A stretch of 64,000 bases of DNA, taken from positions 3,596,001 through 3,660,000 of the forward strand of contig NZ_UGQM01000001.1 in the NCBI RefSeq assembly GCF_900454025.1, given 5' to 3'. Below, piece after piece: positions 1 through 64,000 of the stretch. Every line of letters starts with the position of its first letter. The first letter of the stretch is position 1. Source of the stretch: Mycolicibacterium gilvum. Its GTDB lineage: Bacteria > Actinomycetota > Actinomycetes > Mycobacteriales > Mycobacteriaceae. The notes below the pieces were generated by a model. It did not search any database, was not told the DNA's origin, and saw only the letters and a list, made by a program, of their open reading frames with translations. The translations under genes and the position numbers were made by a program.

Positions 1-493
1 CAGAATTGAAGCCCGCCGAGATGAAGGTCTTCGAACCAGACAAGATCCAGTCGTCGCCGTCGCGTACGGCGGTGGTTCGTATCCCGGCCAAATCGCTGCC
101 AGCGCCCGGCTCGCTCATCGCAATCGCGCCGATGATCTCGCCTGTGACATAGCCGGGCAGCCAGCGTGCCCGCTGCTCTTCGCTAGCAAGCGATTTGAGG
201 TAGGGGGCAACGATGTCGTTCTGTAGATTAAGCGCCGGGGTCGCGGAGCCGAACTTGGCAAGCTCCTCGACGATCACCGCATTGAAGCGAAAGTCGTCAG
301 TGCCGCCGCCGCCATACTGCTCCGGTAAATTGAAGCCGATGAGGCCGTACTTGCCAGCTTCGATGTAGGCCGAACGGTCCACGAGCCGATCGCGTTCCCA
401 CTTCTGGGCCTGAGGTGCCACGACCTGGTCGATGTACAGGCGCGTCGTTTCGCGCAGCTGTTCGTGTTCGGACTCGAAAATCAGTCGCTTCAT
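1..493 (-). CDS. Acyl-CoA dehydrogenase, N-terminal part (runs off the window)
   Basis: This FAD-dependent enzyme family oxidises acyl-CoA thioesters to 2-enoyl-CoA. The visible 164 residues start MKRLIFESEHEQLRETT and contain the family landmarks NLPEQYGGGG, the helical N-terminal domain (residues about 1-115) and the start of the middle beta domain with AMSEPGAGSDL and SGSKTFISAG, which normally contact flavin and substrate. The catalytic base lies in the missing C-terminal half. The ATG at 493 follows an AAAGG-like ribosome site. The gene faces the cluster that starts at 919, and the two probably serve one catabolic pathway. The substrate cannot be told from this fragment. Family assignment is firm; the role in a particular pathway is inferred from neighbours. 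Confidence 0.9.
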   Translation of the reverse strand, partial: MKRLIFESEHEQLRETTRLYIDQVVAPQAQKWERDRLVDRSAYIEAGKYGLIGFNLPEQYGGGGTDDFRFNAVIVEELAKFGSATPALNLQNDIVAPYLKSLASEEQRARWLPGYVTGEIIGAIAMSEPGAGSDLAGIRTTAVRDGDDWILSGSKTFISAGFNS

Positions 494-918
494 GCAGCAG
501 ACCCTGCCTTTCATTAGTGACGTGGTTGGCGGTCACATATGCGCGTGTCGGTCGCCTTGGCCCTTCGGCCCTTGGCCGCGAAGGCGCCCCTGCCGCTGGG
601 CAGCAGTCATACGGTGCGGTCGTTACGCCCAGACCGCGATCGTCGCTGGAGGCATTGATGTTTCACAGCGTCGGGCAACTGCCCGCCAGGTACCCATACG
701 ATGCCCACGCAATGACGAATCGTGTTGAGTATTAGACCGATACGCTTGATCGAGGGAGCGCGGGCGCGGCGCTGAGGTTCACCAGACCAGCTCGGCAGGA
801 CCGTCGATCCTCGCCCTGGGTTCGCCACCGTGAGGGCCGGCCCGGGGTCTTGCTCCTCCTTTCATGATCGATGCACATGCGGTTGAATCCTAACCGGAAT
901 TAGATTAGATTCTATCGC
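494..918. other. Divergent intergenic region between acyl-CoA dehydrogenase and the DUF35-fusion cluster
   Basis: These 425 bases separate two divergently transcribed operons. No reading frame here shows mycobacterial coding bias or a recognisable family. The right edge is AT-rich and holds a candidate operator and -10 element (885-912). Nothing else was recognised. Confidence 0.6.
885..912 (+). promoter_or_regulatory. Candidate operator and leaderless promoter for the 919 cluster
   Basis: An imperfect inverted repeat pairs GAATCCTAA (885-893) with TTAGATTC near 900-912; TTAGAT is itself tandemly repeated. A TAGATT hexamer at 906-911 lies 7 bases before the ATG at 919, where a -10 element would sit for a leaderless mRNA, a common arrangement in mycobacteria. 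No Shine-Dalgarno sequence is visible before 919, which fits. The regulator is unknown. Confidence 0.4.
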
Positions 919-2376
919 ATGTCGAATTCCTCAGGGAGCTCCACACGGGGCGTGGTCGGATGTGCGGCCTACTTGCCCCACTACCGCCTGCGCCACAGCG
1001 AAATCGGATCCGTCTTGGGTGGTGCGCAGCCCGCCGGCACTCGGTCGGTGGCGTCTTACGATGAGGACACCACGTCCATGGCTGTGGAGGCGGCGCGGGC
1101 GGTACTACGCGGCCTAAGCCCCGTGGCGACACCGACACGGCTGTATTTCGCCACCACCGAGCCTGCATACCTCGACAAGTCCAATTCGGCGATCATCCAC
1201 GCCGCGGTCGGTCTTCCCCGCGACACGCTCGCCGTGGACTTCGGCGGCGCGCCACGCTCGGCGGTCGGCACACTGCTGGCAGCGGCTGATTCAACTGACA
1301 GCGTCTTGGCTGTGTTTGCAGACATTCGTTCCGGACTGCCCGGCAGCGCAGACGAGAAACACGGCGGGGACGCGGCAGCAGCGGTCCTGTTCGGTCCCGA
1401 AACCGACGACGCACCTGTCCTGGCCGAACTGCTCACCACCGCCTCAGTTACTGACGAATTCCTTGATCGGTGGCGCACTCCGGGCGCTACGACCTCGCGA
1501 GTATGGGAAGAGCGCTTCGGCGAGCATGTCTACGTTCCGTTGGCCATGGAGGCGTTTTCCGCTGCACTCAAGCAAGCCGACCTGACCGGGGATGGAATTG
1601 ACCATCTCATCGTCTGCGGGTTGTCGGTGCGAGCCAACCGCCAATTCGCAGCCAACAGCGGTGTGCCGCGTGATGCCGTGGCCCCCGACCTGACCTCGGT
1701 GATCGGCAACTCAGGAACCGCCCAGGTCGGCGTTCTCCTGGCCGACGTGCTCGAACGCGCCAAGCCGAACGAGGTGATCGCAGTGGTCGTCCTGGCCGAT
1801 GGCGCATCGACGCTGCTGCTGCGCACCACCGAGGCTCTCGGACGCCGGCGATCGCAAGGACCCACTGTCGGCACGCAGATTCTTTCCGGGGACGACTCGT
1901 TGAGCTATGCGACGTTTCTGACCTGGCGCGGAATGCTGCGCCGGGAACCACCGCGCCGGCCCGAGCCCGATTCGCCCGCCGGGCCGCCGAGTCATCGGTC
2001 AGGGGGCTGGAAGTACGGCTTTGTCGGCTCCCGCTGTGAGGAATGTCAGACCGTGCACTTGCCGCCCGCGCGGATCTGCTTCCACTGCGGCTCCGATGAC
2101 CGCATGCGCGCCCAGTCGATGGCCGACACGCCCGCGCGCGTGGCGACTTACACCATCGATCGCCTCGCCTACACTCCGAGCCCACCGATGATCGCCACCG
2201 TGGTCGACTTCCACGGCGGCGGCCGCTTCCGATGCGAACTCACCGACAGTGGGCCGGCAGTCGCGATCGGCGACGAAGTCGAAATGACGTTCCGGCGGTT
2301 GACCACATCGGAGACCGGCGTGCACAACTACTTCTGGAAAGCGCGCCCAGTCCGCCACCAGACTGAGGAGAGCTGA
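919..2376 (+). CDS. HMG-CoA synthase/KAS III-like thiolase-fold protein fused to a C-terminal DUF35 (zinc ribbon plus OB-fold) domain
   Basis: Residues about 8-310 read as a thiolase-fold protein of the HMG-CoA synthase/KAS III group (GVVGCAAYLPHYRLR at the start; AVDFGGAPRSAVG at the nucleophile loop; VIGNSGTAQVG near the GN motif). Residues about 350-480 are a DUF35 domain: a zinc ribbon with two CxxC-type pairs (CEEC and CFHC) followed by an OB-fold. By eye, the position of the usual nucleophilic cysteine is a proline (GGAPRS), so ordinary condensing chemistry is doubtful; a lyase or scaffold role is possible. DUF35 proteins bridge thiolase and HMG-CoA synthase in archaea and activate thiolase-like aldolases in steroid side-chain breakdown. 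The next gene starts one base after this stop and encodes a thiolase, so a two-protein complex is likely. Substrate unknown. Confidence 0.8.
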   Translation: MSNSSGSSTRGVVGCAAYLPHYRLRHSEIGSVLGGAQPAGTRSVASYDEDTTSMAVEAARAVLRGLSPVATPTRLYFATTEPAYLDKSNSAIIHAAVGLPRDTLAVDFGGAPRSAVGTLLAAADSTDSVLAVFADIRSGLPGSADEKHGGDAAAAVLFGPETDDAPVLAELLTTASVTDEFLDRWRTPGATTSRVWEERFGEHVYVPLAMEAFSAALKQADLTGDGIDHLIVCGLSVRANRQFAANSGVPRDAVAPDLTSVIGNSGTAQVGVLLADVLERAKPNEVIAVVVLADGASTLLLRTTEALGRRRSQGPTVGTQILSGDDSLSYATFLTWRGMLRREPPRRPEPDSPAGPPSHRSGGWKYGFVGSRCEECQTVHLPPARICFHCGSDDRMRAQSMADTPARVATYTIDRLAYTPSPPMIATVVDFHGGGRFRCELTDSGPAVAIGDEVEMTFRRLTTSETGVHNYFWKARPVRHQTEES

Positions 2377-2377
2377 G

Positions 2378-3589
2378 ATGGCCGCGCACGGAATTTGCGA
2401 CCGGGTTGCGATCGTCGCGATGGGCTGCACCGACTTCGGCGAACACTGGGACCGCTCGGGCGACGATCTGCTGATCGACGCGGTCACCGCCACCACCACC
2501 AGCGCCGGGGTCCGGCTGGCCGATATTGATGCGTTCTGGCTGGGTACTTACACATCGGGCTTGTCCGGATTGAGCTTGAGCAGGCCACTGCGGCTACACG
2601 GCAAGCCGGTCACCCGCGTCGAGAACATGTGCGTCACCGGATCAGAGGCACTCCGCAATGCGTCCTATGCCGTGGCCAGCGGCGCCTACGACATCGCCAT
2701 GGCTGTCGGAGTCGAGAAATTGAAAGACTCCGGATTTTCCGGCCTCCTGCGGCCCTCAATACCCTCCGACGGAACCGGGGGTACTCTCGGAACCACAAGT
2801 GCCCCAGCTAATTTCAGCCTCCTGGGGCCGGCCTACGCGCAAAAGTACGGAGTCGATCCCGGCGAACTCAAAGAAGTCATCACTCGCATCGCCTGGAAGA
2901 ACCACCACAACGGGGCCCGTAACGCCCGCGCACAGTTCCGTAAGGAAGTGTCAGTTGACACGATCTCCTGCTCGCCGCTGGTCGCCGGTCAGTTGGGAGT
3001 GTTCGACTGTTCCGGCGTCTCCGATGGTGCGGCCGCGGCGATCGTCGTGCGCGCCGAAGATGCCCACAAATACACCGACAGGCCGCTCTACATCAAAGCC
3101 CTGTCGTTGGTTGCCGGGGCTGCCGACGGCAATGTCGATCCCGCATATGACTTCACAACGTTCCCCGAAGTCGTAGCGTCGGCCCGCAATGCCTACGCCG
3201 AGGCGGGGATCACCGACCCGTCTCGTCACATCGCCATGGCAGAAGTCCACGACTGCTTCACCGTCACCGAACTGGTCCTCATGGAGGACCTCGGGTTCGC
3301 CGAGCGAGGCACTGCATGGAAAGCCGTCCTGGACGGAACGTTCGACCTCGACGGCCCGTTGCCGGTGAATCCGGACGGAGGACTTAAAGCGTTTGGCCAC
3401 CCGGTCGGAGCCAGCGGGCTGCGTATGCTCTTCGAATGCTGGCTGCAGCTACGCGGCGAGGCTCCAGAAAACCGCAGGATCACCACGCTCGACTCCGGCA
3501 AGACCATCGGGCTTACCCACAACCTCGGCGGTGGGCCCGGAGAGTGCGTGTCTTTCGTATCAATCGTCGGGACCGAACCCAATGGCTGA
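2378..3589 (+). CDS. Thiolase family protein (SCP-x/archaeal type)
   Basis: The 403-residue protein has the thiolase signature elements: VENMCVTGSEAL with the nucleophilic cysteine at about residue 85, AEVHDCFTVTE, and NPDGGLKAFGHPVGASG, which supplies the active-site histidine region. This resembles the SCP-x/archaeal acetyl-CoA acetyltransferase branch, which often works with a DUF35 partner, rather than the bacterial FadA branch. Such enzymes cleave 3-oxoacyl-CoA or run the reverse condensation. The start lies one base after the upstream DUF35-fusion stop, so translation is probably coupled and the products may form a complex. The family is clear; substrate and direction are not. Confidence 0.88.
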   Translation: MAAHGICDRVAIVAMGCTDFGEHWDRSGDDLLIDAVTATTTSAGVRLADIDAFWLGTYTSGLSGLSLSRPLRLHGKPVTRVENMCVTGSEALRNASYAVASGAYDIAMAVGVEKLKDSGFSGLLRPSIPSDGTGGTLGTTSAPANFSLLGPAYAQKYGVDPGELKEVITRIAWKNHHNGARNARAQFRKEVSVDTISCSPLVAGQLGVFDCSGVSDGAAAAIVVRAEDAHKYTDRPLYIKALSLVAGAADGNVDPAYDFTTFPEVVASARNAYAEAGITDPSRHIAMAEVHDCFTVTELVLMEDLGFAERGTAWKAVLDGTFDLDGPLPVNPDGGLKAFGHPVGASGLRMLFECWLQLRGEAPENRRITTLDSGKTIGLTHNLGGGPGECVSFVSIVGTEPNG

Positions 3590-3674
3590 CCGGAATCGAC
3601 GTGATGTCAGCGTCAACCAACACTGAGTGGGGCATGCCATGCACTGCGCTGTTGACACCGGCGGCCGGTAACCG

Positions 3675-4382
3675 ATGAACGCGAGATCCCAACGCTGGTG
3701 CGCGTGGTGCGGTCCTGTGATGACTGTCGTATTCTTCATCGGCTTTGGCGTGATCGCCCGCTTCATACCGCCGCCGCACCCAGGGCTTAGCGCCGGTGAA
3801 ATTGCGGACCTCTACCGTGGCCATTCGATCCGGATTCGGGGGGGAGTCCAGCTCGCGATGTGGGCGGGGGTCCTCTGTGTGCCATGGGTGGTGGCCGTCG
3901 GCCTGCAGATGAAGCGGATCGAGGGTCGCTTCGCGCCGCTTTCCTATGTCCAGATCGGCCTCGGGGTGTTGCTGCCGCTGGAATTCATTGTGCCACTTTA
4001 CTTTTTCCAAGCCGCGGCCTACCGCCCCGGGCGGTCGGATGAAGTAATCCAAGCGCTGAACGACCTCGGGTGGCTGCCGTTCACCGGTCTGGTCTACACA
4101 GTCGTCGCCCAAGCGATCGTGGTCGGTGTCGCCATATTGTCCGACACCAGCGCGACACGGGTCTTTCCCCGGTGGGCCGGCTACTTCAGTATCTGGGCAG
4201 GAGTTGCGATGGCACCGGCAAGTCTCGATGTGTTCTTCACCGACGGCCCGCTGGCATGGAACGGAGCGATCGCCTGGTGGTTGCTTCTCATCACCTTCTT
4301 CGTGTGGTTCATCGGGATGACTGTGGTGACTTTGCAGGCCATCAGTAACCACGAGGCGCAATTCACGGCTTCGAATCGTTGA
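3675..4382 (+). CDS. Six-helix membrane protein of unknown function
   Basis: This 235-residue protein has about six hydrophobic segments (roughly residues 14-34, 55-75, 92-115, 133-152, 168-188 and 200-222). No catalytic or cofactor motif was recognised. It is followed by an oxidase subunit III-like gene whose TTG start overlaps its TGA stop by four bases, so the two are probably translated together and may interact in the membrane. The residues after the first helix (GLSAGEIADLYRGHS) look like a soluble loop. Codon use is less GC-biased than in the dcw genes downstream. The start has only a weak ribosome site. Confidence 0.7.
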   Translation: MNARSQRWCAWCGPVMTVVFFIGFGVIARFIPPPHPGLSAGEIADLYRGHSIRIRGGVQLAMWAGVLCVPWVVAVGLQMKRIEGRFAPLSYVQIGLGVLLPLEFIVPLYFFQAAAYRPGRSDEVIQALNDLGWLPFTGLVYTVVAQAIVVGVAILSDTSATRVFPRWAGYFSIWAGVAMAPASLDVFFTDGPLAWNGAIAWWLLLITFFVWFIGMTVVTLQAISNHEAQFTASNR

Positions 4383-5011
4383 ACGGTCCAAAACTGATGG
4401 CGGTGATCAGAAAAGACTGCGCGGCATCCCAGGTGGCGCCCACGCCCCGTCGGCCACGGAGAGTTCCGGGCGAGCCTGGTATCTGGGTCTTCATATTCGG
4501 AGATCTATTCGTGTTCGCCTACCTTTTCGTGGCGTACCTTCACTACCGCCGCCCCAACCCGAATAGCTTTGCCGCCGCTCAACACCACCTCAATGTCGAC
4601 TTGGGCGTCATCTACACCTTGTTGCTGTTGACGAGTTCACTGTTCGCAGTCTTGGCGCTACGGCGGATACGAAGCGGGCATACGACCGCCGCGTCACGTC
4701 TCGTCATCGCGACGATCGGCTGCGGACTCGCATTTGTCGTCCTGAAAGTAACCGAGTACCAATCGAAGGTGGCAGCTGGGATCACCCCGGGCACCAACCA
4801 GTTCTACTTGTTCTACTACCTATTGACTGGTTTGCACTTGGTCCACGTAATCATCGGCCTTGGCGTGCTCACCTTCCTGCGTTGGCTAGCACGACGCGCA
4901 TCGCACCTTTCCCCGCTGCAGCTATCGTTGGCTGAAGGATGCGCATGCTTTTGGCATATGGTCGATTTGCTGTGGCTTGCCATCTTCCCGCTGCTCTATC
5001 TGGTGAAGTGA
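4379..5011 (+). CDS. Heme-copper oxidase subunit III-like (NorE-type) membrane protein
   Basis: The 210-residue protein resembles cytochrome c oxidase subunit III/NorE: GEPGIWVFIFGDLFVFAYLF, LLLLTSSLFAVLAL, a K-x-x-E segment (LKVTEYQSKV), GTNQFYLFYYLLTGLHLVHVI, and a final WHMVDLLWLAIFPLLYL helix. These subunits bind no redox metal and stabilise oxidases or nitric oxide reductases. The start used is TTG at 4379, overlapping the upstream stop; an ATG at 4397 is an alternative. A subunit IV-like gene follows one base later. No catalytic subunit I gene is in the window, so the pair is an orphan here. Confidence 0.85.
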   Translation: MNGPKLMAVIRKDCAASQVAPTPRRPRRVPGEPGIWVFIFGDLFVFAYLFVAYLHYRRPNPNSFAAAQHHLNVDLGVIYTLLLLTSSLFAVLALRRIRSGHTTAASRLVIATIGCGLAFVVLKVTEYQSKVAAGITPGTNQFYLFYYLLTGLHLVHVIIGLGVLTFLRWLARRASHLSPLQLSLAEGCACFWHMVDLLWLAIFPLLYLVK

Positions 5012-5012
5012 C

Positions 5013-5279
5013 GTGCGCAGCGTTTACCGAGACCCCGTGATCGTCGTGTGGATTGCATTGGCGCTAGCGACATTTCTGTCCTGGTGGCTATCCACCGAAG
5101 AGGCATCGGACGGAAGACTCATTGCGGTGATCATCCTGATCGTCGCCGGGGTGAAGATCAGGCTCGTCGGTCTCTATTTCATGGAGCTGCGCGATGCACC
5201 GACTTTGCTCCGCGGAGCGTTCGAAATCTACGTCTTTGTCCTCTCCGCCGTTCTCGCCGGCTACGTAGCGGCGACCTGA
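5013..5279 (+). CDS. Prokaryotic cytochrome c oxidase subunit IV-like (NorF-type) small membrane protein
   Basis: This 88-residue protein has three predicted helices and the features of the small subunit IV/NorF group, including GVKIRLVGLYFMELRDAP between helices two and three. It starts with GTG one base after the stop of the subunit III-like gene, so the pair is translationally linked. The family is known to accompany heme-copper oxidases or nitric oxide reductases; no catalytic partner is visible nearby, so the target complex cannot be named. Confidence 0.8.
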   Translation: MRSVYRDPVIVVWIALALATFLSWWLSTEEASDGRLIAVIILIVAGVKIRLVGLYFMELRDAPTLLRGAFEIYVFVLSAVLAGYVAAT

Positions 5280-5361
5280 CCAAAATCAGGCGGCATTGTC
5301 GGGCGCCGGCCCTGTCGGCCGGTGCAAACTGCCAACCGAAACAGAAAGGAACCGAGCAACA

Positions 5362-6120
5362 ATGGAGCTTGAGGGCAAGAATGCGATCGTAGTTGGAGGC
5401 GCGTCGGGCTTTGGCCGAGCGACCGCCCAGGCGCTGGCCCGGCGCGGCGTGAATATCGCCATCCTAGACCGGCCTGACAGCGCTGGCCAGGAGGTCGCTG
5501 ACAGCCTCCACGGGTGCTTCTACGAGGCCGATGTGATGGACTTCAGCGGGACCGAGCGCGTACTGCAACGAGTGGTCGAAGCCCGAGGTGGGCTGCACAT
5601 CGCGGTGACCACGGCAGGGGGCGGCTCGGTCATGCGGACCTTGACTAAGGACGGCCCCCACGATCTCGAAGTCTTCCGCCAGATACAGGACCTCAATACG
5701 GTAGCCACGTTCAACGTAAGCCGGCTGGCGGCATTCCATATGAGCGCCAACGCATCTGAGGACGATGAACGGGGCGTCATCATCAACACGTCGTCGATCG
5801 CTGCCTTCGAAGGTCAGATCGGCCAGATCGCCTATTCGGCTTCCAAGGCCGCCGTTGCAGGGATGTGCCTGACTATGGCGCGTGATCTCGGCAACCTCGG
5901 CATCCGCGTTCTGGCCATCGCCCCGAGCCTATTCGCCACCGGCATCACCGCAAACATCCCCGCCGACATGGCCGAAAGCCTGACGAAGGACGCCGCGTTT
6001 CCGAAACGTCTAGGGCGACCCGAGGAATACGCCAAACTGGCTCTTGCGATTATCGAGAACCCAATGCTCAACGGCCAGTGCATCCGCTTGGACGCGGGCC
6101 AACGGTTCGCTCCGAGATAA
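5362..6120 (+). CDS. Short-chain dehydrogenase (3-hydroxyacyl-CoA dehydrogenase type II-like)
   Basis: The 252-residue Rossmann enzyme has the glycine-rich nucleotide motif GGASGFG near the N-terminus, an NTSSIAAFEG segment with the catalytic serine, and YSASK supplying the tyrosine and lysine. The C-terminal FPKRLGRPEEYAKL and NGQCIRLDAGQR match the 17-beta-HSD10/3-hydroxyacyl-CoA dehydrogenase type II subgroup, which oxidises 3-hydroxyacyl-CoA with NAD. The frame is open upstream to 5296, but the ATG at 5362 is chosen because AGAAAGGA lies 10-15 bases before it. It is the last gene of the left cluster. With the acyl-CoA dehydrogenase and thiolase it would cover most of a beta-oxidation round; no enoyl-CoA hydratase is in the window. 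Confidence 0.85.
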   Translation: MELEGKNAIVVGGASGFGRATAQALARRGVNIAILDRPDSAGQEVADSLHGCFYEADVMDFSGTERVLQRVVEARGGLHIAVTTAGGGSVMRTLTKDGPHDLEVFRQIQDLNTVATFNVSRLAAFHMSANASEDDERGVIINTSSIAAFEGQIGQIAYSASKAAVAGMCLTMARDLGNLGIRVLAIAPSLFATGITANIPADMAESLTKDAAFPKRLGRPEEYAKLALAIIENPMLNGQCIRLDAGQRFAPR

Positions 6121-6917
6121 GGGCTAGGAACCCGGTATGCGTAGCAGAGTGGCCTGTGCACTACCGCCTAACCTGTGCGCATGGCCGGCGCGCACTTGGC
6201 GGCAGACGCCAGGTTCGCCGGCAGGCGAGAACGTGTTCAATCGATGATGTACCTCGTGCCCATCACCGCTGGCGTCGACGTGGGCTGGGCACCCTACTGC
6301 GCGTCAATGCCCCGGGGTCCTATCATCGGCTCCGCGCAGTGCTGCTGCGGCTGCCCCGAGGCAGGAAGCCCAGGGCATCCGGATCCGGGCAGCCTCCAGT
6401 CGTCCGACCCAACTCCTTCGAACTCAGAGAAACAGGTAGCGCCATGAAAGGCTCGATCATTCGGCGAACACTCTCGTTAAGCGGCATCGTCTGTGTGGCA
6501 CTACTTCTCAGTATCCTCCTCATCACACGATTGCTGCCCGTGTGGTCGCCTCTGTCCTGGCGGCCGCGTCCCCGATCGGAGACTCGAGCGCCCCTTCGCG
6601 TGAGTTAGTAAGTCCACAAAAGGTCCGTTCCTCCCGTATGGCGGCGCCCTTACAACATCGCGGGGGACGGCTCCAACGAAGCCGAAGCGCCTATCAGCGA
6701 GACCGGCATACGTTTGGACTCTGTCCCGCGAAAGCCGGCCGACCCTTCGGGAGTTCCGGCGACCAACCCAGTTGACCTGTGACGGGTTAAATAACGCTCC
6801 GGCGCTGCGCCCGTCGGCCTATGCGACAAAAGTCCTACCGCTGCCCTAGCTGAGTAAAAGCGTTGTGACAGTATCGGTTCAGTGTCCACGGTCACGTAAT
6901 TCCCCAGGTTCAGGCGC
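6121..6917. other. Gene-poor segment between the left catabolic block and truncated nirB
   Basis: About 800 bases without an intact recognisable gene. Short frames exist on both strands, but none matches a known family. The best trace is a signal-peptide-like start at 6444 continued only in shifted frames (see 6444-6778). An in-frame stop, TAA at 6897-6899, lies just before the point where nirB homology begins. The segment looks like decayed or recombined DNA at the edge of an inserted or replaced block. Confidence 0.5.
6444..6778 (+). pseudogene. Possible remnant of a small exported or membrane protein, broken by frameshifts
   Basis: The ATG at 6444 opens a frame that begins MKGSIIRRTLSLSG and continues with a long hydrophobic run like a signal anchor, then changes character near 6540 and stops at 6608. 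A second frame continues plausibly as VVASVLAAASPIGDSSAPS, and a third frame as YNIAGDGSNEAEAPISETG, ending at a TGA near 6778. Three consecutive pieces in three frames suggest a degraded gene, but no family was recognised and the pieces could be chance. Nearby composition matches the left block. Confidence 0.2.
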
Positions 6918-8654
6918 GCGGCCGGGATCCGGCCGAACGTCGGCCTGGCTCAACGCGCCGGCCTGACGGTCGAGCGGGCGATCGTCACCGACGACCACAT
7001 GCGCTCGGTCGACGATGACGACGTCTACGTCGTCGGCGAGTGCGCGCAGCACCGCGGCCAGGTCTACGGGCTGGTCGCGCCGCTGTGGGAGCAGGCCCGG
7101 GTGCTGGCCGACCACCTGACCGGCACCGACACCGGGGCCGCCTATCACGGTTCCCGGGTCGCGACGAAACTCAAGGTGGCCGGTGTCGACGTCGCGGCGA
7201 TGGGTGTCAAGGCACCCGAACATCCCGACGACGAGTTCGTCCAGTACAGCGAGCCCCGACACGGGGTGTACAAGACGGTCGTGATCCGGGACGGAAAGCT
7301 GGTGGGCGCCACCCTGGTCGGCGATGTGTCGAAGGTGTCCTTCCTGACCCAGGCGTTCGACAGCGGGTTGCCGCTGCCCGACGAACGGGTGGCGCTGATG
7401 TTCGACATCGGGACGCCCGACGTGGGCGTCGGAGTGGCCGAGCTGGCTGACGACGCACAGGTGTGCAACTGCAACGGGGTGTCCAAGGGCGCGCTGGTGG
7501 CGTGCGTCCGGGGCGGCGAGACCTCGGTCGGTGGCGTGATGGCGAAGACCAAGGCGGGCAAGGGGTGTGGCTCGTGCAAGGAGCTGGTCGGCCAGGTCGT
7601 GGAGTGGGCGGCTGGCGGCGCGGTCACCGAGGATCCGTCGACGTCCTGGTACGTGCCCGGCGTCCCGTATGACAAGCCGACGCTGATGCGACACATCCGG
7701 GATCTCGAACTGCACTCGGTGTCTTCGGTGTTCGCGGCCCTCGCACCGGATGGCAAGGAGGACGCCGGGTCCAAGATGGCACTGGCCTCCCTGCTGGACA
7801 TGATGTGGGCCGACGAGTACGTCGACGAGCGCGACGCGCGGTTCATCAACGACCGCGTGCACGCCAACATCCAGCGCGACGGCACGTTCTCGGTGGTACC
7901 GCAGATGAAGGGCGGGGTGACCGACGTCGCGCAGCTGCGCAAGATCGCCGACGTCGCCGAGAAGTACGAGATCCCGATGATCAAGCTGACCGGCGGGCAG
8001 CGCATCGACCTGCTCGGCGTGCGCAAGGAGGACCTGCCCTCGGTGTGGGCCGACCTCGACATGCCGTCGGGCTATGCGTACGGCAAGAGCTTCCGGACGG
8101 TCAAAACCTTTGTGGGCAGCGACTTCTGCCGCTACGGCGTCGGCGATTCGACAGCTCTGGGTATCGCTATCGAGGAGCGCTACCAGGGTCTGGCCAGCCC
8201 GGCGAAGATGAAGCTGGCGGTGACCGGGTGTCCACGCAACTGCGCCGAGGCGTTGTGCAAGGACCTCGGGGTCGTCGCGGTCGACGGGGGCCGCTGGGAG
8301 ATCTACGTCGGCGGCGCGGCGGGCGCGCACATCCGCAAGGGCGATCTGCTCGCGACGGTCGACGACGCACAGACGGTGATCACACTGACCGGACGGTTCC
8401 TGCAGTACTACCGCGAGAGCGCGAACTGGCTTGAGCGCACCTACAAGTGGGTGCCCAGGGTCGGCATCGAGCATCTGCGCGCGGTGCTGGTGGAGGAGCC
8501 GGCTCAGGAGTTCCTGGCGGGGCTGGACGAACGCATGCAGAAGTCGATCGACGCGTACCGGGACCCGTGGCAGGACGGCCGTGAACCGGCGTCGGTGGGT
8601 CAGTTCAGATCGGCGTTGCCGTTGCTGCCGCTGCCCCTGGTGCCGGTGCGGTGA
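6918..8654 (+). pseudogene. nirB: NADH-dependent nitrite reductase large subunit, 5'-truncated
   Basis: NirB reduces nitrite to ammonium and normally has about 850 residues: an FAD/NAD domain, a BFD-type [2Fe-2S] domain and a siroheme/[4Fe-4S] domain. Homology starts abruptly at about 6918 with AAGIRPNVGLAQRAG, late in the FAD domain, and an in-frame TAA at 6897 excludes a longer reading. The rest is intact: the BFD cysteines (CNCNG and GCGSCKE), then the siroheme domain with SDFCRYGVGD and GCPRNCAEA. The first methionine after the junction is at 6999 and would give 551 residues without the N-terminal FAD-binding region. NADH could then not feed electrons normally, so the gene is probably inactive. 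nirD overlaps its stop by four bases. Confidence 0.85.
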
Positions 8655-8941
8655 AATCAGAGGAGATCCCTGTCGGCGAGGGACGCACGCTCGCGATCGA
8701 CGGGGCCCAGGTGGCGGTGTTCCGCCTGCGTGACGGGTCGCTGCGCGCGGTCGACGCGGTATGTCCGCACCGCGGAGGGCCGTTGGCCGACGGACTGGCC
8801 GACGACTGCGTGATCGTCTGCCCCCTGCACGGCCACACGTTCGACCTGAGTTCGGGCGAAGAGGTTTCCGGCGCGCAGATGTCGGTGCGCAGCTACCCGG
8901 TCGAGGAGATCGACGGCGAGATCCGGCTCGGGCTCGCCTGA
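8651..8941 (+). CDS. nirD: Nitrite reductase small subunit, Rieske-type
   Basis: The 96-residue protein is a NirD-type Rieske domain with the two iron-sulfur motifs CPHRGG and CPLHGH, separated by about 15 residues. NirD partners NirB in assimilatory NADH-nitrite reductase. It starts with GTG overlapping the nirB stop (GTGA), the usual coupled arrangement. The gene is complete, but its partner here is truncated, so the pair is probably non-functional unless another nirB exists. Its last 49 bases overlap the end of the convergent TetR gene. Confidence 0.9.
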   Translation: MKSEEIPVGEGRTLAIDGAQVAVFRLRDGSLRAVDAVCPHRGGPLADGLADDCVIVCPLHGHTFDLSSGEEVSGAQMSVRSYPVEEIDGEIRLGLA

Positions 8942-9537
8942 GCCAGGATGGCGCTTCCGAGCCAGCGGCGCAGGAACCGCCGCAACTCCTCGCGTGAGCG
9001 CGACGGGTCGTTGGGTGCGACGAAGAACGAGAGCATGGTGCGCAACGTGAACTCGACGAGATCGCGCAGCGCGGCGTCGTCGTAGCCGTAGCGCTGCCAG
9101 TCCACGTCGAAGCGGGTGATCATCCGCATCCCGACATCCTGTGCCAGGGCGGAGGCGACCTCCCCGGGTGTGGCCGCCGAACTCGGCGAGGAGAGCAGGA
9201 TTCCCAGGTGCGGGATCGCGACGACGGCGTCGAGGGTGAAGAGGAACCCCTCGGTCATCGCGTCGGCGGGGTCGGTGATTCCGCGGACGCGCGCCTCGAG
9301 CTGATCGAGGAAACCGTCGACTGACGCGATCGCCGCCTCGCGCATCAGATCCTGTGCCGTCGGGAAATAGCGGTAGACCGTCTGCCTGATCACACCCAGC
9401 GACTCGGCCACGTCGGCGATCGTGATGGCCGAGCCGGTCTCGGCGATGAGGTCGACGGCCGCGGCGACGATCCGACGGGTCGCCTCCTCGTCGGTCTCGG
9501 GCGGATTACCGCCCCAACCTCGGCGTTTGCGTGCCAT
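8893..9537 (-). CDS. TetR family transcriptional regulator
   Basis: The 214-residue protein has an N-terminal TetR DNA-binding domain with the helix-turn-helix at about residues 39-58 (TIADVAESLGVIRQTVYRYF) and a helical ligand-binding C-terminus. It is transcribed away from the 9641 hydrolase operon, and a 36-base near-palindrome (9585-9620) lies between them. By the usual TetR logic it represses itself and the divergent operon until a ligand binds; the ligand is unknown. Its 3' end overlaps nirD on the other strand. Confidence 0.9.
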   Translation of the reverse strand: MARKRRGWGGNPPETDEEATRRIVAAAVDLIAETGSAITIADVAESLGVIRQTVYRYFPTAQDLMREAAIASVDGFLDQLEARVRGITDPADAMTEGFLFTLDAVVAIPHLGILLSSPSSAATPGEVASALAQDVGMRMITRFDVDWQRYGYDDAALRDLVEFTLRTMLSFFVAPNDPSRSREELRRFLRRWLGSAILAQASPSRISPSISSTG

Positions 9538-9584
9538 GGTGCCCCGAACCGTAGCACAGGGATTGACTCTTCCCCCGGGTTCAC

Positions 9585-9620
9585 GTAATCATACATGCAA
9601 CGATGCATCTGTATGATTAC
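9585..9620. promoter_or_regulatory. TetR operator with embedded divergent -10 elements
   Basis: GTAATCATACA (9585-9595) and TGTATGATTAC (9610-9620) are exact reverse complements, and an inner ATGCA/TGCAT pair extends the symmetry off-centre by one base. Each outer arm contains a TATGAT hexamer placed as a -10 element: 9612-9617 for the rightward operon (ATG at 9641) and 9593-9588 for the leftward tetR (start 9537). A repressor bound here would cover both promoters. A second rightward option is TTGACT at 9563-9568 with TAATCA at 9586-9591. Confidence 0.75.
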
Positions 9621-9640
9621 GAGCACTAGGACGGTTCGAC

Positions 9641-10579
9641 ATGACCGAGTTGATCGTGCGCAAACTCCGATTCGCGTTCGCCAGCGCACCGGTTCCGTTC
9701 GTGTGGAACCAGGCCAATCCCGCGTTCTCCTCGATGGCGAATGCCGTCTCGTTCCTCGCGGTGGGTTTCGAGAAGATGATCGGCAGCATGATCCCGGAAG
9801 CCATGCCGCACATCACCGACCCCGGTGTCGCCGAGGAGGCGGATGCATTCGTCCGGCAGGAGGGCCAGCACGCGATGGCCCACCGGCAGCATGTCAAGGG
9901 ACTGATCCGGTCCTACCCCGGACTGAAGGACACGCTCGACAAGGTGATCGCGGCCTACGACGACATGACGGCGAACACACCGCTGAAGTACCGGCTGGCC
10001 TACACCGCCGATCTCGAGGCGACGTTCACCCCGGTGTTCAAACTGATGCTCGACCACGACGACACGCTGTTCTCCACCGGCGACGACCGGGTGGCGTCAC
10101 TGTTCCTGTGGCACTTCGTCGAAGAGGTCGAACACCGCAGCTCGGCCCTGACCATCTACGACGCCGTGGTCGACGATCCGTGGTACCGGATGCGGGTGGC
10201 GCGGTCGATCTTCACACACGTGATGGCGATCATCCGCCTCGTCTCCGAAGAGTTCAACGAACACGTCCCGCTGGCCGACCGTGAGGTCGACGCGATGTCG
10301 ACGTTCCGCATACACCGGCGTAAAAAGGCTCTGCTGCAACGTCTCCCGTTCGTCGATGCGCCGTATGACGGGCCGTTCGCGAACGCGTTCAGCCACCTGC
10401 CGTTGCGCGAGCAGCTCGTCGCACTCGGCGGCGTCGTGCGCAGCCAGATCCCCGGCCACGATCCGGCCCACGAGAAGTTGCCCGCGCTCGCCCAGGAGTG
10501 GTTCGACCGCTACGAGGCCGGCTACGACGTGACGCGGTGGTACACCGCCTCCCAGGAAAGCGAGACCGCCCGTGTCTGA
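9641..10579 (+). CDS. Predicted metal-dependent hydrolase (PF10118-type, diiron-like)
   Basis: The 312-residue, mostly helical protein matches the uncharacterised 'predicted metal-dependent hydrolase' family. Metal-ligand candidates are arranged as in ferritin-like diiron proteins: RQEGQHAMAHRQH (E74, H77), E126, and HFVEEVEHRS (H158, E161, E164, H165). The reaction is not established for the family; an oxygenase-like role is also possible given the ligand pattern. The ATG follows AGGACGG. The next gene starts within its last codons, and the pair lies under the TetR operator at 9585-9620. Confidence 0.75.
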   Translation: MTELIVRKLRFAFASAPVPFVWNQANPAFSSMANAVSFLAVGFEKMIGSMIPEAMPHITDPGVAEEADAFVRQEGQHAMAHRQHVKGLIRSYPGLKDTLDKVIAAYDDMTANTPLKYRLAYTADLEATFTPVFKLMLDHDDTLFSTGDDRVASLFLWHFVEEVEHRSSALTIYDAVVDDPWYRMRVARSIFTHVMAIIRLVSEEFNEHVPLADREVDAMSTFRIHRRKKALLQRLPFVDAPYDGPFANAFSHLPLREQLVALGGVVRSQIPGHDPAHEKLPALAQEWFDRYEAGYDVTRWYTASQESETARV

Positions 10580-11741
10580 TCTGTGCACGCCCACGTTCGC
10601 CGATCTCGCAGCGCGCCTCGGCTTCTCGTGTGAGACCGCCGGAGGCCTGGTCGAGTTCCGCAACCCGTTCGCCTTGGAGAACTGGACGCTACCGGTGCTG
10701 GAGCTGACGGTCGTCGTCGGCGCGGTGCTCGCGCTCTGGTACGCCATCGTGCGGTTGCGCAGGCACAACGACCCGACCAACATCGTGCTGTGGTTCGGGG
10801 CGATCGCCTACCTGCTCATCATCGAGCCGCCGCTCTACTTCCCCGGCGCATTCGGCATCTCGGACTACGTCGACACGATGTTCGCGCACAACGTGTTCAC
10901 CGTCGAGTTCCTGTGGGGACGGCTGCCGCTCTACATCGTCGCGATCTATCCGATGATGGCGACGGTCGCGTTCGAGATCGTGCGCAACCTCGGCGTCTTC
11001 CGCCGTTACGGCACGCTGGTCGGCGCGGTCTGTGTGGGCTTCGTCCACCACGCGTTCTACGAGATCTTCGATCATCTCGGCCCCCAGTTGCGGTGGTGGG
11101 AGTGGACGCTGGAACATCCGTTCGCCCAACCGTTCTTCGACTCGGTACCGCTGCCGAGCGTGGTGGTGTTCGCGACGCTGTGGCCGATGTCGCTCGCGCT
11201 GTGTGTGCAGTTCTTCGTCGGGCGCCACATCGACCGGGGCCGCACGTTCACCGGGGCCCAGGTCGCGGTGCGCACCGTCGTGGTCGGGGTGCTGGCCTCG
11301 ATCGGCACCGCGATCCTGCCGCTGCCCGCCACGGCCGCCGCCGGCATCTCGGGCAGCACCACGGTCGGTGGGGTGGTCTACGCCCTGGAGCTCGTCCTCA
11401 TCGCCGTCGTCGCAGTCCCGGTGCTGTACCGGCAGTGGCGACGCGGAGGCGACGACACCTCGGTCGCGACGGCCGGCCCGCTTCGCGTCGTGTTCGGTTA
11501 TGCGGCAGTCTATCTGGCGGTGATGGCGGTGCTGTGGGCGACGGCGCTGCCGGCGTACCTCGGCGCGGCCGACGGCGTCACCGCCGCCGGCGACCCGGTC
11601 GGCAGCCTCTGGTACACGGTGCTGTGCTTCGTGATCGCCGGTCTGTGTCTGGCCGCGGCGGCGACCGCGCGACGGCAGGGTCAGCCGGTGAACCGGGAGA
11701 ACCACTCCACGAGCGTCTCGGAGAACAACGCCGGATCCTGA
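10572..11741 (+). CDS. Polytopic membrane protein of unknown function
   Basis: This 389-residue protein has about nine or ten hydrophobic segments spread over its length and short loops. Residues 1-35 look soluble. Landmarks include EPPLYFPGAFG, GFVHHAFYEIFDHLG with conserved-looking histidines, and a polar C-terminal tail. No transporter or enzyme family was recognised with confidence. It begins with GTG inside the end of the hydrolase gene (8-base overlap), so the two are co-translated under the TetR regulator. Its 3' end overlaps the convergent hydrolase gene by 61 bases. Confidence 0.75.
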   Translation: MSDLCTPTFADLAARLGFSCETAGGLVEFRNPFALENWTLPVLELTVVVGAVLALWYAIVRLRRHNDPTNIVLWFGAIAYLLIIEPPLYFPGAFGISDYVDTMFAHNVFTVEFLWGRLPLYIVAIYPMMATVAFEIVRNLGVFRRYGTLVGAVCVGFVHHAFYEIFDHLGPQLRWWEWTLEHPFAQPFFDSVPLPSVVVFATLWPMSLALCVQFFVGRHIDRGRTFTGAQVAVRTVVVGVLASIGTAILPLPATAAAGISGSTTVGGVVYALELVLIAVVAVPVLYRQWRRGGDDTSVATAGPLRVVFGYAAVYLAVMAVLWATALPAYLGAADGVTAAGDPVGSLWYTVLCFVIAGLCLAAAATARRQGQPVNRENHSTSVSENNAGS

Positions 11742-12640
11742 CCGTGCATCGAGTGGGCCATCATCGGGAACGATCTGTAGGTGACCGACCGTCCGCCGCT
11801 CTTGGCGAGCTGGGTGACACGGCCGGCCTGGATGTCCGAGCACGCACCGATGAGCCCTCCCGAACCCTCGTCGATCATCCGGAAGTGGTGGGTGTAGAGC
11901 ACCGGCACCTTGACCTTGCTCAGCATGACGTGATGCGGACAGCTCGCGGCGAATGTCCCTGTGATGAAAGCCTTTCCCCACTCGGGGTCGTATTCGCGGA
12001 GGTTCTGCGGCGGGTCCGCGGTGCCGACGACCAGCGCGACGTGGGCCTGCCAGTCCGCGAGTTCCGTCGGCACGGCCGCGACGAAGCCGTCCCAGTCCCC
12101 GACGCTCCACTGGTCGCCGAGGTAGCGCGCCCACATCCCGAACAGCGGGCCGATGCTGTCGGTGATCGGCGGCCCGACGATCGGGGCAGTCTCCGAGCTG
12201 AAGAACGGCGGGTCCTCCCAGCACGCCGCGACGACCTGTCCGGGCTTGGCGAACGCTGACAGCCAGGCACTCGCCAGACCGCCCGACGACAGCCCGCTGA
12301 CGAATGCCGGCCGGCCGATGACTCCGTCGAGGAACCGGACGAGATCGTTGCCGACGTTGTCGAGTGTGTAGCGGCCCGGCGTGCGCGTCGACCGTCCCTG
12401 GCCGCGCAGGTCCACCGCGTGTACGTGGAAATGCCGGGCCAGCAGCGGAATCGCCGCCTCATAGCCCCACCACGATTCCGACTGCCCGGGTATCAGCAGC
12501 AGCGGCGGGGCGGCCGCGTCCCCGGCGACCACGTAATTCAGCTGGACTTCACCGGTGTCGAACAGACGCTCGGGGTAACCGTGCTCGACATAGGTGGCCT
12601 GCGGTGCGTGCGGTCCGAATGCGCCGGCGTACCTTCCCAT
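11681..12640 (-). CDS. Alpha/beta hydrolase
   Basis: The 319-residue protein has the alpha/beta hydrolase pattern: an oxyanion-loop segment (LLIPGQSESWW), the strand AVDLRGQGRS, a nucleophile elbow GLSSGG with Ser118, and a late His within MMAHSMHGQD. Such enzymes hydrolyse esters or related bonds; the substrate is not predictable. No signal peptide is seen, so it should be cytosolic. It is convergent with the membrane protein gene and overlaps it by 61 bases. The upstream gene in the same direction (tctA/usp) is 24 bases away. Confidence 0.85.
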   Translation of the reverse strand: MGRYAGAFGPHAPQATYVEHGYPERLFDTGEVQLNYVVAGDAAAPPLLLIPGQSESWWGYEAAIPLLARHFHVHAVDLRGQGRSTRTPGRYTLDNVGNDLVRFLDGVIGRPAFVSGLSSGGLASAWLSAFAKPGQVVAACWEDPPFFSSETAPIVGPPITDSIGPLFGMWARYLGDQWSVGDWDGFVAAVPTELADWQAHVALVVGTADPPQNLREYDPEWGKAFITGTFAASCPHHVMLSKVKVPVLYTHHFRMIDEGSGGLIGACSDIQAGRVTQLAKSGGRSVTYRSFPMMAHSMHGQDPALFSETLVEWFSRFTG

Positions 12641-12664
12641 GCCGTCCAGGCTGTCACACCCGGA

Positions 12665-13057
12665 TCAGTCGGCGGTGGGCTTGACCGCCAGGACCGGCTT
12701 CGGGCATTCGAGAATCAGCTTCTGCGCGACGCTGCCGAGCAGCAGTTTGCCCACCGGGTTGCGGTGCCGGATGCCGACCACCAGCATCTCGGCGTCGGCG
12801 CGGTCCATCGCGGCGAGCAGCTCGTCGGCGGGGTCGACCCCGACCGGCTGGACGAGTTCGTACGGCACCTCACACTCGGCCAGCCGGGCCTCGACGTCGC
12901 GGACCTCGGACTCGCCGGCGAACCGGGCGTCGACGTAGGACTCCCCCGCCGTCGCGTTGATCACAAGCAGGTTCGCACCACGCAACCGGGCCTCGGCGAT
13001 GCCGTGGTCGAGTGCGGCGTGCCCGAACGGGTCCGCGGTGTATCCGATGACGATCAT
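12665..13057 (-). CDS. Universal stress protein (single domain)
   Basis: The 130-residue protein begins [12 protein letters not shown] and ends with the ATP-binding pattern of the universal stress protein family ([15 protein letters not shown], then PVLAV). Such proteins often bind ATP and modulate their operon partners. Its ATG overlaps the tctA stop by four bases (ATGA), so it is the last cistron of the tctCBA operon. This suggests a regulatory role on the transporter. Confidence 0.88.
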
Positions 13058-14595
13058 GACTGCGACGCCTTTTCTCTCTGGTCCTTGTCGTCCTCGACGA
13101 TCAGCAGACTCTCCTCGCTGCGGTGCATGAGCCGCAGCACCAGCGGGGCGAGCAGCAGCAACGCCATCAGCACGTAGGTGACGATCGCGACGGGTTCGGT
13201 GAACAGGCTGCTCCACTCCCCGCCTCCGAGCTGCAGGCTCTGTCGCAGCTGGCGCTCGATGCGGGGGCCGAGGATGACGCCGATGATCAACGGCAGCACC
13301 GGAAGTCCGAAGCGCCGCATCATCAGACCCATCAGGCCGAAGATCAGCAGCAGCACCAGGTCCAGCGGCTGCAGGTTCACCGCGAACGCTCCGAGCGTGG
13401 CGAAGAACAGGATGCCCGCGTACAGGTACGGCCGCGGGGTCCGCAGCAGCTTGGCCCACAGCGGCGCCAGCGGAAGGTTCAGCGCGAGCAGCAGGAAGTT
13501 GCCGATGAACAAGCTCGCGATCAGCGTCCAGATCAGCAGCGGCTCCTTGTCGAACAGGGTGGGGCCGGGCTGGATGCCGTAGGACACGAAGGCGGTCAAC
13601 ATGACCGCCGCGGTCGCGTTGGTGGGCAGACCGAGCGAGAGCATCGGCACCAGAGTGCCTGCGGCCGAGGCGTTGTTGGCGGCCTCCGGCCCGGCGACAC
13701 CCTCGATGGCGCCCTTGCCGAACTCCTCGGGATGCTTGGTGAGCCTCTTCTCGGTGATGTAGCTCAGGAACGTCGGCAGCTCGGCGCCACCGGCAGGCAG
13801 CGCGCCGAACGGGAACCCGTAGGCGGTGCCGCGCAGCCACGGCTTCCAGGACCGCTTCCAGTCGTCCCTGCCCATCCAGGGCCTGCCGACCGGGATGACC
13901 TCGGCCGGACGGCGCCGCAGATGTGCTGCCACCCAGAGCGCCTCGCCGAGGGCGAACACCGCCACCGCGATGACGACGATGTCGATGCCGTCGGACAGCA
14001 ACGGCAGGCCGAAGGTGGCCCGCGGCTGACCGGTCAGCGAGTCGATGCCGACGATGCCGATCGCCAGGCCGAGCAGCAGTGAGATCACGCCGCGCATCTT
14101 CGACGAGCCGAGCACGGCGGTGACGGCGACGAGTGCGAACAGCATGATCGCCAGGTAGGACGGTGCGCCGAGGGTCACCGCGAAGCGCGAGATCGCGGGC
14201 GCGAAGGCGGCCAGCAGCGTCGTGCCGATCGCACCGGCGACGAAGGATCCGATGGCTGCGGTCGCCAGTGCCTGGGCGGCACGTCCGGCTTTGGCCATCT
14301 TGTTGCCTTCGAGGGCGGTGATGACCGACGACGATTCACCCGGGGTGTTCAGCAGGATGGAGGTCGTGGAACCTCCGTACATGCCGCCGTAGAAAATGCC
14401 GGCGAACATGATGAACGCCGCGCTGGGGCTGACGTTGTAGGTGATGGGCAGCAGTAGCGCCACCGTCATGGCCGGGCCGATGCCCGGCAGCACGCCGACC
14501 GCCGTGCCGAGCAGCACGCCGATGACGGCGTACATCAGGTTCGTCGGCGTCGCCGCCTCGGAAAACCCCTGCAGGAGCCAGTCGAAGTTCTCCAT
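13054..14595 (-). CDS. tctA: Tripartite tricarboxylate transporter, large permease subunit
   Basis: The 513-residue protein is a TctA permease with about twelve helices, including the family segments [20 protein letters not shown] and [18 protein letters not shown] near the N-terminus and [18 protein letters not shown] in the middle, followed by [15 protein letters not shown]. TctA forms the translocation channel with TctB and takes substrate from the binding protein TctC. The gene starts at the base after the tctB stop. Citrate or a related carboxylate is the family-typical substrate; the actual one is unknown. Confidence 0.93.
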
Positions 14596-15114
14596 CTACA
14601 GAATCCCATCCAAAATGCCTGCGGGCAGCGGAATTCCGAGCCCGGAATAGAACGCATAGAAGCTCGCAATGCCCAGCACCGCTCCGATCGCGATATTGCG
14701 CACGTAGTGCCTGCTGCCCAGGACGGTGGCGCATCCGCCGAAGAACAGGGCGCTGGTGATCGTCCAGCCGAGGGGTTCGACGAGCACGATCAGCAAGACG
14801 AACAGACCGACCAGCAGTCCGACGGTGCGCCAGTCGCTGGGCATGTCGGGATCGATGTCCTCCCCCGCGTCGGCCTCCCCCTTGAGCCCACGCGGGATCG
14901 CGATGGCCAGTATCACGGCCATCACCAGCAACGCCACCCCGATGACGATCGGGAAGAACCGGGGGCCAACGGGATCCACCTCGGCGTACCCGCCCGGCAT
15001 GGAGAGCCCGTCGTAGACGAGGAACCCGCCGACGGCGACCATGACGGCGCACACGATGTACTGGGCGTAGTCGGGCCGCTCGGATGTCTCGGTGCTCACG
15101 TGTTCGACGCTCAT
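14596..15114 (-). CDS. tctB: Tripartite tricarboxylate transporter, small membrane subunit
   Basis: The 172-residue protein has four predicted helices (beginning YIVCAVMVAVGGFLVYDG, then FFPIVIGVALLVMAVILAI and two more) and a charged loop around residues 75-95, as expected for TctB. The frame is open further upstream, but the ATG at 15114 is chosen because it overlaps the tctC stop as ATGA. It pairs with TctA in the membrane. Confidence 0.9.
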   Translation of the reverse strand: MSVEHVSTETSERPDYAQYIVCAVMVAVGGFLVYDGLSMPGGYAEVDPVGPRFFPIVIGVALLVMAVILAIAIPRGLKGEADAGEDIDPDMPSDWRTVGLLVGLFVLLIVLVEPLGWTITSALFFGGCATVLGSRHYVRNIAIGAVLGIASFYAFYSGLGIPLPAGILDGIL

Positions 15115-16094
15115 ACCAACCCCAGATCCGTCAGTGTCGATTCGACGCGCTGATCCTGTTCGGCCAGGAAGTCCTCGAACGGTTGGCCCGTCATGAACGC
15201 ATCGCTCCAGCCGTTCGTGACCAGCGCCTCCTTCCACGCCTCGGTCGCGTGCAACTCTTCGAGGATCCTGACCAGAGCCTGCCGGTCCTCCTCGGAGATG
15301 CCCGGTGGCGCAAGGACTCCGCGCCAGTTGGTGAACGTCAGGTCGATGCCGGCCTCCTTGAGCGTCGGGGCGTCGACGCCCTCGACCCGCTCCTCACCCG
15401 ACACCGCGAGCACCCGCACCTGGCCGGCCTCGATCTGGTCGACGTACTCGCCCAGACCCGAGGTGCCCGCGGAGATCTTGTTGCCCAGCAGTGCCGTCAG
15501 CAGGTCGCCGCCGCCGTCGTAGGACACGAAGTTGACCTTCGTCGGATCGACGCCGACGGCCTTCGCGGTCTCCATCGGGAAGAGATGGTCGGGCCCACCG
15601 GGATTCGACCCGCCGCCGATGGTCACCTTGGCCGGATCGGCCTTCCACGCGTCCACGAAGTCCTGCACGGTCTGGAACGGCGAGTCGGCGGGCACCAGGA
15701 TGCCCTCCTGCTCCTCGACGACCTTGGCCAGCGCGGTGGCGTCCGAGGCGCGGGCGGTGGAGCCGTTGGTGAACACCGCGCCGACCACACCGAGGCCCAT
15801 CATCATCATCAGGTCGCCGTTGCCGCGCTCGTTCATCAGGCGCGCCATCGCCACGGTGCCGCCGGCACCGATGACGTTGAACACCTCGACGCGACCGGTG
15901 ATCTCGTCGTCCTCCATGATCTTGACCGCGGTGCGGGCCGTCAGGTCGTATCCGCCCCCGGGGCTGTTGGGCACCATCATCCTCAGACGGTGCAGACCGG
16001 TTTCCTCGCCGCGGGTCACCCCGCACGAACAGAGAAGGAGCGTGACGACCGCGGCGATGACCACGCCGACGATCGTTCGGCGCCGTGCGAACAT
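15111..16094 (-). CDS. tctC: Tripartite tricarboxylate transporter, extracytoplasmic substrate-binding protein
   Basis: This 327-residue protein is a TctC/Bug-type binding protein: a signal peptide ending LLLCSCG (lipobox-like, so probably a lipoprotein), then VPNSPGGGYDLTAR, the ligand-binding loop of the family, and GGGSNPGGPDH. It delivers a carboxylate to TctAB. The ATG at 16094 is preferred over one at 16109 because GGGGAC lies just upstream. It is the first gene of the leftward tctCBA-usp operon and faces a CitA/CitB-type two-component system 65 bases away. Confidence 0.92.
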   Translation of the reverse strand: MFARRRTIVGVVIAAVVTLLLCSCGVTRGEETGLHRLRMMVPNSPGGGYDLTARTAVKIMEDDEITGRVEVFNVIGAGGTVAMARLMNERGNGDLMMMMGLGVVGAVFTNGSTARASDATALAKVVEEQEGILVPADSPFQTVQDFVDAWKADPAKVTIGGGSNPGGPDHLFPMETAKAVGVDPTKVNFVSYDGGGDLLTALLGNKISAGTSGLGEYVDQIEAGQVRVLAVSGEERVEGVDAPTLKEAGIDLTFTNWRGVLAPPGISEEDRQALVRILEELHATEAWKEALVTNGWSDAFMTGQPFEDFLAEQDQRVESTLTDLGLV

Positions 16095-16104
16095 GTCGTC
16101 CCCA

Positions 16105-16156
16105 ATCACTTGTGATGCTCAGCAATACTGGACCCCACGGGTGACCCACGTCACCC
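16105..16156. promoter_or_regulatory. Divergent control region of tctCBA and the two-component system
   Basis: Two inverted repeats lie between the divergent genes: ATCAC-TT-GTGAT (16105-16116) and GGGTGAC-CCAC-GTCACCC (16139-16156, seven-base perfect arms). They are good candidates for binding by the response regulator encoded at 17807. The second repeat ends only two bases before the proposed kinase start at 16159, which leaves that start, or the role of the repeat, open. Confidence 0.45.
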
Positions 16157-16158
16157 AT

Positions 16159-17814
16159 GTGGACGCAAAGGAAGTTCTGGTCATTAAGAACATTCGGTCG
16201 ACGGCCGGCGGCCTGCTGCGGGGACGCAGTCTGGCCGCGCAGTTCCTGGTGTTCCAGCTCTTCGTCGTGGCCGTCGTCCTCGTCGCCGTGGCCGCCGTCT
16301 CGGTGGCCCAGTCCGAAGGCGAGTTCCGTGACGTGCGGGGCCAGCGGATGATCGCCGTCGCCGAGAACATGGCCTCGACTCCCATCGTGCGCGAACGCAC
16401 CGAGCAGACCCGGGCCGATCCGTTCCTCGCGCGCACCCTCGCCCCCGAGGTCGACCGCGCCGTGGCCCTTTCCGGCGCCTCCCTCGCCGAGATCCTCGGC
16501 CCGGACGGGACGGTGCGCGCGTCGTCGGATCCGTCGCGGGTCGGGGCCCGGGTCGACCTCGGCGCCACCCGCGCCGACGAGGGCCGGGCCTGGTTCGGTG
16601 ACACCGACATCGACGGCACGCACAGCCTGGTCGGTCAGGTGCCGATCCTGTCGACCGACGGCGAGGTCCTCGCGATCGCGTCGGTCAGTGAGGCGTACCC
16701 GTCGGTGTGGGGACTGCTCAGCGGCGCCGGCGAGAGCCTGCTGGTGTACCTCGGCCTGGGAGCGGCACTGGGGCTCCTCGCGTCGTGGCTGCTCTCACGG
16801 CGGATCAAACGCCAGACCGGCGGCCTGGAGGTGGCCGAGATCGCGAGCCTCGCCGACCACCGGGAAGCCCTGTTGCACAGCATCCGCGAGGGTGTCATCG
16901 CGGTGAACGGCAGCGGAGAGATCACCCTGCTCAACGACGGCGCGCAGGAACTCCTCGACGTGACCGGCCCCGCCGTGGGCCGCCCGGTGGATTCGGTCGG
17001 CATCGACCCGGCGGTGGTGTCTCTGCTGACACCCGGCCAGGAAAGCGAGTCCGCCATGGACACCGTGATCGCGACGCGCACGCGGGTGCTCGCGCTGAGC
17101 CGCCGTCCGGCCACCAGCCAGGGCCGCAGGATCGGTACGGTGACGACGATGCGCGACAGTACCGAACTCGCTGCGCTGCAGGGACAGTTGTCGTCGCACA
17201 AGAGTGTGACCGACACCCTGCGCGCGCAGGCGCACGAGTTCGCCAACCAGTTACACACGATCTCCGGCCTGGTGCAGCTCGGTGAATTCGACGCGGTGCG
17301 TGATCTGGTGGGCACCCTGACCCGGCGGCGCGCCGAGATCAGCGACGCGGTGACACAACGGATCTCCGACCCGGCGGTGGCGGCGCTGCTGATCGCCAAG
17401 ACCTCGCTGGCGGCCGAGAGCGGGGTGGCGCTGGATCTGGACCCGGCATCACACCTGGCGGCACTGGATCCCGCACTCGCCACCGACGTGATCACCCTGT
17501 TGGGCAACCTGATCGACAACGCCGTCGACGTCTCGGTCGGGTCGACGCCGGCGCGGGTGACCGTCGGCATCGATGACCGTGACGGCCTCTCGATCCTGGT
17601 GAGTGACACCGGACCCGGTGTGCCCGAACATCTTCGGGAGGCGATCTTCTCCCGCGGGGTGACGTTAAAGCCGGATGTGCCCGGCGGCCGGGGAATCGGC
17701 CTCGCGCTGGTGCGGTTGGTGACCGCCCAGCACGGGGGCACCGTGGAGGTCGCCGACGTCCCCGGTGGCGGGGCACGTTTCGAGGTCCGGCTGAAGGCGG
17801 CCACCCATGCGTGA
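16159..17814 (+). CDS. CitA/DcuS-type sensor histidine kinase
   Basis: The roughly 551-residue kinase has an N-terminal helix (QFLVFQLFVVAVVLVAVAAV), an extracytoplasmic sensor domain of about 130 residues with the PAS-like pattern LAEILGPDGTVRASSDP, a second helix (LLVYLGLGAALGLLASWLL), a cytoplasmic PAS domain, a phospho-acceptor helix with AQAHEFANQLHTISGL and a HATPase domain with NLIDNAVD and GRGIGLALV. This is the architecture of citrate or C4-dicarboxylate sensors. The start is uncertain: GTG at 16159 is used; GTG at 16141 is also in frame. The response regulator gene overlaps its end by eight bases. Confidence 0.88.
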   Translation: MDAKEVLVIKNIRSTAGGLLRGRSLAAQFLVFQLFVVAVVLVAVAAVSVAQSEGEFRDVRGQRMIAVAENMASTPIVRERTEQTRADPFLARTLAPEVDRAVALSGASLAEILGPDGTVRASSDPSRVGARVDLGATRADEGRAWFGDTDIDGTHSLVGQVPILSTDGEVLAIASVSEAYPSVWGLLSGAGESLLVYLGLGAALGLLASWLLSRRIKRQTGGLEVAEIASLADHREALLHSIREGVIAVNGSGEITLLNDGAQELLDVTGPAVGRPVDSVGIDPAVVSLLTPGQESESAMDTVIATRTRVLALSRRPATSQGRRIGTVTTMRDSTELAALQGQLSSHKSVTDTLRAQAHEFANQLHTISGLVQLGEFDAVRDLVGTLTRRRAEISDAVTQRISDPAVAALLIAKTSLAAESGVALDLDPASHLAALDPALATDVITLLGNLIDNAVDVSVGSTPARVTVGIDDRDGLSILVSDTGPGVPEHLREAIFSRGVTLKPDVPGGRGIGLALVRLVTAQHGGTVEVADVPGGGARFEVRLKAATHA

Positions 17815-18472
17815 CGTGCTGGTGGTCGACGACGATTTCATGGTCGCCGAGATCCACCGCCGCTTCGTCGACCGCATCGACGGGTTCCGGGTGGTCGGGG
17901 TGGCGCGCACCGGGGCCGAGGCGCTGGAGGCGACGCGGCAGCTGCGGCCGCAACTGATCCTGCTCGATGTATACCTGCCCGACATGACCGGCCTGGAGGT
18001 TCTGCAGCAGCTGCGATCCGGCGGCGACCGGGTCGACGTCATCGTGATCACCGCGGCGCGCGAGCTCGACACCGTCCGCGGGGCGCTCGACGGCGGGGCG
18101 GCCGACTATCTGATCAAGCCGTTCGAATTCTCGCAACTGGAGACGAAACTCACCGCGTACGCCGCCCGCGCCGACGCTCTGCAGTCGGCCCGGGGAGCGG
18201 ATCAGGACCTGATCGACGCGCTGTTCGGCGGTCCGTCGGTCGCTCCGGCGAAAACCATGCCCAAGGGGCTGGGCGCCGAGACAGGCGAGCTGGTGCTCGA
18301 TGCGGTGCGCACCGCGGGCGAGGTGTCGGCGGCCGAATGCGCTGACCTGGTCGGCATCTCGCGGGTCAGCGCCCGCCGCTATCTGGAGCACTATCTCGGT
18401 ACCGGCACCCTGGAGCTGCGTTTGCAATACGGGGTGGGCCGGCCGGAGCGCCGGTACCGGATAGCGGGTTAG
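17807..18472 (+). CDS. CitB/DcuR-type response regulator
   Basis: The 221-residue regulator has a receiver domain with the acidic pocket VVDDD (residues 6-10), phospho-acceptor Asp54 in LILLDVYLPD and the conserved KPF lysine near residue 105. Its C-terminal domain (about 150-221) carries a helix-turn-helix (SAAECADLVGISRVSARRYL) as in CitB/DcuR. With the overlapping kinase gene it should control the divergent tct operon. Its stop overlaps the stop of the convergent glycoside hydrolase gene. Confidence 0.9.
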   Translation: MRDVLVVDDDFMVAEIHRRFVDRIDGFRVVGVARTGAEALEATRQLRPQLILLDVYLPDMTGLEVLQQLRSGGDRVDVIVITAARELDTVRGALDGGAADYLIKPFEFSQLETKLTAYAARADALQSARGADQDLIDALFGGPSVAPAKTMPKGLGAETGELVLDAVRTAGEVSAAECADLVGISRVSARRYLEHYLGTGTLELRLQYGVGRPERRYRIAG

Positions 18473-20382
18473 ACGATCGTGCGGTCCCTGATCGTGCCGG
18501 TGCCGGAACCATCGGCCAGTGTCGCGCCCGCCGGGCTCGACAGCGTCACCAGGAACGTCTCGTTGCCCTCCATCACCGTGTCTGCGAACACGACCACGGT
18601 GATCGTCTTGTGGGTCTCCCCCGGCTGGAAGGTCAGCGTGCCGATCGCCGGCGCGTAATCGCTGCCGGCACCCGCGGTCTGGTTCGACGTGGCGTACTGC
18701 ACCGTCACCACCTGTGTGGAGGCCGCGGCGAGCGACACCACGAACTGCGCGAGCACGCCCGGGCTGCTGTCGTCGAAATCGAACTGGATGGCTTCCAGGT
18801 AGGCCATCTTGTTCGTGTTGACCGTCCTCCAGTCGTCGGCCAGGATTCCGCCGGTGTCCCGGGAATTGGGGTTCCACGACCAGAACGTCCACGACATGTC
18901 CTCGGTGCCGGCCGCGATGTCGACGGTGCCGTCGTTGTCGAAGTCGCCGGAGAGGTACGACGTGATGGCCTCGTACCAGACGACGTCCTTGGGATCGCTG
19001 AGCCGCGTGCCGAGTTCACCGAGGTAGATCGGGGCGATGTTCTGCTCGTAGATGTAGCCCCACATCTGTTCGAACTTGTCCGGTAGCGCGGCACCGAAGT
19101 TCGCGGTCTGGAACCAGGGCTGCGCGTACACCGAGTTCGGATAGTCGTGCGGGGAGTACACGACGCGGTTCGGCGTGTTCAGCACGATCGGGCGATCCTT
19201 GACACCCATCAGATTGCCACCCCACCAATAGGAATGCCCCTGGTAGTCGGCCACCCCCTCGACGAAGATGAGCCAGTTCGAATTCACCGACAGCACAGCG
19301 TTGCCCGCGCGTTCGGCGGCTGCGGCCCAGTCGGTGGCGCCGCCACCGCCCCAGGTTCCGGCATGAGGCTCGTTGTGCAGATCCGCGCCGATCACCGTCG
19401 GGGTGTTCGCATACCGCTGGGCGAGCATCGTCCAGTCGTCGATCCATGCCGCCTCGGTGTAGGAGCCCTCGTACCAGAGCCCGTTGCTGTTCGGGCCCGC
19501 GCCCTTGCTGCTGCGGTGGTGGTCGAGGATGACGCGCATCCCGATCTCGCCGGCGTAGCCGACGATCTTGTCCATGATCTGCAGCGCCGACAGTCCCGCG
19601 AGGTCCGGGTTCTTTCCGAAGTCGATGCCGTTGGGCGCCGCGCCGGTGTGCAGCATCTCGCTGGAGTACGCGAGTCGGATCGTGTTGAAATCCAACGCCG
19701 CCATCTCGTTCATCATCTCTTTGTAGTTGCGGGTCCAGAGGCCGTGTGGCGCAAAGGTTTCGCTCTCCATGCCGAACCAGTTGACGCCGGCGATCTGCAC
19801 GGGACGTCCCGCCGAGTCGACGATCTGGTTGCCGGAGGTGGAGAACCAGCCCGGCGCGACGCCGACCCCCGGCGCGCCCTCGGTCACCGAGGCATCGGAG
19901 ATGCTCAACGAGATGTTGGCCGGTACGGCGACGTCGTCGTTGACGATGGTGCCGAGCGCGGAGCCGTCGGATATCGTCGCGCCCGCGGGATTCGACAGCG
20001 TCAGGGTGAAGGTCTCGTTCGCCTCCACCGCGGCATCGCCGGTGACCGAGACCTGAATCTGCTGTGACAACACGCCGGGCGCGAACGTGACCGTCCCCGA
20101 CTTCGCGGTGTAGTCGACGCCGGCCGTGGCCGTCCCGTTCGAGGTCGCGTACGCGACGGTGACCGGACTGGTCGACGATCTGGACAGCGTGACCACGAAC
20201 GTCATCTGCGTCGTCCCGGAGTTCGATTCGCCGACCGACGCGTCGGCCACCGAGACGGTGGGCGGTTGCGCGGGAGCCGACTGCCCGTTGACCGTGAAGT
20301 TCGACGCGGTCGCCGACCCGCCGCCCGGGGACGCCTGGAACCCGAATGTCACGGTCTGGCCGGCGGCGATCTCGGGTTCCAC
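18469..20382 (-). CDS. 3' part of the frameshifted GH18-GH5 protein: CBM2 end, Calx-beta, GH5 endoglucanase, Calx-beta
   Basis: This 637-codon frame starts at a GTG that is only an accident of the frameshift: its first residues, AAGQTVTFGFQASPGG, complete the CBM2 domain left unfinished by the upstream frame. Then come a Calx-beta module (residues about 45-150), a GH5 catalytic domain (about 165-540) and a partial Calx-beta module to the end. GH5 landmarks are IAGVNWFGMES, LHNEPHAG with the acid/base glutamate, and IYLGELGTR with the nucleophile glutamate, which suggests a beta-1,4-glucanase. There is no signal peptide in this frame, so unless the frameshift is bypassed or is a sequencing error, this enzyme is not exported and may not be made. 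Confidence 0.8.
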   Translation of the reverse strand: MEPEIAAGQTVTFGFQASPGGGSATASNFTVNGQSAPAQPPTVSVADASVGESNSGTTQMTFVVTLSRSSTSPVTVAYATSNGTATAGVDYTAKSGTVTFAPGVLSQQIQVSVTGDAAVEANETFTLTLSNPAGATISDGSALGTIVNDDVAVPANISLSISDASVTEGAPGVGVAPGWFSTSGNQIVDSAGRPVQIAGVNWFGMESETFAPHGLWTRNYKEMMNEMAALDFNTIRLAYSSEMLHTGAAPNGIDFGKNPDLAGLSALQIMDKIVGYAGEIGMRVILDHHRSSKGAGPNSNGLWYEGSYTEAAWIDDWTMLAQRYANTPTVIGADLHNEPHAGTWGGGGATDWAAAAERAGNAVLSVNSNWLIFVEGVADYQGHSYWWGGNLMGVKDRPIVLNTPNRVVYSPHDYPNSVYAQPWFQTANFGAALPDKFEQMWGYIYEQNIAPIYLGELGTRLSDPKDVVWYEAITSYLSGDFDNDGTVDIAAGTEDMSWTFWSWNPNSRDTGGILADDWRTVNTNKMAYLEAIQFDFDDSSPGVLAQFVVSLAAASTQVVTVQYATSNQTAGAGSDYAPAIGTLTFQPGETHKTITVVVFADTVMEGNETFLVTLSSPAGATLADGSGTGTIRDRTIV

Positions 20383-23300
20383 GCCGCGTTGCGCACGACA
20401 TAGTGATTGCCGACCCGGCTGACGATCTCGGCGTTCCAGATGTTGCCGATCTGCGCCGGGGTGTCGAACTCGACGGTCCAGCCGTTCAGCGCCGACGATC
20501 CGGCCTTGACGGTGACGGTGGCGGTGAAACCCGATCCCCAGTTGTCGTTCACGACCATCGTGGCTGACGCATTGCCCGGAGTGGGTGTGGCCACATCGTC
20601 GTTGGTGATGGTGCCGATCGCGCTGCCGTCGGCGATCGTCACGCCACTGGGATTCGACAGGGTCACCGTGAACGTCTCGTCGGCCTCCACCGTCGTGTCA
20701 CCGAGCACCGGCACCGAGATCTGCTGGGAGGTCATCCCCGCCGCGAAGGTCACCACACCCGACGCCGCGGTGAAATCACCACCCGCGGTGGCTGTTCCGT
20801 TCGACGTCGCATACGCCACACTCACCGGTGAGGTCGCGGGTTTGTCCAACGTCAGCACGAACACGATGTTCTTCGTCCCGCTGTGGGACTCCACGACACC
20901 GGCATCGGCGATCGACACCTTCGGCGGCACCACGACCGGCTGACCGGTCGCCGCACCGTTGACGGTGAAGTTGGTCGCCGTCGCCGAACCGCCACCCGGG
21001 GAGGCCTGGAAGCCGAACGTGACGGTCTGCCCGGCAGCCACCTGCGCGTTGTACGACACGTTACGCACCACGTAGTGGTTGCCGACCCGGCTGACGATCT
21101 CGGCGTTCCAGATATTGCTGATCTGAGCCGGCGAGTCGAACTCGACCGTCCACCCGTTCATGCCGGACGCCCCGGCGGTGAGCGCGACCGACGCGGTGAA
21201 CCCGGAGCCCCAGTTGTCGTTGACGGTGTACTTCACCGACGCGTTTGCGCCCGGCGTCGGCGTCACGCCGTCGTCGTCGGTGATCGCGCCGACGGCGGTG
21301 GCGTCGGCGATCGTCGCGCCCGTGGGGTTCGACAGGGTCACCGAGAAGGTTTCGGCGGACTCCGCGACGGTGTCACCGAGGATGCCGACGTGCACCGTCT
21401 GCGACGTCACACCGGGTGCGAATGTGACAGTGCCCGTGGCCGCCACGTAATCGGTGCCGGCGACCGCCGTGCCGTTCGACGTCGCGTACCGCACCGTTAC
21501 CGTCTGGGTGGACGGCTTGTCGAGCGTGACGACGAACATCGCGTGCGCGCCGGCGCCGTTCCCTTCGGCCACCGTGAGGTCGGCGATCGAGATCGCCGGC
21601 GGCGGACCGGAGATCGGATTGACCGTGCCGTAGTCGTTGAACACGGCGCTGAAACCGCCTGTGGGCGTATTGGTCCCGGACGTGGTCGTGGTCGCCTGAC
21701 CGATGTTGCCGGGATAGTCGCGGTTGAGCGACCACATCGACAGCATGCCCAGGCCGCGGGCGCGGGCGAAGTCCTCCAGCGCCTGCGAGTCGGCCACCGT
21801 GAACACCTCGGTCAGCACGTCGTTGACACCGATCATCGGCGTCACGCCGAGCTGGTTCCACGCGAAGGTCTGGCCGTATCCCGAATACAGGGTGCTCAGC
21901 TGCGCGTGGGTGGACTCCGCGGCCTGGATCGCCCAGGCGCCCATGGTCTTTGCGTTGGGTCCACTGGTGGGCGCCGCCGACTCGCCGTAGTCCATCGCCA
22001 TGATGTTGACGCCGTCGAGCGTCACGCCGGCCTCGATCGCCTTACGCACGACGTTGAGGCCGTCGGCGGTCAGACCGCTGGGCAGCACCGGCAGGGTGTA
22101 CCAGATCTCGAGGTCGGGCCGAAGCTGCTGAAGAAGGCGCAGCGCCTGTGCGTTCAGCGCGATCGACGCCGGCTCGGCCACCGCGGGACCCTCGATGTCG
22201 AAGTCGATGCGGTTGAGCTTGTAGGTGTCGGCGACAGCGGCGTACGCGTCGGCCAGCGCCTGCGGACCGAGGCCGTGCGCCGCATACCACTGGGCGAGGC
22301 TGGTGCCCGACGCCCCTCCCAGCGAGATCATCACGTCGCCGCCGGCGGCCTGCAGCGCCGCGATCGACTGGTTGATCGCCCTGGCCTGGTCGAAGTCCGA
22401 ATCGGGGGTCAGCGCAGACAACCCCGCCCACGCCAGTTTCCCGTCAGGCGTGGCCTGCATGAAGCCCAGGGTGAGCAGCGAGATCCCCCGCTGCTGCGCC
22501 AGAGCCAGCAGGTTGGGCACGGGCCAGGCGCCCATGTCCACGTAGGGGGCGAAGAAGGCCTCGCCCCACAGTGCGTCGCCGGGGTTTCCGGAATTGACAC
22601 CGCCGGTGCCCGGGGTGACGACCGTGTCGTCGTCAGTGATGGTGCCGGTGGCGACTCCGTCGCCGATGGTCGCTCCGGTGGGATTCGTCAGCGTCACGAA
22701 GAACGTCTCGTTCTGCTCGACCACGGTGTCGCCGAGGACGTCCACATGCACGAGTTGTGTGGTGACACCGGGCGCGAACGTGACGGTGCCGGTCGTCGCG
22801 GCGTAGTCCACACCGGCGGTCGCGGTGCCGTTGGACGTCGCGTACCGCACCGTCACCGTCTCCGTCGACGGCTTGCTCAGTGTGGCGACGAACATGAAGT
22901 GGCTGTGGTCGCCGTTGCCCTCGGTCACGGTGAGGTCGGCGATCGACACGGTCGGCGGTGTCGTCGGCGCCTGGTCCACGTCGTCGTTGCGGATCGTGCC
23001 GAGACCGGTGCCGTCGGCGATGGTCGCGTTCACCGGGGCGGACAGGGTGAGAGTGAGCTGTTCGTCGAATTCGACCAGCGTGTCACCGTTCACGGTGACG
23101 GCGACCGTCTTCGAGGTCTGGCCGGGGGTGAACGTCAGCGTCCCGACAGCCGGGACGTAGTCGCCGCCGGCTGCGGTCGCGCTGCCGTTGCTGGTGCTGT
23201 AGCTGACCGTGACCGTGTCGGTGGAGGCCTTCGACATCGTCACCGTGAAGGTGAGCGTCGAGGTGCCGGAGTTCCCCTCGGACACGACCGCGTCAGCGAC

Positions 23301-25400
23301 CGACAGCTTCGGTTGCGAAACCGTCTGTCCGGCACCGTAGATCAGGTTGCTCCACTCGGTGCGGGCGCTGTCATCGAGGGCGATGATGTTGCTCGTCGTG
23401 AGCTCGCCGATCGCGACGCCGGCCAGCGTGTAGGTCTGGTTGTTGCCGGCGATGGCGATCTTGGTGGATCCGGCCACCTCGGTGACGTCGAACTCGTGCG
23501 CCTTGAACCAGCCGAAGTCCAGCTTGTCCCTGCCGGGATCGAAGTTCAGCGCGGTGTGGCTGCCGTACTGCCACGAGATCTTGGTCGTGGTGCCGGTCTG
23601 ACCCGTCGGCGGCTGGCCGGTGCCGGCGGTGGTGGGCCAGGTGTCGGTCCCGGCGTAGGTGACGCCCTGCGGCAGTACCTGGGAATCGGGAACTGTGCCG
23701 ATGCCGAGTTGCTGGTGCAACCGGTCCTCGCGCACCTGTGCGCTGTGGAAGACGAAGTTCTTCGCGGTGAGCTGACTTGTGGTCACTCCCTGCAGGATCA
23801 GCGCCTGCCCGGTCCCCGCGTTGGAGATCACGACCCCGTCGGGGGTGTCGGACATGTAGAGCTGTTCGCGGGTGCCGTAGTACCGGAAGTCGACGACGTC
23901 GGTCGCCGCGGTGAACGCGACCCGGTCGATCTGTCCGACCTCGTGTGAGCGCGCGTAGACGGTGTTGGCCTTCGGGGTGACTCCCTGCTCCCAGGCCAGT
24001 GCCCCGGAAAGGTCCTGGCGCAGATGGTCGTTGATGATCGGCACGAAGCTGTCGACGGTCAGCTGGCTCAGCGAGACGCCCTGCAGGACGGTGGTCTCGC
24101 CGGACCAGGGATTGCGGAATCCGACGCCTTCGGCGGTGTCGACGACGATGAAGTTGTGCACCGACACATCGCCGAGGTCGAGTTTGTCTCTGGCGGGATC
24201 GAATCCGACGATGTCGGGTCCGGAGGTGGTGATGTGGTGGATCGTCCCGGTCGCCGTCCCGGTCGCGGTCGTGGCCGCCGACGCGGTGGTGGCCCTGGCA
24301 GCCCTGGTCGAGATCGTCTGGGTGGCAACGCCGTCGGCGCCGAACGTGATGGTGACCGGAACCTGGGTCCTGGTGGGTGTGACGGAGATCAGGTGGAAGC
24401 CGGCGTCGCGGACGCCGATGACGAAGGTGTCGGCACCCGCGGCGGCCGCGGACGTGCCGGCGGTGTAGGTGAACCTCCCGGCGGCATCGACGGTGACGGT
24501 CCCCCGCGTGGGGGCTTCGACCACGGAGTAGACCAGGTCGTCCCCCTCGGGATCGGACGCGATCACCGTTCCGGTCACGACACCGGGAGCGGTCTGGCTG
24601 GTCGGGCCCAGCACCGCCGACGGGCCGTTGTTGGCGAAGAGCCTGTCCATCTCCCGTCGGATCGCCCCGAGCACCGCGGTGACGACCTCGTAGACGGGCA
24701 GTGGAGCCGAGCCGTCGCCGGCCGAGGAGCCGATCCCCAACACGCGCAGGAATGTCGTGACGATGTCGGTCAACCCCGTGGACACCGTGGCGGTCTGCCC
24801 GCTCGTCCGTGCGGGGGTGGAGGACACGGTCAGCGTCTGGACGTCTTGGTCGGCCGAGGTCGCCCGGTGCATGCCTCTGTCATCCGACGGTGCCACCGGC
24901 TCCGCCGCGTCCGCAGGACGGTCGGACACGGCGATCGCGGCGTCGTCGGGTTCGGCCGAGGGTTCCGTCGGGCCTGCGGCCGGGGTTTCGCGATCATTCT
25001 CCGGACGCGGCTCAGCGGAGTCGCCGTCGCGGCGGCTCACCTCGGAATCGGTGGCGTCGGGCACGTCCTCCACGGACGGATCCTCGACGTCGGATACCGG
25101 ATCCGACTCCTCGTCGAGGGGTTCCCGGTCTCCGGAATCTATCTCCGGATCCTCGGAATCGTCTGTCGGACCGTCGCTGTCGCGGTCGGACCCGGCGGGT
25201 TCGCCGGCGTCGTCCGAGCGATCGGCAGATTCGGTCGCGCGCACACGATCGGGCTTTGCCGGGCCTCCCACGTCCGAGCCCCCCGACTGTGCACTGGAGT
25301 CGTCTGAGGGTTCTGCGGCAGCAACGGCGGGGACGGCAAGTCCGATCCCCAACGCCACAGCTAACGCACCGACGCGACCAACAAAACGTCCGTAGCCCAT
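20349..25400 (-). CDS. 5' part of the giant secreted protein: signal peptide, cadherin-like and repeat region, Calx-beta, GH18 chitinase, CBM2
   Basis: About 1,683 residues. A signal peptide (GALAVALGIGLAVPAVAAAE) is followed by an acidic low-complexity region (to about 190), a VCBS/cadherin-like domain (about 275-345), three copies of a module recognisable as FDPxRDKLDxG (about 400-645), two Calx-beta modules, a GH18 domain (about 940-1235) with the catalytic motif RIDFDIEG, then Calx-beta, CBM2, Calx-beta and a second CBM2 that breaks off at the frameshift. CBM2 copies share NDNWGSGFTA and GWTVEFD. GH18 suggests chitin hydrolysis, CBM2 binding to chitin or cellulose. The ATG at 25400 is preferred over 25421 because AGGAGTGAG lies 7 bases before it. 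The frame ends 20-30 bases after the frameshift near 20375. Confidence 0.85.
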   Translation of the reverse strand: MGYGRFVGRVGALAVALGIGLAVPAVAAAEPSDDSSAQSGGSDVGGPAKPDRVRATESADRSDDAGEPAGSDRDSDGPTDDSEDPEIDSGDREPLDEESDPVSDVEDPSVEDVPDATDSEVSRRDGDSAEPRPENDRETPAAGPTEPSAEPDDAAIAVSDRPADAAEPVAPSDDRGMHRATSADQDVQTLTVSSTPARTSGQTATVSTGLTDIVTTFLRVLGIGSSAGDGSAPLPVYEVVTAVLGAIRREMDRLFANNGPSAVLGPTSQTAPGVVTGTVIASDPEGDDLVYSVVEAPTRGTVTVDAAGRFTYTAGTSAAAAGADTFVIGVRDAGFHLISVTPTRTQVPVTITFGADGVATQTISTRAARATTASAATTATGTATGTIHHITTSGPDIVGFDPARDKLDLGDVSVHNFIVVDTAEGVGFRNPWSGETTVLQGVSLSQLTVDSFVPIINDHLRQDLSGALAWEQGVTPKANTVYARSHEVGQIDRVAFTAATDVVDFRYYGTREQLYMSDTPDGVVISNAGTGQALILQGVTTSQLTAKNFVFHSAQVREDRLHQQLGIGTVPDSQVLPQGVTYAGTDTWPTTAGTGQPPTGQTGTTTKISWQYGSHTALNFDPGRDKLDFGWFKAHEFDVTEVAGSTKIAIAGNNQTYTLAGVAIGELTTSNIIALDDSARTEWSNLIYGAGQTVSQPKLSVADAVVSEGNSGTSTLTFTVTMSKASTDTVTVSYSTSNGSATAAGGDYVPAVGTLTFTPGQTSKTVAVTVNGDTLVEFDEQLTLTLSAPVNATIADGTGLGTIRNDDVDQAPTTPPTVSIADLTVTEGNGDHSHFMFVATLSKPSTETVTVRYATSNGTATAGVDYAATTGTVTFAPGVTTQLVHVDVLGDTVVEQNETFFVTLTNPTGATIGDGVATGTITDDDTVVTPGTGGVNSGNPGDALWGEAFFAPYVDMGAWPVPNLLALAQQRGISLLTLGFMQATPDGKLAWAGLSALTPDSDFDQARAINQSIAALQAAGGDVMISLGGASGTSLAQWYAAHGLGPQALADAYAAVADTYKLNRIDFDIEGPAVAEPASIALNAQALRLLQQLRPDLEIWYTLPVLPSGLTADGLNVVRKAIEAGVTLDGVNIMAMDYGESAAPTSGPNAKTMGAWAIQAAESTHAQLSTLYSGYGQTFAWNQLGVTPMIGVNDVLTEVFTVADSQALEDFARARGLGMLSMWSLNRDYPGNIGQATTTTSGTNTPTGGFSAVFNDYGTVNPISGPPPAISIADLTVAEGNGAGAHAMFVVTLDKPSTQTVTVRYATSNGTAVAGTDYVAATGTVTFAPGVTSQTVHVGILGDTVAESAETFSVTLSNPTGATIADATAVGAITDDDGVTPTPGANASVKYTVNDNWGSGFTASVALTAGASGMNGWTVEFDSPAQISNIWNAEIVSRVGNHYVVRNVSYNAQVAAGQTVTFGFQASPGGGSATATNFTVNGAATGQPVVVPPKVSIADAGVVESHSGTKNIVFVLTLDKPATSPVSVAYATSNGTATAGGDFTAASGVVTFAAGMTSQQISVPVLGDTTVEADETFTVTLSNPSGVTIADGSAIGTITNDDVATPTPGNASATMVVNDNWGSGFTATVTVKAGSSALNGWTVEFDTPAQIGNIWNAEIVSRVGNHYVVRNAAWNPRSPPARP

Positions 25401-25464
25401 CAGCAACTCACTCCTGTCCATTCATCGCCGCCCGACCCATGGGATGTGGCAAACCCGACCCCGC

Positions 25465-25478
25465 ATCACGAATGTGAT
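25465..25478. promoter_or_regulatory. Inverted repeat upstream of the GH18-GH5 gene
   Basis: ATCAC-GAAT-GTGAT lies 65 bases upstream of the start at 25400, in promoter position. The arm sequence is the same as in the repeat at 16105-16116. The binding protein is unknown. Confidence 0.35.
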
Positions 25479-25609
25479 ATTGACGACTACGAAATGCATA
25501 GAACACGAGAAATCAATGATCGTCAAGCAAACCGGAATTCCCTGGAGCGCCCGTTGGTCACCCCTCCGAGGCAAATGGCGTGAGAATTACATTGTTAGCC
25601 AATCCACCT

Positions 25610-25628
25610 GTGTAAAGACGCTTTACAC
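25610..25628. promoter_or_regulatory. GTGTAAAG-ACG-CTTTACAC operator candidate
   Basis: A perfect eight-base inverted repeat with a three-base centre, about 210 bases upstream of the GH18-GH5 start. Its size and symmetry fit a dimeric repressor site. Which protein binds it is not evident. Confidence 0.45.
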
Positions 25629-25867
25629 CGCGCAGCGGAGATGTCGCAGCGAACTGCGCTGAGAGCCCGTCCCGAGGGCTCCCAGCACACCTTGCACCGA
25701 CAGCGCGCAGGCATACGCCCACAGCGTCGACATGAGAAACTGTGAAGCACAAACGCCAGACAGCCATACTGCAAACATTCATGCGCGCTCCCTACTTCGC
25801 CTGGCCGAATGATCGCAGGATGCGCCCGCAAATATCGGATCTGTGAGACAGGCGGGGGGTGGCATTG

Positions 25868-25883
25868 CTGAGCAAATGCTCAG
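25868..25883. promoter_or_regulatory. CTGAGCA-AA-TGCTCAG operator candidate
   Basis: A perfect seven-base inverted repeat with a two-base centre, about 65 bases upstream of the amidotransferase start at 25947. The form resembles TetR-family operators. No regulator gene is adjacent. Confidence 0.45.
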
Positions 25884-25946
25884 ACGGTATCTGCCCGCAT
25901 CTGCCCGTACCTGACCGGCGATGCGGCGACGCGGCGCCCGGCGATA

Positions 25947-26678
25947 ATGGCCCGTGTGACGTCAAAGGTTCTGTTCCTGCTCAACGAGCACATCGCCACC
26001 GAAGCGCTGCTCGGTGACGCCTTCGCCGAGCGCGGTTTCGACATCGACACCTTCGAGGTCGTCTCCGCGGCCCGCGCGCACAGCCCGGCCGGCGAGGTGA
26101 CGTTTCCCGATCCGACGCGCTACGACGTGATCGTGCCGCTCGGCGCGACGTGGGCGGTGTACGACCAGACGCTTCTCGACACCTGGGTCAGCACCGAGAT
26201 GCAGATGATGCGCGATGCCGCCGACGCCGGGGTCGCGCTACTGGGGGTCTGTTTCGGCGGACAGCTTCTCGCCCAGGCGTTCGGCGGCACGGTGGCGCGA
26301 GCACCGCGGCCCGAGATCGGCTGGTGCGAGGTCGCCTCCGACCGTCCCGATCTGGTGCCCGGAGGACCCTGGTTCCAATGGCATCACGACCGGTGGACCC
26401 TGCCACCCGGAGCGACCGAGATCGCGAGGACGGCCCATGCATCACAGGCCTTCGTCCTCGGCCGCACACTGGCGCTGCAGTTCCACCCGGAGGTCGACAC
26501 CGACCTGCTCAAGATCTGGCTGGCGACCGACGACCACGGCGATGTCGACCGTGCCGGACTGACACACGACGAGATGCTTACTCGCACAGAACAACTCGCC
26601 GACGACGTGGCCTCCCGGATCCGGGTTCTGGTGCGCGGCTTCCTGACTCAGGTCGCCGGCCGCTCCTTACCGAGCTGA
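25947..26678 (+). CDS. Class I glutamine amidotransferase-like protein
   Basis: The 243-residue protein has the class I glutaminase triad elements: LLGVCFGGQLLAQAFGG with Cys102, and LQFHPEVD with the catalytic histidine and glutamate. These domains release ammonia from glutamine for a synthetase; stand-alone forms of this type resemble GMP synthase glutaminase-like or gamma-glutamyl hydrolase-like proteins. No synthetase partner is adjacent, so the acceptor is unknown. A GTG at 25956 is an alternative start. The 3' end overlaps the convergent epimerase gene by 31 bases. Confidence 0.85.
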   Translation: MARVTSKVLFLLNEHIATEALLGDAFAERGFDIDTFEVVSAARAHSPAGEVTFPDPTRYDVIVPLGATWAVYDQTLLDTWVSTEMQMMRDAADAGVALLGVCFGGQLLAQAFGGTVARAPRPEIGWCEVASDRPDLVPGGPWFQWHHDRWTLPPGATEIARTAHASQAFVLGRTLALQFHPEVDTDLLKIWLATDDHGDVDRAGLTHDEMLTRTEQLADDVASRIRVLVRGFLTQVAGRSLPS

Positions 26679-28009
26679 TGGGCCAGTGCGTCACCGACGG
26701 TGGGGTGCCGGAACGGGTGGCCGAGCGCCAGTAGTTTCGCCGGCACCACGCGTTGGCTGGCTTCAGCCAGCTCACGTGCGCCCTGCTCCCCCAGCAGAAT
26801 TCGCGGTCCCAACGAGGGCACCGGCACCAGCGCCGGCCGGTGCAGGGTCCGGGCCAGCTCCGCGGTGTACTCGGTGTTGCGCACCGGCGCCGGGCCGACC
26901 GCATTGACGGGTCCGGCCAGCGCGTCGTCATAGAGGGCGCGGTGGTAGATGTCGATGAGGTCGTCGAGCCCGATCCACGACAACCACTGTTGCCCGCTGC
27001 CGAGACGCCCGCCCACCCCCGCCGCGAACAGAGGTCGCAGCAGCCGCAGGGTCCCGCCGGCAGCCGCCTGAACGATCCCGGTCCGCACCTTCACCACCCG
27101 CAACCCGGCGTCCGACGCCGGGGTGGTCGCCGCCTCCCATTCTGCGACCACATCGGCGAGGAATCCGTCACCGCGCGTGCTGTCCTCGGTGAGTTGCGTG
27201 TCGCCCCGATCGGCGCCGTAGAAGCCGATGGCCGATGCGCTGACGAACGTCCCCGGCCCGTCGCCGGCCGATGCGGCCGCCGACGCGAGCAGCCTGGTGG
27301 GTTCGATGCGGCTGTCCCGGATCGCCGCGCGGTGGGCCTCGGTGAATCTCCCCGCGATCGACGCACCGGCCAGATGAACGACGGCGTCGACCCCGCTGAG
27401 CAGGTCCGGAGCGGGTGAGAACGGATCCCAGTGCCGCTCGTTCGCGCCCTGGGCGTCACCCCGGACCAGCCGGATCACCCGGTGACCACCGCTGGTCAGA
27501 AACGCCGCAAGGGCAGTCCCCACCAGACCCGAGGCGCCCGTCATCGCAATGACCTTCGGCGCCATCCCCGCGTCGGAGGCTCTGCGGTGCGTCGCGAGAT
27601 CGTCGGCGATCTGACGGTGCCGGTAGACGAACGTCGGCCGCAACGCGGCCGCCGGGACCGGCGCCTCCACCTGATCGTGGATCCTGGTTCCCGCGCCCGC
27701 GTCGAAGAAGGAGTGGGTGTGCCGCCACCGCCCGATCACCCGCGGCGGCCAGGAAGTCGGGCCGCGCGAGGAAAGCTCGTCTGCGAACCGGCTTTCCGGC
27801 ACGTACGCCGACGGGTCGTGGCGCGCCACCCACCGCAACCCGCCCGGCAGGCCGAGCACCGCGACGCCGTCGGCCAGCGACGCGGCCTCGACGAGTGCCG
27901 TCATCGGCTGCCAGGGCGGAACGAGTCGAGGCATCGCGCCCGGGCGGCTGAACCACGCCCACACCTCGCCACGGGGGTGGTCGACGATGCTCTCGTATTC
28001 GATGCCCAT
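26648..28009 (-). CDS. TIGR01777-type epimerase with N-terminal SRPBCC domain
   Basis: The 453-residue protein is a fusion. Residues about 1-145 form a START/SRPBCC-like domain (YESIVDHPRGEVWAWFSRPG), and about 152-453 form an extended short-chain dehydrogenase of the TIGR01777/SDR39U1 type, with the nucleotide motif GASGLVG (158-164), VVHLAGASIAGRF, SASAIGFYG and the C-terminal VPAKLLALGHPFRHP. The reaction is not known for this family. The fusion is common in actinobacteria. It is transcribed divergently from the phosphoribosyltransferase remnant. Confidence 0.85.
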   Translation of the reverse strand: MGIEYESIVDHPRGEVWAWFSRPGAMPRLVPPWQPMTALVEAASLADGVAVLGLPGGLRWVARHDPSAYVPESRFADELSSRGPTSWPPRVIGRWRHTHSFFDAGAGTRIHDQVEAPVPAAALRPTFVYRHRQIADDLATHRRASDAGMAPKVIAMTGASGLVGTALAAFLTSGGHRVIRLVRGDAQGANERHWDPFSPAPDLLSGVDAVVHLAGASIAGRFTEAHRAAIRDSRIEPTRLLASAAASAGDGPGTFVSASAIGFYGADRGDTQLTEDSTRGDGFLADVVAEWEAATTPASDAGLRVVKVRTGIVQAAAGGTLRLLRPLFAAGVGGRLGSGQQWLSWIGLDDLIDIYHRALYDDALAGPVNAVGPAPVRNTEYTAELARTLHRPALVPVPSLGPRILLGEQGARELAEASQRVVPAKLLALGHPFRHPTVGDALAHQLGKERPAT

Positions 28010-28021
28010 GATCCTCCTAGG

Positions 28022-28539
28022 TTTCCGATCAGGATTGCCCGATAATTCACCCGGGTACTCGCGCCCACCCAGGACCCTGCCATGAAAGCCTCCGCACGAA
28101 CCTTCCCATCGGAGCTCTGGCCGGCGGCGGAGGCGTCGTGCTCAATAACGAACTCATCCGCAGTCTCGGTGTCGGCGAGGACCAGATCCGCGACATCGTC
28201 TGCCGCGAGACCGCCGAATTGCACCGGCGCGAGAAGGCCTACCGCGGTGATCGTGGTCCGGTCACGGTGTCGGGCCGGACGGTAGTCCTCGTCGACGACG
28301 GCATCGCCACGGGCGCCAGCATGATCGCCGCGGTGCGCTCGGTGCGTGAGGCCGGCGCCCGACGGATCATCGTCGGCGTGCCGGTCGGACCGCGCGCGGC
28401 GTGCCGGCTGCTGAGGTCCGAAGCCGATCTGGTGGTGTGTTCAACCACGCCCCCGAACTTCCGGGCGGTCGGCCAGGTGTACGCGGATTTCCATCAGGTC
28501 AGCGACGAGGAGGTCCGCGAGCTGCTCGCGGCCGGATGA
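28022..28539 (+). pseudogene. Phosphoribosyltransferase, 5'-truncated
   Basis: The intact part (GTG at 28138 to 28539, 133 residues) carries the PRPP-binding loop VVLVDDGIATGASM and the C-terminal region of a type I phosphoribosyltransferase. In the same frame, recognisable homology extends upstream (about 28080-28137: HESLRTNLPIGALAGGGG), but there is no ATG, GTG or TTG between the upstream stop at about 28019 and 28138, and the first ~90 residues of the family are missing. The position corresponds to Rv2143 in M. tuberculosis. It is probably a relic; a short product from GTG 28138 cannot be excluded. Confidence 0.6.
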
Positions 28540-28557
28540 GGAACGCGCCCTGCGGAG

Positions 28558-28953
28558 TCAGTTCCTGGGGGGATCTCCGTCGACCGGGTTCTCGCCGGTC
28601 CGCCCATCGTCACCGGTGGCCACGTCGACCTCCACCGTGTCCTCGCCGGGGGTCTCGCCGGGGGTCTCGTCGTACTCCTCGACGACGGGCGCCTCGTCGG
28701 GGTAGTCCTCGTAGTCGATCTCATCCTCGCCGGAATCCTCGCCGGAATCGGTTGTCCCGGAAACCGTTGTCCCGGAATCGGATTCGCCGGCATTCCGGTT
28801 GGAGCGGTCGCGGATCGCGTCGACGATCAGCAGGATGACGCCGACGAGGCTCGCGGCGATACAGACCCACGCGATCATTTCGTTGCTGGTCACGACGGCC
28901 AGCACCAGAGCTGCCAGGCCGATGACGGCCAGGACGAGCGCGACGATCAGCAT
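28558..28953 (-). CDS. Small membrane protein with acidic tail (Rv2144c-like)
   Basis: The 131-residue protein has two N-terminal helices (LIVALVLAVIGLAALVLAVV and WVCIAASLVGVILLIVDA) and a C-terminal cytosolic tail of about 75 residues rich in Asp, Glu, Thr and Gly. No enzymatic motif is present. Its place next to wag31 matches Rv2144c, a transmembrane protein of unknown function. It may act in the division or elongation machinery, by position only. Confidence 0.75.
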   Translation of the reverse strand: MLIVALVLAVIGLAALVLAVVTSNEMIAWVCIAASLVGVILLIVDAIRDRSNRNAGESDSGTTVSGTTDSGEDSGEDEIDYEDYPDEAPVVEEYDETPGETPGEDTVEVDVATGDDGRTGENPVDGDPPRN

Positions 28954-28986
28954 GTGCCTGCTCCGCGATGAGTGAGGCGCACGTGC

Positions 28987-29811
28987 TTAGTTGTTGCCCC
29001 GGTTGAACTGGTTGACGCCACCGTCGTTGTTGGCGCCCGTGTCCACCGGCGCCGCCGACCCGCGCGTGCCGAGCTCCTCGAGCTGGGACTCCAGGTAGGT
29101 CTTGAGACGGGTGCGGTACTCGCGCTCGAAGGTGCGGAGCTGTTCGAGGCGACCCTCCAGCACGGTGCGCTGCTGGTTGATGGTGCCCATGATCTCGGAA
29201 TGCTTGCGCTCGGCGTCGGCCTGCAGTGCGTCCGCCTTCTCCTGGGCCTGGCGCAGCTGGGTCTCCGAGCGGCTCTGCGCGTCGGCGAGCATCGCGTCGG
29301 CACGTTGACGCGCCTCGGTCACCGTGGTCTCGGCGGTCTGGCGTGCCTCGGTCACGAGCTGGTCGGCCTGGGCCCTGGCGTCGGCGAGCATCTTCTCCGA
29401 CTCGGCCTTCGCGCTGCTGGTCAGGCGGTCCGCCGTGTCCTGCGCGAGGCTGAGCACCTTCGCGGCGCGCAGATGCTGGTCCTCGGTCGCCGGCGCAGCC
29501 TGCTGCGCCGCGGGCGCCGGGGCCTCGTACACGGGCTCGGGCTCCGGTTCGGGTGCGGGCTCGGGCTCCGGCTCGTAAGCTGGGATGGTCTGCGTCGGCT
29601 GGGCCGCCGCACCACCGGCGCGGGCCTGCCCCAGCTCGTGGTCGAGCTCGGAGATCCGCTGGCGCAGATCGGAGTTCTCCTCGATGAGGCGCGACAGCTC
29701 GTTCTCGACGAGGTCGAGGAAGGCGTCCACCTCGTCTTCGTTGTAGCCGCGTTTGCCAATGGGTGGCTTGCTGAATGCCACGTTGTGCACGTCGGCAGGA
29801 GTGAGCGGCAT
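28987..29811 (-). CDS. wag31: Polar growth and division protein DivIVA/Wag31
   Basis: The 274-residue coiled-coil protein marks growing poles and the septum and recruits cell wall synthesis. The N-terminal DivIVA domain is clear ([20 protein letters not shown], then [19 protein letters not shown]), followed by a Pro/Ala/Glu-rich linker (about 80-125) and a long coiled coil to about 250. The frame is open to 29928, but the ATG at 29811 begins the conserved domain. The yggT gene ends 211 bases upstream, so wag31 probably has its own promoter; see 29873-29899. Confidence 0.96.
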
Positions 29812-29872
29812 TGTCTGCCCCCTTGAGGTCTCGACCGTCAACTGATCACGAAGTGTAAAGCCTTGCTGGTAC

Positions 29873-29899
29873 GTAACTGGAGCCCATCCTGTCACACCA
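29873..29899 (+). promoter_or_regulatory. Candidate MtrA-type GTNAC repeats upstream of wag31
   Basis: GTAAC at 29873 and GTCACA at 29891 are spaced exactly 18 bases, twice the nine-base period of reported tandem MtrA sites. They lie 60-90 bases upstream of the wag31 start. The middle nine-mer is not conserved, so support is weak. Confidence 0.25.
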
Positions 29900-30022
29900 G
29901 ACCCGGCGGTTGCAGGAGAGGTCGACAATTAATGCCGAACGGCAACATTCCGGGCACTCCGCCCGGTGCCGCTCACACACGCTGACGAGCGTCGCCGGGT
30001 GGGGATTCCCAGGCTCGGCCGA

Positions 30023-30331
30023 TCAGGACGCGGCAGCGCCGAATGCCAGTTGCATGCCGATGAACGCCAGCAGCAGCAGCACCATGATCGACAGATCGAA
30101 CCGGATCGCACCTATGGTGAGCTGGGGAATCAGCCGGCGAAGCAGCTTCACCGGCGGATCGGTCAGCGTCATGATGATCTCCAGGATCACCACCGTCACG
30201 CCGCGGGGATGCCAGTCCCTGCTGAACGAGCGGATGAACTCGACCACGACCCGGGCGATCAGCAGCAGCCAGAAAATGAACAGCGCGAAACCCAGGATCG
30301 AAAAGAACTGCGCCAACGAAGCCGACCTCAC
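30023..30331 (-). CDS. YggT family membrane protein
   Basis: The 102-residue protein has the YggT pattern: an N-terminal helix (FFSILGFALFIFWLLLIARVV), a loop with TDPPVKLLRRLIP and a second helix pair (IRFDLSIMVLLLLAFIGMQL). YggT proteins lie beside sepF in many dcw clusters (Rv2146c in M. tuberculosis) and are membrane proteins of uncertain function, possibly linked to division or ion homeostasis. The start is GTG at 30331. Confidence 0.9.
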   Translation of the reverse strand: MRSASLAQFFSILGFALFIFWLLLIARVVVEFIRSFSRDWHPRGVTVVILEIIMTLTDPPVKLLRRLIPQLTIGAIRFDLSIMVLLLLAFIGMQLAFGAAAS

Positions 30332-30417
30332 TCAGGCAGATGTGTGACTTTGACTACAGGCCGCGAACCGACAGCGTCCGTGCGCCCCAGTCAGCCTACC
30401 CGGGCGACGCGCCCGCC

Positions 30418-31092
30418 CTACTGGTAGGAGTAGAAGCCGGCCTCGGCGATGCGGCGGCGCTGCTCGGCGGTGACGTCGACATCGGCCGGCGACAGCAGGA
30501 ACACCTTGGTGGCGACCTTGTCGAAGGATCCACGGAGCGCGAACGCCAGCCCGGCCGCGAAATCGACGAGCCGCTTGGCGTCGGCGTTGTCCATCGAGAC
30601 CAGGTCCATGATCACCGGGGTCCCGTCGCGGAAACGCTCGCCGATCGTGCGGGCCTCGCTGTAGTCCTTGGGGCGCAGCGTCGTGATCTTGGCCAGCGGG
30701 CTGCCCGCTTCGAACAACTCGGCCATGCCGCGCGGATCCATCGCGAGCGCACCCCGGGTCGAACCCCTCATCGCTCCGAAGCGCGGCGGGGTGCGGTCGA
30801 ACTCCCGCGGCGCGCGCATCCGGGCCTCGAACCGGGCGTCGTCGAAACCACCGGGCATACCGCCGGCCAACCCGGCGCGGTACGCCGGCGGCTCGTCGTA
30901 GTCGCGGCGACGGTCCTCGGGATGGCCGTCGTATCCGCGGGGGGCATAGCCCTCGTCCTCGAACCGGTCCTCGCGGGGACGGCGGTATCCGCGGGGGGCG
31001 GGGCCGCGGTCGTCGTCCTCGTAGTAGTCGTCCTCGTACTCGTCCATCGGCGCCATACCGAAGTAGGCCTTGACTTTGTGCAGTGTGCTCAT
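30418..31092 (-). CDS. sepF: Cell division protein SepF
   Basis: SepF anchors FtsZ to the membrane; in mycobacteria it is essential because FtsA is absent. The 224-residue protein starts [15 protein letters not shown], an amphipathic membrane-binding helix, followed by a charged Tyr/Asp/Arg-rich linker (about 18-110) and the conserved SepF core (about 125-215: [38 protein letters not shown]). The ATG at 31092 overlaps the yggS stop by four bases. A candidate regulatory repeat lies 66-84 bases upstream (31158-31176). Confidence 0.94.
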
Positions 31093-31928
31093 TGTTCGGA
31101 CCCTTCTTGCGGTGACGCTGACTCGGGAAAGTCCAGCGGAGGTGTTGTCTGTGATGAAGGTGTGACTCGTGTGACTACTTCCGGTGACGTTAGCGGTCGA
31201 GATCCCATTAGCGCGGTACCGACACGCACACACGTGGATCCGTGTCGGACCGCCGCCTCGAGATCGCCGGACATCCCGGCCGACAGCCCCAGGCGTTGCT
31301 CGTAATCGCGTTGCACCCGGTCACGCTCCTGCCGCAACCGGGCGAACGCTTCGCCAGGATCGGCCCCCAGCGGCGGGATCGCCATCATGCCGGCGAACGT
31401 CAGGCCCCCCGCGCGGTCCATCGCGGCGCACAACTCGTCTACGCGCTCGGTCGCGTCGACGTCGACGCCGCCCCGCGCCTCGTCTCCGTCGAGGCTGAGC
31501 TGCGCAAACACCCGCAGCGGTTCGGTGCGCCGGCCCTCCTCGAGCGCGGTGGACGCCGACCGCTCGAGCGCGGCAACCACTTTGACGCTGTCCACCGAAT
31601 GCGCCGCATACGCCCACTCGGCCACCGAGCGCGCTTTGTTGCGCTGGATCCGGCCCACCATGTGCCACCGGATCGGCGTGTCCTCACGCGAGCCGACCAC
31701 CCGGGCCACGTCCTCGATCTTCGCCGTCGCCTCCTGGTCCCGCGATTCGGCGAACGCGTCGCAGCCCAGGCGGTACAGCGCGAGAACGTCGGAGGCCGGG
31801 AAGAACTTGGTGACCGGGAGCAGTTCGATCTCGGCGACGTCGCGCCCGGCGCTCTCCGCCGCGCGCGCGAGCCGGACGCGCAGCGCGTCGAGCGCAGCGC
31901 GCAGTTCGGCCTCCCGTTCCGAGGTCAT
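31089..31928 (-). CDS. YggS family pyridoxal phosphate homeostasis protein
   Basis: The 279-residue protein is a YggS/PROSC-type PLP carrier: [14 protein letters not shown] with the PLP lysine, then [15 protein letters not shown] and [15 protein letters not shown], ending with [12 protein letters not shown]. It keeps free PLP levels in balance. The ATG at 31928 shares one base with the stop of the upstream laccase-domain gene (TGATG). The C-terminal 25 residues ([13 protein letters not shown]) extend beyond the core and are encoded by the stretch with the repeat at 31158-31176. Confidence 0.9.
31158..31176. promoter_or_regulatory. Tandem GTCACA nine-mers upstream of sepF (MtrA-like)
   Basis: On the minus strand the sequence reads GTCACACGA followed directly by GTCACACCT, two nine-base direct repeats like the tandem GTCACA-type sites described for the response regulator MtrA. 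They lie inside the 3' end of yggS, 66-84 bases upstream of the sepF start. A near copy is in murD at 39224-39242. Confidence 0.4.
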
Positions 31929-32638
31929 CACCTGCGCTCCAGCCAGATCAACGACGCCACGCGCCCGGTCGGATTGTCACGGCGGTGACTGAACAGGTTG
32001 CGGTCCTCGACGGTGCAGCGCGGGTCGACGTCGATGGCCCGGACGCCGAGTCCCCGCAGTTGTGCGGCGATGCCGGCGCGCAGGTCCAGCCCGGCCGTTC
32101 CGCGGCGCGTGGTCGTGCGGCTTCCCGGCAACGCCTCCTCCACCTCGGCGGCCATCGCCTCGGGCACCTCGTAGTTGCGGCCGCTGACCGCGGGCCCCAG
32201 CAGCACCGACACGTCACCGGCGTCGGCGCCCGCGTCGACCATCGTCTCCAGCGCCCGCGCGACGATGCCGCCGGCCGCACCCACCCGGCCCGCGTGCACC
32301 GCGGCGACGACCCCGGCTCGCGCGTCGGCCATCAGGACCGGGACGCAGTCCGCGGTCACCACCACCAGCGCGAGTCCCGGTCTCGTCGTCACCAGACCGT
32401 CGGTGTCGTCCACGGTGTCACCCCCGTGGTCGACCACCGCGACCTCGGTGCTGTGCACCTGGTTCATCCACGCCAGGCCCGAGTCACCCAGCCCGGTGGC
32501 GGCCGCGAGCCGACGCCGGTTCGCGGCAACCGCCGCCGGATCATCGCCGACGTGGTCGCCGAGATTGAAGGTCGCGTACGGGGGCTTGGAGACCCCGCCC
32601 GCTCGGGTGGTCGTGACGCGCCGGACCCGGAAGCTCAC
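31928..32638 (-). CDS. pgeF: Laccase-domain (YfiH/PgeF-type) protein
   Basis: The 236-residue protein belongs to the YfiH/PgeF (DUF152) family, now known as purine nucleoside phosphorylases or peptidoglycan editing factors. Zinc-site features are present: NQVHSTEV, TADCVPVLMAD and AVHAGRVGAAGG. In M. tuberculosis it is Rv2149c, at the same place between ftsZ and yggS. It starts with GTG and ends in overlap with yggS. Confidence 0.88.
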   Translation of the reverse strand: MSFRVRRVTTTRAGGVSKPPYATFNLGDHVGDDPAAVAANRRRLAAATGLGDSGLAWMNQVHSTEVAVVDHGGDTVDDTDGLVTTRPGLALVVVTADCVPVLMADARAGVVAAVHAGRVGAAGGIVARALETMVDAGADAGDVSVLLGPAVSGRNYEVPEAMAAEVEEALPGSRTTTRRGTAGLDLRAGIAAQLRGLGVRAIDVDPRCTVEDRNLFSHRRDNPTGRVASLIWLERR

Positions 32639-32654
32639 AACGCGAACCTACGGG

Positions 32655-33833
32655 TCAGTGGCGCATGAACGGAGGCACGTCGACGTCGTCGTCGGAGATG
32701 CCGCCGTCGTCCGGGCCGCCGATCCGCACCGTCGCGCCGTTGGTGTTCCCGGCCGGCACCGAGGCCGGATCCGCCGGATCGAAGATCGAGTTCAGCCGGC
32801 CGGCCTTGCCCGGTGCGATCGGCTGGCCCGCCGCCGCGGGGGCGGCCGCCTGCTGGGCCTCCCCGGTCACCGGCTTGCGTCCCGGTCCGGCGGCGTCGAA
32901 GCCGGCGGCGATGACCGTCACCCGGACCTCGTCGCCGAGCGAGTCGTCGATCACGGTGCCGAAGATGATGTTGGCCTCGGGGTGTGCGGCCTCCTGAACG
33001 AGCGAGGCGGCCTCGTTGATCTCGAACAGCCCGAGGTCGCTACCGCCGGCGACCGACAGCAGCACGCCCTGGGCGCCCTCCATCGAGGCCTCCAGCAGCG
33101 GGGAGTTGATCGCGATCTCGGCGGCCTTGAGGGCGCGGCCGTCGCCGCGGGCCGAGCCGATGCCCATCAACGCGGTTCCGGCCGAGCTCATGACGCCCTT
33201 GACGTCGGCGAAGTCGACGTTGATCAGGCCGGGGGTGGTGATCAGGTCGGTGATGCCCTGCACGCCGTTGAGGAGCACCTCGTCGGCACTGCGGAACGCG
33301 TCCATCAGCGACACCGCGGCGTCGCCCATCTGCAGCAGCCGGTCGTTGGGGATCACGATCAGGGTGTCGCAGCTCTCGCGGAGCGCCTGGATGCCCTCGG
33401 CGGCCTGGTTGCTGCGCCGCTTGCCCTCGAACGAGAAGGGCCGCGTGACCACACCCACGGTCAGGGCGCCGAGCTTGCGCGCGATCGAGGCGACGACGGG
33501 TGCGCCACCGGTGCCGGTGCCGCCGCCCTCACCTGCGGTGACGAACACCATGTCGGCGCCGCGCAGCAGCTCCTCGATGTCGTCCTTGGCGTCCTCGGCC
33601 GCTTTCCTGCCGACCTCGGGGTCCGCGCCGGCGCCGAGACCGCGCGTCGAATCGCGCCCGACGTCGAGCTTGACGTCGGCATCGCTCATCAACAGCGCCT
33701 GGGCGTCGGTGTTGATCGCGATGAACTCGACGCCTTTGAGACCCTGTTCGATCATCCGGTTGACGGCGTTGACGCCACCGCCGCCGATGCCGACCACCTT
33801 GATCACAGCGAGGTAGTTATGCGGGGGGGTCAT
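32655..33833 (-). CDS. ftsZ: Cell division GTPase FtsZ
   Basis: FtsZ polymerises into the division ring. The 392-residue protein has the tubulin signature GGGTGTGG (residues 103-110), the N-terminal [13 protein letters not shown], the T7 synergy loop ([13 protein letters not shown]) and the C-terminal peptide [10 protein letters not shown], which binds SepF and FtsW in mycobacteria. The frame is open to 33887; the ATG at 33833 gives the standard [15 protein letters not shown] start. It is separated from ftsQ by 185 bases holding its promoter region. Confidence 0.97.
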
Positions 33834-34018
33834 GGGGTGCCCTTCCTGCCTGGTTGCCTGTCGGATTACGGATAACCGCTGGAGCAAACCCTCAACCTCA
33901 ACAAGAGGCTTAGAGTTATGTCAAGTTGTTCCGCGCAAACAGAACGGTAGGGCCGGCCACCGGACATGCCCTGCAGGCGCGCCGAAGCGACACGACAAAT
34001 TCCTCGCGCCGTGCGCCG
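33834..34018 (-). promoter_or_regulatory. ftsZ promoter and leader region
   Basis: The 185-base gap upstream of ftsZ is AT-richer than the neighbours. A consensus -35 hexamer TTGACA lies on the minus strand at 33924-33919, followed by TAACTCT-like sequence; no clean -10 at 17 bases is seen. Mycobacterial ftsZ is known to have several promoters in this interval, but which are used here cannot be read from sequence. Confidence 0.45.
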
Positions 34019-34939
34019 CTACTTGACCGTCGGCAGATCGGGGCTCGACACGTCGTAGACCCGACCGGGTTGGGTCAGCAGCGCGGCGAGCTTGAGTGCC
34101 TTCTCCTCGGTCCGGTCGGTGGTCCCCCACACCACGGTGCGGCCGTCGATCAGCGTCAGCGTGATCGCCGCGACCGACGGCGCCGACACCCGGCCCACCT
34201 GACCGGCCACATCCGGGCGCAACGACGTCATCACCTGCAACGCGGCCTCGGTCGCCGGATCCCCGGGCCCGGGGTTCTCGGTGTCCAGATACGGGATCCC
34301 CGGCGGCGGCGGACCGGTCGCGAAGTCGACACCGTCCTTGTCGAAGAGGTGCACGCCGTCGGGATAGTCCCGCAGCACCACCGGGACCCGCTCCACGACG
34401 GTGATCCGCAGCGTCGACGGGTACTGACGCTGCACCCGGGCCGAAGCGATCCGCCGGATGCCGGCCACCCGTCCGGCGACCGCGTCGGTGTCGACCTGCA
34501 ACAGCGGCGTGCCCGGCGCGATCTGCGCCGCCGCGACCACCTCGTCCTGGGTCACCGCGCCGACCCCGACCACCACGATGCTGCGCGCCGACATGATCGG
34601 CGTGAAGTACAGCAGCAGGCCGAGTCCGACCACGACGACCGCGATCACCGCGGTCCACATCAGCATCTTCAGCCCGCGGACCGCGCCCCGGCCGAGCGTC
34701 TTGGTCTGCGGCGCGGGCGTGCCCATCACCTTGCGCTTGGCCTCGCGGCGCGCCGCCTCGATCGCCGTCGCCCTGGCCTGGGCCGCGCGGCGTTCCTCGC
34801 GTTCCCGCCTGGCCCGCCGCCGCGGTCCTTCGGCGTCCTCGGCCGTCTCGCCCGTCTCGCCCGGCTCGGCGCTCTGCACCGGTTCGGCGGCCTCGTCGAC
34901 CGGCGGCTGGGCGGTCGGCTCGTCGGTGGGTTCGGTCAT
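34019..34939 (-). CDS. ftsQ: Divisome protein FtsQ
   Basis: FtsQ links division proteins across the membrane (FtsQ-FtsB-FtsL complex). The 306-residue protein has a long Pro/Glu/Arg-rich cytoplasmic N-terminus (about 1-100), one helix ([18 protein letters not shown]), a POTRA domain ([19 protein letters not shown] onwards) and the C-terminal beta domain ([20 protein letters not shown]). It follows murC with a four-base overlap. Confidence 0.94.
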
Positions 34940-36363
34940 GCGCGCGCCCGTACCTCGGCGAGGATCTCCTGCCCGAGCATCGTCACATCGCCCGCGCCCA
35001 TCGTCACCACTACATCGCCGGCGGACACGGCCGCGGCGACCCGCGCGGCCACCGCGGAGAAGTCGGCGATGTAGGTCACCGGGGCCGAGACGCCGTCGGC
35101 GATCGTCGCGCCGCTCACCCCGGGCAACGGCTGCTCCCGCGCCGCGTAGACGTCGAGGACGAACACCTCGTCGGCCGTGCTCAGCGACGCGGCGAACTCG
35201 GTCGCGAAAGTCTCTGTGCGCGAATACAGATGAGGCTGGAACACCGCCACCGTGCGCGCCCCGGGCGTCTGTTCGGCGACCGCGCGCAGCGCGGTGATCG
35301 CGGCACGGACCTCGGTCGGGTGGTGGGCGTAGTCGTCGAACACCCGCACCCCGCCGGCGGTCCCGACCAACTCGAAACGCCGCCGCACGCCGTCGAATCC
35401 GGCCAACCCGTCGAGGACCGCGTCGATATCGGCACCGGCCTGTGTGGCCGCCAGCAGCGCTCCGAGCGCGTTGAGCGCCATGTGCCTGCCCGGCACCGAC
35501 AACCGCATGGTGCGCGGCCGGTCCTCGGCGCGCACACTGATCTCGGCGACCGCCCCCGTGCCCAGCTGCGACCAGTCCAGCAACGTCGCATCCAGTCCCG
35601 GCGCGCTGCCGTAGCGCAACACCCGGATGCCGAGTGCGGCGGTGCGCTCGGCCAGCGCCGCGGCACCGGGGTCGTCGACGCAGACCACAAGGGCGCCACC
35701 GGGTTTGATGCGGTCGACGAACTGGTCGAAGACCGCGGTGTAGTTCTCGACGGTGCCGTAGAAATCCAGGTGGTCGGCCTCGATGTTGGTCACGACCGCG
35801 ACGTCCGGGCTGTACTCCAGCAGCGACCCGTCACTCTCGTCGGCCTCGGCGACGAACGTCGAACCGCTGCCGTGGTGGGCGTTGGTGCCCGCCTGGCCGA
35901 GGTCGCCGCCGACGGCGAACGACGGATCGAATCCGCAGTGCTGCAACGCCACGATGATCATCGACGTGGTGGACGTCTTGCCGTGGGTTCCGGTGACCAG
36001 CAGCGAGGTGCGGTCGTCCATGAGCCTGGCGAGAACGGCCGGCCGCAGGATCACCGGGATGCCGCGGCGCCGGGCCTCGACGAGCTCGGGGTTGGTCTTC
36101 GGGATCGCGGCGTGGGTGGTGACCACGGCGGTCGGTCCGCCGGGCAGCATGTCCAGTGCGGACGGGTCGTGCCCGATCCGTACCTGCGCGCCCCGGGCGC
36201 GCAGCGCGATCAGCCCGCGCGAGTCCTTCGCGTCGGATCCCGAGACCTGCCCGCCCCGGTCGAGCAGGATCCGCGCGACGCCCGACATCCCCGCACCGCC
36301 GATGCCGACCATGTGCACCCGTGCCAGCTCGGGAGGAAGAGACGCCGGCTGCTGACCCGTCAT
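34936..36363 (-). CDS. murC: UDP-N-acetylmuramate-L-alanine ligase
   Basis: MurC adds L-alanine to UDP-MurNAc with ATP in the cytosol. The 475-residue ligase shows the N-terminal [17 protein letters not shown], the ATP motif [26 protein letters not shown] and the C-terminal [10 protein letters not shown]. Length is typical. It overlaps murG and ftsQ by four bases on each side. Confidence 0.97.
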
Positions 36364-37502
36364 CGCCGGCTCCCGGTGCCCCGTGCGACGTCGAGGGCCA
36401 CCTCGGCGACCCGCCGAGCGGCGTCGGGATGGCCGGCGAGCGCGGCCGCCGCGGTCATCGTCGCCAGCCGGTCCGGGTCGTTGAGCAGTCCGGCAACGGT
36501 GCCGGCGACGAATTGCGGTGTCAGAGAAGCATCGTCGACCACGAGGCCGCCACCGGCCTCGACCACCGGCAGCGCGTTGAGACGCTGTTCGCCGTTGCCG
36601 ATCGGCAACGGCACATACACGGCGGGCAGACCGACCGCGGACACCTCGGCGACCGTCATCGCACCCGAGCGGCAGACCGCGAGATCGGCTGCGGCATAGG
36701 CCAGATCCATCCGTTCCAGATACGGCACCGCCACGTAGGGCGGATCGCCCGGCCGCGGGGCGCGCAGGTCGAGCGTGTTCTTGGGCCCGTGCGCGTGCAA
36801 CACCGAGATCCCGGCGGCGGCAAGGCCTTCGGCGGCACCGGAGACAGCGCGGTTGAGTGACTGCGCCCCCTGCGACCCACCGAACACCAGCAACACCCGG
36901 GCGTCGTCGGCGAAGCCGAAATGTGCGCGCGCCTCGGCCCGCAACGCGGAACGGTCCAGCGACGTGATCGCCTCACGCACCGGCACACCCACCACGTCCA
37001 CGTGACCGAGGCCCGGGTCGGGCACCGCGGACAACACCCGCGTCGCGACCCGCGCGCCGACCTTGTTGGCCCAGCCCGCGCTGGCGTTGGCCTCGTGCAC
37101 CACCACCGGCACACGCCGCCGGGCGGCGAGGTAGGCGGGCAGCGCGACGTATCCACCGAACCCGATGACGACGTCGGCGTCGACGGCCTCGAACACCGCA
37201 CGGGTCTCTCGGACGGCCCGCCGTACCCGCATCGGCAGACGCAGCAGATCGGCCGACAGCTTGCGCGGCAGTGGCACCGGGGTGATCAGCTCGAGGTCAT
37301 AGCCGCGCTGCGGAACCAGCCGGGTCTCCAGACCGCGTGCCGTGCCCAGGGCGGTGATCCGCACGTTCGGCTCCAGCGCGGTCAGCGCGTCCGCGACCGC
37401 CATCGCGGGTTCGATGTGACCGGCCGTGCCACCGCCGGCCAGTACGACAGAGATTGCCCGGTCTCCCCGCGCCTGCCCCGCCGGAACCGAAATCCCCGTC
37501 AC
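36360..37502 (-). CDS. murG: Lipid II synthase, N-acetylglucosaminyltransferase MurG
   Basis: MurG transfers GlcNAc to lipid I on the inner membrane face. The 380-residue GT28 enzyme has the glycine loop [13 protein letters not shown], the [15 protein letters not shown] segment, [26 protein letters not shown], and the donor-site region [24 protein letters not shown]. It overlaps ftsW and murC by four bases. Confidence 0.97.
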
Positions 37503-39019
37503 CCGTAACGCTGACCTTCCATTGTGCGGGCCCGACGGCCCTGATTACGCCGTCCATCACCGTAACCGTCCGACGACCGTCCCGACCGCACCGGGTGTCG
37601 TGCGCTCTGCGCCGCGCGGGCGCGCGCGGGCTTCTTCTCGGGCCGTTTACCGGCCTTCTTCTTCTCCGGCTTCGTGCGCAGCCTGTCGCGCAGCGCCTCG
37701 GTCCGGCTCGGGACATACGGCGCGGGCAACGGCAACCGCAGGATGCGGTTCACCCGGTCGTCGCGGCCTGCGCGCAGCGCGGCGACCGCCTCGGGTTCGT
37801 GCCGGGCCGCGTTGGCCATGATGCCGATCATCAGCAGTGTGGTCGCGGTCGAGGTGCCGCCCGAGGAGATCAACGGCAGCTGCAGGCCGGTGACCGGGAG
37901 CAGGCCCACGACATATCCGACGTTGATGAACACCTGCGACAGGATCCACAGCGTCGCGGTCGCGGTCAGCAGCCGCAGGAACGGATCGGCCGACCGCCGG
38001 GCGATCCGCATGCCCGTGTAGGCGAACAGTCCGAACAACAGCAGCAGACCGACGGCGCCGACGAACCCGAGTTCCTCACCGATGATCGCGAAGATGAAGT
38101 CGTTGTGGGCGTTGGGCAGATAGTTCCACTTCGCGGTGCTCTGGCCCAGCCCGTCGCCGAAGAACCCTCCGTTGGCCAGCGCGTACCGGGCCTGCCGGCC
38201 CTGATATCCGGATCCCTGGGCGTCGGCGGTCGGGTTCAGCCATGACTGCACCCGCGCGGAGCGGTACCCCTCGGCGAGTGCCAGGATCACGCCCGAGACC
38301 AGGACGGCGCCCAGCGAGGTCAGGAACACCCGCAGTGGAAGGCCGGCGTACCAGAGCAGGCCCAGCAGGATCACACCCATGGACAGTGTCTGGCCGAGGT
38401 CGGGCTGCAGCACGATCAGCGCGAGTGCGATGACCGCGGCCGGCACCAGCGGCACGAGCATCTCGCGCAGCGACGCGTGCTCCATGCGGCGGGCGGCCAG
38501 CAGATGGGCGCCCCAGATCGCCAGCGCGATCTTGGCCAGCTCCGACGGCTGCATCGAGAAGCCGGCGACGACGAACCAGCCGCGAGAACCGTTGGCCACC
38601 TTGCCGATTCCGGGGATCAGTACCAGCACCAGCAGCACGATGGAGAACGCGAAGCCGGTGAACGCGAACCTGCGCATCACCGCGACCGGGGTACGCAACG
38701 CGACGTAGAACGCGAACAGCCCGATCACCGTCCACAGCACCTGCTTGGTGAACACCGACCACGGCGAGCCGTCCTGGTCGTAGGAGTACACCCCGGACGC
38801 CGACAGCACCATCGTCAGGCCCATGGTGATCAGCAGCGCGGTGACCGCGACGATCAGGTGGAACGACGTCATCGGCCGGCCGAGCCAGGCGCCGACCCGG
38901 GTGCGCGGCAGGCGCAACGCCGCGTCAGAGGTCGCGGCGGCCCCGGAAGTAACTGTGGTGCCGGTGTCGGCGGCCGGATTCGCGCGGCGGTGGCGCAGCC
39001 GGCTCAGGATGTTGCTCAC
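37499..39019 (-). CDS. ftsW: Septal SEDS glycosyltransferase FtsW
   Basis: FtsW polymerises lipid II at the septum together with FtsI. The 506-residue protein has about ten helices, the SEDS motif region [15 protein letters not shown] and [19 protein letters not shown], and a cytoplasmic basic C-terminal tail of about 90 residues rich in Arg and Lys, typical of mycobacterial FtsW. The tail encodes most of the overlap region with murG. murD lies 12 bases upstream. Confidence 0.96.
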
Positions 39020-39031
39020 TGGATCCGCCCG

Positions 39032-40495
39032 CTACCGCAACGCTGCGCGCACCGCCGCGGCGAAGGTGTCGCCCCGGTGCCCGTAGCTGGTGAACTGGTC
39101 GAACGAGGCGCCCGCGGGCGCCAGCAGGATCGCGTCGCCCGGCGCGGCGAGGCTGCGCGCAGCACGCACCGCTGCGGCCATCACGGCGTCGGACAGCGAT
39201 TCCGAGTCCGCTCGAACCACTCGAGTCACACGAGTAACACCTGACTCATCTTTCTCAAGCACCCCAGAATCCTCCCCCGTCACAAGCTCCACAACGGGGA
39301 CATCCGGTGCGTGTCGCGCCAACGCCTCGGCGACGACCGCGCGGTCGCGGCCGATCAGCACGGCCCCGACCAGGTGATCGGCGCTGTCGGCGACGAGGTC
39401 CTCGACCGACGCGCCCTTGAGCATTCCGCCCGCGATCCACACCACGCGCGGGTACGCGTCGATCGAGGCCCGCGCGGCATGCGGATTGGTGGCCTTCGAA
39501 TCGTCGACATACGTGATGCCGTCGGCGACCGCGACGACCTCGGCCCGGTGCCTGCCGACCTGGAACCCGGCCAGCGCCGTGGCGATCGCTTCGGCCGGCA
39601 CGTCCACCGCGCGCGCCAGCGCCGCCGCGGCAAGCGCGTTGAGCACACCGACCGGTCCGGCCACCGGGATGGAGTCGACGGCGGCCAGCTCCAGACCGTC
39701 GGCGAACGCGTTGTCGATCAGGGCGCCGTCGCGGACCCCGAACTCCCCCGGTCCCGGCGCGCCGAGCCGGAAGCCGACCTTCACCGCGGCCGGCGCCGAG
39801 CCCATCAGGCCGGCGGCGATCTCGTCGTCGAGTCCGCCGACGGCGACCCGCCCGGTCAGGGCGCGCGCCTTGTCCGCGGCGTAGGCCGCCATCGAACCGT
39901 GCCAGTCGAGGTGGTCCTCGGCGACGTTGAGCACCGCGCCGGCCTCGGGCCGCAGCGACGGCGCCCAGTGCAACTGGAAGCTGGACAGCTCCACGGCGAA
40001 TACGTCGGCGGGCTGCTCCAGCAGTGTCAGCACGGGGTCGCCGATGTTGCCGCACAGCACCGCGCGCCGGCCGGCGGACTCCAGCATGGCGTGCAGCATC
40101 GACGTCGTCGTGGTCTTGCCGTTGGTGCCGGTGACCACGAGCCACTGGCGCGGTGGCCCGAACCTGCCGGACCTGTCCAGCCTCCAGGCCAGCTCGACGT
40201 CACCCCAGATCGGGATCCCCGCGTCCGCCGCGGCGGCGAGCACGGGTGCGGTGGGCGGAAAGCCGGGGCTGGTGACGACGAGGTCGAACGCCGCGATCCG
40301 CTCGACCGCGGCGGCGGGGTCGAGCACCTCGACCCCCTGCTGGGCGAACGCGGTCAGCGCGGTGGGGCTGTCGTCGGTCAGGGTGGCGCGCGCCCCCAGC
40401 GGTGTCAGCGCGGCGAGGATCGCCTGCCCGGTGACGCGAGCGCCGGTGACCAAGACGGAAAGCCCCGCGAGGTCATCCACGTCAGGCCCCGACAT
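39032..40495 (-). CDS. murD: UDP-N-acetylmuramoyl-L-alanine-D-glutamate ligase
   Basis: MurD adds D-glutamate in lipid II precursor synthesis. The 487-residue ligase has [13 protein letters not shown] (ATP site), [14 protein letters not shown] and the C-terminal [21 protein letters not shown] low-GC insert around residues 415-435 ([15 protein letters not shown]) interrupts the otherwise conserved domain 3 and holds the repeat at 39224-39242. The ATG at 40495 lies inside a 25-base tandem repeat that separates it from mraY. Confidence 0.96.
39224..39242. promoter_or_regulatory. Second copy of the GTCACA-type tandem nine-mer, inside murD
   Basis: GTCACACGA and GTAACACCT are adjacent on the plus strand, 18 of 19 bases matching the element at 31158-31176 (opposite strand). 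It lies in the AT-richer insert of murD, about 205 bases upstream of the ftsW start. An MtrA-type site is one reading; simple coding coincidence is another. Confidence 0.3.
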
Positions 40496-40543
40496 CTGTC
40501 ATCACGTCAGGCCCCGACATCTGTCATCACGTCAGGCCCCGAC
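40479..40543. repeat. 25-base tandem repeat, 2.6 copies, at the mraY/murD junction
   Basis: The unit ACGTCAGGCCCCGACATCTGTCATC occurs at 40479-40503 and 40504-40528, and its first 15 bases recur at 40529-40543. On the coding strand each copy contains the mraY-end sequence (GTCGGGGCCTGACGT), so the stop context of mraY has been duplicated into the start of murD. The true murD ATG is in one copy. Confidence 0.95.
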
Positions 40544-41611
40544 GGTGGTCAGCCACTCGCTGTAGAACAGGGCCACCCCCAGCCCGCACGCGATCGCGGT
40601 CAGCAACCAGAACCGGATGATCACGGTCGTCTCCGCCCAGCCCACCAACTCGAAGTGGTGGTGGAACGGCGCCATCCGGAACACCCGGCGGCCCGTCGTA
40701 CGGAACGCGAGGATCTGCACCACGACCGAGGTGACCTCGGCGACGAACAGCGCGCCCAGCACGACGGCGAGCATCTCGGTGCGGCTCGTGACCGACAGGC
40801 CCGCGATGATGCCGCCCAGGGCCAGCGAGCCGGTGTCGCCCATGAAGATCTTCGCCGGCGCCGCGTTCCACCACAGGAACCCGATGCACGCACCGGCCGT
40901 GGCCGCCGCGATGATCGCGAGGTCGAGCGGGTCGCGCACGTTGTAGCAGCCGACCCCGGGAGCGGTCGCGCACGCGTTGCGGAACTGCCAGAACGTGATC
41001 AGCACATACGCCGCGCACACCATGGCCATCGCACCGGCCGCGAGCCCGTCGAGGCCGTCGGTGAAGTTCACCGCGTTCGACCATGCGCTGACGACCACGA
41101 CGCAGAACAGCACGAACACCGCGGGCGCCAGCGTGACCGTCGCGATCTCACGCACGTAGGACAGCTCCGCGCTGCCGGGCGTGAGCCCGTCGGCGTTGCG
41201 GAACTGCAGCGCGAGCACCCCGAACAGCACCGCGGCGACCAGGATGCCGACGGTCTTGGCGGTCTTGTTGAGGCCCAGGTTGCGGGCGCGACGGAGCTTG
41301 ATCAGGTCGTCGAGGAATCCGACGACACCCAAGGAGGTCGCCAGCCCGAGCACCAGCAGGCCCGAGGCCGACGGACCCTTGCCGTCCATCAGCACGCCCA
41401 CGAGGTGCGTGCCGAAGTAGCTCACCCAGATGCCGGCGATGATCGCGACGCCGCCCATCGACGGCGTGCCGCGCTTCTTGTGGTGACTCGGCGGACCGTC
41501 CTCGCGGATCTCGTGGCCGAACCCCTGCCGGGTGAACAGCCGGATCAGCACCGGGGTCAGCAGGATCGCGACCGCCAGAGCGATGGCGACGGCGATCAGG
41601 ATCTGCCTCAT
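40532..41611 (-). CDS. mraY: Phospho-MurNAc-pentapeptide translocase MraY (MurX)
   Basis: MraY makes lipid I from UDP-MurNAc-pentapeptide and decaprenyl phosphate. The 359-residue membrane enzyme has ten helices and the family motifs [39 protein letters not shown] and [10 protein letters not shown]. The ATG at 41611 overlaps the murF stop by four bases; the open frame upstream of it lies within murF. Confidence 0.97.
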
Positions 41612-43122
41612 CGGCCGTCCCCCGGGAGCTGTTCGGACACCAGCGCGTCGGCCAGGGCGCCGAGCCCGGCGGAGTTGGAGGCCTTCACCAGCACGACGTC
41701 GCCGGGACGCAGTTCGTCCCGCAACAGCGCCAGCGCGGCGTCGGCGTCGGCGACGGGCGTGGCCTCGGATCCCCACGACCCTTCCATCACCGCGCCGTGC
41801 AGCATGGCGCTCATAGGCCTCCCGGATCCGACGACGACGAGTCGAGAGACATCTAAGCGCACCGCCAGACGGCCGATGCGGTCATGCTCGGTAATCGTGT
41901 CCTCACCGAGTTCGGCCATCTCGCCGAGCACGGCGAAGCTGCGGCTGCCTTCGGGGTTCTGCCGACTCATCCACGCCAGCGCCTTGAGCCCGGCGGTCAT
42001 CGAGTCGGGGTTGGCGTTGTAGGCGTCGTTGATCACGGTCACGCCGTCGCTGCGGGTGCTGACCTGCATCCGGTGCCGCGACACCGGGCCGGCCGCCGCG
42101 AGCGCCCCGGCCACCTGCGTCAGGGTCGCGCCGCACTCCAGCGCGACGGCGGCCGCGACGAGCGCGTTGGACACCTGATGGTCCCCGTGTACCGCGAGGG
42201 TGACGGGCACCTGCTCCCCGCCCGCGTGCAGCGTGAACGCGGGCCGCGCCAACGGGTCGAGGGTGACGCCGTCGGCGCGCACGTCGAGCGTGCGGGCGTC
42301 GGCGCTCCGCCCGACCCGCACCACCCGCGCGGCGGTCTTGTCCGCCATCGCCGCGACCACCGGATCGTCGGCGTTGAGGATCACCACACCGGACTGCGGA
42401 ACCGCTTGCGGCAGTTCCGACTTCGTCGCGGCGATGGCCTCGCGGGAGCCGAACTCGCCGAGGTGGGCGGTGCCGACGTTGAGCACCGCGCCGATCGACG
42501 GCGGCGCGATACGGGCCAGCGCCGCGATGTTGCCGGGGTGGCGCGCCGACATCTCCAGCACCAGGTAGTCGGTGGACTCGGTGGCCCGCAGCACCGTCCA
42601 AGGGTGCCCGAGTTCGTTGTTGAACGATCCCGGCGGCGCGATCACCTCTCCGAGCGGTGCGAGAACCGCGGCGATCAGATCCTTCGTCGAGGTCTTGCCC
42701 GACGAGCCGGTGATCCCGATGATCGTCAGGCCGCCCGCGACGAGTTCGGCGGCGACCGCGGCCGCCAGCCTGGCCAGCGCCGCCAGCACTGCCGCGCCGG
42801 AACCGTCGGCGTCGTGCTCGAGCACCCCGGCGGTGCCACCCGCGCCGTGCTGCGGGGCCACCGGGTCGACGACGACCGCCGGCACCCCGACGGGCCGGGC
42901 CGCCAGTACCGCGACCGCACCCGACGCCACGGCCGTGGCGGCGAAATCATGGCCGTCCGAGCGCGCCCCCGGCAGCGCCAGGAACAGCCCACCGGCGGTC
43001 ACCGCGCGCGAGTCGAACTCCACGGTGCCGGTGACCCGCAGGCGGTCCGCCTCGTCGGCGCTCACATCGGCCAGCCGGCCGCCGACGATCTCGGCGATCC
43101 GGCGCAACGACATCTCGATCAC
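41608..43122 (-). CDS. murF: UDP-MurNAc-tripeptide D-alanyl-D-alanine ligase
   Basis: MurF adds D-Ala-D-Ala to complete the pentapeptide. The 504-residue ligase shows [13 protein letters not shown] (ATP site), [30 protein letters not shown] and [12 protein letters not shown]. The frame is open to 43275; GTG at 43122 is chosen because it overlaps the murE stop as GTGA, and an ATG nine bases later is an alternative. Confidence 0.96.
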
Positions 43123-44657
43123 TGCGACGCCCCCGATGTTCCCGATGTCTGGAGCGTCTCCAGCGCTGCCGCGAGCTCGTCGCGGTCGTCGAACGGCCGC
43201 GTCCGGCCCTGACTGGTCTGCCCCGCCTCGTGGCCCTTGCCCGCGATCAACACGATGTCGCCCTCCCGTGCCCACTGCACCGCGTGGACGATCGCGGCGC
43301 GCCGGTCGCCGATCTCGACCGTCTGCGCACCGGATGCGCCCCGCAGGATCGCCGCGCGGATCACGGCGGGATCCTCTCCGCGGGGATTGTCGTCGGTCAC
43401 CACGACCAGATCGGCCAGCTCGGCGGCCACCCTGCCCATCGGTTCACGTTTGCCCTGGTCACGGTCGCCACCAGCCCCGAACACCACCGCCAGCCGGCCG
43501 GCGCACTGCTCACGCAGCGTCTGCAGGACCGCGGCGAGCGCCCCCGGCTTGTGCGCGTAGTCGACGAGCGCGAGGAACGGCTGCCCGCGGTCGACCGCCT
43601 CCAGGCGCCCCGGCACGGTCGCGTCGCGCAACCCCGGCGCGGCCTGCTCCGGCGACACGTCGACGGCGTCGAGCAGCGCGACCGCGAGGAGGCAGTTGGC
43701 CACGTTGTAGCCACCGGGCAGGCCGATCTCCAGCGCGTGGTGCACCCCGCCGGGATCGACGGCGAGGAAGTCCTGCACACTGCCGTCGAGCGCACGGACC
43801 TCCTGGACCCACCAGTCGGCGTCGCCCGTCGCGCTGACGGTCACGGGCGCGTCCGCCCGCGCGGCCATCGCCCGACCCCACTCGTCGTCGACGCAGATCA
43901 CCGATCGCGCCGCGTGGGTCGGCGAGGTCGGGTCGAAGAGACGGGCCTTGGCCTCGAAGTAGTCCTGCATCGTCGGGTGGAAGTCCAGATGATCCCGCGA
44001 CAGATTCGTGAACCCGCCGACGGCGAACGACACCCCGTCGACACGGCCCAGGGTCAGCGCATGGCTGGACACCTCCATGACGACGGTGTCGACCCCCTGC
44101 TCCAGCATCACCGCCAGCAGCGCCTGCAGATCGGGCGCCTCCGGTGTGGTGAGCCCGCCCGGCTGCGCCCGACCGTCGATCCGCACACCCACCGTGCCGA
44201 TCAGCCCCGCGACCCGGCCGGCGGAGCGCAGGCCCGCTTCGACGAGGTAGGTCGTGGTGGTCTTGCCCGAGGTGCCCGTCACGCCGATCACCCGCAGGTG
44301 CTCCGACGGCCTGCCGAACACCGCGGCGGCGACCTCGCCCAGCACCGAGCGCGGGGCCGGGTGAACCAGGATCGGAACGGCCGGGCCGCCGTGGGCGGCG
44401 ATCTCGGACACGCCGTCGGCGTCGGTCAGGACCGCGACCGCGCCGCGTTCGACCGCGTCGGCGGCGTACCGCGCGCCGTGGGCCTTCGAACCCGGCAACG
44501 CGGCGAACAGGTCACCGGCCTGCGCGTGCTGACCCCGCAGGGTCACGCCGGTGACCTGCAGGTCGGGCACGGGACCGGCGTCGGCCGGTTCCGCGCAGAC
44601 CAGATCGGCCAATGCCCCGAGGGGCATACCGACAGGATGGCTGGGACGCAGATTCAT
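43119..44657 (-). CDS. murE: UDP-MurNAc-tripeptide synthetase (meso-diaminopimelate-adding)
   Basis: MurE adds meso-diaminopimelate. The 512-residue ligase has the ATP site [14 protein letters not shown], and DNPRGEDP, the DNPR motif that marks DAP-specific MurE enzymes. It lies 55 bases downstream of ftsI; the M. tuberculosis genes between pbpB and murE (Rv2159c-Rv2162c) are absent here. Confidence 0.97.
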
Positions 44658-44712
44658 GGCGAGGACACAGTACCGATCGTCTGCCGGTCGCTTCGCCGTC
44701 GCTGCGGCAGAG

Positions 44713-46620
44713 TCACCCTGCCTGAAGCGTCAGGGGCGCACCCGGATCCGCCGACAGCGGCACGTTCTCCCGCCGCAGCAGCCAGGACGCGATGTTGTGG
44801 AACAGCGGAGCCGCCGAAGAACCCGGCGATCCGTCGGCGGCGCGGTGCGGCGCGTCGAGCATCACGCCGATCACGTAGCGCGGATCGTCGGCCGGCGCCA
44901 TCCCGGCGAAGGTGATCCAGTAGACGTCGCTGTAGTAGCAACCACACGCCGGGTTGATCTGCTGGGCGGTGCCGGTCTTGCCCGCGATCTGGTAGCCCTC
45001 GACCGCGGCCTGCGGTCCGGTGCCCTGCTGGATTCCCCGCGGATCCCGTTGCACCACCGAGCGGAACATGTCGCGCACCGTGCGCGCCGTCTCCGCGGAC
45101 ACCACCCGGATGCCGTCGGGGCGCGGTTCCTCGCTGCGGGTCCCGTCCGGCGCGACGGTCTCCTTGATGATGCGCGGCGGCACGCGGACACCGTCGTTGG
45201 CGATGGTCTGATAGATCGCGGTCATCTGCAGCAGCGTCATCGAAAGGCCCTGTCCGATGGGCAGGTTGGAGAACGTGCTGCCCGACCACTGGTCGATCGG
45301 CGGAACCAGACCCGAGCTCTCGCCGGGCAGGCCCACCCCGGTGCGCTGCCCGAGCCCGAACATCTCGAGCATCTCGGCGAACTTCTCCGGCCCGAGCCGC
45401 TGGGCCAGCATCAGCGTCCCGACGTTGGAGGACTTCCCGAACACGCCGGTCGTGGTGTAGGGCATCACGCCGTGCTCCCACGCGTCGCCGACGGTGACCC
45501 CGCCCATGTTGATCGAGCCGGGCACCTGCAGCACCTCGTCGGGGGTGGTCAGCTTGTTCTCGATCACCGCGGCCGCGGTGATCATCTTGTTCACCGAACC
45601 GGGTTCGAACGGTGAGGACACCGGCAGGTTGCCCAGCTGACGGTTCTCCTGGCGGCTGACGTCCTGGGCCGGGTTGAACGTGTTGTCGTTCGACATCGCA
45701 AGCACCTCACCGGTTTTGGCGTCCAGGACGACCGCCGAGGCGTTCTTCGCACCCGAGGCGTCCTTGGCCAGCTGCACCTGCTGCTGCACGTGGAACTGGA
45801 TGTCGTCGTCGATCGTCAGCGTCACGGTCGAGCCGTTGACCGCGTCGTGACGGTTGCGGTAGCTGCCCGGGATCACGACGCCGTCGGAGCCCCGGTCGTA
45901 GGTCACCGAACCGTCGGTGCCGGCGAGCACCGAGTCCAGCGAATCCTCAAGTCCCAGAAGGCCGTGACCGTCCCAGTCGATGCCGCCGATGATGTTCGCC
46001 GCCAGCACGCCGCCGGGGTACTGGCGCAGATCCTGGCGTTCGGCGCCGACCTCGGGGAACTTCTCGATGATGGCGTCGGAGATGGTCGGGTCGACGGCGC
46101 GGGCGAGGTAGACGAACGTCTCGTCGCTGCGCAGCTTCTTGAGCACGGTTGCGGCATCCGGCTTGTTGCCCAGCCGTTGCGACACCTCGGCGGCGATGTC
46201 ACGCAGGCGCGCATCGGGTTCCGGGGCCTCCTCCGACTTGGCCCGCGCCTCTTCGAGTTGCTTGCGTACCCGCACCGGCTGGAACGTCAACGCCCTGGCC
46301 TCGATGGTGAAGGCCAGCTTGTCACCGTTGCGGTCGACGATCGAACCACGCAGCGCCGGGTCGATGTCGGTGACCTTGAGTTGCCCGGCCGCCTCGGCGC
46401 GCAACCCCTCGGCGCGCGGCACCTGCAGCGTGAACAGCTGCGCCGCTGCGACGACGAGCAGCAGGAAGATCACCGCATTGCCGGTGCGGTGCCGGAACAC
46501 GAACGACGCACTGCGCAGACCGTTCTGCGGCGCGGGCTGACGGGTGCGCCGGGCGCGGGCCGAGCGTTCCTGGTTCGGGACCTTCGCCAGACTCTTGCCG
46601 GGCTTGGCCTGCCGGCTCAC
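44713..46620 (-). CDS. ftsI: Septal transpeptidase FtsI (PBP3/PbpB)
   Basis: FtsI cross-links septal peptidoglycan. The 635-residue class B PBP has a cytoplasmic N-terminus rich in basic residues, one helix ([17 protein letters not shown]), the dimerisation domain and a transpeptidase domain with SxxK ([10 protein letters not shown]), SxN (SSNVGTLM) and KTGT ([10 protein letters not shown]). It overlaps the upstream ftsL-like gene by four bases and is followed by murE. Confidence 0.96.
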
Positions 46621-47639
46621 GCGCCGGCCCCGGGAACGGGTGCGGGTGCGGGGGCCACGAGGGCGGGATCGGGGGCGGCGGCCGGCAGGACGGGCCCCGG
46701 CATCGGAATATCCGCCGAAACCGCGTGCGGCACCTCAGAACCCGGCACCGGCACGAGGCCGGGCACCGGCGCGAGGCCGGGAAGCGGTGCCGGCGCGCCC
46801 GGGACCATGCCGGGCACAGCCGGCGGCGTGGCGGCCGACGGAATACGCACCGGGACCTCGCGCGGTTCGACGACGCGCGGCGCCGGGGGTGCGGGCGGGC
46901 CCGGTTCGGGCAGCGGTGCGTTCAGCGGTGGCGGCGGAACCCCCTCCGCCGGTTTCGGAGTGCCCACGACCACCCAGTTCCCGGACGCATCCTGCACCAG
47001 ATGCGCGGTGTCCCGGGACGGGATCATGCCGAGCTCACGAGCCGCCTCGGCGAGCGCGGGAGCGGCCTGGGCCTCCAGCACGTCGCGCTCGAGCGCTTCC
47101 TTCTGCTGCATCAGGGCCTGATTGAGCTGACGGGCGCTGCCGAGCTGGTAGGAGCGTTCGGCCGCGTCGGTGGACAACCACAGCGTCACCCCCAGACCCA
47201 GACCCAGGGCGGAGATGATGAGGACGACGAACGGCACCCGCGCGGCCAGCCGCCGCGGGTTCAGATCGATCGAGGCCAGCCGGACCAGCAGACGTTCGCG
47301 CAGCGGAGGACGGACAACCTTGGGCGCCTTGGCCTTTCGCGCCTTGGCACGCGCCTTGGCCTGCGTGGCACTCTTGGGCCGTGCCGGAGCGTCGACGGGA
47401 CGTGAGATCGGCGTGGTACGCGGTGCGGAGCGCTGGGGGCGCGCGTCGCGAGTGGTCTTGCGACCGCGGGGCTGCGCGTCGACCGGCGTGCGCTTGGCCT
47501 CGCGCGCCGTGCCGCGCTTACCCCCCGCCTTCGGCTTCGTCGTCGTCGCGCGGCTGCGCCCGGACGTGCGCCCGGACGTACGCTCGCTGCGTCGAGCGGG
47601 CTCGGCCGCGGCGTTGCGCAATGGCTTCTTCGCCTTCAT
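46617..47639 (-). CDS. ftsL: FtsL-like divisome protein (Rv2164c-type)
   Basis: The 340-residue protein has a basic low-complexity cytoplasmic N-terminus (about 1-120), one helix (VPFVVLIISALGLGLGVTLW), a leucine-zipper-like coiled coil (SARQLNQALMQQKEALERDV) with a following PSRDTAHLV-type FtsL segment, and a long extracytoplasmic Pro/Ala-rich tail (about 225-340). Position between rsmH and ftsI and the helix plus coiled coil fit FtsL; the long tails are typical of mycobacteria (Rv2164c). Confidence 0.82.
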   Translation of the reverse strand: MKAKKPLRNAAAEPARRSERTSGRTSGRSRATTTKPKAGGKRGTAREAKRTPVDAQPRGRKTTRDARPQRSAPRTTPISRPVDAPARPKSATQAKARAKARKAKAPKVVRPPLRERLLVRLASIDLNPRRLAARVPFVVLIISALGLGLGVTLWLSTDAAERSYQLGSARQLNQALMQQKEALERDVLEAQAAPALAEAARELGMIPSRDTAHLVQDASGNWVVVGTPKPAEGVPPPPLNAPLPEPGPPAPPAPRVVEPREVPVRIPSAATPPAVPGMVPGAPAPLPGLAPVPGLVPVPGSEVPHAVSADIPMPGPVLPAAAPDPALVAPAPAPVPGAGA

Positions 47640-47641
47640 CG

Positions 47642-48730
47642 CTACTCTCCCCCAACTTTTTCGACTGCGCGCAACCGGACGGGGGCGCTTCTCGGATTAC
47701 GTTCGATCTCCTCGGCATCGGCACGTTCTGCGCCGCGGGTCAGCGCGACGAATTCCGGCCCGTGGCCGGGCAATTCGACGGGCAGACCGGGAGGCGTGCG
47801 GGATGCGGTGGCGGCGGCGAAGGCCGTCTTGACGATTCGGTCCTCCAACGACTGGTAGGCCATCACCGCGAGGCGTCCATGGGGGCGCAACGCCTGCAGC
47901 GCCGCCGGGATCGCGGAACGCAGCGACTCCAGCTCGGCGTTGACCTCGATGCGCAGCGCCTGGAACGTGCGCTTGGCGGGATGGCCGCCCGTGCGGCGCG
48001 CCGGCGCCGGGATGGCGTCGTAGAGCAGCTCGACGAGCTCACCGGTGGTGGTGAACGGAGTGACCGCACGTCGGCGCACGATGAACGCGGCGATGCGGCC
48101 GGCGAACTTCTCCTCGCCGTACTCGCGGAGCACGCGCGCGAGCGCGCGCTCGTCATAGGAGTTGAGGACCTGGGCTGCGGTCAGATCGGCTCCGGAGTCC
48201 ATCCGCATGTCCAGCGGCGCATCGGTGGAGTAGGAGAACCCGCGCTCGACCCGGTCGAGCTGCATCGACGACACACCCAGGTCGAACAGGATCGCGTCCA
48301 CGCTCCCGCCGGCCGCGTCGCGCACCGCGTCGGCGATGCCGTCGTAGCGGGTGCGCACCAGCGTGATCCGGTCCGCGAAGGGGGCGAGACGCTCGCCGGC
48401 GATGCGCAGCGCGTCGGGATCGCGGTCGAGACCGATCAGACGCAGACCCGGGAAATCGGTGAGGAAGCGCTCGGAATGCCCACCGGCGCCCAGCGTCGCG
48501 TCGACGAGCGTGGCGCCCTCGCGGGTCAGCGCCGGAGCGAGAAGCTCGACGCATCGGTCCAGCAGGACCGGGACATGAGGCTGGTCATCCACCATCGCTG
48601 CACTCTGCGGAGTCGGGGCGGCCCCTGCAGTGAGGTCCCTGTCCGAGGTCGCGAACCTGACGTCGGGGAAGTACGTCAGGGCCGGTTCGGACAGAGGCCA
48701 CACTGCACGGGCCTGCGGGCCGGTGGCCAA
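47642..48730 (-). CDS. rsmH: 16S rRNA m4C1402 methyltransferase RsmH (MraW)
   Basis: RsmH methylates N4 of C1402 in 16S rRNA using S-adenosylmethionine. The sequence has [29 protein letters not shown] (SAM site), [35 protein letters not shown] and the C-terminal [15 protein letters not shown]. The start is uncertain: TTG at 48730, immediately after the mraZ stop, fits the N-terminus of M. tuberculosis RsmH (…WSLPEATLAYFP versus [13 protein letters not shown] here); ATG 48757 inside mraZ is the alternative. Confidence 0.92.
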
Positions 48731-48731
48731 A

Positions 48732-49166
48732 TCAGAGGATGTCGCCGAGGGCTTCATCGCTGGCCGCGGAGAAGTTCTCTTCGTGAAGCTCCTGGTATTC
48801 CTGCCATGCCTGGGCATCCCAGATTTCCAGGAAGTCGATCGAACCCGTCACCACGCAGTCCTTGGTCAGGTTCGCGTAGCGGCGGTGCTCGGGCGACAGC
48901 GTGATGCGGCCTTGTGCATCGGGGTACTGCTCGTCGGTGCTTGCGGCCAGGTTGCGCAGGTACGCGCGGGCCTGGGGATTGCCGCGCTTGGCCTTCGCGG
49001 AGATCTCGGCGATCATCTCCTCGAACTCGGCCCGCGGATGGACAGCCAGGCTGTGATCTTGACTCTTGGTGACCATCAACCCTCCTGCCAGCGCGTCGCG
49101 GAACTTTGCGGGCAACGTCAGCCGCCCTTTGTCGTCGAGTTTTGGCGTGTAGGTGCCGAAGAACAT
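48732..49166 (-). CDS. mraZ: Transcriptional regulator MraZ
   Basis: MraZ is a DNA-binding AbrB-fold protein that regulates its own division and cell wall operon. The 144-residue protein has two AbrB-like halves, each with the DKGR-type motif ([16 protein letters not shown] and [17 protein letters not shown]). The ATG at 49166 gives the family-standard start [11 protein letters not shown]; a GGTGGCGAG ribosome site precedes it. Direct repeats of the MraZ-box type lie 65-90 bases upstream. Confidence 0.95.
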
Positions 49167-49230
49167 CTCGCCACCTCGCAGACCTAGCTCAAGCCTTGCC
49201 ACTCACGGAACCCCGGTCGCTCCGTTGTCC

Positions 49231-49256
49231 GCCACTTTACCCCACAACGCCCCACT
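49231..49256 (-). promoter_or_regulatory. MraZ-box array (three repeats, ten-base period)
   Basis: On the minus strand GTGGGGCGTT, GTGGGGTAAA and GTGGCGGACA follow each other with an exact ten-base period, 65-90 bases upstream of the mraZ ATG. This matches the known MraZ sites (TGGGN repeats with five-base spacers in E. coli; AAAGTG-type repeats in mycoplasmas). Autoregulation of the dcw operon is likely. Confidence 0.8.
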
Positions 49257-49394
49257 TTGCTCCAAATAGACCCGCGCGTTTCGTCCGATGCCCCATCACC
49301 AGGGAGTTCAGCGGAGCGAGCACTTCGGCGCCCCAGCAGTGCTTGCGGCCGATGGTTCGCAAATGCGCTGTTCACCCGACCTTACGGCGCCGAA

Positions 49395-49429
49395 GTGGGG
49401 CCCGGTGGGGGATGTGGGGCTCAGTGGGG
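49395..49429 (+). promoter_or_regulatory. Second, opposed MraZ-box-like array (four repeats)
   Basis: GTGGGG occurs on the plus strand at 49395, 49405, 49414 and 49424 (spacings 10, 9, 10), about 140 bases from the first array and in the opposite orientation. It lies between the terminator of the DUF3040 gene and the mraZ promoter. MraZ binding is inferred from sequence alone. Confidence 0.5.
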
Positions 49430-49430
49430 C

Positions 49431-49462
49431 AAAAAAGAAGGGGCAGCCCTATGGGCTGCCCC
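49431..49462 (-). terminator. Intrinsic terminator of the DUF3040 gene
   Basis: GGGGCAGCCC (49440-49449) and GGGCTGCCCC (49453-49462) form a ten-base perfect stem with a TAT loop, followed on the minus strand by CTTCTTTTTT. It lies 21 bases after the stop at 49484 and separates that gene from the mraZ promoter. Confidence 0.88.
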
Positions 49463-49483
49463 TGTAACGGGTCGAGACGAGAG

Positions 49484-49885
49484 CTATTCGTCGAAACGAC
49501 GCCGGAAACGGTCCTCCATCCGGCTGGTGAACGACCCACCCGAACCCTTCGCGCGCTTCTGACGCTGCGCGGCGAGATCGTTGGGCACCCGCTCTCCCTT
49601 GCTGACGCGGGGGCCGGTGATCGCGAAGATGACGCCACCGAACATCACGATGAAGCCGATCACCGACAGCACCGGCAGGCTGCCGATCCAGGTCGCGTTC
49701 CATGCCACACCCGCGACGAGCATCGCCAGGCCGAGAACGAACAGCGCCACCCCCTGCAAACGGCGACGGGTGGACGGGGCGCGCAGAGTCCCACCGCGAA
49801 CGCTCGACGCGAACTTGGGGTCCTCGGCATAGAGCGCGCTCTCGATCTGGTCAAGCATGCGCTGCTCATGATCGGAGAGTGGCAT
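49484..49885 (-). CDS. DUF3040 membrane protein (Rv2169c-like)
   Basis: The 133-residue protein begins MPLSDHEQRMLDQIE, the DUF3040 signature, followed by a soluble segment, two helices (LQGVALFVLGLAMLVAGVAW and LSVIGFIVMFGGVIFAITGP) and a basic tail. Function is unknown. It corresponds to Rv2169c by position and is read toward mraZ, ended by a strong terminator. Confidence 0.9.
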   Translation of the reverse strand: MPLSDHEQRMLDQIESALYAEDPKFASSVRGGTLRAPSTRRRLQGVALFVLGLAMLVAGVAWNATWIGSLPVLSVIGFIVMFGGVIFAITGPRVSKGERVPNDLAAQRQKRAKGSGGSFTSRMEDRFRRRFDE

Positions 49886-50100
49886 TCGTCCCTCCCTCTT
49901 GCCGTGGGGGCGTCGCAGTCGTTCGAAGTCACGGTGCCCGCATGTACGGGCACTTAACAGTAATGATACGAGCTGAAACTGAGCCGTACCACCTTGTTCG
50001 CTGCCCGATTCTATGACGTACCCCGTCGGTGGGTATCACCACCTCCGCGTCCCGATAATGGTAGTCGGCCGCACGATCGAATCCAGGAGGGGACGAACAC

Positions 50101-50697
50101 TTGGCGACACGTCTGATCGATCTGTCGCCCAGCGATATGCAGCAGCGTCTCGGCGATGCCCTCGCGGTCTACGTCGATGCGATGCGCTACCCCCGCGGCA
50201 CCGAGGACCAGCGGGCATCGATGTGGCTCGAGCACATCCGTCGGCACGGCTGGAAGGCCGTCGCCGCCGTCGAGGTATCCGGCGACCCCACCGACGCGGA
50301 CCATCTTCCGGCGCGCGCGCCGCTACTCGGCATCGCCTACGGCTACTGCGGCGCGCCGGACCAGTGGTGGCAGCAACAGGTCATCTCCGGCCTGCGCCGC
50401 AACGGCGCCGACGCCGACCGCATCTCCGAGCTGATGAGCAGTTACTTCGAGCTCACCGAGCTGCACATCCACCCGCGCGCCCAGGGCCACGGCCTCGGCG
50501 AGGCCCTGATCCGCCGGCTGCTGCAGGACCGCACCGAGCGCCAGGTCCTGCTCTCGACACCGGAGATCAACGGCGAGGCCAACCGGGCCTGGCGGCTCTA
50601 CCGCCGCCTCGGCTTCACCGACGTGATCCGCGAATACCACTTTGCGGGCGACCCGCGCGCATTCGCCATCCTCGGACGCCCACTCCCGCTGACCTGA
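50101..50697 (+). CDS. GNAT-type N-acetyltransferase (Rv2170-like)
   Basis: The 198-residue protein has a GNAT fold pattern: TELHIHPRAQGHGLGEALIRRLL supplies the acetyl-CoA pyrophosphate loop (Q/R-x-x-G-x-G), and AWRLYRRLGFTDV the C-terminal motif. The acceptor is unknown from sequence; the M. tuberculosis homologue Rv2170 lies at the same place. The start is TTG at 50101, supported by AGGAGGGG eight bases upstream. Confidence 0.85.
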   Translation: MATRLIDLSPSDMQQRLGDALAVYVDAMRYPRGTEDQRASMWLEHIRRHGWKAVAAVEVSGDPTDADHLPARAPLLGIAYGYCGAPDQWWQQQVISGLRRNGADADRISELMSSYFELTELHIHPRAQGHGLGEALIRRLLQDRTERQVLLSTPEINGEANRAWRLYRRLGFTDVIREYHFAGDPRAFAILGRPLPLT

Positions 50698-50723
50698 CCG
50701 CACCCGTCTGGCACGATGACCAG

Positions 50724-51413
50724 GTGCTGACCCGTCACCGCACCCGCAGACGCCTGCTCGCGATGGTGTTGTTGCTCCTGGTCGTCGCGCCTTCGCTGAT
50801 CGGTTGCGTGCGCGTCCGGGCATCGATCACGGTGTCCCCCGACGACCGCGTCTCGGGTCAGATCGTCGCCGCAGCCATCCCGCGCGACGACAACGACAAG
50901 GGTCCGCAGCTGCTCAACAACCTGCCGTTCGCCCAGAAGGTCGCCGTCTCGGACTACAGCCGCGACGACTACGTGGGCTCCCAGGCCACCTTCTCCGATC
51001 TGACCTTCGCCGAGTTGCCCCAGCTGGCCGCGATGAACCGGGACGCCGCCGGCGTGGACATCTCGCTGCGCCGCGCCGGCGACCTGGTGATCCTGGAGGG
51101 ACGTGTGGACCTCACCTCCCTCAGCGACCCCGAGGCCGACGTGTCGCTGTCGGTCGCGTTCCCCGGCGAGGTGACCTCGACCAACGGGGACCAGATCTCG
51201 TCGTCGGTGGTGGAGTGGAAACTGCGGCCCGGCGTGGTGAGCACGATGAACGCCCAGGCCCGCTACACCGACCCGAGCGCGCGCTCGTTCGCCGGCGCGG
51301 CGATCTGGCTGGGCGTGGCGTCCTTCCTGGTCGCCGGGATCGTCGCATGGCTGGCCTACAGCAACAGGGACAGGTCGCCGCGCCCCGGCGAACCGCAGGA
51401 ACAGACGCACTGA
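50724..51413 (+). CDS. lppM: Lipoprotein LppM
   Basis: The 229-residue protein has a basic N-terminus, a signal peptide ending LIGCV (lipobox), a beta-rich extracytoplasmic domain (about 30-190) and a C-terminal helix (AAIWLGVASFLVAGIVAWLAY) followed by a charged tail. This is the layout of Rv2171/LppM, which in M. tuberculosis is a lipoprotein connected with phagosome interaction. Start is GTG at 50724. It sits between the GNAT gene and idsA2; the Rv2172c gene is absent here. Confidence 0.85.
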   Translation: MLTRHRTRRRLLAMVLLLLVVAPSLIGCVRVRASITVSPDDRVSGQIVAAAIPRDDNDKGPQLLNNLPFAQKVAVSDYSRDDYVGSQATFSDLTFAELPQLAAMNRDAAGVDISLRRAGDLVILEGRVDLTSLSDPEADVSLSVAFPGEVTSTNGDQISSSVVEWKLRPGVVSTMNAQARYTDPSARSFAGAAIWLGVASFLVAGIVAWLAYSNRDRSPRPGEPQEQTH

Positions 51414-51468
51414 ACCTTATTTGCTCGCTGCCGACCGCCAGGCTTTACGCTGTGCACTCGGGGCGTGA

Positions 51469-52578
<1,110 letters not shown>

Positions 52579-52582
52579 GAGC

Positions 52583-54166
52583 ATGACGTCGAGCATGTCC
52601 CAGACTGCCGCGGCCCCGAACCATCTCCGGCGCCTCAAAGAGTTCACGCTGTCCCGACAGGGCCGCCCCGCCCTCGTCGGCGCGCTCGGCGCCGTCCTGC
52701 TCACCGCCGGCGGACTCGGTGCGGGCAGCACCCGCCTGCACGACCCGCTGCTGGAGTCGATGCACCTGTCCTGGCTGCGGTTCGGCCACGGCCTGGTGGT
52801 GTCCTCGCTGCTGCTGTGGGGCGGTGTGGCGCTGATGGTCCTCGCGTGGGTGTGGTTGGGCCGGCACGTGATCGACCGCACCGCAACCCAATACACGATG
52901 CTGGCCACCACGGCGTTCTGGCTGACGCCGCTGCTGCTCAGCGTCCCGCTGTTCAGCCGCGACACCTACTCCTATCTGGCTCAGGGCGCGCTGCTGCGTG
53001 ACGGGTTCGACCCCTACGTCGTCGGCCCGATCGAGAACCCGAACTCCTTGCTGGACAACGTCAGCCCGATCTGGACGACGACGACCGCACCCTACGGCCC
53101 GGCGTTCATCCTGGTCGCGAAGTTCGTCACGATGCTCGTCGGCGACGACGTGGTGGCCGGCACGATGCTCCTGCGGCTGTGCATGCTTCCCGGTCTGGCA
53201 CTGCTGATCTGGGCCGCGCCGCGGGTCGCCCGGCACGTCGGCGCCAGCGGGGCGGCCGCGCTGTGGATCGCCGTGCTCAACCCGTTGGTGATCATCCACC
53301 TGATGGGTGGCGTGCACAACGAGATGCTGATGGTCGGGCTGATGATGGCCGGCATCGCGCTGTGCTTCGCCGGACGCAACGTCTCGGGCGTCACGCTGAT
53401 CGCGGTGGCCGTCGCGGTCAAGGCGACCGCGGGGCTCGCCCTGCCGTTCATGGTCTGGGTCTGGGCGCGGCAGTTGCGGGACCGGCGAGGCTTCTCCCCC
53501 GCCAAGGCGTTCGCCGCGGCGACCGCCGGTTCGGTGCTCGTCTTCGTCGTCGTGTTCGCGGTGTTGTCGCTGGCCGCCGGCGTCGGGCTGGGGTGGCTCA
53601 CCGCGCTGGCCGGTTCGGTGAAGATCATCAACTGGCTGACCGTACCGACCGCGATCGCGAACCTGACCAACGCCGTCGTCGGTCTCGTGATGCCGGTGAA
53701 CTTCTACGCGGTGCTGGAGACCACCCGCATCATCGGGATCGGCGTGATCGCGATCTCCGCGCCCCTGCTGTGGTGGCGTTACCGCCGCACCGATCGTGAC
53801 GCGCTGATGGGGATCGCGCTCGTCATGGCGGTCGTCGTGCTGTTCGTGCCCGCCGCCCTGCCCTGGTACTACACCTGGCCGCTGGCCGTGATCGCGGCGC
53901 TGGCCCAGTCGCGCCGCTCGATCGCCCTGATCGCGGGATTCTCCACCTGGATCACCGCGATCTGGCGGCCCGACGGCGCGCACGGCATGTATTCATGGGC
54001 ACACGTGCTGCTGGCCACCGCCTGCGCGGCCGCCGCGTGGTACTGGCTGTCGAATCAGCCCGAAGGGGCGGACCGCCCCGAGGATTTCAGTACGCCATCG
54101 CCTGCGCGCGACGAACCACCTCGCGGGCCTGATGCGAGTGCAGCGCGTCGACCGGACGCGCGTTAG
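52583..54166 (+). CDS. mptA: Polyprenol-phosphomannose-dependent alpha-1,6-mannosyltransferase
   Basis: MptA extends the alpha-1,6-mannan backbone of lipomannan in the periplasm, using polyprenyl phosphomannose. The 527-residue GT-C enzyme has about 13 helices and the first-loop acidic motif FSRDTYSYLAQGALLRDGFD, then GPAFILVAKFV and HLMGGVHNEMLMVGLM. It matches Rv2174 by order. The last 80 bases overlap the convergent Rv2175c-like gene. Confidence 0.92.
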   Translation: MTSSMSQTAAAPNHLRRLKEFTLSRQGRPALVGALGAVLLTAGGLGAGSTRLHDPLLESMHLSWLRFGHGLVVSSLLLWGGVALMVLAWVWLGRHVIDRTATQYTMLATTAFWLTPLLLSVPLFSRDTYSYLAQGALLRDGFDPYVVGPIENPNSLLDNVSPIWTTTTAPYGPAFILVAKFVTMLVGDDVVAGTMLLRLCMLPGLALLIWAAPRVARHVGASGAAALWIAVLNPLVIIHLMGGVHNEMLMVGLMMAGIALCFAGRNVSGVTLIAVAVAVKATAGLALPFMVWVWARQLRDRRGFSPAKAFAAATAGSVLVFVVVFAVLSLAAGVGLGWLTALAGSVKIINWLTVPTAIANLTNAVVGLVMPVNFYAVLETTRIIGIGVIAISAPLLWWRYRRTDRDALMGIALVMAVVVLFVPAALPWYYTWPLAVIAALAQSRRSIALIAGFSTWITAIWRPDGAHGMYSWAHVLLATACAAAAWYWLSNQPEGADRPEDFSTPSPARDEPPRGPDASAARRPDAR

Positions 54167-54491
54167 CCTGCTCCTCGCCGGCGCCGTCGCGGCGGATCGC
54201 CAGTGACGGATCCGGGGTGAACAACCACCGCACGATCTCGGTCTCGGTGTATCCGCCGTCGTGCAACACCACCAGGAGCCCGGGCAGGCTCTTGACCACA
54301 TGCCCGTGGTCGTCGAAGAACGCCTTGGGTACGACGATGGACCGGTTGCGGCGCACCGCGATCAGATGACCGTCGCGCAGGTGCTGATGCACCTTGGAAG
54401 CCGGGATGCCCAGAAGCTTCGACACCTCGGAGACCTCGTAGACGGCTTCGTCGGGATCCAGAACGTCCTCGGCAGTCGGAATGCTGCTCAT
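54087..54491 (-). CDS. DNA-binding protein, PknL substrate (Rv2175c-like)
   Basis: The 134-residue protein has a winged helix-turn-helix of the MerR/excisionase type near the N-terminus (VYEVSEVSKLLGIPASKVHQ) and a C-terminal region ending AREVVRRAQAMAY. It corresponds to Rv2175c, a DNA-binding protein phosphorylated by the neighbouring kinase PknL in M. tuberculosis. Its ATG (54491) lies 51 bases from the pknL start, divergent, so the two probably share a promoter region. The frame is open upstream to 54971; ATG 54491 gives the homologue start. Confidence 0.85.
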   Translation of the reverse strand: MSSIPTAEDVLDPDEAVYEVSEVSKLLGIPASKVHQHLRDGHLIAVRRNRSIVVPKAFFDDHGHVVKSLPGLLVVLHDGGYTETEIVRWLFTPDPSLAIRRDGAGEEQANARPVDALHSHQAREVVRRAQAMAY

Positions 54492-54542
54492 CGCACAGAG
54501 TCTAGAGCTCGCCGAAGCCACTTCGCGATCCCGGCTCGTACC

Positions 54543-55747
54543 ATGATCCCGATGGAGACCTACCAGCAGCCAAGCCCACTGACCGGGGTCGTGCTGGACT
54601 GTCGCTACCAGGTGGACACCCTGATCGCGGCCGGCGGTACGTCGGACGTCTACCGCGGACTCGACCTTCGGCTCGACCGGCCCGTCGCGCTCAAGATCAT
54701 GGACTCGCGCTACGCCGGCGACGAGCACTTCATGACGCGGTTCCAGCGCGAGGCCCGCGCGGTGGCGCGGCTCAAGGACCCCGGCCTGGTCGCTGTCTAC
54801 GACCAGGGCCTCGACGGCCGCCACCCCTTCCTCGTCATGGAGCTGATCGAGGGCGGGACGCTGCGCGAACTCCTGCGTGAACGCGGACCGATGCCGCCGC
54901 ACGCGGTGGCCGCCGTGCTGCGGCCCGTGCTGGGCGGGCTGGCCGCCGCCCACGCCGCCGGGCTGGTGCACCGTGACATCAAGCCCGAGAACGTCCTGAT
55001 CAGTGATGATGGCGACGTCAAGATCGCCGACTTCGGCCTCGTGCGCGCGGTGGCCGAGGCCAAGATCACCTCGACGAGCGTGATCCTCGGGACCGCGGCC
55101 TACCTGTCACCCGAACAGGTCGCCACCGGAGAAACCGATTCCCGCGGCGACGTCTACTCGGTCGGGGTCATGGTCTACGAGCTGCTGACCGGTCGCACCC
55201 CCTTCACCGGGGACTCCTCCCTCGCGGTCGCCTACCAGCGGATGGACCGCGACGTCCCGCCGCCGAGTGCGGCGATCCGCGGCGTGCCAAGGCAATTCGA
55301 CGACCTGGTGCACTGCGCGACGGCGCGCGACCCGGCGGGCCGGTTCGCCGATGCCGCCGAGATGGCCGACCAGCTCGACGTCATCGTGCGCGAACTCGAT
55401 CTGCCGCACTTCCGGGTGCCGGCGCCGAAGGTCTCGGCGTCCCACAGCTCGGCGGACACGACCGCGTTGACGGCCCGGACGAACCAGCCGACGAACACCA
55501 GGGTGTTCAGCCGCGACGAGCTCCCCGCGTTCGACGACGACACCGACGACGACTCCGAAGCCGACACCGAGTACGACGAATATCCCTCACACACAGGACA
55601 TTTCGCCGGTGTCGAGCTGGAGCACTTCTACTGGGCGCGCCAGCGCGCGCGCAGGGCCCTGCTGTTCTGGGTCATCGCGGTGATCACGCTGGCAGGGCTG
55701 GCCGCCGCCGGCGCATGGACGCTCGGCGCGAACCTGCCCAACCTGAT

Positions 55748-55751
<4 letters not shown>
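54543..55751 (+). CDS. pknL: Serine/threonine protein kinase PknL
   Basis: The 402-residue kinase has a cytoplasmic catalytic domain (about 20-280) with the Gly loop IAAGGTSDVYRG, Lys51, HRDIKPEN (143-150, catalytic Asp145), DFG (163-165) and the activation loop ending GTAAYLSPEQ, then a linker of about 100 residues and one C-terminal helix (LLFWVIAVITLAGLAAAGAW) with a very short outside tail. No extracytoplasmic sensor domain is present, as in Rv2176. Start ATG 54543 or 54552. Confidence 0.94.
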
Positions 55752-57674
<1,923 letters not shown>

Positions 57675-57675
57675 T

Positions 57676-58566
57676 CTAGGAGGCTTTCTGTGGGGCGGGC
57701 TCTCGCTCGGCGGGAGCGGGCGCGGCGTGGATCTCACGGTCGAGTTGCTCGTCGACCAGCGCGTCGTCCGGGAACTTCGGCATTCCGGCGATCGCGTCCT
57801 GCAGCCACAGTTTGGCCTGCACCACCGGTCGTCGCAGCCAACGTTCCCGCTCCAGCGCCCTGTGCATCTTGCGGGGCCTGCTCGTGTAGCGCCAGCGCGC
57901 CCACGGCGCGTGCGGCCGCGACAGCCGGACCGCGCCGATGACGAGCAGCGGCGTGATGAACATGCCCACCAGCCCGGTCCACACCTTGCCCTTCAACAAC
58001 ACGATCACCGCCAGGGCCAGCGTCGCCAACGCAGCCACCACGACGATGGCGCGTGTCGTCACCGACGGGTCGTCCTGCCAGTCCGCGACGTCGAAGAACG
58101 ACAGCGGATTGAACCCCAGGATCAACAGTCCCGCCACCGCGACGGCGACGAACACCGCGTCGACCGAGGTGCGGCCGTCCTCGGCCCAGTACACGTCCTC
58201 GAGATGCAGGATCAGCGCGAACTCGTCGAGGACCAGCGCCGCGCCGACCCCGAACAGGATTGACGCGGCCGTGAACTCGGGTACACCGCCGTCGACCGCG
58301 ATCGTCACCATCGTGATACCGGAGACCATGACCAGGACGACACCGATCACCACGTGGTGGATGTGCAGCCCGCCACCGGCCGAGATGTTGCGGGGCTGCC
58401 ACCACTTGCGGGGCGCGTCGCTGCCGGCCTGGCTGCGGATGTACCGCACGATCGTGCGGGTGATGAAGAACGTCAGGATGAAGGCGACCAGGCAGCACAC
58501 CAGCGGAAGCCGCGACGACGGGATGTGCACGGAGAAGCCGAGGTCGAGGTCGAGGTCCGAGCGCAC
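57676..58566 (-). CDS. Conserved membrane protein (Rv2180c-like)
   Basis: The 296-residue protein has about seven hydrophobic segments, a [11 protein letters not shown] histidine cluster after the first loop, [14 protein letters not shown] in the middle and a basic cytosolic C-terminus. Function is unknown. It corresponds to Rv2180c by order. It is read divergently from mptC and leads directly into the exoribonuclease gene. Confidence 0.85.
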
Positions 58567-58650
58567 CCAGAAAACTTACGCCGACCTGCGTGTGTCGAGC
58601 GCGGGATACCCGCCGACTCGCGGATCGGCCCCGATAGTCTGGACCCCGAC

Positions 58651-59943
58651 ATGAGTAATCGGCGGTCGCCCGGCGGGGCTGGTTGGGGTCCACGGCTCCT
58701 GTGGCGGCTGTTCCAGCTGCTGACGCTCGCTGCGCTGGTCATCGCGGCGTCGCGCCTCCTCGGCCACGTCCCGTACCGCATCGACATCGACGTGTACCGG
58801 ATGGGTGGACGGGCCTGGCTGGACGGCCGGTCGCTCTACGCCGACGGCGCGATGTTCCAGACGCGGGGCGGCCTGGAGCTCCCGTTCACCTACCCTCCGC
58901 TGGCCGCGGTCGCGTTCTCACCGTTCGCGATGTTGTCGCTGGAGGCGGCCAGCCTCGCGATCACCGCGACGACGCTGGTGCTGCTGCTCGTCTCGACCGT
59001 GATCGTGCTGACCCGCCTCGACGTGTGGCCGACGACCGGGGTGACACGAGAGCCCGCGTGGGTCCGCCGGTGCTGGCTGGCCGCGGCGATCGTCGCGCCC
59101 GCGGTCATCTTCTGCGAGCCGATCCGGGCGAACTTCGACTTCGGCCAGATCAACGTCGTGCTGATGACGCTGGTCCTCGCGGACTGCGTACCGCGCCGCA
59201 CACCGTGCCCGCGGGGCGTGCTGCTGGGGCTGGCGATCGCGGTGAAACTCACCCCCGCGGTGTTCCTGCTCTACTTCCTGCTCCGCCGGGACACGCGCGC
59301 TCTGCTGGTCACCGCGGCCTCCGTGGTGGTCGCGACGCTGGCCGGTTTCGCCTTCGCCTGGAGCGACTCCTGGGAGTACTGGACCGAGACCGTCCGCAAC
59401 ACCGACCGCATCGGTACGGCGACGCTGAACACCAACCAGAACATCGCCGGCGCCCTGGCCCGGCTGGGGCTGGGAGAGGACGCGCGGTTCCTGCTGTGGG
59501 TCGCGCTGTGCTTCGCGGTCCTCGCGCTGACGGTGTGGGCGGCGCGGCGGGCGCTGAGGGCCGATCAGCCGGTGCTCGCACTGATCTCGGTGGCGATGTT
59601 CGGCCTGGTCGTCTCGCCGGTGTCCTGGTCGCATCACTGGGTGTGGATGTTGCCGACGGTGGTGGTCACCGCGGTGCTGGCGGTCCGTCTGCGCCACGCC
59701 CTGCTCGGCGCCGTCGCCACCCTCGGGCTGGTGCTGATGGTGTGGTCGCCGATCACTCTGCTGCCCGAGCATCGCGAGACCACCGCGGCGTTGTGGCGCC
59801 AGCTCGTCGGCGGGTCCTACCTGTGGTGGGCGCTGGCTGTGATCGTCGCGATCGGCACCGTCACGCTCCACCGCGACACCACGCCCGGCGTGGACGCCCG
59901 CGAGCCCGGCGCCGAACCCGGCACCGAGGTGCTCAAGGCCTAA
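58651..59943 (+). CDS. mptC: Polyprenol-phosphomannose-dependent alpha-1,2-mannosyltransferase (MptC-like)
   Basis: The 430-residue GT87 membrane enzyme has about ten helices and the GT-C first loop [17 protein letters not shown], followed by [30 protein letters not shown] and [13 protein letters not shown]. It corresponds to Rv2181, which adds alpha-1,2-mannose branches and caps to lipomannan and lipoarabinomannan. Start ATG 58651. Its stop overlaps that of the convergent acyltransferase by three bases. Confidence 0.9.
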
Positions 59944-60662
59944 CCGGCGGCCGATTCCGGGAGGCGAGTCGGCGGCTTGGGGGCCGCGTCAGCTTTTCCC
60001 AGCTTCACATCAGCGGCGTAGAGGTCGACGTACTCCTGTCCCGACAACCGCATCAGCTCGTACATGACCTCGTCGACGACGGCGCGCTCGATGAAGCGGT
60101 TGCCGGCCAGCCCGTCGAAACGGCTGAAGTCCATGGGCGGCCCGATCTTGGCCCGGACCCGTCCGAACCGCAGTCCCTTCCCGGGCGGGTTGACCTCGTC
60201 GGTGCCGATCATCGCCACCGGGATCACCGGGACCTGGGTCTGCAGTGCAAGCCTGGCCAGGCCGGTCTTGCCCTTGTACAGCCGGCCGTCGGGCGACCGG
60301 GTGCCCTCGGGATACATCCCGAGCAGTTTGCCCTGACCCAGGATCCGCTCGGCGGTGGTCAACGCGGCCTGCGCACTGTCGGCGTCGGTGCGGTCGATCG
60401 GCACCTGGCCGACGGCGGTGTAGAACCACGCCAGGAACCGGCCCTTGACCCCGGTGCCGGTGAAGTACTCGGCCTTGGCCAGGAAGGTGATGCGGCGGCG
60501 CACCAGCAGTGGAAGGTAGAAGCTGTCCATCACCGCCAGATGATTACTGGCCAGGATCGCCGAACCGTCGGCCGGAATGTGCTCCAGCCCTTCGATTTTC
60601 GGCCGGGCGATCAAAGCCAGCAGGGGTCCGAGCAGGACGTACTTGAACAGCCAGTACCACAT
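59940..60662 (-). CDS. plsC: 1-acylglycerol-3-phosphate O-acyltransferase (PlsC-like, Rv2182c)
   Basis: The 240-residue protein has the PlsC motifs: [12 protein letters not shown] (HxxxxD, 41-46), the acceptor site [11 protein letters not shown] and [14 protein letters not shown]. It acylates lysophosphatidic acid in phospholipid synthesis. A short N-terminal helix suggests membrane association. It corresponds to Rv2182c. Confidence 0.92.
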
Positions 60663-60759
60663 GGACCCTCCGGATCACCCGACCGCGGCGCGGTCAATAT
60701 GCTCTTCGACAACATTACCCACCGCAGGTGGATGCCACTACATGTGCGCCTGAGTGCTT

Positions 60760-61164
60760 CTACTCATCGATGTCGACAGGGATGTGCTGATAGCGGCCGG
60801 GCGGATCTGGTGGCGCCGGATCCGGCGATCCCGCACCGTCCGGCGGCGGGGTGTCCGGAGTCGGCGGCTCCGGCGCACCGACGGTGGCTGTGCCCGCGTC
60901 GTCCATGTCGTCGAGCATCGCCTTGAGCACCGTCAGAAGCGCGACGGAATGATCGGCGACCACCGTCAGAAGGGGGTGCTGTTCGCCGGAGATCAGCGCG
61001 GCGAGCGCGCACACCGGGCACCAGACCTGCTGGCACTGACCGGGGACGCCCGCGGACGCCTGTGCGCGCGCGGCCGCCAGCCGGATGACCGGGTCCAGTC
61101 TGTCCAGGATCGACTGCGCGAGCGCGCGCAGTTCGGGCCCGAGTTCGGGGTGCGCCCCATTCAC
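60760..61164 (-). CDS. Small Cys-containing protein with Pro-rich tail (Rv2183c-like)
   Basis: The 134-residue protein has a helical N-terminal part (LGPELRALAQSILDRLDPVIRL), a possible metal site with three cysteines (CQQVWCPVCALAALI) and a C-terminal Pro/Asp/Gly-rich tail. No family function is known. GTG at 61164 is chosen as start because it overlaps the stop of the ATPase gene (GTGA). Confidence 0.75.
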   Translation of the reverse strand: MNGAHPELGPELRALAQSILDRLDPVIRLAAARAQASAGVPGQCQQVWCPVCALAALISGEQHPLLTVVADHSVALLTVLKAMLDDMDDAGTATVGAPEPPTPDTPPPDGAGSPDPAPPDPPGRYQHIPVDIDE

Positions 61165-62420
61165 CGCGGCCACACCTCCGGATTCGGTCGAAATCGCACC
61201 GTCAGCTCGGTGCCGCGCAACTGGGCACCGATGACGGTGCACCGCCGCAACACCGATGCCAGGCGGACCCGGCGCCGCATCCCGCCGGCGCCGATGATCA
61301 GGTCGTCGTCGACCCTACCCAACGACAAGGCCGTCGGGTCCACCTGAGGTAGCTCCAACCGCAGCCGATACACCGCGTCCAGGCCGGATCCGGACTCCCG
61401 GTCGACGACCGGGCGCACCGGTCCCGGCGGCGCCGACCCGTCGCGGCGGCGGGCCGCGTCGAGCAGCTCCCCGAGCGCCTTGGGGCCGATCGGCTCGCCC
61501 GGCAGATGGGGCACCATCACCAGCGCCACATCACCGATGGCGCTGTCGAGGTCATTGAGGACCGCCTGCTGTTCGGAGATCCGTTCCGAGTACCAGTCGA
61601 AGGCCGGATGGGCGGGCAGGTTCTGGTACTCGAACGAATCGTCTTGCACCAGCACCTGATTGACGATCAGCTCGGCGACCTGCACACCCATCAGCGACAG
61701 CGCGCCCAGCGTGCGGACCGCTTCGGCGGCGACCACGCGCTCGGGAGTCATCACCAGGTGCGCGCTGACCCTCGACCCGTCGGTGAGCAGCCTGCCGAGT
61801 TCCTCGGTGCCGGCGCCGACCCGTTCCAGCAGCCCGACCACGACGGCGGTGCGCGCGTCGTCGGCACTGGACAGCCGGCGGTGGCGGGGCCAGGCCCGTT
61901 CCAGGTACAGCGCGAAGGTCGCGGGCAGTGTGAGCATCCGCATCGCATCGGCCGTCGACGCGCAGTCGACGACCACGAGGTCCCACTCCCCCGAGTCGGC
62001 GAGTTCGCCGACCTCGTGCAGGCCCAGAACCTCCTGGACGCCGGGTAGCGCCGAAAGCTCTTCGGGGGCAATGTCTCCGATGTCGGAATCGGGGAACCGC
62101 TCGGCCAGCGGTCGTGCGACCTCGAGCCAGCGGGCAGCCAGCAGCGCCAACGTGTCGAGCGCGAGCGCGTCGAGCGAACCGCCGCCGGAACCGGCCGCGT
62201 CGAGATCGGCCAGCACCCGCGTCGGCCGGCGCAGGCCCGTCGGCACGAGGCTCACGCCGAGCACGTCGCCGGTCGAGTGCGCCTGGTCGGTGGACACGAT
62301 CAGCACCCGCGACCCGGCACGGGCAGCGCGGACCGCGGTCGCGGTCGCCAGCGTCGACTTCCCTACGCCACCCTTGCCGACGAACAGACTGATGCGGGCG
62401 GCGGGACCCCGCTCAGTCAG
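61161..62420 (-). CDS. ArsA/MinD-type ATPase (Rv2184c-like), start codon non-canonical
   Basis: The protein reads as an anion-transporting ATPase-like P-loop NTPase: [17 protein letters not shown] (Walker A), [16 protein letters not shown], and [14 protein letters not shown] (switch region), with a beta-rich C-terminus ending [12 protein letters not shown]. The P-loop is encoded upstream of the first GTG at 62306. Between the upstream in-frame stop (about 62446) and 62306 there is no ATG, GTG or TTG; CTG at 62420 is the only plausible start that keeps Walker A, and it overlaps the stop of the upstream gene. If translation began at 62306, the ATPase would lack its P-loop. Confidence 0.75.
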
Positions 62421-62850
62421 TCTCCACTCGCTTCTTGAGATCCTTCAGGGCCGTGTCCGTCAGCCGCCGCTCGGCTTTGCGTTTGAGCAGGCCGATCATC
62501 GGGATGACCAGATCGACCGACAGCTCGTAGGTGACGTCTGTTCCGGATCCCTTGGGCGACAGGCGATACGCCCCATCGAGGGCCTTGAGCAGCGAACTCG
62601 ACACCAGCGACCACGTCACCGACTTATGGTCGGCGGGCCACCTGTAGGCGAGCACCATGGTGTCCTTGAGCACCGCGGCGTCGAGCACCAGCCGGGCGAC
62701 CTTCGGGTAACCCTCGGCGTCGGCCTCGAGGACCTCGGTCTCCTTGTACTCGGCGACCCAGTCGGGGTACGAGCCGATGTCGGCGATGACGTCCATCACC
62801 GTCGACGGGTCGGCGTCGATATAGATGGTCTGCGCCGTCTTGTCTGCCAC
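62413..62850 (-). CDS. SRPBCC/START-type protein (TB16.3-like, Rv2185c)
   Basis: The 145-residue protein has the START/polyketide cyclase-like fold pattern: [23 protein letters not shown] at the start, a central beta-sheet and a C-terminal helix ([20 protein letters not shown]). Such domains bind hydrophobic ligands. It corresponds to Rv2185c (TB16.3). A paralogue lies immediately upstream (62923). Confidence 0.88.
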
Positions 62851-62922
62851 TGGAGCCTTCCCCGATCTGGTCTGGTCGCTGGCCAGAAATCTACTCTCCC
62901 GACCTGGTATGCCCGCGATGCT

Positions 62923-63312
62923 TCAGGCCAACCGCGAGACCCCGACGGGCCGTCCCGCCTCAAGCGTGCGCTTCACCTCGAAGGCCATGTCCTTGCCCGC
63001 GACCCGCCGTCGATGGTTCATCTTCGGCAGGTTCATCTTCGCCAACTGCCGCGCGGCCACACCCGAGGGCTCGGCGTGCAGGAAGTAATGCACTATGACG
63101 CCATCGAGCACCTTCTCCAACCAGACCTCCATGGTCCCGGTCAGAGCGCCGGTCACCTTCCAGCGCTGCCCCGCCTCGCCCCGGTCCTCGACGACCTCCA
63201 GCCGGAGGTCCGGCCACCAGCGCGACCAGCTCGACCGGTCGGCGACCGCCTCACCGACGGCGACCGGATCGGCCGCGACGAAGGTTTCGTCGGCGATCTG
63301 GATGCTGTTCAT
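62923..63312 (-). CDS. SRPBCC/START-type protein (Rv2186c-like)
   Basis: The 129-residue protein resembles the neighbouring gene product ([19 protein letters not shown] at the start, then [18 protein letters not shown] and a C-terminal helix with [13 protein letters not shown]). Ligand unknown. The frame is open far upstream; ATG at 63312 begins the domain. It is read divergently from fadD15 with a 96-base gap. Confidence 0.85.
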
Positions 63313-63408
63313 GACACAAAGCTTCACACATGCCCGGATACGATCGGGCGCGGGACGACTACGCTGTACACGGCATTGTGGCCTGTAAAGCGAGAGGGCG
63401 ATTACCCG

Positions 63409-64000
63409 ATGACTGCGCGTGAGTTCACCGTTCCGGCACCATTCACCGTCGAAGAGCGCGACAACATCGTCGGCGCCGTCTTCACCCACGAACGCGACGA
63501 TCCCGATCACGTGATCTTCCAGCGGCTGGTCGACGGGAAATGGATCGACGTCACCGCGCGGCAGGCCGCCGGGCAGATCCGCTCCGCGGCGCGCGGGCTC
63601 ATCGCCGAAGGCGTGCAGGCCGGCGATCGCGTGGCCCTGCTGTCCGCGACGCGGTACGAGTGGCCGATCCTGGACTTCGCGATCCTGTCGATCGGCGCGG
63701 TCACGGTGCCGATCTACGAGACGAGCTCGGCCGAGCAGGTCCAGTTCGTGCTGGCCGATTCCGGCGCCGTCGCCGCGATCGCCGAGACCGACGCGCACGC
63801 CGCGCACATCGAAGCGCAGCGCGACACACTGCCGGCGCTGCGCAGGATCTACGTCATCGACGGTTCCGTCCCCGCGCTCGACGAGCTCGCCGAAGCCGGC
63901 GCCTCGGTCGACGCCGCCGCCGTCGACGAGCGGGTCGCGTCCATCAGGTCGACGGACGCGGCCACGCTGATCTACACCTCGGGCACGACGGGCCGACCCA
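63409..64000 (+). CDS. fadD15: Long-chain fatty acid-CoA ligase FadD15, N-terminal part (runs off the window)
   Basis: Adenylate-forming enzyme that activates fatty acids to acyl-CoA. The visible 197 residues include [34 protein letters not shown] and the AMP-binding P-loop-like motif [11 protein letters not shown] at the window edge. Position next to the Rv2186c-like gene matches Rv2187 (fadD15). The ATG at 63409 is the first good start. Confidence 0.92.

What the first reader, a model, noticed from the sequence alone, without database searches (positions are those of the whole stretch)
18469..25400. A very large secreted GH18 + GH5 enzyme with CBM2 and Calx-beta modules in a mycobacterium
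Read across the frameshift, the gene encodes about 2,300 residues: signal peptide, acidic linker, VCBS-like domain, three unknown repeats, several Calx-beta modules, a GH18 chitinase domain, two CBM2 domains and a GH5 cellulase domain. Joining chitinase and cellulase activities in one exported mycobacterial protein suggests use of fungal or plant cell walls, or remodelling of a cellulose-containing biofilm.
Basis: partly seen in the sequence, partly recalled or inferred. Interest (0 to 1): 0.75.

Follow-up and report, generated by a model that had tools for sequence, protein, structure and literature searches.

The report
Mycobacterial chitinase-cellulase giant with broken gene
An environmental-type mycobacterium carries the gene of a very large, probably exported enzyme with a chitin-cutting and a cellulose-cutting domain; relatives have it whole, here its reading frame is broken ahead of the cellulose-cutting half, and that half sits inside a split calcium-binding-type bead.

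Summary
On the minus strand, overlapping frames A (20349-25421, 1690 aa) and B (18469-20382, 637 aa) carry the named modules: GH18 and CBM2 in A, GH5 in B, Calx-beta in both. Catalytic glutamates of both enzymes are present. Relatives show one gene: 63 of the 120 listed homologues carry both domains, and the 8 closest named loci have one open frame. The frame change is peculiar to this copy; mutation and sequencing error could not be told apart.

The pairing is not new: cellulase:chitinase proteins of mycobacteria were reported in 2016 (PMC4928363), and GH5 with Calx-beta in endoglucanase CelE2 in 2023 (title only seen). What I add: GH5 is inserted between strands A and B of a Calx-beta domain in 37 of 37 distinct sequences tested, from two phyla; this GH5 and a close GH18 co-occur in the genus even as separate genes; two relatives keep the GH18 half without GH5. 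Activity, export, substrate and any calcium effect are inferred.

The parts
20349..25421 (-). Frame A, 1690 aa, with GH18
   Evidence: ORF; Pfam
18469..20382 (-). Frame B, 637 aa, with GH5 (its listed GTG start lies inside the CBM2 module, no signal peptide)
   Evidence: ORF; Pfam
25314..25400 (-). Signal-peptide-like stretch (A 8-36)
   Evidence: by eye from the translation; relatives begin at the same Met; no predictor was run
24747..25313 (-). Acidic linker (A 37 to about 225)
   Evidence: by eye from the translation
24402..24596 (-). Big_9 Ig-like domain (A 276-340)
   Evidence: Pfam
23247..24269 (-). Three unassigned repeats (A about 385-725; the last residues overlap the next Calx-beta)
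   Evidence: no Pfam match; alignment
22977..23294 (-). Calx-beta (A 710-815)
22617..22937 (-). Calx-beta (A 829-935)
   Evidence: Pfam (829-932)
21636..22562 (-). GH18 domain (A about 954-1262); catalytic Glu codon 22191-22193
   Evidence: Pfam; PDB 9buf, 2dsk
21264..21581 (-). Calx-beta (A 1281-1386)
20946..21245 (-). CBM2 no. 1 (A 1393-1492)
   Evidence: Pfam
20592..20897 (-). Calx-beta (A 1509-1610)
20278..20573 (-). CBM2 no. 2, in which the reading frame changes (5' part in A, 3' part in B)
   Evidence: Pfam
19978..20253 (-). Calx-beta (B 44-135)
   Evidence: Pfam
19876..19914 (-). Strand A of the split Calx-beta domain, upstream of GH5
   Evidence: alignment A1; HMM test
18778..19854 (-). 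GH5 domain (B 177-535); catalytic Glu codons 19369-19371 and 19015-19017
   Evidence: Pfam; PDB 8fc0, 1ece
18484..18759 (-). Remaining strands of the split Calx-beta domain
   Evidence: Pfam

Best explanation
The gene is this genome's copy of a modular polysaccharide-degrading enzyme of one clade of environmental mycobacteria: a GH18 chitinase domain and a GH5 endoglucanase domain on one chain, with two CBM2 modules to hold substrate and Calx-beta beads as spacers, GH5 being inserted between strands A and B of the last bead. Shown here: modules, catalytic residues, one gene in relatives, mostly the same chromosomal place, nesting by sequence. Inferred: that it is exported and cuts chitin and cellulose in mixed dead matter such as algal, oomycete, fungal or plant walls. 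In this genome as sequenced the frame change would leave a 1690-aa chitinase half without GH5.
For: Pfam over cut-off for GH18, GH5, Calx-beta, CBM2. GH5: 8fc0 CelE2 E 3.2e-186, 1ece E1 E 8.4e-120; both Glu in 23 of 23 aligned sequences. GH18: 9buf E 6.1e-59 and 2dsk E 1.4e-40, DFDIE motif aligned. 63 of 120 listed homologues (327 found) carry both domains, 1855-2537 aa. The 8 closest of 80 named loci have one frame of 2202-2553 aa. 11 other genomes of 198 in the genus sample have both in one open frame (matched by hand). dN/dS against 6 relatives: A 0.21-0.25, B 0.12-0.20. Nesting: 37 of 37 pieces before GH5, 0 of 78 before GH18, 0 of 97 before CBM2; 42 of 42 pieces behind GH5 begin at HMM 25-35 of 126.
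Against: No activity was measured in anything I read; export is judged by eye. The GH18 Pfam score is modest (34.7 against 29.6). The frame change means that the full enzyme may not be made here. The place is not the same in every relative: of three further genomes, G085 keeps only one side and G027 and G099 none of the five neighbours sought in the stretches taken. Counts of co-occurrence are not corrected for kinship. The structure tool gave no contacts, so nesting rests on sequence and predicted strands; two planctomycete pieces (L061, L063) match strand A only weakly (4.1 bits).
Confidence: 0.75

Rival explanations
1. The frame change is a sequencing or assembly error and the strain makes the whole enzyme.
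For: B still looks selected (dN/dS 0.12-0.20, GC3 0.91) and is open over 637 aa; intact copies exist in close relatives; the gene is long, GC-rich and repetitive.
Against: In 400 kb of this genome 2 of 137 comparable genes look cleanly split, 0 of 143 in G082 (the window gene itself is not caught by that test), so the assembly is not full of such splits. Relatives without the GH5 half exist, so a real loss is plausible.
Confidence: 0.45
2. The frame change is a real, young mutation: the strain exports a chitinase half and has lost the cellulase half, as some relatives have.
For: G099 (one contig) has a GH18 90% identical in a frame that ends after the second CBM2, and no GH5 match in its genome; P0018 lacks GH5; few other splits in this genome.
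Against: No sign of decay in B; a single assembly was seen.
Confidence: 0.5
3. The enzyme remodels or disperses a cellulose-containing biofilm of the mycobacterium itself rather than feeding on foreign walls.
For: Cellulose in mycobacterial biofilms and dispersal by the cellulase Rv0062 are reported (PMC4848537, PMC10816823; search listing only).
Against: It does not explain the chitinase; relatives of the GH18-GH5 pair occur in planctomycetes.
Confidence: 0.15
4. A and B are two genes, or one gene read by programmed frameshifting.
For: Two overlapping frames, both open.
Against: Intact single frames in the 8 closest named loci, in 11 other genomes of the genus and in 63 listed homologues; B begins inside a CBM2 module.
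Confidence: 0.03

Closest known systems
Cellulase:chitinase multi-activity proteins of Mycobacteria, Chitinophaga and Thiotrix (PMC4928363, 2016; passages, section 7)
   Same: Cellulase and chitinase domains on one bacterial protein, mycobacteria named
   Different: The paper gives counts (6 of 217); its Figure 4 was not visible to me; the text I saw mentions neither Calx-beta nesting nor loss of GH5
Endoglucanase CelE2, metagenome-derived (PDB 8fc0; Pimentel 2023, title only, seen in a reference list)
   Same: Closest solved GH5 (E 3.2e-186; 70% identity over 357 residues); its construct begins with the same upstream Calx-like strand and the title names GH5 and Calx-beta
   Different: The solved construct holds no GH18 and ends about where GH5 ends; whether the paper describes the split is unknown to me
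Endocellulase E1 of Acidothermus cellulolyticus (PDB 1ece)
   Same: GH5 fold and catalytic residues aligned
   Different: The solved catalytic domain has no Calx-beta module
Exochitinase 1 (PDB 9buf) and Pyrococcus furiosus chitinase (PDB 2dsk)
   Same: Closest solved GH18 domains, DFDIE motif aligned
   Different: More distant (E 6.1e-59 and 1.4e-40); no GH5 in the solved chains
Na+/Ca2+ exchanger CBD1 (Calx-beta; PDB 2dpk, 3us9)
   Same: Downstream part of the split module aligns with it; several calcium ligands have equivalents
   Different: No enzyme is inserted in CBD1; the terminal acidic run is not fully kept here

Membership tests
GH18 | Pfam GH18 over the curated cut-off | tested here: met
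   34.7 bits against 29.6
GH18 | DxDxE motif with catalytic Glu | tested here: met
   DFDIE at A 1073-1077, aligned with 9buf and 2dsk. The first Asp of the longer motif DxxDxDxE (recalled) is Asn here and Thr in 9buf and 2dsk
GH18 | Chitinase activity | not testable with these tools
   -
GH5 | Pfam Cellulase over the cut-off | tested here: met
   165.7 bits against 23.5
GH5 | Acid/base and nucleophile Glu | tested here: met
   23 of 23 at both columns; roles recalled, both aligned with 1ece
GH5 | Endoglucanase activity | not testable with these tools
   -
CBM2 | Pfam CBM_2 over the cut-off | tested here: met
   116.1 bits, two stretches, in frame A; the piece in B (19.1 bits) is below the cut-off of 24
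Calx-beta, split module | Both parts match complementary stretches of the Calx-beta profile | tested here: met
   37 of 37 pieces before GH5 at HMM 11-16 to 26-34, 42 of 42 behind it from 25-35
Calx-beta, split module | Calcium ligands known from NCX1 CBD1 kept | tested here: inconclusive
   Equivalents of E385 (by eye), D421, D447 and E451 in 21 of 23 each. Of the terminal acidic run (by eye), the second residue is Asp in 11 of 23, Arg in 10 with the window, Ala in 2; the third is Asp in 11 of 23, Thr in the window
RTX-like beta-roll (the three repeats) | Fold match | tested here: inconclusive
   Model pLDDT 69.4, pTM 0.52; best Foldseek E 1.8e-3 with TM 0.18

The most novel reading that the evidence does not exclude
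This GH5 is a conserved passenger displayed from the loop between strands A and B of a split Calx-beta bead, in Actinomycetota and Planctomycetota alike; calcium bound by residues from both sides of the insert would staple and orient the enzyme, and this portable cassette has been added to and dropped from GH18 chitinases many times.
Probability: 0.35. Interest if true: 0.55.

Novelty: new member of a known kind. Interest (0 to 1): 0.4.

Why it matters
It gives mycobacteria, usually discussed as pathogens, a likely saprotrophic tool for mixed chitin and cellulose matter, and a testable structural rule: an enzyme barrel kept as an insert in a calcium-type bead in two phyla. If true, cutting such a GH5 at its Pfam borders breaks its neighbour domain, which matters to anyone who expresses these enzymes.

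Tried and rejected
Two genes or programmed frameshifting: rejected by relatives. Error-ridden assembly: the first test was noisy (16 of 125 in this genome, 11 of 129 in G082, many of them overlong ORFs by my reading); the stricter one gave 2 of 137 and 0 of 143. The stricter filters were chosen, and neither test catches the window gene, whose repeated modules defeat it.

Nesting test: the first profile lacked strand A. The rebuilt one was counted in a wrong profile range (0 of 37) and recounted with a range chosen after seeing the placements; the same range was used for the controls. At a score of 6 the count is 35 of 37, at 8 it is 30 of 37. Pieces that were identical, held X or lay under 24 residues from the frame end were dropped before counting, and GH5 matches not covering most of the domain were left out.

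VIA-align was filled by GH5 chains, so it neither shows nor excludes the Calx-beta fold around the insert. The fold search of the repeats gave no trusted match; the PDB sequence search of Big_9 plus repeats gave a collar sheath protein over the Big_9 part. GH18 on plasmids: 35 records, all under 60% identity. My histidine-kinase query was out of frame and gave nothing. Neighbours in three further genomes (five neighbours sought): G085 keeps GATase and TIGR01777-like genes but showed no RR, TctA or TctC in about 2.9 kb behind the gene; in G027 (contig ends 425 bases ahead of the frame) and G099 none of the five was found in the stretches taken.

Literature (PMC library only). None of the listings showed me a paper on this protein or on the nesting; most listed papers were not opened, and Pimentel 2023 was not readable.

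Full report
What is there. The window lies in a 6.43-Mb genome of 11 contigs. On the minus strand frame A (20349-25421, 1690 aa) and frame B (18469-20382, 637 aa) overlap. Pfam puts Big_9, four Calx-beta, GH18 and two CBM2 stretches in A, and the end of a CBM2, two Calx-beta and GH5 in B. The frame changes inside the second CBM2 module. As the organism is a mycobacterium, the pieces were analysed apart.

One gene or two? Of 327 homologues of the GH18 piece the best 120 were listed; 63 of these 120 carry both GH18 and GH5 (1855-2537 aa), 57 GH18 alone. Of 80 named loci the 8 closest, all titled Mycolicibacterium or Mycobacterium (L011-L018), have one open frame of 2202-2553 aa with the same order of modules apart from the number of Calx-beta copies. 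Behind the gene, the response regulator and TctA, TctB and TctC are found in 8 of 8 named loci and in G082; ahead of it GATase, TIGR01777-like and phosphoribosyltransferase genes in 7 of 8 (not L017) and in G082; wag31 in 6 of 8 and in G082. Three further genomes differ: G085 shows only the GATase side, and in G027 and G099 none of five neighbours was found in the stretches taken. In 198 genomes of the genus 27 matched the GH5 piece at E 1e-20; leaving out G099, whose matches are Calx-beta only, 26 have this GH5, this genome included. 11 others have GH5 and GH18 in one open frame (matched by hand).

Is the break real? Against six relatives dN/dS is 0.21-0.25 for A and 0.12-0.20 for B, so B has not visibly decayed. 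In 400 kb around the gene 2 of 137 comparable genes look cleanly split, against 0 of 143 in G082. A young mutation and a sequencing error both remain possible. Intact copies exist in relatives.

The GH5 half is missing elsewhere too. G099, a single-contig genome with a GH18 90% identical, has a frame that ends after the second CBM2, and neither its locus nor its genome gave a GH5 match. P0018 (1508 aa) lacks GH5 but ends with residues like the family's usual end. So forms with the chitinase half alone occur.

GH5 is nested. Before GH5 stands a stretch like strand A of Calx-beta, behind it the other strands. A profile of 144 distinct intact Calx-beta modules (126 positions) from the same proteins places 37 of 37 distinct pieces before GH5 at positions 11-16 to 26-34 (score 4 or more; 35 at 6 or more, 30 at 8 or more), against 0 of 78 pieces before GH18 and 0 of 97 before CBM2; 42 of 42 pieces behind GH5 begin at positions 25-35 and run to 122-126. 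The set spans loci titled Actinomycetota and Planctomycetota (MAG names can be wrong, as for one called Bifidobacterium). The two weakest pieces are planctomycete (L061, L063; 4.1). Among the listed homologues with both domains a simple motif for the upstream strand is found in 60 of 63. The AlphaFold model (pLDDT 80.4, pTM 0.76) gives strands at 12-15 and 18-21, then the barrel, then strands at 396-486; contacts were not available. Chain F of 8fc0 is resolved over 360 residues numbered 19-378 of a 381-residue chain, so the upstream stretch seems to be disordered where the downstream part is absent.

Calcium. In NCX1 CBD1, E385, D446, D447, E451, D498, D499 and D500 bind calcium and D421 does in the isolated domain (PMC3386913, passages). 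Equivalents of E385 (upstream of the insert, placed by eye), D421, D447 and E451 (downstream, from the alignment) are present in 21 of 23 sequences each; D446 is not kept, and the terminal acidic run is reduced in the window and nine others, Arg standing at its second place. Calcium stapling is therefore inference, with mixed support.

Pairing of chitinase and cellulase. On a quick tree of 85 GH18 domains, GH5 in the same frame changes at least 9 times (76 rows counted: 24 with, 52 without; 9 of unknown state left out). By my tally 21 of 29 genus genomes with a close GH18 (E under 1e-130) also have this GH5, against 5 of the other 169; in 9 of the 21 the two lie in separate open frames. The order also differs: GH5 stands ahead of GH18 in L061-L063 and behind it in the other loci that hold both. 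Kinship is not corrected for. This fits joint use on mixed substrates but shows no mechanism.

Known or new? PMC4928363 (passages and section 7) reported 6 cellulase:chitinases among 217 multi-activity proteins, from Mycobacteria, Chitinophaga and Thiotrix. A 2023 paper on the GH5 and Calx-beta domains of CelE2 exists; I saw only its title in a reference list. The find is a member of a known kind; the nesting and the repeated gain or loss of GH5 are what I did not see described in the listings and passages I read.

Noticed in passing
window 23247-24269: The three repeats form an unassigned, strongly conserved module (mean column identity 82% over 14 sequences); matches to it lie in 37 of the 80 named GH18 loci, planctomycetes included (my count).
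   Followed up: partly
L119: A related nested GH5 gene in another genome of the genus (G053) is also in two frames, the split lying inside GH5.
   Followed up: no
P0075, P0098, P0101, P0112: Chytrid fungi carry GH18 domains 39-42% identical to this one; on the quick tree they group with Thermogemmatispora (96% SH-aLRT, one row with a long branch), a possible transfer between kingdoms.
   Followed up: partly
G000 C1:467958-469142 (L002, L010): A second GH5-like gene of this genome follows a Calx-beta module and is not nested in it.
   Followed up: partly
G000, places listed: Several other large proteins of this genome share the N-terminal head of frame A (signal-like start, acidic linker or Big_9) at 31-39% identity.
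   Followed up: no
window 13054-18472: Beside the gene lie genes like a Tct tricarboxylate transporter and a two-component system (names recalled from the translations), kept in the 8 closest named loci as far as tested.
   Followed up: partly
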